Source: Gammaproteobacteria bacterium
Lineage (GTDB): Bacteria; Pseudomonadota; Gammaproteobacteria; UBA6429; Thiohalophilaceae
Reading direction: 5' to 3'
Assembly: GCA_022712915.1 (NCBI GenBank)
Contig: JAFLJQ010000087.1
Location: forward strand, 1-32,864
DNA length: 32,864 nt
Shown here one piece after another: positions 1 to 32,864 of this stretch. Under the pieces are notes generated by a model that was not told the origin of the DNA, did no database searches, and saw nothing but the letters and a program-made list of their open reading frames with translations. Position numbers and translations under genes: made by a program. Each line of letters begins with the position of its first letter. The first letter of the stretch is position 1.

Positions 1-84
1 GATGAAGAAGTGATTCGCAAGTATATACGGAACCAGGAAGTAGAAGAGAAACGCCAGGAGCAGATGCGACTAGAAGGACTTTAA
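1..84 (+). CDS. IS200/IS605-type TnpA (Y1) transposase, C-terminal end only
   Basis: The window opens inside a reading frame that gives 27 residues, beginning DEEVIRKYIRNQEVEEKRQ and ending RLEGL, then TAA at 82-84. The 'IRKYIRNQE' stretch followed by a charged helix is typical of the C-terminal end of IS200/IS605 and REP-associated Y1 HUH transposases, which cut and join single-stranded DNA. The catalytic HUH motif and tyrosine lie to the left of the window, so activity cannot be judged. Two strong hairpins directly after the stop fit the right end of such an element. The family assignment rests on a short fragment and could be wrong in detail. Confidence 0.6.
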   Translation, partial: DEEVIRKYIRNQEVEEKRQEQMRLEGL

Positions 85-85
85 T

Positions 86-131
86 AGCCCCCTTTGGGGG
101 CTTTCATCATACCACCCGCTCTGCGGGTGGT
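86..131 (+). mobile_element. Two hairpins at the probable right end of the IS200/IS605-like element
   Basis: Bases 86-102 form AGCCCCC-TTT-GGGGGCT, a perfect 7-bp stem followed by TTTC, which could also act as a weak intrinsic terminator. Bases 111-131 form ACCACCCGC-TCT-GCGGGTGGT, a perfect 9-bp stem with a 3-base loop. IS200/IS605 elements carry subterminal imperfect hairpins that their Y1 transposase recognises in single-stranded form. The position just after the transposase stop supports this reading. The exact cleavage site cannot be placed. Confidence 0.5.
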
Positions 132-206
132 TGTTGATTAATTTAAGTTATTTAAGGATGAGGCCTTATTTAACGACTTTGTTACTGTTTAAAGGACGGG
201 GGAGGA

Positions 207-901
207 ATGATCCGGGTAAGCGGTGTTGTTTTCGAGATGGAATTGTTGTTTTGTTTAATGGTGACTGCTGAGGCACAGGCAAGTGAAGATGGTGTGCTGG
301 ACGTTACGTTGGGTAGTTGGAATAAGCAGACTATTTTACTATCGATGATAAAAATGATGCTCAAGAATATAATGAGAAGGCCTATTTTTCTGGGACATCT
401 TCGGAACCCTTTTTAGTGGTTACTATGAAAGATCTGATTTCTGACTCCGGTAATAAATTTCGATTTACCATCGAGGGAGGATATACGCGCTTCATGGTTA
501 ATGAACAGAGCTTTTGGGGTGTAACACTTAATCTTGGAACTTCGATTGAAGGTAAATACTTATATGCTGTGCCTCTGTTATATTACAGCACTATGGAAAA
601 AAATATTGACCCCTTCAAGTCGAGCGGATTCAATATTGGGCTGGGATATGGGCTTGCTTATTTACAGGCCGATGGGATGTATGTGAATACAAAATTGTAT
701 GCTAGTGATTCTCTTTCTAAGAAAAATATTTCTGTTAGGGAATTAGGTGATATTGCTCAGATGTTTATATCTTATCAAATAAGAGGCTTCCATCTGGGTT
801 TTAAATTATTGGGAGCAGATTTTAAACAGGGCGATGCTGATAATAATATTTTTTCAGTGAATGAGGCGGGATTTGATCTAGGTTATATGCTGTATTTCTA
901 G
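207..901 (+). pseudogene. Outer-membrane beta-barrel-like protein, split by a one-base frameshift
   Basis: Two overlapping frames appear to be one gene. The first starts at ATG 207 after GGGAGGA, has a hydrophobic N-terminus with a possible signal-peptidase site after AEAQA, and reads SEDGVLDVTLGSWNK. The second frame, read upstream of its nominal start at 416, continues ADYFTIDDKNDAQ from base 326. It runs to TAG at 899-901 with alternating aromatic/glycine strands and the terminal 'DLGYMLYF', ending in the aromatic residue usual for barrels. Restoring a single base near 321-326 joins them into a protein of about 230 residues. This is either a real inactivating deletion or a sequence error. 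No specific function is recognised; an 8-stranded barrel is an inference from size. Confidence 0.55.
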
Positions 902-981
902 AATGTTCAAAATTGTTTATAGGTTTTTTGCTTAAGGGCTTCTTTGGCTATTTTTTATGATTTTTTAGGTCTAAATTGCTT

Positions 982-1329
982 ATGTCCATTATCGAGTTTG
1001 TTGGTTTTGCTAGCCTGCTGTCAGTTATCTGGTATTGGGTTTCTGGAATGCGTGCTAAGGAAACGGCAAGTTTGGTTGGTGCGCGTATCTGTAAAAAACA
1101 TGATGTCTCTTTTCTGGATCAGAGCGTAGCTAAGATAAAAACGCGTGTTCGTAGAAATGTGGCGGGTCATATTGTCTTTTATCGTGAGTATCAGTTTGAA
1201 TTTACCAGTGATGGTGCTTATCGTTATCGAGGTAAAATCTGTTTACTGGGTAATCAGGTGGTATCGACTGAAATGGATCCTTATCGACAGGATGTTGAGT
1301 TGCAAAATAATTTACCACCCGGTCGTTAG
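982..1329 (+). CDS. DUF3301 family protein
   Basis: A 115-residue protein with an N-terminal membrane segment (about residues 3-20, IIEFVGFASLLSVIWYW) followed by a soluble domain. The pattern of a conserved alanine/arginine segment ('GARICKKHDVSFLDQSVA'), then 'FYREYQFEFTSDGAYRYRGKI' and 'GNQV' matches the DUF3301 family of small gammaproteobacterial proteins of unknown function. The start was set at ATG 982 rather than the in-frame TTG at 976. The Shine-Dalgarno signal is weak. The gene stands alone, with a nested repeat insertion starting about 30 bp downstream. Confidence 0.75.
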   Translation: MSIIEFVGFASLLSVIWYWVSGMRAKETASLVGARICKKHDVSFLDQSVAKIKTRVRRNVAGHIVFYREYQFEFTSDGAYRYRGKICLLGNQVVSTEMDPYRQDVELQNNLPPGR

Positions 1330-1356
1330 GGCATCAGGTTAGATATAAGTTCACTG

Positions 1357-1800
1357 CTGTCCCGTTAAGGGCACGTCTAAAAATTCACTGAAGCAGCGCT
1401 GGCATCGTTAAAAACAAGCTCAAAATGCTCATTTACTACGTGTAAACTGCGCGTTCTGCTCATCACCTCCCTATGATGAGCCCCTTCGGGGCCATGTTAT
1501 CGCATGTCCAAAATCATTCCTGATGATTTTGTCGCTTGTTTTTGCCTTGCTATTATCTGCTTGATTGAATTTTTAGAAGTACCCTTAAGTATTTAACCCA
1601 TTTTAAAAATCTAAACCGCAAAGGATCATAATGTTATTTTGTTTCTGTATTAGAGGAAAATCAGTTGCTACCGGAAGTATTCAAGCTCATTTTTAATGAA
1701 ATGCTTGATTTATATATTCTTTGCGCCTTTTTGCTACCTTTGCAGTAAAGTGTGTTTTTCGTGCACGTTTCTTATTCATACCATTTCAATATTTTGTTTC
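1357..1800 (+). repeat. Dispersed repeat family R1, copy 1 (interrupted, right end lost)
   Basis: The left end CTGTCCCGTTAA lies at 1357-1368. After an inserted 216-bp element the sequence resumes at 1585 with the family's internal sequence (TTAAGTATTTAACCC, CTAAACCGCAAAGGA, later TTTGCGCC and CCTTTGCAGTAAAG). It can be aligned with copies at 5998-6286 and 10398-10695. The right terminal inverted repeat (CGGGACAG) is missing, so this copy is truncated or has diverged near 1800. It occupies nearly all of the space between the DUF3301 gene and the converging ABC permease gene. Confidence 0.7.
1369..1584 (+). mobile_element. MITE-like element M1 (216 bp) inserted in repeat R1 copy 1
   Basis: The ends are imperfect inverted repeats: left GGGCACGTCTAAAAATTCAC, right (reverse-complemented) GGGTACTTCTAAAAATTCAA. 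The element is bounded on both sides by TTAA (1365-1368 and 1585-1588), consistent with a 4-bp target-site duplication. A second inner pair, AAAAACAAG and CTTGTTTTT, adds to the foldback. There is no coding sequence, so it would depend on a transposase encoded elsewhere. It resembles the element at 7287-7492 in its ends. The parent IS family is not certain. Confidence 0.7.
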
Positions 1801-1831
1801 ATCCATGTTACGTGTTGGCAATAAGTTTGTT

Positions 1832-2611
1832 TCACACCAATAATTTCTTCCGCACCATCACTACCGCAATATAATAACTGACGATGGCATAGATGCTTAA
1901 AACGGCAATGTGTAATAGTGGTTGCACAACGGGCTGTCCGGTTATCAGTGGCCGAGTTAGGGCGACGGCATGGGGCAGGGGCAGGAATTGCACGAAGCTT
2001 TGCATGAGTTCCGGCAAGGTAGTGACGGGATAGAACACGCCACTGACGATGAACATGGGTGTGATGACTAATACGAAGTAATAATTGAAAAAATCATAAT
2101 TGCTGGCCAGTGAACTCATCATTATGGCAGGCCCCGCAAAACACAAGCCGATGAGAAAGACCACGGGTATGACTAATAGCGCCTGCCAGCCGTGCACTAC
2201 CCCGAGCAAGAGGGCGACGATCAGGATTGCCGTGCCACTGATCACGGCCTTGGTGGCACACCACAACATTTCTCCGGCGAGGATGTCGTCGATATCTGTC
2301 GGTGTGGCCATGATGGCTTCATAGGTGCGTTGTGGCACCATGCGGGTGAAGACGGAATACATGCCTTCAAAGCTGGCGGTAGTCATGGCGGAGGAGGCGA
2401 CGATGCCTGAGGCCAGGAAGGCGATATAGGTCATGTTGTCCATTTCACCGATAAAATTACCCAACCCGTAACCGAGGCCCAGTAGATAAAGTGCCGGTTC
2501 ACCAAAGTTTAGCACCATGGCGGGGCCGATGAGGCGTTTCCAGACCAGCACATTGCGTTGCCAGATGGCAAAGGCATTGCGGCGGATGCGGGGCAGTTGC
2601 CAGTAATTCAT
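1832..2611 (-). CDS. ABC-2 type transporter permease, NodJ-like
   Basis: A 259-residue integral membrane protein with about six hydrophobic segments. It matches the ABC-2/NodJ exporter permease family: an N-terminal amphipathic part ('RNAFAIWQRNVLVWKRLIGPAMVLNFGEPALYLL' region), the 'ASGIVASSAM' segment, and the C-terminal 'FYPVTTLPELMQSFVQFLPLPHAVALTRPL' loop typical of the family. Its ATG overlaps the TAA of the upstream ATPase gene by one base (TAATG), so the two are translationally coupled and form one exporter. NodIJ exports lipo-oligosaccharides in rhizobia, but free-living gammaproteobacteria carry homologues with unknown substrates, so no substrate is assigned here. Confidence 0.88.
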   Translation of the reverse strand: MNYWQLPRIRRNAFAIWQRNVLVWKRLIGPAMVLNFGEPALYLLGLGYGLGNFIGEMDNMTYIAFLASGIVASSAMTTASFEGMYSVFTRMVPQRTYEAIMATPTDIDDILAGEMLWCATKAVISGTAILIVALLLGVVHGWQALLVIPVVFLIGLCFAGPAIMMSSLASNYDFFNYYFVLVITPMFIVSGVFYPVTTLPELMQSFVQFLPLPHAVALTRPLITGQPVVQPLLHIAVLSIYAIVSYYIAVVMVRKKLLV

Positions 2612-3537
2612 TAGTCGCGTAGCTCCCGGCCGGTCAGTTTCAAAAAGACGTCTTCAAGCCCTGCTGGTCGATGCATAAAGGTCAGGCCCTGTTCATTGCG
2701 CAGGTATTCCAGTTGTGGGCCAGCGTCATGGGTGTAGCAATAAAGACTGGTACCGAGGTGTTCCACCCGGCAGTCGCTGATTTTATGGCGAATAGTATTG
2801 ATCGTGTCTGTGTCGCAACTGCGTAGCTCGATCACTTCTGGTTCGACATGGCGTTTAATGAGTTCAGCCGGTGAGCCTTGATCGAGGATCTTGCCGTGAT
2901 CCATGATGACTAGTTCATCACACAGGCGCTCGGCCTCTTCCATGTAATGTGTGGTCAGCAACAGGGTTTTGCCTTCATCACGCAATTCATTCAGGCGAGA
3001 CCAGATCACATGCCGGGCTTGAGGGTCGAGGCCGGTGGTGGGTTCATCGAGGATCACCATATCTGGATCGTTAATCAGCGCGCGGGCAATGGTGAGTCGC
3101 CGTTGCATACCACCGGACAGGGTGTCGGTTTTGGCATCTCGTCGCTCACTGAGGGCGGCAAAGACCAGCAGCTTTTCGATACGTTTTTCCAGCTCATCAT
3201 TTAATTTCAGGCCAAAGTAACGGGCGTACATTCGTAGATTTTCGACCAGGGTAAAATCCGGATCGAGGTTGTCGGCCTGGGGGACGGTGCCGATACGGGC
3301 TCGAATATCACGCGAACGCTCGGGAATGGGCAGATCAAAAACGGATAATTGACCGCCTGACAAAGGCGTCAGGCCGAGTATCATGCGTAGTGTGGTGGTT
3401 TTGCCTGCCCCGTTGGGACCAAGAAAACCGAAACACTTGCCTGGACTGATGTCGAAGTCGATACCATCAACGGCGATATAGTCACCGTAGTGCTTTTGTA
3501 ATTGTCTTGCGCTGATAATGGGTGAGTGGGTGTTCAC
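2611..3537 (-). CDS. ABC transporter ATP-binding protein, NodI-like
   Basis: A 308-residue ATPase with all the ABC motifs. Walker A GPNGAGKT is at about residues 40-47, Q-loop 'TVPQADN' at 84-90, signature LSGGMQ at 140-145, Walker B 'MVILDEP' at 160-166, and the switch histidine is in 'LLTTHYMEEAE' (about 197). The roughly 80-residue C-terminal extension is normal for NodI/drug-exporter ATPases. The start is GTG at 3537; AAGGA lies eight bases upstream on the coding strand, and the nearby ATG is out of frame. It drives export through the permease encoded immediately downstream. The promoter region is shared with the divergent oxidoreductase genes. Confidence 0.9.
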   Translation of the reverse strand: MNTHSPIISARQLQKHYGDYIAVDGIDFDISPGKCFGFLGPNGAGKTTTLRMILGLTPLSGGQLSVFDLPIPERSRDIRARIGTVPQADNLDPDFTLVENLRMYARYFGLKLNDELEKRIEKLLVFAALSERRDAKTDTLSGGMQRRLTIARALINDPDMVILDEPTTGLDPQARHVIWSRLNELRDEGKTLLLTTHYMEEAERLCDELVIMDHGKILDQGSPAELIKRHVEPEVIELRSCDTDTINTIRHKISDCRVEHLGTSLYCYTHDAGPQLEYLRNEQGLTFMHRPAGLEDVFLKLTGRELRD

Positions 3538-3622
3538 TATTCATATCCTTGCTCGTTGAGAGGATTGTACGTTGAAGTCAGTAGGGCTGCCAGTTTTGAG
3601 TAAAACAGGTTACTATTTTAAT

Positions 3623-4273
3623 ATGAAGAGCAAAGTAGGCCGTTGTGTGAAACCAACTGACAATATCCTCTCAAAATGGGATGCGAGTATTACGCCAGAA
3701 ATGGCTCACAAACTGGCTATGCTGGAGCAACGGCGTCGCTTTTTAACGGGGATGCTCAAATCAAGCGCTGCACTGGGTACCTTGCCATTGTGGGGTATAT
3801 TGCAGGCTTGTGCTTGGCAAACTGAGAAACAATCTTTTTTACAGCAACATCCCTGGCAAACCTTCTCCATGGTGCAAGAGCATCTTTTCCCTGCTGATGG
3901 TAATGGGCCATCGGCCCGTGAAATTAATGCCAGTGTGTATCTGAAGTTTGTACTCGATGCGCCTGATACGGATGCCGATGACAAAACATTTATCCTGAAG
4001 GGCATCGAGTGGCTTGATGGCCTGAGTAAAGAGCAGTTTGGCCAGCCGTTTATGGCACTCAATGTGCTTGATCAGAATAAGGCACTAAAAAAGATTGCGG
4101 GCAGTGCGGCGGGGGAGCGTTGGTTATCCCATTTAGTCTTGTATATTTTGGAGGCGTTACTCACCGCTCCGGCCTATGGTGGTAATCCTGATGGTATCGG
4201 TTGGCAATGGCTTGAGCATCAGGCAGGTTTTCCACAACCATCAAAAGACAAACGTTATACGGAATTATTATGA
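3623..4273 (+). CDS. Gluconate 2-dehydrogenase subunit 3-like protein with Tat-type leader
   Basis: The protein has an N-terminal 'EQRRRFLTGMLKSSAALG' segment, a twin-arginine-like RRRFL motif, followed by a hydrophobic stretch and 'LQACA', a possible lipobox. The mature part contains the family pattern 'FSMVQEHLFPAD', 'FILKGIEWLDGLS' and 'PAYGGNPDGIGWQWLEHQAGFPQP'. This matches the small subunit-3 family of membrane-bound FAD gluconate/sugar dehydrogenases. These subunits carry or chaperone the partner GMC flavoprotein through the Tat route. The gene's TGA overlaps the next ATG (ATGA), so the pair is coupled. The start is uncertain: ATG 3623 is used here, but TTG 3572 and a later ATG before 'AHKLAMLEQ' are in frame. 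Confidence 0.82.
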   Translation: MKSKVGRCVKPTDNILSKWDASITPEMAHKLAMLEQRRRFLTGMLKSSAALGTLPLWGILQACAWQTEKQSFLQQHPWQTFSMVQEHLFPADGNGPSAREINASVYLKFVLDAPDTDADDKTFILKGIEWLDGLSKEQFGQPFMALNVLDQNKALKKIAGSAAGERWLSHLVLYILEALLTAPAYGGNPDGIGWQWLEHQAGFPQPSKDKRYTELL

Positions 4274-5946
4274 AAGATTATGATGTTTGTATTATTGGTA
4301 GTGGGGCCGGTGGTGGGCCAGTGGCGCTGGAGTTGGCCAGGGCCGGTTTTGATGTGGTGGTGCTGGAGAAGGGGCCGTGGCTTACGGAAGATGATTTTTA
4401 TAAAGATGAATTGGCCTGTTGTCGGCGTAGTGTCTATACGCCCAGCCTGAAAGATGAACAACATGTTATCGAAGACTATGCTGGTAAGGATGAACAAGGA
4501 AACTACAAATGGTCGAATGAACCGACCCATGAGTCGGGTTGGAATTTCTGGAACGGTAATTGTGTAGGTGGTTCATCCAATTTCATGAGTGGATTTTTTT
4601 ATCGCCTCAAACCCAAAGATTTTAGGTTGCGGAGTGAGTTCGGCCCTGTGAAGGGGGCTAATGTGGTGGATTGGCCGATCCGTTATGAAGATCTTGAGCC
4701 TTACTATGCAAAGGTCGAAAGGGAAGTGGGGATCTCCGGTGTCGTAACCGAGCATCCCTTTGCGGAACCTCGTTCCAGTAAAGCGTTTCCTTATCCTCCT
4801 ACCCAGGAACATCCTGTTAGTCAGTTGATCGACAAGACTTGTCAAAAAATGCACTTGCATTCCTTGCCGACGCCTCGTGCCATTTTGTCACAACCAGAAG
4901 GCCAGCGGCAGGGTTGTGAATATTCGGGGTTTTGTGGCAGCTATGGTTGTTCCAGTGGTGCTAAGGGTTCTTCACGTGCGGCATTATTAAATAAAGCGGT
5001 GGCGACGGGCAAGTGTCATATCAAGGCCCATGCCAAGGTCAATCGACTTATTAGTGATCAAATGGGCAAGGTCGTTGCCGCAGAATATATCGATGCCCAT
5101 AACCAAACACAGAAAATCGATGCGAAGATCTTTGTTGTAGCCTGTCAGGCAATTGAGACTGCGAGGTTATTATTATTATCTACTGGCCCCAAGCATCCCA
5201 ATGGTCTAGGCAACCGTTACCAACAAGTCGGCAAGAACCTGCTTTTTTCCGCCGGAGGCTCAGGTTACGGTGATTTACCCTTTGAACAGTTTGGTGATGA
5301 ATTAAAAATACGCGGCCCGTTTGTCAATCGTGGTTTGCAAGACTGGTATTTTATTAATGACAAAAAAATTGGCAAGGTCAAAGGAGGCACTATCGATTTC
5401 CTGCTTCGCCATCCCAATGCCATCAGTCGTGCCAATAATCTCAAATGGGATGACAAGGACAAACTTGTCTGGGGCAGTGAGTTAAAGCAAAAACTTAAGA
5501 CGGAGTTCACCCGTGTCCAGAGTTTGCGTTTTGAAGTGTTTAATGACTGGTTGCCGACGGATGATTGTTTTGTTTCACTCGATAGTCAGGTGAAAGACAA
5601 ATGGCAGATACCGGTGGCTAAAATACGGGTAGGTTATCATGACCATGATTTGGTGATTGGTGAGTATCTTACCAATAAGGCCAAGACTGTGCTGAGCCAA
5701 ATGGGTGCGGAAAATATTCGTGGTAGTGTCAGTGGCTCGCCTCCTCCTAACCTCGTTGCAGGGGGCTGTCGCTTTGGTGATGACTCTAAGATATCGGTAT
5801 TGGATAGAGATTGCCGCACTCATGGTGTTAGTAATCTGTATGTTACAGATGGCAGTTTTATGCCCACGGGTGGCAGCGTACCTTATACCTGGACGATTTA
5901 TGCTAATGCTTTTCGTGTGGCCGACATTATAAAGGCTGTTTTATAA
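4270..5946 (+). CDS. GMC family oxidoreductase (FAD), gluconate/sugar dehydrogenase-like
   Basis: A 558-residue flavoprotein. The N-terminal dinucleotide-binding motif GSGAGGGP is at residues 10-17, with the acidic residue of 'VVVLEKG' near 33 expected to bind the FAD ribose. 'GNCVGGSSNFMSGFFYRL' is the GMC signature region and 'DGSFMPTGG' the C-terminal flavin-contact motif. It would oxidise an alcohol or sugar in the periplasm and pass electrons to a quinone or cytochrome. No cytochrome subunit lies next to it. Oddly, the usual HxxGTxRMG-like active-site segment reads 'NLVAGGCRFG', lacking the histidine, and the usual NP-T motif reads 'SVPYTWTI'. The substrate is unknown. The gene overlaps the subunit-3 gene by four bases. 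Confidence 0.88.
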   Translation: MKDYDVCIIGSGAGGGPVALELARAGFDVVVLEKGPWLTEDDFYKDELACCRRSVYTPSLKDEQHVIEDYAGKDEQGNYKWSNEPTHESGWNFWNGNCVGGSSNFMSGFFYRLKPKDFRLRSEFGPVKGANVVDWPIRYEDLEPYYAKVEREVGISGVVTEHPFAEPRSSKAFPYPPTQEHPVSQLIDKTCQKMHLHSLPTPRAILSQPEGQRQGCEYSGFCGSYGCSSGAKGSSRAALLNKAVATGKCHIKAHAKVNRLISDQMGKVVAAEYIDAHNQTQKIDAKIFVVACQAIETARLLLLSTGPKHPNGLGNRYQQVGKNLLFSAGGSGYGDLPFEQFGDELKIRGPFVNRGLQDWYFINDKKIGKVKGGTIDFLLRHPNAISRANNLKWDDKDKLVWGSELKQKLKTEFTRVQSLRFEVFNDWLPTDDCFVSLDSQVKDKWQIPVAKIRVGYHDHDLVIGEYLTNKAKTVLSQMGAENIRGSVSGSPPPNLVAGGCRFGDDSKISVLDRDCRTHGVSNLYVTDGSFMPTGGSVPYTWTIYANAFRVADIIKAVL

Positions 5947-5997
5947 AAGACTTTATTGTCAATAAGTTATCTTTATATTTTTTATTTTAAACCATTA

Positions 5998-6286
5998 CTG
6001 TCCCGTTAAGTATTAAATCCATTTAAAGATCTAAACCGCAAAGGGCGCTAAGGAATGCAACGTTATTTTGTTTCTATATCAGAGAGAAATTCTGGGTTAT
6101 CCGAAGTATTCAAGAGTCCATTTTTATGAAATGCCTGATTTATTTTTTCTTTGCGCTTCTTTGCGACCTTTGCGGTAAAGTATGTTTTACGGGCACTTTT
6201 CATATCTCATACCCAGTTCAACTACCTCAAGCCTTTAAGTCTCAAGTAGATACATCCTTTTTTAAGTTATTAGCGGGACAGCAGTG
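5998..6286 (+). repeat. Dispersed repeat family R1, copy 2 (complete, with 14-bp direct-repeat flanks)
   Basis: The copy begins CTGTCCCGTTAA and ends TTAGCGGGACAGCAGTG. It is flanked by identical 14-base direct repeats ATTTTAAACCATTA at 5984-5997 and 6287-6300, which look like a target-site duplication. Internally, ACCGCAAAGGGCGC near 6034 is nearly complementary to the CTTTGCGACCTTTGCGGT stretch near 6160-6176, so the element can fold into a long stem. There is no coding content. It fills most of the 600-bp gap between the GMC oxidoreductase and cytochrome genes. Confidence 0.8.
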
Positions 6287-6480
6287 ATTTTAAACCATTA
6301 AAAATATTTTATGTAAATACGAATAATTTTCGTTTGTATTTGTTGTATTGTTTACATATCATGGGTCTCAAGTAGCTTGTTGTTGAAATTTTAGGTGAAG
6401 TGTATTTGCGTTGATAAGCCTATTTGACATGAGATTTTGAACCGGCGTATTTATAGAATACTTTTGTATTCCAGATTGTG

Positions 6481-6532
6481 TTGCTCGTTAGAGCAAATTT
6501 GTGAGATTGACCACAAGTCTATTAAAATAGAC
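6481..6532 (+). promoter_or_regulatory. Two inverted repeats upstream of the monoheme cytochrome gene
   Basis: TTGCTC-GTTA-GAGCAA at 6481-6496 and GTCTATT-AA-AATAGAC at 6517-6532 are perfect dyads. The second ends 26 bases before the ATG at 6559. A weak -35-like TTGACC (6507-6512) lies between them. This could be an operator arrangement controlling the cytochrome gene. No known regulator consensus was recognised, and short AT-rich dyads can occur by chance. Confidence 0.35.
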
Positions 6533-6558
6533 ATAAATGAAATAACGAGTGAGAGCAT

Positions 6559-7047
6559 ATGAATAAGCAATTTCTGTATTTGGTGATGATATTTATAATG
6601 CAAGCCTGGTCAACGGCCCAGGCCAGTGATTGGCGTAAGACAGGCAGTAATGAACTGAAACTTGATAATGTGGTAAAAGTGATGCCTGGTGCCTCGACTA
6701 TTATGTTGCAAATGGGCGAGCGTTATAAGAATCTTTATTGGGCGGCTAAGCAGGAAAAATGGACGTTTGCGGAATATCAGGTTGAAGAAATGGAAAGTTT
6801 GCTTATAACTTTGATGATTACGCGCCCTAAACGGGCGAGTACGACAAAACATTTTTTGAATGATGCTTTTGATTTATTTCCAGCAGCCATAAAAAACAAA
6901 CGTTGGCAACAGTTTACGGTGGCATTTGAACATATGCGTAAACGGTGCATGACCTGTCATGAACAGAATAAACATGAGTTTATTGTTTTGCCAGCAAAAC
7001 CATCTCGTGGAAACAGTCTTGTTCTTGACGCTGCGTTGGTGAACTAG
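6559..7047 (+). CDS. Periplasmic monoheme c-type cytochrome, cytochrome c'-like in layout
   Basis: A 162-residue protein with a Sec signal peptide (about residues 1-22, cleavage after TAQA) and a helical body. A single CMTCH heme motif lies at residues 133-137 near the C-terminus, followed by 'EQNKHEFIV'. Helical proteins with a late CXXCH resemble cytochrome c' and related small cytochromes; 'LQMGERYKNLYWAAKQEKWTFA' supplies a methionine that might be an axial ligand. The precise family and redox partner are not identified. The start is ATG 6559 with GAGAG a few bases upstream. The gene stands alone, with two dyads upstream. Confidence 0.75.
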   Translation: MNKQFLYLVMIFIMQAWSTAQASDWRKTGSNELKLDNVVKVMPGASTIMLQMGERYKNLYWAAKQEKWTFAEYQVEEMESLLITLMITRPKRASTTKHFLNDAFDLFPAAIKNKRWQQFTVAFEHMRKRCMTCHEQNKHEFIVLPAKPSRGNSLVLDAALVN

Positions 7048-7286
7048 AAATGGGTTTTACATATACTTTTTTGTTTTAACGTTAGACTGGAAGGTTGCAT
7101 GATAGTTTGTGACAAGATAATTCAGTTGGGGTAATCCGTTTTCAACGAGTGTGCTGTGGAATGTTAATTCAGGTATAAATTAATCGGTATTTCTTTGAGG
7201 GCTGTCTGGCTTGATCCTGAGTTGGTTAGCACCGCGAGCATTCGATAGGCCGCCATCACGGTGTGAGTAGCATTAAACACTTTAAA
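7048..7286. other. Non-coding stretch between the cytochrome gene and element M2
   Basis: No credible open frame, RNA gene or strong terminator was seen in these 239 bases. The right part (about 7195-7280) is GC-richer than its surroundings and contains GGGCTGTCTGGC and CGGCCTATCG on the minus strand. It could be debris of another element, but no partner copy was found in the window. Confidence 0.4.
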
Positions 7287-7492
7287 GGGCACTTCTATAA
7301 ATGCACTTTTCACTCAAGAGGCACAAGTCCGCGATAGCGGCGTCAGTGCCGTGCTCGAATCCTCATGTATGTCATATACACTGCGGTTCTAGGATTCTGG
7401 CTCCATGCTTCATCCAATCTCCTGCATCCATGCAGTCGTGCGCGCGGTGCTTCCTTGCTCTCACGAAAAAATTACTATTTATAGAAGCGCCC
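7287..7492 (+). mobile_element. MITE-like element M2 (206 bp)
   Basis: The left end GGGCACTTCTATAAAT and the right end, read on the minus strand as GGGCGCTTCTATAAAT, are nearly perfect inverted repeats. They are flanked by TAAA on both sides (7283-7286 and 7493-7496), which fits a 4-bp target duplication. The ends are close to those of M1 (GGGCACGTCTAAAAAT), so the two are probably mobilised by related transposases, although their interiors differ. The 64-codon frame running through it has no RBS and crosses the right inverted repeat, and is not considered a gene. Confidence 0.7.
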
Positions 7493-7496
7493 TAAA

Positions 7497-7577
7497 TATA
7501 TAATCAAAACAATGCTATGTTTATTTATATTCTCTGTGAGTTATTATGTTAAGTAGATTTAATATTTGACAGGGTAG
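7497..7577 (-). repeat. Dispersed repeat family R1, remnant copy 5 (inverted)
   Basis: Read on the minus strand, this starts CTACCCTGTCAAATATTAAA and continues to AGCATTGTTTTGATT. This parallels the left part of the inverted copy at 26963-27188, which reads CTATCCTGTTAAATATTAAA then AGCATTGTTTTATTT. The element M2 abuts it directly, and the rest of the R1 copy is not recognisable on M2's far side. It is a degraded fragment. Confidence 0.45.
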
Positions 7578-7630
7578 TCGTATATGAAAATATAATTTTA
7601 ATGTAAAGGCGCAAAGTATACTGACGTTAA

Positions 7631-7703
7631 GACATTGACATTGACATTGACATTGACATTGACATTGACATTGACATTGACATTGACATTGACATTGACA
7701 TTG
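7631..7703 (+). repeat. Hexanucleotide microsatellite (GACATT)12
   Basis: Twelve perfect tandem copies of GACATT plus one base lie about 90 bp beyond the 3' end of slyD, which converges on this region. Perfect hexamer arrays of this length are prone to slippage, so the copy number may vary between cells. The array is not inside a recognised gene or promoter, so no effect on expression is evident. Confidence 0.95.
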
Positions 7704-7793
7704 TAAATGTAAAGTCTCTATACAATTGGTATTCTTCGCGCCTCTGAATCCATTATTAAATCAGTATTTTAAAAAATTAGGTGGTGAGCCTGT

Positions 7794-8279
7794 TTAGTGA
7801 TCATGACCTTCTGGTCCATGCACATGTCCATGTTCAAGTTCTTCTTCTGAGGCGTCACGAATTTCCATAACGGTGACATCAAAGTTCAGACCTTCACCTG
7901 CGAGGGGGTGGTTGGCATCGATGGTGATGGTGTCGTCACCAATTTCTTTAACCGTGATAGTCACATATCCACCATCGGGACCTGCGGCGTGATATTGAAC
8001 GCCAACCTCGACTTCTCCGGCATCATCAAACATATCTCTTGGTACTATCTGGATCTTATTTTCATCAAAATTGCCATAGCCCTCTTCAGCTGGAATGCTG
8101 ACAGAAAGTGAGTCACCGGTGGTTTTACCATCCAGAGCATTTTCCAGACCAGGAATAATATTTTCTGCGCCATGCAGATAGGCTAGTGGATCAGTACCTT
8201 CTGAACTATCAATGATTTCACCTTCGTCACTTTTTAATGTGTAATTAAGCAGGACAACTTTATTTTTGGTAATTTGCAT
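7794..8279 (-). CDS. slyD: SlyD-like FKBP-type peptidyl-prolyl cis-trans isomerase
   Basis: A 161-residue cytoplasmic isomerase/chaperone. 'VVLLNYTLKSDEGEIIDSS' begins the FKBP fold. 'YLHGAENIIPGLENALDG' and 'EEGYGNFDENKIQIVPRDMF' are the SlyD-type core, with the inserted 'IF' chaperone flap in the middle and 'NHPLAGEGLNFDVTVMEI' closing the fold. The tail 'HGHVHGPEGHDH' is a shortened histidine-rich metal-binding tail like that of SlyD, which binds nickel. The start was placed at ATG 8279, before QITKNKVV, because GGGGAA stands six bases upstream on the coding strand; a 33-codon upstream extension has no family support. No neighbouring hydrogenase genes are in the window. Confidence 0.9.
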   Translation of the reverse strand: MQITKNKVVLLNYTLKSDEGEIIDSSEGTDPLAYLHGAENIIPGLENALDGKTTGDSLSVSIPAEEGYGNFDENKIQIVPRDMFDDAGEVEVGVQYHAAGPDGGYVTITVKEIGDDTITIDANHPLAGEGLNFDVTVMEIRDASEEELEHGHVHGPEGHDH

Positions 8280-8875
8280 GGAATTTCCCCGTACCGTGTT
8301 GATGTGGATGTCTACGATTAGGCTTTGAAAAGGTGGGGTTTGACTGGCCCCAGGCATTAGGCGATCAGGTGTAGACAAAATAAGGGCGGCATTCTAACAT
8401 GCCAATAGTGCTTGTTGTATAATTTTCTCGGTAGATTGCAATTTTTGATGTAAGGATGATTATTAAAGAGCCTATTTATAAGGTTTGAATTTAAAAAAAG
8501 AGCTTGTGGTTAATACAATATTTAATTGGGGAGGATTCGTGAAACATGTATTGGCGGGCTACCAGTTATGATGGCTTGAGCATGTTTTCATGCTATTTAC
8601 AGCATAGTTTACGGGATCAGTTTTATCATTGTCGGGGTCAAGCGCTATTCTCTGAGGTGGCTGTTTAGCGGAGCTGGTGTGGCTAGCTTGGTTTGTCCTG
8701 GCTCACTTAATACATGAATCCTTGGATTGAATTTTGAGGCAGTATTGATTTTGTCAGAAACGGTCGCAACATTTGTATTTACAGTGTGTCAATTGTGCCT
8801 ACCAATATATGAGGTTTACAAAATAAGAATGCTCCTGTTTAAAACTTCGCTCTTTCAACTCTTTTCATCCTGTTA
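8280..8875. other. Gene-free stretch between slyD and greB
   Basis: About 600 bases with the slyD promoter region on its left side and the greB 3' end on its right. A strong GGGGAGGA sequence at 8529-8536 precedes a GTG that opens only a 10-codon frame. An ATG at 8546 opens a 40-codon frame (MYWRATSYDGL...) ending at 8668. Neither resembles a known protein. It may be remains of a gene. No clear hairpin terminator was found. Confidence 0.4.
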
Positions 8876-9385
8876 TTATTCGTCTGTTCTATTTTCATAA
8901 TGAACATCAATAATGACATATTGTTTTAAACCCTTTGGGGTGCTGACCGATATTTCATCATCAATATGTTTTTTCAATAGGGATTTTGCCATCGGCGAAT
9001 CAAGACTGATATAACGTTTGTCGGCATCAAACTCATCTGATCCTACAATGCGATAGTTAAACTCATTACCTTCAGTATTTTCCAGCTTAACCCAGGCACC
9101 GAAGAAAATTTGTTGCGGGTTATCCGGAATATTATCGACCACGGTCAGATCTGGCAGGCGTTTTTGTAAATAACGCAAGCGCCGGTCAATCTCACGTAAT
9201 TGTTTCTTACGGTAAATATATTCAGCATTCTCCGATCGATCCCCTTCCGCTGCGGCCGCGGTAACGGCCTTGGTGACTTCGTCACGTTTAAGCCACAAGG
9301 CTTTGAGTTCGGCTTTCAGAATGACATAACCTTGTCCGGTGATATAGGGGCTGGATTTTTCTTGAGGGGGGCGATACCTGCTCAT
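8876..9385 (-). CDS. greB: Transcription elongation factor GreB
   Basis: A 169-residue protein with the Gre architecture. The N-terminal coiled coil spans about residues 15-85 and includes 'GYVILKAELKALWLKRDEVTKAV' and the acidic-tip region 'AAAEGDRSENAEYIYRKKQLREIDRR'. The C-terminal globular domain carries 'FFGAWVKLEN', 'YRIVGSDEFDADKRYISLDSPMAKSLL' and 'DDEISVSTPKGLKQYVIIDVHYE'. GreB enters the RNA polymerase secondary channel and stimulates cleavage of backtracked RNA. The start ATG at 9385 gives the usual MSRYRPP opening of GreB. It is transcribed divergently from the metallophosphoesterase gene. Confidence 0.95.
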   Translation of the reverse strand: MSRYRPPQEKSSPYITGQGYVILKAELKALWLKRDEVTKAVTAAAAEGDRSENAEYIYRKKQLREIDRRLRYLQKRLPDLTVVDNIPDNPQQIFFGAWVKLENTEGNEFNYRIVGSDEFDADKRYISLDSPMAKSLLKKHIDDEISVSTPKGLKQYVIIDVHYENRTDE

Positions 9386-9509
9386 AATTTATCGATTCTC
9401 TAAATATATACAGGCTAATATGAACATATGCTGGTAAAGTAACATCCCTTTTATTATATATGAATATGGTGTTTGAGGATAAACATTCAGGTTTATTGAA
9501 AAGCGTGAT

Positions 9510-10247
9510 ATGAAAATTGCCCTAATTTCAGATTTACACAGTAATCTCGAGGCATTACAGGCCTGTCTCATTAAGGCAAAGGCCTTGAATGTTGAACAAT
9601 ATGTTTGTCTTGGAGATATGATTGGTTATGGCCCCGATCCGGTTGCGACGCTTGATATTGTGATGTCATTACCGAACGTGGTGGTGATTCGAGGAAATCA
9701 TGAGGAGGCCTTGTTTGGCCCTTATTACAATAGACTTAGATTGCTAGTTCGGCAGAGTATTGAATGGACGAAGTCACAACTTTCAGAAATACAACTGGAA
9801 TATATTCAAACTCTGCCATATCAACAAAATGTGTTGGGGATGACAATGGTTCATGCAACCTCCGATCAGCCAGAAAGCTGGAGCTATATTTATAACACGG
9901 AGCTGGTTAGGAGGTGTATACAAGCCTCTGCTACGCAATTAACGTTTATCGGTCATACTCATCAGCCGAGAATTTTTTACGAAGCTACGAATAAAGAGAT
10001 AACATCAGTTATTCCTCAAGCTGAAGTTGCAATACCGATCAGTCAGCAAGGCTGTTATGTGATTAATGTTGGTTCCGTTGGACAGCCTCGTGATGATAAC
10101 AATGCAGCAAGTTTTGCGGTGTATGATACATCTGAACGTGAGTTATGGTTTTATCGTGAGGCCTATGAATATACCGTAACGGCTAAAAAAATTATTGATC
10201 GAGGTTTGCCCGGTTTGTTTGCCGAGCGACTTGAAAGAGGACGGTGA
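9510..10247 (+). CDS. Calcineurin-like metallophosphoesterase (YfcE/PrpE-type)
   Basis: A 245-residue cytoplasmic phosphoesterase with the full set of metal ligands: DLH at residues 8-10, GDMIGYG with D36, GNHE with N63/H64, H115 in 'MVHAT', and GHTH at 148-151. This pattern belongs to the small metallophosphoesterase superfamily whose members act on phosphodiesters or phosphoproteins; the substrate is not predictable from sequence. 'YVINVGSVGQPRD' is the usual C-terminal core strand. The gene starts 124 bp from the divergent greB. A complete R1 repeat copy lies downstream. Confidence 0.88.
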   Translation: MKIALISDLHSNLEALQACLIKAKALNVEQYVCLGDMIGYGPDPVATLDIVMSLPNVVVIRGNHEEALFGPYYNRLRLLVRQSIEWTKSQLSEIQLEYIQTLPYQQNVLGMTMVHATSDQPESWSYIYNTELVRRCIQASATQLTFIGHTHQPRIFYEATNKEITSVIPQAEVAIPISQQGCYVINVGSVGQPRDDNNAASFAVYDTSERELWFYREAYEYTVTAKKIIDRGLPGLFAERLERGR

Positions 10248-10397
10248 TTTTTGCAAGGGATGTCAGAAGTGTTCGTAACAGATGGAGTAGACATACCTAC
10301 AGCTAAGAGTGCGTTTTACTGAGTAAGACATTATAGTGAAATAATATGTGTCACAGGCCCATGCCATAATATATTACCCCTCGATATAATTTTACTA

Positions 10398-10695
10398 CTG
10401 TCCTGTTAAGAATTTAATCCATTTAAAGATCTAAACCGCAAAGGGCGCAAAGGATCGAGATGTTATTTTTTTCTATATTAGAGGGAGATTAGGGGGTATC
10501 TGAAGTATTCAAGAGCTCGGTTTAATGAAATGCCTGATTTATTTTTTCTTTGCGCTTCTTTGCGCTTCTTTGCGACCTTTGCGGTAAAGGGTGTTTTACG
10601 AGCACTTTTCATGTCTCATGCCCATTTCAACCTCATCAAGCCTTTATGTGCCAGGTAGATACAATATTTTTTAGATTATTAACGGGACAGCAGTG
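10398..10695 (+). repeat. Dispersed repeat family R1, copy 3 (complete)
   Basis: The copy starts CTGTCCTGTTAA and ends TTAACGGGACAGCAGTG. It aligns along its whole length with copy 2; the main length difference is an extra TTTGCGCTTC unit near 10557-10572. Its flanks are similar on both sides: ATATAATTTTAC at 10384-10395 and ATATAATTTAC at 10696-10706, an imperfect long direct repeat as at copy 2. It fills the space between the phosphoesterase and spermidine-synthase-like genes, which otherwise holds nothing recognisable. Confidence 0.78.
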
Positions 10696-10785
10696 ATATA
10701 ATTTACATCAAAGCTGGTTAAATGTGCGTAATTGAAATATTGTCATGGGAAGCAAATCAGGATTAGATTAAAATAGGAATTATTG

Positions 10786-11532
10786 ATGGCCATTATATGG
10801 GAAACAAGACAAGCCGGTATTCATTACGAGGTACGAGCTGCGGGTGGCTCACGTAGACTCTATACCAATGGTGTGTTTCATAGTCAGTACAATCCTAATA
10901 ATCCAGTTACCGGTAATGTCTGGGACCTGTTATTGTTACCCGTGTTTTTTTATCGGCCTGGTGAGATAAAACGAATTTTGATGTTAGGTGTAGGTGGTGG
11001 TGCAGTCATTCAACAGCTTAACCATTTTATTAAACCGAAGGAAATAGTTGGAATTGAATATGACCCCATGCATATTGATATTGCACAGCGTTTTTTTAAT
11101 GTAACCCAGAAAAATGTTACCTTGATTCAGGCTGATGCGGTAAAGTGGCTTGAATATTATCAGGGGCCAAAGTTTGATATGGTTATTGATGACCTGTTTG
11201 CTGAAGTCGATGGTGAGCCGAGCCGAGCGGTTGAGGCGAGTAGTGAATGGGTTCAGCGTTTGTTCTCCAATGTGACTAATGACGGTATGGTGGTCAGTAA
11301 CTTTATATCACCCAAGGAGCTCAAGGCGTCAGCCTATATACAGGATCGTTTATTAAAAAATCGAACCAAATCAGCTTTTACCTTGAGTAATCCTTATTAT
11401 GATAATGCGATTGGTGCATTTCTTTGCATCGAGACCAGCAGTAAGCAACTACGACAACGTCTGCTAGGTATTCCATTGTTCAATACCCATCAAAAAATCA
11501 GTAAGTTAAATTATCGGATCAGGTTGCTATAG
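10786..11532 (+). CDS. Spermidine synthase-like protein (Rossmann methyltransferase fold)
   Basis: A 248-residue protein with the polyamine-synthase/SAM-dependent fold. 'RILMLGVGGGAVIQQL' is the nucleotide-binding glycine loop, 'IVGIEYDPMHIDIAQRFF' holds the acidic residue that contacts the ribose, and 'VTLIQADAVKWL' and 'FDMVIDDLFAE' are the next motifs. True spermidine synthases have an aspartate-rich putrescine site, and the 'DLFAE' version and short N-terminal domain make polyamine synthesis uncertain. ATG 10786 is preferred over TTG 10783, with AGGAA about five bases upstream. A small unknown gene follows about 100 bp downstream on the same strand. Confidence 0.75.
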   Translation: MAIIWETRQAGIHYEVRAAGGSRRLYTNGVFHSQYNPNNPVTGNVWDLLLLPVFFYRPGEIKRILMLGVGGGAVIQQLNHFIKPKEIVGIEYDPMHIDIAQRFFNVTQKNVTLIQADAVKWLEYYQGPKFDMVIDDLFAEVDGEPSRAVEASSEWVQRLFSNVTNDGMVVSNFISPKELKASAYIQDRLLKNRTKSAFTLSNPYYDNAIGAFLCIETSSKQLRQRLLGIPLFNTHQKISKLNYRIRLL

Positions 11533-11637
11533 TCAGACTTCCTTTTGAGGTGATGTTTGTGTCCTGTTATTATTACTATCATAGTATCAATAATATTTAA
11601 ACGGTACTATGGACTCATTCATTTTAGGAGAAAATTC

Positions 11638-11862
11638 ATGGATACTAAATTAATGATATTGCCAGCCCGAAATTCCAAGGCCATTCGTCTGGTTCGGATC
11701 CCCGCAGATTTTGAAGCACAGGAAGTTTTTCGTCGAGTTGTCGGATTGATCTCCGAAGTTGAAGAGCAGACGCCTGATCATAACTGGGATGATATTGCCG
11801 GTATTCTGGAAGACAATGGTTTCGAACTGATTGATTTTATACTTGGCCCTGAACTGAGTTAA
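11638..11862 (+). CDS. Small conserved-looking protein of unknown function (74 residues)
   Basis: Start ATG 11638 has a good AGGAG signal eight bases upstream; the 27-codon extension to 11557 lacks one. The product begins MDTKLMILPARNSKAIRLVR. It then has an amphipathic 'ADFEAQEVFRRVVGLISEVEEQ' helix, and 'WDDIAGILEDNGFELIDFILGPELS' at the acidic C-terminus. It has no signal peptide or membrane segment. The good RBS and coding-like composition argue that it is a real gene. No family was recognised. Confidence 0.65.
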   Translation: MDTKLMILPARNSKAIRLVRIPADFEAQEVFRRVVGLISEVEEQTPDHNWDDIAGILEDNGFELIDFILGPELS

Positions 11863-12038
11863 GTCAAAATGTGTCAGATGGTTTGTATAATGATCACCGT
11901 ATTATTTTGTGGGCTGTGGATGTTTTTTGGAAAAAACAAGTTAGGAAACTATAAACCATAAACTTGTTAATTTGAAATGAGTGAATATATTTACAGTCGT
12001 TTCGCGACATGCAGATTAGATGGTAAAATTAAACTGCT

Positions 12039-12923
12039 ATGACAGCAATCAATATTATGTCTTTGCGCCATTCAGCATTTTATACGCCGTTGCTGATATG
12101 TATTAGTGGTGGTTTCTTGAAAGATGAAAGGCTGGAGCCGCATTATGAAGTGCAGACACCGGAGCGGACAGTGGTTGATCTGATTCGTCAAGGTGAAATT
12201 CACTTGGCTCAATCGGCAGTGGCGACCAGTTTTGCGGCGTTGGAGATGGGTGAGGCGATTGATATTGTTCACTTTGCGCAGATCAATGAACGGGATGGGT
12301 TTTTTCTGGCCGGACGCGAGTCCGCGGCAGATTTTGACTGGTCAAACTTGATTGGCCGCGAAGTTTTAGTGGACCACTTTTTTCAACCCCTGGCAATGTT
12401 CAAGTATGCTTTGCATAAAAAAGGTATCTCCTTTGATGATATAAAGGTCGTTGATGCAGGTGATGTTGCGGCTATTGATGAATCTTTTAGGCAGGGGAAA
12501 GGGGATTTTGTTCATCAACAAGGCCCTGCACCACAACAACTGGAGCAGGATGGCTGCGGTCATGTTATTGCGTCGATTGGCGAGGTTGTGGGGCCAGTTG
12601 CGTTTAGCAGTCTTTGTGCCAGCCGCGAATGGCTGGAGACGGATATGGCTAGGGCTTTTATGAGGGCTTATCGTAAGGCAAGGCAATTCAGTGTTGACAG
12701 TCCACCAGCAGAATTGGCGCAATTAATAAAAAGGTTTTTTCCGAGTATAGATTTGGCGGTTCTGATACACACTTTGCAAACTTATCAACAACTTGGTTGC
12801 TGGACATCGGATTCGTCTATTAGTGCCGCGGCCTATGATAATCTTCTTGATGTTTTTTGGCATAGTGGTTTGATTCGACAACGTCATCCATATCAATCTG
12901 CCATTGTTCTGCCACCGGCTTGA
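12039..12923 (+). CDS. NMT1/THI5-like substrate-binding-fold protein without signal peptide
   Basis: A 294-residue protein resembling SsuA/THI5-type ligand-binding proteins. 'NIMSLRHSAFYTPLL' is the first strand-helix. 'EVQTPERTVVDLIRQGEIHLAQSAVATSFAALEMGE' is the substrate-cleft segment, and 'FDWSNLIGREVLVDHFFQPLAMFKYALHKKGI' and 'FVHQQGPAPQQLEQDG' follow in the usual order. Normal transport proteins of this family carry a Sec or lipoprotein signal, but this one begins directly with the fold. No permease or ATPase lies beside it, so a cytoplasmic sensing or enzymatic role is possible. The CCCFC motif of the yeast THI5 pyrimidine synthase is absent. No ligand is assigned. Confidence 0.7.
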   Translation: MTAINIMSLRHSAFYTPLLICISGGFLKDERLEPHYEVQTPERTVVDLIRQGEIHLAQSAVATSFAALEMGEAIDIVHFAQINERDGFFLAGRESAADFDWSNLIGREVLVDHFFQPLAMFKYALHKKGISFDDIKVVDAGDVAAIDESFRQGKGDFVHQQGPAPQQLEQDGCGHVIASIGEVVGPVAFSSLCASREWLETDMARAFMRAYRKARQFSVDSPPAELAQLIKRFFPSIDLAVLIHTLQTYQQLGCWTSDSSISAAAYDNLLDVFWHSGLIRQRHPYQSAIVLPPA

Positions 12924-13072
12924 GTAATTTAGATGTTATGTTCTCAATAATTGATATTAAGTTAATTTAGAATAATATATCTTTCCAAAATAATTCAATG
13001 CATATGTGGCAATAGCCATCAATAAGAATGCAATACAAAATTATATAAATCATTTATTAGAGGGATGGGGTG

Positions 13073-14011
13073 ATGGGTTATCGATATATGAATAACAAAA
13101 TTGTTACTCAATATGGCTGTCAGTTTAGTTTGTTTTTAATGCTGCTTGTTCTAGTTGTAGTCGTTAATCCTGTTGCCAGCCAGGAGGATGTTTCTATTAA
13201 ATGTGGTAAGGATCCCAGTTTGGTTGTTCGACGAATTTGTGTCGAAAAAGATCTACGCTTGAAACCCTTTGTCCTTCTTCCACATAAACCTAATTATATC
13301 CTCGCCAGTTGGGTTGATGATTTAGAAACTCAGGATGAGGGCTACGATGATTATGAAACAAAATTTCAATTTAGTTTTAAAATGCCTTTGAATAGACATC
13401 ATGCGGATAGCAAATGGCTTTGGTTCTTTGGATATTCACAACTTTCTGTCTGGCAGATGTTGAATTTTGATCAATCTGCTCCATTTCGGGATACAAATTA
13501 TGAGCCGGAGCTTATGTTGTATAGGCTAACCAATACTGATATTCTTGGTTGGAAAATTCGGTTGATTAATTTTGGGTTATTTAATCATCAGTCGAATGGA
13601 CAGGTGCCGCCGTACTCACGTAGCTGGAACAGAAGTTATATTGAATTTCTTATGGAGCAGGAGAATTTTTATATAGACTTCAAGGTGTGGCATCGCTGGA
13701 AGGAAAAGGGGAAAAATAGTGAAAATGATTATATGGGTGATGATAACCCGGATATAGAAAAATATGTTGGGCATAGTGAACTTCGTTTGTTTTATGCTGG
13801 CAAGAGACATAATGTTAATGTGACTCTTCGGGATACTACGTACGGTGAGGGTTATGGCTCGATCCAGGTGGACTGGACATTTCCGGTGTCGGACAAGGAG
13901 GGTTTGCGCTTTTATATTCAGTATTTTGAAGGTTATGGGGAAACGCTAATTGATTATAATGTCAAACGGGAGCGTTTTGGTATGGGCTTGATGCTGGCGG
14001 ACTGGTTATAA
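13073..14011 (+). CDS. pldA: Outer-membrane phospholipase A (OMPLA)
   Basis: A 312-residue protein with a signal peptide (hydrophobic about residues 18-34, cleavage after PVAS) and a 12-strand beta-barrel-type body. The signature 'FNHQSNGQ...SRSWNRSYIEF' places the catalytic triad at H172, S174 and N186, with the same spacing as H142, S144 and N156 of E. coli PldA. It hydrolyses outer-leaflet phospholipids when outer-membrane asymmetry is lost and is active as a calcium-dependent dimer. The start ATG 13073 follows GAGGGA at an eight-base distance; ATG 13088 is an alternative. The zinc-ribbon gene follows 39 bp downstream. Confidence 0.93.
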   Translation: MGYRYMNNKIVTQYGCQFSLFLMLLVLVVVVNPVASQEDVSIKCGKDPSLVVRRICVEKDLRLKPFVLLPHKPNYILASWVDDLETQDEGYDDYETKFQFSFKMPLNRHHADSKWLWFFGYSQLSVWQMLNFDQSAPFRDTNYEPELMLYRLTNTDILGWKIRLINFGLFNHQSNGQVPPYSRSWNRSYIEFLMEQENFYIDFKVWHRWKEKGKNSENDYMGDDNPDIEKYVGHSELRLFYAGKRHNVNVTLRDTTYGEGYGSIQVDWTFPVSDKEGLRFYIQYFEGYGETLIDYNVKRERFGMGLMLADWL

Positions 14012-14050
14012 TGAAAAAAATTGAGCTACTTTTTAGTTAGGAGTATTAAC

Positions 14051-14314
14051 ATGCCAACTTGTGATTACCAGTGTGATGCCAATGACCGAATCCTTGAAGT
14101 CCGGTATGGTATGAATGAGCAAGTCTTCAATTGGGATGAACTGTGTGACCGGGCTGGAATTGAAATAGGTGACACCCCTGCGGATAGCCCGATTAGAAAA
14201 CTGGCTGCTGGTGGTCAGGTAGTGAAACGTGCCAGCATGGGTAGTGGTAATACACCACCTTGTGGCGGTGGTGGGGGCATGTGCGGCCGGAACCAAGTCA
14301 GATGTTTTTTTTAA
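14051..14314 (+). CDS. Small FmdB-like zinc-ribbon family protein
   Basis: An 87-residue protein starting MPTCDYQCDANDRILEVRYG, the N-terminal hairpin of FmdB-type putative regulatory proteins. 'WDELCDRAGIEIGDTPADSPI' and a glycine/cysteine-rich tail 'TPPCGGGGGMCG' follow. The second cysteine pair of the standard zinc ribbon is not in its usual place (NDR replaces the CGH-like knuckle), so metal binding may use the C-terminal cysteines or may be lost. ATG 14051 has TAGGAG about eight bases upstream, and the ten-codon upstream extension is not supported. Its last 17 bases overlap the 3' end of the convergent hrpA gene. Confidence 0.75.
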   Translation: MPTCDYQCDANDRILEVRYGMNEQVFNWDELCDRAGIEIGDTPADSPIRKLAAGGQVVKRASMGSGNTPPCGGGGGMCGRNQVRCFF

Positions 14315-17300
14315 TTTCTTTCCACAATTTTTCCAGCCTCTGCACTGAAACTGGTTTAAGGGTTTTTAATTCCTGTGCAAACAGGGATACCCTTAATTCC
14401 TCGACCAGCCAGCGATACTCCAGTATCTCGGCGGTGTAGTCATCATGATGTTCAATGTAGTCAAGATAGTTTTTCCATAAAGGGGTGATTTCCTGCGCCA
14501 GTTTGCGATCTTTGTCTGGGGCGTGTTGCAGTTTTTCCAGACGTCTTTCGATGGCTTTCAGGTAGCGCGGGTATTGTTCCAGCCAGTCTAGCGGTGTTTC
14601 ACTGATGAAACCGGGATAGATAAGTTCGTTCAACTGGCCCTTGATGTCCTGACTGACCTGTAACCAGGTTGGAGGGATGCGGCCATTTAGTTGTTTGCGA
14701 GTCTGGTGAAAGGATTGCAAGCAATCATTTACCAATAAACATATTCGATTGGTGATATCGATTAATTTGTTGCTTCCTTTTTCCAGGCAAGCATTGAACT
14801 CTTCTTTTGTATTAATAAAATGGCCGTCAGACAGAAAGGCCTGATCAAATACCGCATTGATAATATCCTGCTTGAGATCCTCACATTGACCAACAGGGGC
14901 ATAGTGTAGGCAGATAGTTTTAATTTCGGGCAGACTTTTGTGCAGATATTTGGCTTGTTGTTGAAGCTGCAACATGAACAGTCGCCGCAGACCATAATGC
15001 ATTTCCATTTCGGCTTGTTGTGGATGATCGAAGACCTGCAAGGCGACACTCTCGCCTTCGTCGACCAGGGCCGGATAGCCTCGTATTAATACACCATTAT
15101 TGGAGGTTTCAATCGTCTCGGGTAAAGAATCAAATGTCCAGTCGCTTAGACCTTTCTGTTCAATCTTCCAGTCCGTGAGTTGTGTGAATTGCTCACTGGC
15201 ATGGCCTTGTAATTCGATTTGCAAGGCAGACAGGTCACGCCCCATGGCGATGAGTTTGTTGTGATGGTCGATCACCTTGAAGTTCATAAAATAATGCTCG
15301 GGTATTGATTCTATTTGCCAGGCACTGGTCGGGATTTCGATATCGGTCATGCGCTTTAATTGTTCACTAAGGCTCGAAATTAACGGCCCATTATTTTGTT
15401 GCAGGGCACCGATACAGGCGTTGGCATAATCTGGTGCCGGGACAAAATTACGTCGTAATGATTTAGGCAGGCTTTTGATTAAATGGGTGATTTTCTCATG
15501 TAACAGACCCGGTACCAGCCATTCAAAACAATAAGCCGGAAGGTGATTTAAGATGGCCAGTGGAATAGTGGCGCTGACACCATCTTCTTTATGACCCGGT
15601 TCAAACTGATATTCCAGCTTAATGACCACGCCATTGATGTTGATCTGCGCCGGAAATTGCTCTTCCGTGACGTGTTCTGCACCATGTTGCATGAGATAAT
15701 CTTTTGTCAAAAAGAGCTTCTGTGGATTTTCCTGTTCCACCTCTTGTCGCCAGGTCTCAAAGTGTTTGCCGCTATAGACTTTGGGTGGAATGATTTCATC
15801 ATAAAAATCAAACAAGGTATGCTCATCGATAAGAATATCTTGTCGACGTGATTTGTGCTCCAGCGCTTCTATTTCATCAATGAGATTTTTGTTATGTATA
15901 AAGAATGCGGCTTTGCTGTGATATTGTTGTTGTACCAGCGCCTCACGGATGAATATTTCTCGTGATAGAACCTGATCGATAGGGCCGTAGTTGATTTTGC
16001 GCTGCGGATTGATGATCAGACCGAATAAAGTGGTTTTTTCATTGGCGGCCACGGTGGCGGTGTTTTTTTGCCAGTGAGGTTCACTGTAGGAACGCTTGAG
16101 TAAATGTCCTGCCTGATGTTCAACCCACTCGGGTTCAATGCTGGCCACGGTGTGGGCAAATAGCCGTGAGGTTTCCATTAGTGTGGCAGCCATCAACCAC
16201 TTGGGTTGTTTCTTGTTTTGTGCTGAACCGGGAAAGATCGATAATTTGCTGTTGCGGGCACCGAGATATTCATTTTTTTCATGTTTGATGCCGATGTTCG
16301 ATAACAGGCCGCTTAATAGTGCCTGATGTATATTGGCATATTCTGCAGGCTCGCTATTTTCCTTAAGTTTTAATTCGACACAGACGCTGTGCAGTTGTTG
16401 ATGAATGTCGCGCCATTCTTCCATACGAATGTAAGATAGAAAATTTGTTTTGCAAAGTTTGCGCAGTTTAGACTGGCTCAGGTGTTTGCGCTGCTCATGA
16501 TAAAAATTCCACAGATTGACCAGTGAAACAAAATCTGATTTTTGATCGGCAAATTGTATGCGAGCCGCATCGGCCTGTTGCTGTTTGTCATGGGGTCGGT
16601 CTCGCGGATCTTGAATGCTCAGGGCGCTGACGATCACTAAAATTTCCATGAGGCAATGAAACTCACCGGCGGCGATGATCATGCGCGCCAGTCGGGGATC
16701 CACCGGGAAGCGGGAGAGTTGCTGCCCGAGTTTGTTAATGCAACCGTTCTCAACGGCCTGGATCTCTTCCAGTAGTCGCAGACCATCTTTGATAAAACGT
16801 GGATCGGGTGGATCGACAAAGGGGAAGTCTTCGATATTTCCCAGTCGCAAGGCCTGCATTTGCAGGATGACGCTGGCCAGGTTGGTACGCTGAATCTCTG
16901 GCTCGGTATATTCCGGTCGGCTTAAAAAGTCGTCTTCAGCATATAAATGGATACAGATCCCGGCACTGACCCGACCGCATCGACCTTTGCGTTGGTTGGC
17001 GCTGGCCTGGGAGATCTTTTCAATGGGTAGGCGTTGTACCTTGCTGCGATAACTATAACGGCTGATACGTGCTGTGCCGGGATCGATGACATAGCGAATC
17101 CCCGGTACAGTCAACGAGGTTTCGGCCACATTGGTGGCCAGTATGATGCGCCGTCCTTTGTGGCTGTGAAATACCCGGTTTTGTTCGTTGGCACTTAAAC
17201 GAGAATAGAGAGGCAGGATTTCGGTTTGTGGTGGATGGTGCTTGCGTAGTGCCTCGGCGGTTTCACGGATCTCCCGCTCGCCACTTAAAAAGACCAATAC

Positions 17301-18164
17301 ATCACCTGGCCCATCTCGACCCAGTTCATCCACGGCATCGAGGATACCCTGAGTCACATCCTTTTTACTTTCATCTTCCACTTCATCATGCAAAGGACGG
17401 AAGCGAACTTCTACCGGGTAGGTGCGTCCAGATACCTCGATGATCGGGGCATCATTAAAGTGTTTTGAAAAGCGCTGTGGGTCGATGGTGGCTGAGGTGA
17501 TGATGAGTTTCAGATCTGGACGTTTGGGCAGGATCTGTTTGATATAACCGAGCAGGAAATCGATATTCAGACTGCGCTCGTGGGCCTCGTCGATAATAAT
17601 GGTATCGTATTGATTAAGAAAACGATCTCGATGGGTTTCCGATAACAAAATGCCATCGGTCATCAGTTTGATAAAACATTCTGGTCGGGTGTGGTCTTTG
17701 AAGCGGACTTTATAGCCAACATGTTGGCCCATTTCTGATTGCAGTTCTTCAGCGATGCGGTTGGCAACGGTGCGTGCGGCAATGCGTCGTGGTTGGGTGT
17801 GTCCGATCAATCCGGATATCCCTCGACCCAGTTCCAGGCAAATTTTTGGCAACTGGGTGGTTTTTCCTGAGCCAGTTTCACCGGCAATCACCAGTACCTG
17901 ATTTTCTAAAATCGCCTTGCTAATGATACCCCGCTGTTCACATACCGGCAGACTCTCGTTGTAAATGATCGAAGGGCGGTTGTTGCGACGTTGTTCGGCC
18001 CTGGCAAGAGATTGCTCAATCTTGTTGATTAATCCTGGCAGGCGTTTGTCATCAGACTTTATCTTCAGCTTTTGCAGGTCACGGATTTGCCTTTGCAGGC
18101 GAAATCGATCGACTACCATACAAGCGGGAATTTTTTCTGCAAGCTCTTGCAGGCTGTTGGACAT
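14298..18164 (-). CDS. hrpA: ATP-dependent RNA helicase HrpA
   Basis: A 1,288-residue DEAH-box helicase close to the normal HrpA length. Walker A GETGSGKT is at residues 95-102, 'QPRRIAARTVANRIAEE' near 124-140, the DEAH box at 192-195, SAT at 224-226, 'LATNVAETSLTVPGIRYVID' further on, and 'QRKGRCGRVSAGIC' (motif VI). These are followed by the HA2/OB domains and the long C-terminal DUF3418 region ending 'LEKLWKEIKKNI'. It is a cytoplasmic helicase that resolves stalled ribosomes on mRNA in E. coli. ATG at 18164 gives MSNSLQELAEK. The frame is intact throughout. Confidence 0.96.
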   Translation of the reverse strand: MSNSLQELAEKIPACMVVDRFRLQRQIRDLQKLKIKSDDKRLPGLINKIEQSLARAEQRRNNRPSIIYNESLPVCEQRGIISKAILENQVLVIAGETGSGKTTQLPKICLELGRGISGLIGHTQPRRIAARTVANRIAEELQSEMGQHVGYKVRFKDHTRPECFIKLMTDGILLSETHRDRFLNQYDTIIIDEAHERSLNIDFLLGYIKQILPKRPDLKLIITSATIDPQRFSKHFNDAPIIEVSGRTYPVEVRFRPLHDEVEDESKKDVTQGILDAVDELGRDGPGDVLVFLSGEREIRETAEALRKHHPPQTEILPLYSRLSANEQNRVFHSHKGRRIILATNVAETSLTVPGIRYVIDPGTARISRYSYRSKVQRLPIEKISQASANQRKGRCGRVSAGICIHLYAEDDFLSRPEYTEPEIQRTNLASVILQMQALRLGNIEDFPFVDPPDPRFIKDGLRLLEEIQAVENGCINKLGQQLSRFPVDPRLARMIIAAGEFHCLMEILVIVSALSIQDPRDRPHDKQQQADAARIQFADQKSDFVSLVNLWNFYHEQRKHLSQSKLRKLCKTNFLSYIRMEEWRDIHQQLHSVCVELKLKENSEPAEYANIHQALLSGLLSNIGIKHEKNEYLGARNSKLSIFPGSAQNKKQPKWLMAATLMETSRLFAHTVASIEPEWVEHQAGHLLKRSYSEPHWQKNTATVAANEKTTLFGLIINPQRKINYGPIDQVLSREIFIREALVQQQYHSKAAFFIHNKNLIDEIEALEHKSRRQDILIDEHTLFDFYDEIIPPKVYSGKHFETWRQEVEQENPQKLFLTKDYLMQHGAEHVTEEQFPAQININGVVIKLEYQFEPGHKEDGVSATIPLAILNHLPAYCFEWLVPGLLHEKITHLIKSLPKSLRRNFVPAPDYANACIGALQQNNGPLISSLSEQLKRMTDIEIPTSAWQIESIPEHYFMNFKVIDHHNKLIAMGRDLSALQIELQGHASEQFTQLTDWKIEQKGLSDWTFDSLPETIETSNNGVLIRGYPALVDEGESVALQVFDHPQQAEMEMHYGLRRLFMLQLQQQAKYLHKSLPEIKTICLHYAPVGQCEDLKQDIINAVFDQAFLSDGHFINTKEEFNACLEKGSNKLIDITNRICLLVNDCLQSFHQTRKQLNGRIPPTWLQVSQDIKGQLNELIYPGFISETPLDWLEQYPRYLKAIERRLEKLQHAPDKDRKLAQEITPLWKNYLDYIEHHDDYTAEILEYRWLVEELRVSLFAQELKTLKPVSVQRLEKLWKEIKKNI

Positions 18165-18263
18165 GGTCTTATGACTGTTATTAAAGTTGGGAACTAAATC
18201 AGGGAAAATACGCTAACGGGTGTATTGTAACAGGGTTTGATTGGGCGGGCATATGTCTGAATT

Positions 18264-19406
18264 CTAGTGTAATAGTTTGCCAATTCCGATAGCGATATAA
18301 TCACCTGTGGCGTAACCCAGCGTGCCGCACAATACTGCGGGCACAATTAAGGCATGCCAGCGCTTCGCTGCGGTCATGGCCACTGCCGTGGTGGCTCCCC
18401 CCATGTTGGCATTGGAGGCGATGAGAATTTCGGGCAAACTGAGACGGGTGTATTTGCCAATGATGAGAATAAATAGCAAATGTACTATTAAAATAATTGT
18501 CGCAAATAAAAACAACATGGGTCCAAGCTTGAATGCCATGCTGATATTGGCATGGGCTCCGAGGGTCGCAAAAAAGAGGTACATAAATAATGTGCCGGTT
18601 TCCGTGGCACCGTCCAACCGCTGCAGGGTAGAGCGAAAGACACTGGCGAGGGTGATACTGATCAGGGTGATCATTAAAATGGCGCTGCCCTGATAGTCGG
18701 TACGATTTTCAATTTCAAAGGCAACGGCGCAGATGACCAGACTTAGGGCCATTGTTGTGGTGAACCATGGCAGGTTAAAGCGATCACCGGTATGGCTCTC
18801 ATTTTTAATAATGATTTCCGTGGCCAGTCGGTGCTGTATAGGGCGTTCACGAAAGCGGGCGCGTAGGCGATACATGGATGGCAGGCTGAACAGGATCAGG
18901 AAATAGATGATCATCATCAGATGATCTACAGCCATCCCGGTGTTAAGCAGTTTGCTGTCTTGCAGGCCAACGGCCTTGGCGGCGCTGACATAATTCATTG
19001 TGCCGCCGATGTAGTTTGCTGAGAAGATTGCGGCCAGTTGCCAATCATGTTGCCCCAGTGGGATGATGCTGAAAGCTAGCAAGGTGCCGAGTACCGTGCC
19101 AGCGGCCCCAATGACAAAGGCCAGCAGGATCGGGCCTGATTCTGTAAGGCTACGCCGCAAGTCAGCATTGACTAACAACAGAGGAATGGCCAGGGGAACC
19201 AGATAGCGCCAGACCAGATCATAGGCCTCTGCACTGCTGGGGATAACATTCAGGTTAGAGAGCAGAAAGCTTATCAGCATGGTGATAATCGCACCGGATA
19301 GTCTGGAGCCTGGACGGGTTCGTTCTGCCCATAGCCCAAAGGCCGCAGAACAAAACAGCACGGCCCACAATGCCCAAGTTTGATCTGCTGTGATATAGGT
19401 CTGCAT
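18264..19406 (-). CDS. DUF819 family integral membrane protein
   Basis: A 380-residue protein with roughly ten to twelve transmembrane segments. It starts 'TWALWAVLFCSAAFGLWAERTRPGSRLSGA' and contains 'YLVPLAIPLLLVNADLRR', 'ANYIGGTMNYVSAAKAVGL' and, near the end, 'LIASNANMGGATTAVAMTAAKRW'. These glycine-rich motifs are diagnostic of the DUF819 (YjcL) family, distant relatives of sodium-coupled symporters with an internal repeat. No substrate is known. The gene lies downstream of nothing on its strand and is divergent from the beta-barrel gene at 19599. Confidence 0.88.
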   Translation of the reverse strand: MQTYITADQTWALWAVLFCSAAFGLWAERTRPGSRLSGAIITMLISFLLSNLNVIPSSAEAYDLVWRYLVPLAIPLLLVNADLRRSLTESGPILLAFVIGAAGTVLGTLLAFSIIPLGQHDWQLAAIFSANYIGGTMNYVSAAKAVGLQDSKLLNTGMAVDHLMMIIYFLILFSLPSMYRLRARFRERPIQHRLATEIIIKNESHTGDRFNLPWFTTTMALSLVICAVAFEIENRTDYQGSAILMITLISITLASVFRSTLQRLDGATETGTLFMYLFFATLGAHANISMAFKLGPMLFLFATIILIVHLLFILIIGKYTRLSLPEILIASNANMGGATTAVAMTAAKRWHALIVPAVLCGTLGYATGDYIAIGIGKLLH

Positions 19407-19598
19407 GGTGTTATTTAATATAGTCGAATAATATTGTTTAATCCGGATCGGTTATCATCATATCGTGAATAATATACAGGACATGTAATAGTGATAGTCT
19501 TGGTATTATACTGGGCGTTCACTTGTAATATGTTTATGATATTGATTGCGGTTGTTGATGTATGACCATTTTTTCCTGATATAACAATAAGGACTTTT

Positions 19599-20165
19599 AT
19601 GTTTGATCTCTCCTGGAGGGTGTTGGCTGTATTTTTTTTATTAGCGGGCCCGGTTTCTGCTATTGATTTTATTGCCGAGGGAGGCCTGCATTTTGGTGGG
19701 GATACCATGGTTACAGTTAATAATGCAGATGGCACCTCTGATTCGCTTAAGGCAGGGGAAGAACTTTCGGTGGCTGCGGGCGTTGCTTTTCAAGCCTCTG
19801 AATCGACTGAAATTATTTTGACCTTCGGTATGAAAAAAGAAGTTGTCTATCCAGATGAGGGGACGATTATTTTTACCCGCTATCCTCTCAATGGCTTGTT
19901 GCTTTACAAAGCGGATAAATGGCGTATGGGGGGTGGTCTGACTTATCACATGAATCCGGTTTATAAAGTTGATACTCAAACTCAGCAGGTGACCATGGAT
20001 TTTAGCAATGCTCTCGGGTTGTTGGCCGATGTTCGTTACTTTATATTTGAAAATGCTTATATTGCTAGCCGTTATACCTGGGTTAAATATGAGATGGAGG
20101 ACGCTCCTGCCGAGCGTAGTTATAGCGGTAACAGCCTTGGTCTGTTGGTTGCCGTGCAGTTTTAG
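19599..20165 (+). CDS. Small outer-membrane beta-barrel protein
   Basis: A 188-residue protein with a signal peptide (residues 1-21, cleavage after PVSA). Amphipathic strands follow: 'IDFIAEGGLHFGG', 'ELSVAAGVAFQASESTEIILTFGMKKE', 'LNGLLLYKADKWRMGGGLTYHMNP' and 'AYIASRYTWVKYEME'. The protein ends 'NSLGLLVAVQF', with the C-terminal phenylalanine needed for BAM recognition. The size fits an eight-stranded barrel of the OmpW/OmpA-like kind, though no exact family was recognised. ATG 19599 has AAGGA about six bases upstream. The gene stands alone. Confidence 0.75.
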   Translation: MFDLSWRVLAVFFLLAGPVSAIDFIAEGGLHFGGDTMVTVNNADGTSDSLKAGEELSVAAGVAFQASESTEIILTFGMKKEVVYPDEGTIIFTRYPLNGLLLYKADKWRMGGGLTYHMNPVYKVDTQTQQVTMDFSNALGLLADVRYFIFENAYIASRYTWVKYEMEDAPAERSYSGNSLGLLVAVQF

Positions 20166-20338
20166 AATCTGTCTACTCATCTCAGGCTGTTTTAACAGCC
20201 CCCTATTTGTTTCTTTCCTTATCAGGAGTTTAAAATTTGCTTTAACTAGTGCTGCAAGTTTTTTATTCCATGCGCAAACTAAAGTTATTGATTCAATGTC
20301 CGACATTAGTCTTGTAAGGAGATAAAAGGGAGGAGGGC

Positions 20339-20599
20339 ATGACACATTCTTATCCACAACCCGAGGATGTTGGAATAAAGATCCCCGTGAACTTGATCAA
20401 GGAACGATTTTGTCGGGGATTTAGTCATGCCTTGCATGGAAAGCAGCTTATGCGGTGCGAACATTTAAAGTTATCATTCAGGGAAGGTTATCGAGCAGGG
20501 AAGCTTTTTTTAAAAGAGCGGCGCAAAAAAATGAATATTATTGAGTTTCCATTTAAGGCAAAAATTGCCATGCGGGTGAGTAAATTTAATATTACTTGA
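20339..20599 (+). CDS. Small basic protein with an RMF-like segment
   Basis: An 86-residue basic protein with a strong RBS (GGGAGGAGG just upstream of ATG 20339). Residues 26-54, 'RGFSHALHGKQLMRCEHL...REGYRAG', match the spacing of conserved residues in ribosome modulation factor. The R-G-aromatic at the start, then G, C, L, R and G fall at +8, +14, +19, +22 and +28, as in E. coli RMF recalled from memory. RMF binds 70S ribosomes to form hibernating dimers in stationary phase. The tryptophans of RMF are absent and 'KERRKK' replaces the WREA end, so this could be a diverged relative or coincidence. The role is inferred, not established. Confidence 0.6.
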   Translation: MTHSYPQPEDVGIKIPVNLIKERFCRGFSHALHGKQLMRCEHLKLSFREGYRAGKLFLKERRKKMNIIEFPFKAKIAMRVSKFNIT

Positions 20600-20879
20600 T
20601 TCATCCTGTTTCATTTGATCGGATTAGTTACTATTTGGTTAATGGTATCAAGTTGATATCGAATTTTTACCATGAAACATTGAAGATACAAAATAGCTCT
20701 AAAAATATTATTTTTATTATCAGGACACTATAAATCCATTTTTAAACTGAAATATTATTAATTTTATTTGATTGCTAGGATTCAGGGCAAAAAAAATAAA
20801 AATGTTTCCTTCTGTTTTTTTCGTCTTCGTGGTAAAAACTAGAGTTAAAACTATTCCTATCTCAAATGAGGACAAGTCA
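20600..20879. other. Non-coding spacer before msrA
   Basis: An AT-rich spacer without a credible gene. An in-frame upstream extension of msrA runs through it from 20772, but the encoded '[15 protein letters not shown]' comes from a CTTCGTGGTAAAAAC stretch that looks like non-coding repeat sequence. No promoter with both hexamers could be called. Confidence 0.4.
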
Positions 20880-21500
20880 TTGCGTATAACCCTTCCTGGC
20901 CCCGATGAAGTTCTGCCTGGCCGTCCTCAAGCCATGCAATTGGAACGGGTTCATATTGTCAGTGGTCATAGCATGATGCCTCCCTATCCGGAGGGCTTTG
21001 AACGGGCCATGTTTGGCTTAGGTTGTTTCTGGGGGGCGGAGCGCAAGTTCTGGTTGAGCAAAGGGGTTTATATCACGGCCGTGGGGTATGCTGCTGGACT
21101 CACGCCTAATCCGAGTTATGAAGAGGTATGCAGCGGTTTGACTGGCCATAACGAAGTAGTGTTCATGGCATTTGACCCGGGACAAATTTCGTATATACAA
21201 TTACTCAAGGTGTTTTGGGAGGGCCATGATCCTACTCAGGGCATGCGTCAGGGTAATGACCAAGGTACCCAATACCGATCTGGTATTTATACGTATAGCT
21301 CGGCACAACAGACCGTAGCGGAGGCCAGTCGCCAGACCTATCTAGTCGCCCTTGAACAGGCTGGTTACGAGCCTATTACCACCGAGATTATAGAGGTCCC
21401 GGAATTCTATTTTGCTGAAGGCTACCATCAGCAATATCTGGCCAAAAATCCAAATGCTTACTGTGGACTGGGTGGTACAGATGTGGTTTGTCTTATATGA
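20880..21500 (+). CDS. msrA: Peptide methionine sulfoxide reductase MsrA
   Basis: A 206-residue enzyme that reduces the S-epimer of methionine sulfoxide in proteins. The catalytic motif GCFWGAER starts at residues 48-49 (C49), close to C51 of E. coli MsrA. '[26 protein letters not shown]', '[26 protein letters not shown]' and '[15 protein letters not shown]' follow. Two C-terminal cysteines ('[11 protein letters not shown]') are the resolving pair. The start chosen is TTG 20880, preceded by GAGGACA; it gives the normal N-terminal length and 'LPGR...SGHSM' spacing. ATG 20802 would add 26 residues of unlikely sequence. Confidence 0.92.
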
Positions 21501-21561
21501 CATGTCTGTTACTTTCTGATGGTTGATATTAGTGCGTTAGTCGCGTGTTAGACCGTTCAGA

Positions 21562-21831
21562 CTATAAAAGCGTTTGATAATCTAAATGGGCATGTGGCTT
21601 CATTTGTGTAATGTCATAGCCCGCTAACAGCCAGTGCAGTTGTACTTCATTCAATTCAATCACGGTCTTGCTCAATCGTCGTGGCCATTTGAACTTCTCC
21701 TGCTCCAACCGCTTATACCATAATGCAAAACCACTTTGATCCCAGTACAACAGCTTTAGCTTGTCACGCTTCTTATTGCAAAACGCGAACAGTGCACCGC
21801 TTAACGATGAGAGTGGCATCTCACTCTCCAT
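21562..21831 (-). pseudogene. IS66-family TnpB (Orf2) remnant, N-terminally truncated
   Basis: An 89-codon frame. 'LSGALFAFCNKKRDKLKLLYWDQSGFALWYKRLEQEKFKWPR' is the signature of the IS66 accessory protein TnpB (PF05717). The usual N-terminal 'VDMRKSxxGL' portion is missing; upstream sequence does not restore it. No TnpA or TnpC gene or inverted repeat was found nearby. It is therefore an immobile fragment left by an old insertion, sitting between msrA and the decaheme gene. Confidence 0.8.
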
Positions 21832-22003
21832 TTATCTTCAGACCATGGAAAGTAAATGAGATAATCCACTGATTGCAATTCAAATGGCATTGGCGGGTGA
21901 TATTGATAATGTAGGGGGTGTGTAGTTACAAAATTACATCCTATATATAATCAAGTGATTGAAATAACGAGAGCATCCGTACTTATTTTATGCAACCTGT
22001 AGC

Positions 22004-22053
22004 ATTGCGATCCTCCTTGTTGTGCCAACTATGCGGCTAAGGAGGATCGCAAT
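22004..22053. other. Perfect 15-bp inverted repeat with 20-base loop
   Basis: ATTGCGATCCTCCTT (22004-22018) and AAGGAGGATCGCAAT (22039-22053) are exact reverse complements. The structure lies just past the stop of the decaheme gene (22068), where a transcription terminator would be expected, but neither strand has a U-rich run after it. It may stabilise the mRNA 3' end or be an insertion-element end. The rest of the 21832-22067 gap shows nothing recognisable. Confidence 0.7.
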
Positions 22054-22067
22054 CTCAGGAGAGGAAA

Positions 22068-24569
22068 TTACATCGTATAATCCACGTCTACCCAGACACT
22101 GGTTACTCGTAGTTGCGGTGGCCCGTAAACATCACGGCGTATAAATATTTGCAGGTTAATCAAATCTGCCACATCCAGAACACCTGAGTCCGAATCTGCC
22201 ACGATAGTAGACGTCACTATCGTATTATAATTTCCTGAAGTATCAGTTGTAGCTGAGAGAACTCTTTTTTGATTTGTGCCGGTTTTAAAATCAATGCTCA
22301 CGCCGCCCGCATAAGGTGTGGCGTTTGGCCATTGACCGTTCAGATAACGTGCCACCACAGTTATCTTTATGCTGTTAATGGTTGCCCCAGTCAAGCCAAC
22401 GGGATCATCGATATTGACTGAGAAATTATATATTCCCGCTCCACAACACATTACGGCATAGCTGGAATCGCCATCATTGCTATCCAGCACCGTGGCCCAA
22501 GTCCCTCCAGTTGCGGTGAAATACCCGGCTGAAATGACATCGCTCGGCGTTAGCTGGATTGTTCCGCCCCCACCGCCGCTACCGCCGGCCGTTGTGAATG
22601 AGGTTTCCAGAGAGTAACCAGACCATATTCCGGAGCTGTTTTTATAACGGACGCGCCAGAAATAAACGGCTCCTTCCGACAACGCTGTCGTGATGGTATG
22701 AGAAGTAAGATTAGCCATCTCTCCGGTATCATAAACTGGTGCCGCATAATTCCCGGCGCTAGTTGTGATCTGCCAGTGGGATGCTGTATGCGTCTCTGTC
22801 GGCTTCAGATCCAGGAATGCGCTTGCTTGCAGAGTTGGTGTAAGTGATTCGTTTACTGCACCACTGGCCGGTAGAACATTAGTTGGTTGTGATGGTGCTT
22901 CTTGTACTATAGGGCTGCGTACATAGGTCACGGTATTGTTATGGCACATATTGCATACGCCATTCTTACTTACAGCTCCGGGGCCGCCAACTAATAGACC
23001 CACCGTACCGCCGGTGCTTTCGCTCAGGAGCGGTGCAGTATATGGCGTATAACGTAGATTTAGGGCTGAAACTTTATCTGTTGTCCCTGGTGTACTGATA
23101 AGCTCCCCATGGCGAATCATGGTCGGTGCGGGTGAACCGTGCACGTTATGGCAGGCAACGCAGCTAATTCTCGAATCGGCGATACCATCGAAATCAGAAT
23201 CGTACTGCGGGGTTGTCGGCCCGAATGGCCCGTTCAATCCCGATGTATGTAAATTATGCCAATTACCGCCGCCATCATCTCGGAAGTTACTGCCGGTCAT
23301 GCTGAAGATTTTATTTTTATCATGGCAGGAGAAACATAATGCAAACTCCCAGTCCTGGCGAAAACCGGGGGGAAACACATGTCCGGTTCGAGGAATGTGC
23401 ATGGCGTATTTACCCATGTATCCGCTGGGAATGTCCTTCAGGCGGTAACCGTTTTGGTAATTGGCGCTTTCTGGATCATAGGTCAGGTAATCAGAATCAG
23501 CGGTATAGGTTCGAGCATTACCGTCGATATGTCTCTTCCCTGCATCATGGCAATCTGTACAAAGCCTGCCTGCCCCAGCACTTTGTGAGGCCGGATATCG
23601 TTCGGAACTAGGTAGACCATGCCCTGTTTTGTAAAATCCATATCCGGTTCCGTATGGTGTTGCGGCGCTTTCATCACCAACGATATTGGGAGCGCTGACG
23701 CCCCTGATGTCGGCAGCGGTCTCATCATGACAGGTCGCGCACCATTTTTCCTTGCCGGGCTTGAGCGTTAGCCCATCTTCGTTATAGATGCCGCCGGTTT
23801 TGAAATTGGCCTTGGCTCCTATGTCTGCGTTAAACAAGCCGTCTACGCCGGGATAGGTTCCATCGGGACTGTGGCAGGCATCACAGACGGTGGTGGTGGC
23901 CAGAGGTTTCATATCCGCGAAAATGAGCGGGTCGGCCAGTGGATCGTTGTGGCAGTCTGTGCAGTCAATATTGGGTCCTTTGGCCTGGCTTGCCAGGACG
24001 TGGGTTTGGTGAGATTGTTTATGGGGCGGCGCAAACTGCTTGCCATGCAGATGGCATTTTGTGCAGGTTGTGCCGTCCAAATGGGTCGTTAAATCGTGTC
24101 CATCATTATTATGGTGTGCGTTCTTGGTATGGCAGACTTCGCAGGGGCCGTCGTAGGTTTCATCTCCATCGGCAAAGGAGTTGGGGCCGCTACGGGCCGT
24201 AAATATGACCGGTTTGGGGCCACTATTCGGGGTGTTAATGATATTTCGGATATAGGTGAGGTTGCCGGAGCTGCCTGTGAAACCATGGCAGACCAGGCAG
24301 CCTTTAACATGGTGGAATGTATATTCTGACTCAGCCTCAGCCAGCAAAGCGGACTCAGTTGATGTTATTGGCCCAGTCGATGCTGCTGGTGGCTCAGTTG
24401 ATTTTATTTCTGCATTGGTTACAGCTAAAGTGGGTTCGTCTTTATCCTCGGAGTTGCAGGCGCCGGTTAATAATAGGATTATTAATAACCCCATTGTAAA
24501 CAGTTGGTTAACAGAAAAAATCCTTTCAAAAGAATTTTCTATTTTTTGGCGACACTCCGATAAAATCAT
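22068..24569 (-). CDS. Decaheme c-type cytochrome lipoprotein with fibronectin-like and C-terminal beta domains
   Basis: An 833-residue surface electron-transfer protein. A lipoprotein signal ends 'LLLTGAC' with C38 and Asn at +2, favouring the outer membrane. Ten CXXCH motifs follow. Six lie at residues 91, 143, 169, 203, 229 and 277 and form one module. Four lie at 337, 412, 470 and 539. After about residue 560 there is a fibronectin type III-like domain ('HWQITTSAG...VYFWRVRYKN'), a GGSGGGGG linker and a C-terminal beta-rich domain with no hemes. The start is ATG 24569 by homology with the giant paralogue at 27801, whose RBS-to-start sequence is alike (AAAGG...TCAAATGATT). Upstream in-frame TTG 24605 is less likely. 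Partner proteins are not in the window. Confidence 0.9.
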   Translation of the reverse strand: MILSECRQKIENSFERIFSVNQLFTMGLLIILLLTGACNSEDKDEPTLAVTNAEIKSTEPPAASTGPITSTESALLAEAESEYTFHHVKGCLVCHGFTGSSGNLTYIRNIINTPNSGPKPVIFTARSGPNSFADGDETYDGPCEVCHTKNAHHNNDGHDLTTHLDGTTCTKCHLHGKQFAPPHKQSHQTHVLASQAKGPNIDCTDCHNDPLADPLIFADMKPLATTTVCDACHSPDGTYPGVDGLFNADIGAKANFKTGGIYNEDGLTLKPGKEKWCATCHDETAADIRGVSAPNIVGDESAATPYGTGYGFYKTGHGLPSSERYPASQSAGAGRLCTDCHDAGKRHIDGNARTYTADSDYLTYDPESANYQNGYRLKDIPSGYMGKYAMHIPRTGHVFPPGFRQDWEFALCFSCHDKNKIFSMTGSNFRDDGGGNWHNLHTSGLNGPFGPTTPQYDSDFDGIADSRISCVACHNVHGSPAPTMIRHGELISTPGTTDKVSALNLRYTPYTAPLLSESTGGTVGLLVGGPGAVSKNGVCNMCHNNTVTYVRSPIVQEAPSQPTNVLPASGAVNESLTPTLQASAFLDLKPTETHTASHWQITTSAGNYAAPVYDTGEMANLTSHTITTALSEGAVYFWRVRYKNSSGIWSGYSLETSFTTAGGSGGGGGTIQLTPSDVISAGYFTATGGTWATVLDSNDGDSSYAVMCCGAGIYNFSVNIDDPVGLTGATINSIKITVVARYLNGQWPNATPYAGGVSIDFKTGTNQKRVLSATTDTSGNYNTIVTSTIVADSDSGVLDVADLINLQIFIRRDVYGPPQLRVTSVWVDVDYTM

Positions 24570-25609
24570 TTGATAGCGCCCTTTTAATGGCTGCGATCCG
24601 TTCAATCAAACCGTACTCATCATGCGAGCATGGATGGTATTTTTCTTGAAATGGTCGCTTTTTTAATTTTAAGAATAATCGGGGTTTGAACCTGAGATAT
24701 CCCCATACCATGACGGCCAAAAACAACAGTTCATGCTCCACACCCACTAAATACCCCTTTATATAGTACGTGTCAAGAAATCCGTCCAAAAATTGCTGAT
24801 GAGTCCTGAATAATGGGGTGACATATTATGCATTAGGGATAAAACAGGTTGTGATAGGCTCTAGGTCTTGCTACCTAGCAATTATATAAAAATACATAAT
24901 TAATTAAAGTGGAGAAAAAGGGAGGCTGACAAACGCGAATGATTCTGTTTCCCACAGATTTTTTTAGTTCTACTCAGACTTTCAACATGTAGATGCCAAA
25001 ATATTATCCTGTAAATAATCCACATGGGTTTCAAGATGATGCTGTGCCGTGTGATACGCAATATCCACGAAATTATATGGACAGACTCTTGTTAGTCTTA
25101 GTTTGTGGCGCGCTATAATTAACGGCTCGTCCATTTTTCTTTTAACTCCGTCCTTTGTCGCGAACCAATTTATCTGGAGTGGGTGGGGCTTGATCATAAA
25201 TACTTCGAAGAGTGTGGGGTGAGGTGGTTAGTTACATGGTGAGAGTGAAACAATTAACTATCAAATGTAGGTCAAGTTTATAACTGGAGAAGTGTAGTGA
25301 TTACGGCTCTCTTTTGTGTTTATCTATGCATGTTATGGCAGGTGTAATAAATATCCGGAAACCTTGTGCTATCAATGTGATTGGCGGTATGCTGATCTCC
25401 GGAAATATTTGTAATGCTAAATATTTTTCGTAAGAAGTTTTTTGTATAAATAAAGAAGTCAGCGGTAGCTCTTTTGTGGTGTTATTTCTCAAAAAACAAA
25501 CTTGATAGTATGTTTCATTAACTATGGTTAAGTTAAGCAAAAAATAAAATTTCAATTATTTACAGTTTACATGATATCGATTTTAAACTATTAGACAAGG
25601 AGGCGGTAA
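24570..25609. other. Gene-poor kilobase between the decaheme gene and the phospholipase gene
   Basis: This holds the decaheme leader and probable promoter (24748-24776). Two doubtful minus-strand frames occur. One at 24526-24789 has a TTG start, a hydrophobic segment 'ELLFLAVMVWGYLRF', and overlaps the decaheme start. One at 24982-25197 (71 codons, MIKPHPLQINW...) has no RBS. Neither matches a family known to me. A further frame at 25301-25555 looks like chance. CTAGGT-CTTGCT-ACCTAG near 24860-24878 is a small hairpin of unknown role. Possibly a decayed region. Confidence 0.45.
24748..24776 (-). promoter_or_regulatory. Sigma-70-like promoter for the decaheme cytochrome gene
   Basis: On the minus strand TTGACA (24771-24776), a 17-base spacer and TATTTA (24748-24753) form a good sigma-70-type pair. 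It would give a leader of about 170 bases before ATG 24569. The -35 is perfect and the -10 matches four of six positions. Confidence 0.45.
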
Positions 25610-26536
25610 ATGCCTGGCGCATATGCACATATCACAATAGTTAACCTGCTTCGGGAGCCTGCACGGCTAGAAGGTCTTCCGAATTTTCCATTCGAAATAA
25701 TTCCTTATATATTACAAAATTTTAAGTACTGTGAATTAGGTACAGTAAGTCCTGACTACCCCTATCTGGCAATAAGTAATAGAGGTGCTGAGGCCTGGGC
25801 TGATGTAATGCATTCTATACATACGTTAGAAATGATACAGTCAGGGATAAAATATATTCGTGAAATAAGTGATGAATATGCACGAGGTAAGTGTATTGCC
25901 TGGTTACTCGGATATGCCGCGCATGTTGTGGCGGATGTTACGATTCATCCAATTGTTGAGCTTAAAGTCGGCCCATATGAAGAGAATAAAACGGCGCATA
26001 GGGTTTGTGAAATGAACCAGGATGCATATATATTTATGAGATTAAAGCTTGGTGCTATCGGATTAAGTGAACATTTAGATAGTGGTATTTGTGCCTGTGG
26101 GAATGATGTCGGAAAACTGGATTCGGATATAAAGTCATTATGGAGCGCAATGTTGAATGATGTTTATACTTCTATGGTTCAACATAATCCGCCCGATTTG
26201 GATGGCTGGCATTCTGGTTTTAAGGCGGTTGTCGATAATATTGCGGAAGAGGGGTATAGGTTTATACCACTAGCTAGACATGTAGCGGTTAATGCTGGAC
26301 TCACCTATCCGTCAGAAGAGAATATTGATTATCAATATATTACAAATTTAAAAACGCCAACAGGTGTTGATAATTACGATACCATCTTTGACGTAGCCGT
26401 AGAAAATGTTGGTGCTATTTGGACAGAGATTGCAAATGCCTTAATTGAGTTTAAACATCCAATGCAAAAATTAGCTGGGAATTGGAATCTGGATACGGGT
26501 AAAGATGAAACAGGGAAATTAGTATTCTGGAGTTAA
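25610..26536 (+). CDS. Zinc-dependent phospholipase C-like family protein
   Basis: A 308-residue protein matching the zinc-dependent phospholipase C family (PF00882). It opens 'MPGAYAHITIVNLL', whose histidine is the first metal ligand type. 'CELGTVSPDYPYL' carries the conserved Pro-Asp-Tyr, and 'AWLLGYAAHVVADVTIHPIVE' has the histidine/aspartate pair typical of the metal site. Bacterial members without a signal peptide are of unconfirmed substrate, so lipase activity is only a family-level inference. A strong AAGGAGG lies six bases before ATG 25610. It forms a likely two-gene operon with the lipoprotein gene four bases downstream. Confidence 0.82.
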   Translation: MPGAYAHITIVNLLREPARLEGLPNFPFEIIPYILQNFKYCELGTVSPDYPYLAISNRGAEAWADVMHSIHTLEMIQSGIKYIREISDEYARGKCIAWLLGYAAHVVADVTIHPIVELKVGPYEENKTAHRVCEMNQDAYIFMRLKLGAIGLSEHLDSGICACGNDVGKLDSDIKSLWSAMLNDVYTSMVQHNPPDLDGWHSGFKAVVDNIAEEGYRFIPLARHVAVNAGLTYPSEENIDYQYITNLKTPTGVDNYDTIFDVAVENVGAIWTEIANALIEFKHPMQKLAGNWNLDTGKDETGKLVFWS

Positions 26537-26540
26537 TACA

Positions 26541-26957
26541 ATGAAATATACTAAAGTCTATCTTATAGTCACTATTTTTGTGCTTGGCGGGTGCTCATTT
26601 AACCTCGTTGAGGATGATACAAAATATTATCAACTGGCTTCTGCATTAACAAAATTAAGCTCGGCAGTGGAGGCGACCGTCCGTTATAAAAAAATTCCTG
26701 ATGGTGCAACATCAGATAAGATCGTTGAGTTATCGATTGCGCATGATAAAAGCTTATTGACACCCTTTAGTGACTATAAAATAAAAATATATGTTGAGGC
26801 TCGTCATGCTATTGTGTTGGTTTGTAATGCTGCCGTCACTGAAGCATACTTGGAAGATGCAGGTTGTAGTGCGGAACTAGATCGACATCATTGGAAAACA
26901 GAGGTGATAGAACCGTGCGCAGCAACATTAAATTTAACTCAGGTGTGTGAGAAATAA
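26541..26957 (+). CDS. Small lipoprotein of unknown function
   Basis: A 138-residue protein with a lipoprotein signal 'VYLIVTIFVLGGC', C18 being the probable acylated cysteine, followed by S (not D) at +2, so outer-membrane sorting is expected. The mature part has a helical 'YYQLASALTKLSSAVEATVRY' segment and four further cysteines towards the C-terminus that could pair. It starts four bases after the phospholipase-like gene, with GGAG in that gene's last codons, so both are probably co-transcribed. No family was recognised. Confidence 0.8.
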   Translation: MKYTKVYLIVTIFVLGGCSFNLVEDDTKYYQLASALTKLSSAVEATVRYKKIPDGATSDKIVELSIAHDKSLLTPFSDYKIKIYVEARHAIVLVCNAAVTEAYLEDAGCSAELDRHHWKTEVIEPCAATLNLTQVCEK

Positions 26958-26962
26958 GACTG

Positions 26963-27188
26963 TTGTCCCGTTGAAAATATAAAAAATTGTATATCTATTT
27001 GTTACTTAAAGACTTGAAAGATTGCCAAGAGACGCAGAGAAAAAATAAGTCTGGTATTTGGTATACTTAAGTCTGGATGCCTCGGATATATTTTGATTTT
27101 TCTTTAGCGACAAAAATAAAACAATGCTGGATCTCTTTATGTCCGGTGGTTTAAATTTTTTAAATGGATTTAATATTTAACAGGATAG
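26963..27188 (-). repeat. Dispersed repeat family R1, copy 4 (inverted, divergent)
   Basis: On the minus strand it starts CTATCCTGTTAAATATTAAA, passes TTATTTTTTCTCTGCGTCTC, and ends TCAACGGGACAA. These correspond to the left end, the TTATTTTTTCTTTGCGCTTC stretch and the right end of copies 2 and 3. It is about 60 bp shorter than they are and much diverged. It begins six bases after the lipoprotein gene stop. Confidence 0.6.
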
Positions 27189-27800
27189 CCGTGAAAAAAC
27201 AATGAGACCGAGTGTGGGTGTGGGGATGGCTTTATTTTTGAAGTTAGGAATAGATGAAAAACAACACTGCTCATCCTGGTCCCCGCCATTTTGTGATGAA
27301 AGCATTCCCTCCTAATACATTTAAGCCCACAAACAGTGGATAATGAAGAACACGTGTAAGTTTGGTCTCAGATCAAAACGACCTATTCAGAATATATTCA
27401 CTTCGACATTGAGTTACCGCCATCAAGTGTGATCGTTATAGCATTTATAGTGTATAGGGAATTGCTTATAGTAAGTGCCATTCGGGACTGTACTTCTCAT
27501 TCCTGACCTCTTTTTAGATTCCTTAATACCTGAGTAATTAACATGGTTATTTCCTCTTTTTGTCCTAATTTTGGTGATTTACTGACCATTGATAAATCAG
27601 GCCGTATATGAGTTTAGCCCCCATCTTTATTGATAACCCATTGTTTTAATAGTTATTGTTTAATATGGCCTCAGTTTCAGGTCCTGATTATTTTTACAAA
27701 GATTAACAAAAAAGACTATTTTCTTGAAAATCACGGCTTATACGCCATACTGTTTGTGTGGCTTAATAAGGGAGTTATGTTTATGATAAAGGATCGTCAA
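27189..27800 (+). other. Long leader/intergenic region upstream of the giant cytochrome gene
   Basis: About 600 AT-rich bases with no supported gene. A weak promoter-like TTGAAA (27724-27729) stands about 18 bases before TACTGT. Two in-frame ATGs (27777 and 27783) precede the preferred start at 27801; GGGAG upstream of 27777 is poorly spaced for it. I looked for a c-di-GMP (GEMM) riboswitch, because such elements precede some multiheme genes, and saw none. Confidence 0.4.
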
Positions 27801-30800
27801 ATGATTATATTGAGCCATAGTCAAATAGGGCATCTGTCTAAGTTTGTTTCTATTTTAGGCCGTCTGCCTGAGGTGGGGTTACTGGTATTTTTATTATTAT
27901 TTATCAGTGCCTGTTCCGATGTGAAAAAAAGTGAGACAACGGCGATGACTAAAACATCGCTGGATACAGAGATAAAGCGCTCTAATCACACAGGTAAATA
28001 CCATTATGTTGAGGGCTGCGCCACCTGCCATGATGTCACGGGTAATTCCACTAATGTTTCATTAATCCGACATGTTATTGAAACCCCAAATAGCGGTTCT
28101 AAACCTGTGGTCTTCACCTCTCGCACGGGCAGCAATTCCTTTGCGGATGGGGATGTGACTTACAATGGCGTCTGTGAGGTCTGTCATACCATAAACGCAC
28201 ACCATAATAACGATGGCCATGATTTAACTGCCCACAATGACGGTGCAGTTTGTACGCAATGTCATATACATGATCAGCAGTTTGCTGCGCCTACTATACC
28301 CTATACACAATCTCACCAAACCCATTTGAACTCCAAACATGTCAGTGGCATGGGGATTGTGTGTACGACTTGTCATAGCAATTCTGATTACCGGGTATTT
28401 GCTGATATGCAGCCGCTGGAGACGACGACGGTGTGCGATACCTGCCATAGTCCGGATGGGACGTATCCCGGTGTAAATGGCTTATTGAATACGACTCTGG
28501 GTGCCAAGGCCAACTATAAAACTGGCGGTATGTATGAGGCGGATGGCATAAGCTTGCAAGCAGGTAAAGAAAAGTGGTGTGCCTCCTGTCATGATGAAGT
28601 GCCTTCCGTGATTAATGGTGCAACGGCTCCGATTGCCATAGTTGGCATTAGTGCTGAGTACCATAATGTGACGGGTTGTCAGACTTGCCATGATGTCTCA
28701 GGTGCTGCCACCAATCTGAAATTAATTCAGAGTGTCATTAACACGCCAAATAGTGGAGCCAAGCCGGTCACCTTTACCGCGCTTACAGGTACTAATTCCT
28801 TTGCCGATGGGGATGCGACTTACGATGGCCCCTGTGAGGTCTGTCATACTATGACTGGGCACCACCAAAACAATGGTGCTGATGCTACAGCCCATAATGA
28901 CGGTGCGACCTGTACCTCATGTCATACACATGATCAGCAGTTTGCAGCGCCGGCTTTACCTTATACACAATCTCACCAAACCCATTTGAACTCCAAGCAT
29001 GTCAGTGGCATGGGCTTTGTGTGCACAACTTGTCATAGTGCGGGAGATCCTCTTGTTTTTGCGGACATGCAGCCGCTGGCGACGACGACGGTGTGTGATA
29101 TCTGCCACAGTCCAGGCGGGATCTACCCCGGGGCCGGTGGTTTGATGAATGTAACGCTGGGCGCTAAGGCCAATTATAAGACCGGTGGCATTTATGAGGC
29201 GGATGGCGTGACTCTGAAAGCGGGTAAAGAAAAATGGTGTGCCTCCTGCCATGATGAATCGCCTTCTGTGATTAATGGTGCAACGGCTCCTATCGCCATG
29301 GTGGGTGTCAGCGCGGATTACCATCATGTGACGGGTTGTCAAACTTGTCATGATAGCTCAGGCAATTCCACCAACCTGAAATTAATTCAGGATGTCATTG
29401 CGACACCCAATAGCGGTAATAAGCTTGTTATATTTACGGCTCTCACCGGTACGAACTCTTTAGCCGATGGGGATGCCACTTATAACGGTGCTTGTGAAGT
29501 CTGTCATACCGTAAACGCACACCATAATAATGATGGGCATGATAATTCTCTTCATATGGATGGTGCGACCTGTACGTCATGTCATACGCATGATCAGCAG
29601 TTTGCGGCACCGACTTTGCTCTATACACAATCTCACCAGACTCATTTGAATTCCAAGCATGTGAACGGTATGAATTTTGACTGTACGACCTGTCATAACG
29701 ATCCCGTGGCTGATCCACTTGTTTTCGCGGACATGCAACCTTTGTCCACGACAACGGTTTGTGACACTTGCCACAGTCCAGGCGGGACCTACCCCGGGGC
29801 CGGTGGTTTGATGAATGCAACGCTGGGTGCCAAGGCTAATTATAAGACCGGTGGCATTTATGAGGCGGATGGCGTGACCCTGAAAGCAGGTAAAGAAAAC
29901 TGGTGTGCCTCTTGTCATGATGAATCACCTTCTGTGATCAATGGTGCAACGGCCCCTACTACGATGGTCGGTGTCAGTGCGCAGTATCATTATGTGACGG
30001 GCTGCCAGACTTGTCATGATGCCTCAGGTGGTGCCACTAACCTTTCAAACATAAAAAGTGTCATAACGACGCCGAACAGTGGCCTGAAGAGCGTCCTGTT
30101 TGCTGCCCTTACCGGTGCTAATTCCTTTGCGGATGGGGATGCGACTTACAATGGCGTCTGTGAGGTCTGTCATACTGTAAACGCACACCATAATAATGAT
30201 GGCCATGATAATACGGCTCATATGGACGGTGCGACCTGCACGTCATGTCACTCGCACTCGGGGCAGTTTGCCGCACCTGCTGTGCCCTATACACAAACTC
30301 ACCAAACCCATTTGAACTCCAAGCATGTTAGTGGCATGGGTTTTGTGTGTACAACCTGCCATAGTGACTCAGACTTCCTGCTGTTTGCAGATATGCAGCC
30401 GCTGGCCACGACGACGGTGTGTGACACTTGCCACAGTCCGGGCGGGACGTATCCCGGGGCCGGTGGTTTATTGAATGCAACGCTGGGCGCCAAGGCTAAT
30501 TATAAGACCGGTGGCATTTATGAGGCAGATGGCGTGACCCTGAAAGCGGGTAAAGAAAAATGGTGTGCCTCCTGCCATGATGAATCGCCTTCTGTGATTA
30601 ATGGTGCAACGGCCCCTATTGCCATGGTGGGTGTCAGTGCGCAGTACCATCATGTAACGGGTTGTCAGACCTGTCATGATACTTCTGGTGGTGCTACTAA
30701 TCTGAAATTAGTTCAAAGTACCATTGCTACGCCAAATAGCGGCAATAAGCCTGTTATATTTACTGCTCTCACCGGTGCTAATTCTTTAGCCGATGGGGAT

Positions 30801-32864
30801 GCGACTTACAATGGTGCTTGTGAAGTCTGTCATACTGTCAACGCACACCATAATAATGATGGCCATGATAATACCGCTCATATGGATGGTGTGACCTGCA
30901 CATCATGTCATACGCATGATCAGCAGTTTGCGGCACCTGCTTTACCCTATACACAATCTCACCAAACCCATTTGAATTCCAAACATGTGAACGGTATGAA
31001 TTTTGACTGCACGACTTGTCATAACGATCCCATAGCCGATCCGCTTGTTTTCGCGGACATGCAGCCTCTGGCTACCACCGCTGTCTGCGGCACCTGCCAC
31101 AGTCCGGGAGGGACGTATCCTGGAACAGGCGGTTTACTGAACGCAACCCTGGGTGCCAAGGCCAATTATAAGACCGGTGGCATTTATGAGGCGGATGGCG
31201 TGACCCTGCAAGCAGGCAAAGAAAACTGGTGTGCCTCCTGTCATGATGAATCACCTTCTGTGATCAACGGCGCAACGGCCCCTATCGCGATGGTGGGTGT
31301 CAGTGCGCAATACCATCATGTGACCGGTTGTCAGACCTGTCATGATACTTCTGGCGGTGCGACTAACCTGAAATTAATTCAGAGTGTTATTGCTACGCCA
31401 AATAGTGGTTCTAAGGCAGTGACCTATACGGCACTCACCGGCACTAATTCCCTGGCTGATGGGGATGCGACTTATAACGGTGCTTGTGAAGTCTGTCATA
31501 CCGTAAATGCACACCATAATAATGATGGTCACGACAACACGACTCATATGGACGGTGCGACCTGTACCTCATGTCATTTACATTCAGGGCAGTTTGCTGC
31601 GCCGACCTTACCTTACTCCGAGTCTCACCAAACCCATTTGAATTCCAGGCATGTGGGCGGTATGAATTTTGACTGTACGACCTGTCACAATGATCCCATA
31701 GTCGATCCGCTTGTTTTTGCGGACATGCAGCCGCTGGCTACTACCACCGTATGTGATATCTGCCACAGTCCAGGTGGAACATATCCCGGAGCCGGTGGTT
31801 TGTTGAACACAACCCTGGGTGCCAAGGCCAACTTCAAAACGGGCGGCATGTATGAAGTAGATGGCGTGACTCTCAAAACGGGCAAAGAAGATTGGTGTGC
31901 TTCCTGTCATGATGAATCGCCTTCTGTGATCAATGGTGCAACGGCCCCCACTACGATGGTCGGTGTTAGTGCACAGTACCATTATGTGACGGGCTGCCAG
32001 ACCTGTCATGATGCATCAGGCAGTGCCACCAACCTGGCATTCATCAACAGTGTTATTAATACCCCGAACAGCGGGATGAAGAGTGTTGTGTTTACCTCAC
32101 TCGCCGGTCCTAATTCCTTTGCGGATGGGGATGCGACTTATAATGGTCCCTGTGAGGTCTGTCATACCACGACCGGACACCATCAAAACAATGGTGCTGA
32201 TGCTACGGCCCATAATGACGGTGCGACCTGTACGTCTTGTCATTTGCACTCGGAGCAGTTTACCGCGCCTGCTATGCCCTATACAGAGTCTCACAATACC
32301 CATATACAGTCAGATCTGACAAAGGGCCTTAGCCTTGTGTGCACGGACTGTCATAGCGGGGGAAGTTATCTCCTGTTTGCTGACATGCAGCCATTGGCCA
32401 CCACCACTGTGTGCGATACCTGCCACAGTCCCGGGGGAACCTATCCTGGGGTGAGTGGTTTACTGAATGCAACTTTGGGTGCCAAGGCCAACTACAAGAC
32501 CGGTGGCATGTATGAGGCGGATGGTGTGACCCTGAAAGCAGGCAAAGAAAAATGGTGCGCTACTTGCCATGATGAAGTGCCGTCTGTGATAAACGGCGTG
32601 TCGGCCCCTAAAGTGATCGGCGACGAAGGCGCATCTACGGCTTATGGGAAAGGTTACGGCTATTATAAATCTGGCCATGGCCTGCCAACTTCAGAGCGAT
32701 ATCCTGCCTCGCAGAGCGTCGGAGCCGGTATAGGTTGTTCGGATTGTCATAACGCATCCAAAAGGCATATTGACGGAAATGCTCGAACCTATGTGGCGGA
32801 GGGGGATTCTGATCCGATTAGCTCAAACTACCAGAATGGTTACCGTTTGAAGGATGTCGCGGGC
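27801..32864 (+). CDS. Giant multiheme c-type cytochrome lipoprotein, at least 43 hemes (runs off the window)
   Basis: An open frame of 1,688 codons with no stop before the window end. The lipoprotein signal ends 'LLLFISAC' with C38, the same position as in the decaheme paralogue. ATG 27801 has AAGGA seven bases upstream. There are 43 CXXCH motifs, all in frame: seven tandem modules of six hemes (first cysteine at residues 73, 293, 513, 735, 955, 1177 and 1399), then CSDCH at 1646 in the C-terminal region shared with the paralogue ('GHGLPTSERYPASQSVGAG', 'KRHIDGNARTY'). Each module reads C(A/Q)TCH, CEVCH, CT(Q/S)CH, CT(T/D)CH, C(D/G)xCH, CA(S/T)CH and is rich in extra histidines for axial ligation. 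By homology about 450 residues and three hemes lie beyond the window. Likely an outer-surface electron conduit. The minus-strand frames here are shadows. Confidence 0.93.
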   Translation, partial: MIILSHSQIGHLSKFVSILGRLPEVGLLVFLLLFISACSDVKKSETTAMTKTSLDTEIKRSNHTGKYHYVEGCATCHDVTGNSTNVSLIRHVIETPNSGSKPVVFTSRTGSNSFADGDVTYNGVCEVCHTINAHHNNDGHDLTAHNDGAVCTQCHIHDQQFAAPTIPYTQSHQTHLNSKHVSGMGIVCTTCHSNSDYRVFADMQPLETTTVCDTCHSPDGTYPGVNGLLNTTLGAKANYKTGGMYEADGISLQAGKEKWCASCHDEVPSVINGATAPIAIVGISAEYHNVTGCQTCHDVSGAATNLKLIQSVINTPNSGAKPVTFTALTGTNSFADGDATYDGPCEVCHTMTGHHQNNGADATAHNDGATCTSCHTHDQQFAAPALPYTQSHQTHLNSKHVSGMGFVCTTCHSAGDPLVFADMQPLATTTVCDICHSPGGIYPGAGGLMNVTLGAKANYKTGGIYEADGVTLKAGKEKWCASCHDESPSVINGATAPIAMVGVSADYHHVTGCQTCHDSSGNSTNLKLIQDVIATPNSGNKLVIFTALTGTNSLADGDATYNGACEVCHTVNAHHNNDGHDNSLHMDGATCTSCHTHDQQFAAPTLLYTQSHQTHLNSKHVNGMNFDCTTCHNDPVADPLVFADMQPLSTTTVCDTCHSPGGTYPGAGGLMNATLGAKANYKTGGIYEADGVTLKAGKENWCASCHDESPSVINGATAPTTMVGVSAQYHYVTGCQTCHDASGGATNLSNIKSVITTPNSGLKSVLFAALTGANSFADGDATYNGVCEVCHTVNAHHNNDGHDNTAHMDGATCTSCHSHSGQFAAPAVPYTQTHQTHLNSKHVSGMGFVCTTCHSDSDFLLFADMQPLATTTVCDTCHSPGGTYPGAGGLLNATLGAKANYKTGGIYEADGVTLKAGKEKWCASCHDESPSVINGATAPIAMVGVSAQYHHVTGCQTCHDTSGGATNLKLVQSTIATPNSGNKPVIFTALTGANSLADGDATYNGACEVCHTVNAHHNNDGHDNTAHMDGVTCTSCHTHDQQFAAPALPYTQSHQTHLNSKHVNGMNFDCTTCHNDPIADPLVFADMQPLATTAVCGTCHSPGGTYPGTGGLLNATLGAKANYKTGGIYEADGVTLQAGKENWCASCHDESPSVINGATAPIAMVGVSAQYHHVTGCQTCHDTSGGATNLKLIQSVIATPNSGSKAVTYTALTGTNSLADGDATYNGACEVCHTVNAHHNNDGHDNTTHMDGATCTSCHLHSGQFAAPTLPYSESHQTHLNSRHVGGMNFDCTTCHNDPIVDPLVFADMQPLATTTVCDICHSPGGTYPGAGGLLNTTLGAKANFKTGGMYEVDGVTLKTGKEDWCASCHDESPSVINGATAPTTMVGVSAQYHYVTGCQTCHDASGSATNLAFINSVINTPNSGMKSVVFTSLAGPNSFADGDATYNGPCEVCHTTTGHHQNNGADATAHNDGATCTSCHLHSEQFTAPAMPYTESHNTHIQSDLTKGLSLVCTDCHSGGSYLLFADMQPLATTTVCDTCHSPGGTYPGVSGLLNATLGAKANYKTGGMYEADGVTLKAGKEKWCATCHDEVPSVINGVSAPKVIGDEGASTAYGKGYGYYKSGHGLPTSERYPASQSVGAGIGCSDCHNASKRHIDGNARTYVAEGDSDPISSNYQNGYRLKDVAG
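28017..32660 (+). repeat. Seven tandem 660/666-bp coding repeats (six-heme modules)
   Basis: Module starts, taken at the first heme cysteine codon, are 28017, 28677, 29337, 30003, 30663, 31329 and 31995. The spacings are 660, 660, 666, 660, 666 and 666 bases, always a multiple of three. Modules 3, 5 and 6 carry 'MNFDCTTCHNDP', with two extra residues. Modules 1, 2 and 4 carry the shorter 'MG(I/F)VCTTCHS' form. Modules 2 and 7 share 'TGHHQNNGADATAHNDG' instead of 'NAHHNNDGHD'. Nucleotide similarity is high over long blocks, so the modules probably arose by recent duplication with recombination between them. Confidence 0.95.

Follow-up and report, generated by a model that had tools for sequence, protein, structure and literature searches.

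Filaments of OmcS, OmcE and OmcZ are non-covalent polymers of 4-, 6- or 8-heme subunits. Giant tandem multiheme cytochromes are also already known as a kind. The PCC3 extracellular cytochromes carry 34 hemes in the median and as many as 85, contain repeats and reside on the Gram-negative outer surface, including that of marine gammaproteobacteria such as tubeworm symbionts (He et al., 2017, PMC5566968). For the ANME S-layer giant cytochromes, which have 20 to 86 hemes per protein, a role in electron transport through the cell surface has been proposed (Chadwick et al., 2022, PMC9012536). In Geobacter, the tandem c7 nanowires comprise GSU1996 with 12 hemes, whose structure is known, and GSU2210 with 27 hemes (PMC10138318). 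Here, we analyzed a 32,864-nucleotide stretch of DNA (the window), one end of which encodes a giant cytochrome composed of seven six-heme modules. In the literature searched, we found no description of this hexaheme module, of its lipoprotein setting or of the ladder from one to seven modules present within one genome. The host is an uncultured sulfur-cycling bacterium. Its 4.24 Mb genome (97.8% complete) encodes a DsrA scoring above its cut-off, Ccm genes and many multiheme cytochromes, and its HrpA (with DUF3418) is 51 to 53% identical to HrpA of Sedimenticolaceae and other gammaproteobacterial MAGs. Judging from this HrpA and from the nearest relatives of its cytochromes, the host is probably a gammaproteobacterium.

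Reading frame and seven-module array

A preliminary description of the window had reported an uninterrupted frame with 43 in-frame CXXCH motifs starting at ATG 27801. Our recount gave the same result, as the frame translates into 1688 codons without a stop from ATG 27801 to position 32864 and holds 43 motifs. In shuffled versions of the protein (n = 500), CXXCH occurred 0.34 times on average and three times at most. Having 43 such motifs behind a signal peptide, the product has the sequence features of a c-type multiheme cytochrome, namely several CXXCH motifs in an exported protein. ATG 27801 is in frame, but ATG 27777, located eight residues upstream and behind AAGGGAG, is the better start (Table 1). 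The proposed outer-membrane-type lipoprotein signal was likewise recovered: the signal peptide ends in the lipobox ISAC, the lipidated Cys is encoded at 27912-27914 and Ser occupies position +2, such that the protein combines a lipobox with a non-Asp +2 residue, as outer-membrane lipoproteins do. According to the established Lol +2 rule, Ser at this position leads one to expect outer-membrane sorting, the rule making no prediction about the face of the membrane. Cys38 of the lipobox is the sole cysteine outside the CXXCH motifs.

Table 1. Features of the giant cytochrome gene and its complete paralogue in the window
Feature	Coordinates	Strand	Basis or description
Complete paralogue P0002	22068..24605	-	lipoprotein signal (TGAC), one six-heme module, four tail hemes (10 in all), C-terminal beta domains (weak Ig-like match)
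Shine-Dalgarno-like AAGGGAGTT directly 5' of ATG 27777	27768..27776	+	direct reading; consensus only
Giant multiheme cytochrome gene	27777..32864	+	start ATG 27777, ATG 27801 in same frame; open at contig end
Lipoprotein signal peptide with lipobox ISAC at its end	27777..27914	+	sequence
Module 1, N-terminal cap type, 6 hemes	27999..28658	+	motif spacing; groups with C170 paralogue module 1 (90/92)
Module 2, 6 hemes	28659..29318	+	motif spacing
Module 3, 6 hemes	29319..29984	+	motif spacing
Module 4, 6 hemes	29985..30644	+	motif spacing
Module 5, 6 hemes	30645..31310	+	motif spacing
Module 6, 6 hemes	31311..31976	+	motif spacing
Module 7, C-terminal cap type, 6 hemes	31977..32636	+	groups with C170 paralogue last module (100/100)
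C-terminal tail, first part, heme 43	32637..32864	+	alignment to P0002, L046, L047

Motif spacing also reproduced the seven six-heme repeats of 220 or 222 residues claimed earlier. The CXXCH motifs follow each other at intervals of 52, 26, 37, 24 or 26, 48 and 33 residues, a pattern repeated seven times, with 60 replacing 33 before motif 43. Modules 1 to 7 measure 220, 220, 222, 220, 222, 222 and about 220 residues and contain six motifs each, one further motif lying in the tail. There are about 38 residues per heme. Protein identity among the seven modules ranges from 68 to 90%. Pairwise comparison yielded dS values of about 0.6 to 1.7 and dN/dS ratios of 0.06 to 0.25. No exact repeat within the gene exceeds 74 nt, a length below that of ordinary reads. 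The modules of the array are old and under strong purifying selection. Together, the synonymous divergence, the strong purifying selection and the short exact repeat make an assembly artefact unlikely; on the divergence and the 74-nt repeat, we rejected a very recent tandem duplication or an assembly collapse.

As described previously, the frame is open at the end of the window. Because contig C115 itself stops there, at position 32864, it is the assembly, and not merely the window, that truncates the gene. A whole-protein search of the bin for the missing 3' part, with the neighboring P0002 as query, returned paralogues only, and the four paralogue contigs compared with the window end showed no overlap with it. 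Module 7 and the tail are 66% identical to P0002 and 58 to 61% identical to complete relatives from Sedimenticola (L046, 61%) and Ca. Thiodiazotropha (L047, 58%). Beyond the point where the contig stops, all three of these single-module proteins have exactly three more hemes, followed by beta domains. By homology, the full giant protein would thus comprise about 46 hemes and about 2,150 residues, close to the earlier projection of about 46 hemes and about 2,100 residues; 43 hemes are seen in the sequence, while the final ~450 residues are projected. Of note, the region between the two cytochrome genes (25610-26957, plus strand) encodes a zinc-dependent phospholipase C-like protein and a small lipoprotein-like protein, which have no evident tie to electron transfer.

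Anatomy and distribution of the hexaheme module

Every module in the window contains extra His residues at module positions 2, 69, 79, 91, 106 and 109. Among relatives, with 19 to 43 sequences covering each site, these residues are conserved at a frequency of at least 0.97, except for His69 (0.74). Six near-invariant extra His residues are enough for six hemes, which fits bis-His ligation of all six. Judged by this conservation, all six hemes of each module are probably bis-His ligated. The heme-to-heme sequence gap across a module border is 33 residues and lies inside the intramodule range of 24 to 52. The borders of the giant protein have no Pro/Thr linker, and its inner borders are well conserved.

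Profile searches related distinct parts of the module to known families. The Pfam model Cytochrome_C7 (PF14522) scored the whole giant protein at 160.8 bits against a curated cut-off of 24.8, with no single stretch passing the E-value limit alone. The module part containing hemes 4 and 5 resembles c7 cytochromes, and the N-terminal part bears the signature NSFADGD...CEVCHT, for which Pfam and NCBIfam searches returned no dedicated model. When run against the PDB, a broad module profile matched the crystallised 12-heme nanowire GSU1996 (3ov0, E 1e-9), such matches being driven partly by CXXCH itself. For OmcS, OmcE and OmcZ, a narrow profile gave no match and the broad profile gave a weak one at best (OmcS, 1e-4). 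The nanowire_3heme model matched only 5 of the 43 module relatives and did not match module 3. AlphaFold2 models of two modules and of one module were poor (pLDDT 49.6 and 49.5). Scores far below the cut-offs rejected membership in the OmcA/MtrC family (TIGR03507, 21.6 vs 209.3 bits) and in the DmsE/MtrA decaheme family (TIGR03508, 55.6 vs 192.2 bits). Identity with the GSU1996 type, tandem triheme c7 domains with one His/Met heme each, was rejected on account of the six motifs and six near-invariant extra His residues per module.

Relatives are encoded in 156 stretches of the named genome collection, and 78 loci were kept. Their hosts are Gammaproteobacteria, Desulfobacterota, Nitrospirota, Bacteroidota, Krumholzibacteriota, Planctomycetota, Methanosarcinaceae (ANME-type) archaea and others. 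Most relatives have one module; two or more copies were present in 8 of 81 signature-bearing proteins. The largest of these is a complete 46-heme protein from a Krumholzibacteriota MAG, whose gene (L096:9806-15571) has neighbors encoding 13-, 14- and 13-heme proteins. In another Krumholzibacteriota MAG (L076), a 41-heme protein with a spacing of ~24 residues adjoins a 22-heme modular protein. Nitrospiraceae SURF_66 (L108:4395-11972) encodes a 2,526-residue protein with 43 hemes, whose five-heme repeat (28, 28, 20, 37, 47) is related to this signature. The module was not detected in 57 relatives of the host, two of the same genus included, and among 369 sampled genomes of its class, only one other gave a match at E 1e-20. 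Vertical inheritance in the genus was rejected on these counts, and the rarity of the module within the class fits horizontal gain or frequent loss. Neither viral contigs nor plasmids yielded a relative. The hexaheme module is uncatalogued and widely spread, with generic cytochrome models catching its members mainly via CXXCH.

Paralogues and other cytochromes of the host

Within the host genome, the family occurs with one, two, three and seven modules. In addition to P0002, contig C170 contains a complete 1,357-residue ORF with three modules and 22 hemes, adjoining a divergent 10-heme copy. A two-module 12-heme paralogue is located on C262 and a 10-heme paralogue on C264, while further copies on C136, C264 and C22 are fragmentary or disrupted. 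Lipoboxes are present in the giant and in the full-length paralogues. Golvesin_C and Ig-like domains occur at the C-termini of paralogues and suggest life at the cell surface. In a module tree, the first module of the giant grouped with the first of C170 (90/92) and its last module with the last of C170 (100/100), whereas the inner modules mostly did not resolve. This topology suggests conserved cap modules flanking a variable number of inner copies, and it would place the divergence of the two arrays after the caps had already come to differ from the inner modules.

The 10-, 12-, 22- and ~46-heme paralogues differ mainly in module count. We tentatively propose that this one genome encodes graded covalent heme wires, assembled from one, two, three or seven copies of the same hexaheme module with conserved first and last caps, in which module number may set the reach or the capacity of a surface conduit. 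Related ADGD...CEVCHT arrays in other phyla may then reflect repeated lengthening of one unnamed module family. Given covalent chains of set module number, the length dependence of heme-wire conduction would be measurable within one family.

The host encodes further multiheme proteins of other types. A second giant (C150:17306-20641; L154:9306-12641, minus strand) has 45 CXXCH motifs, in most cases 23 to 24 residues apart, and differs in type from the seven-module giant. An 8-heme fragment close to the end of the contig precedes its gene, and the gene of a 667-residue protein whose C-terminus is barrel-like follows it; the locus looks like a PCC3-like porin-cytochrome cluster. Relatives of this 45-heme protein occur in shorter frames in the two other genomes of the genus. 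Contig C30 (L155:1684-12742, L156) bears a large cluster of 18-, 3-, 7-, 3-, 6- and 8-heme proteins with membrane proteins between them, and Ccm maturation genes are on this same contig. A cluster on C261 (L158:3702-18266) encodes 12-, 3-, 7-, 6-, 8-, 7- and 8-heme proteins. Among its products are a lipoprotein-like cytochrome bearing an MtrC-like domain and a 422-residue protein that may form a barrel, and the cluster is possibly a separate outer-membrane conduit.

Proposed role and relation to known cytochromes

On balance, we think it likely that the giant protein is a surface heme wire of covalently linked modules. The observations pointing to this role are the open reading frame with its motifs and modules, the lipobox, the purifying selection, the length ladder of the paralogues and the conserved extra His residues. 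The linker-free module borders, the Cytochrome_C7 and 3ov0 matches, the number of residues per heme, the C-terminal domains of paralogues and the presence of Ccm genes also speak for it. In the proposed wire, an outer-membrane lipoprotein anchor would be followed by the seven covalently joined hexaheme c-type modules, the four-heme tail and then beta domains. If fully loaded with heme and exposed at the surface, the modules would conduct electrons through an unbroken series of tightly packed, low-spin bis-His hemes. This chain would take up electrons from a donor in the periplasm or outer membrane and hand them on to an acceptor, be it a mineral, a partner cell or another cytochrome, at a distance of probably tens of nanometres from the membrane. 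Reach would be set by module number, and the large number of hemes should make the protein an electron store as well. Against this reading, no porin gene is evident beside the giant gene, on its upstream side in the window, or next to the C170 and C262 paralogues. A search for MtrB/PioB porins gave no match, but a control search was equally without a match, so that this result does not speak for the absence of such porins.

Storage might also be the main function, the many hemes mainly holding electrons when acceptors are absent instead of carrying a long-distance current. We regard this as a less likely but serious option, since the central module region is GSU1996-like and such a capacitor role has been suggested in Geobacter for GSU1996 and GSU2210, two tandem cytochromes of the periplasm (PMC10138318); moreover, ~46 hemes per chain add capacity under any geometry. 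However, GSU1996 is periplasmic, whereas the giant has an outer-membrane-type lipoprotein signal and its paralogues have surface-type beta domains. Rather unlikely, in our assessment, are folded hexaheme modules that swing like beads on a string and exchange electrons by tethered collision, with no fixed inter-module heme chain. PgcA sets a precedent for this arrangement (PMC11520253) and the repeats are discrete and self-contained, each with a full set of conserved His residues, but low-complexity linkers are missing, the border gap is of intramodule length and the inner borders are well conserved. Very improbable is a terminal metal or oxyanion reductase, or a mineral-binding enzyme, with modules multiplied for avidity and not for conduction. 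Multiheme surface reductases do exist, and binding would be a conceivable role for those single-module paralogues that have Golvesin_C and Ig-like domains; however, with one conserved extra His retained for each heme in all modules, no open (five-coordinate) heme site is evident. Finally, although the contig ends inside the gene and some of the related fragments on C136, C264 and C22 are disrupted copies, an assembly expansion or a decaying gene is hardly credible given the module divergence, the dN/dS ratios and the short longest repeat, with 43 of 43 motifs intact and no stop.

Returning to the surface heme wire as the favored reading, its size is large, as had been stressed before, yet no record, considering the 85 hemes of PCC3, the 86 of ANME and the 46 of the Krumholzibacteriota protein; nor is it the sole giant of its genome, which also encodes the 45-heme C150 protein. 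Like the PCC3 cytochromes, the giant has very many hemes per chain, internal repeats and few residues per heme. It lies within the PCC3 range of 22 to 39 residues per heme with heme-bearing repeats, though at the upper end compared to the PCC3 median of 26. Unlike in PCC3, its repeat is a 220-residue six-heme module, and whereas PCC3 genes cluster as porin, extracellular cytochrome, periplasmic cytochrome and inner-membrane protein, no porin is evident beside the giant gene on the upstream side, the only side covered. The ANME giants differ in being archaeal and in having S-layer and transmembrane domains, and the available excerpt of their description reports no tandem hexaheme module (PMC9012536). 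With GSU1996, the giant shares covalent tandem heme domains and a c7-like central module region that aligns with 3ov0, but GSU1996 is a periplasmic protein of triheme domains with one His/Met heme each, whereas the giant is a lipoprotein of hexaheme modules, probably all bis-His. PgcA has tethered domains (PMC11520253), in contrast to the linker-free giant. The OmcS, OmcE and OmcZ filaments, like the proposed wire, are long chains of packed hemes, but they share no clear sequence relationship with the module.

Closest in sequence terms are proteins sharing the module itself. Those of Sedimenticola (L046) and Ca. Thiodiazotropha (L047 to L049) have the same module as the giant and the four-heme tail and beta domains that are projected for it, but only one module and 10 hemes each in place of seven modules; the Thiodiazotropha copies have ordinary signal-like N-termini with no clear lipobox. 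The Krumholzibacteriota protein (L096, JAJRWA010000004.1; complete ORF of 1,922 residues, modules 54 to 77% identical) differs in its spacing (52, 26, 17, 49, 42, 36), in a block interrupting the array midway, in its C-terminus and in its ordinary signal peptide with no clear lipobox, but like the giant it is built from ~222-residue six-heme modules carrying the NSFADGD...CEVCHT signature.
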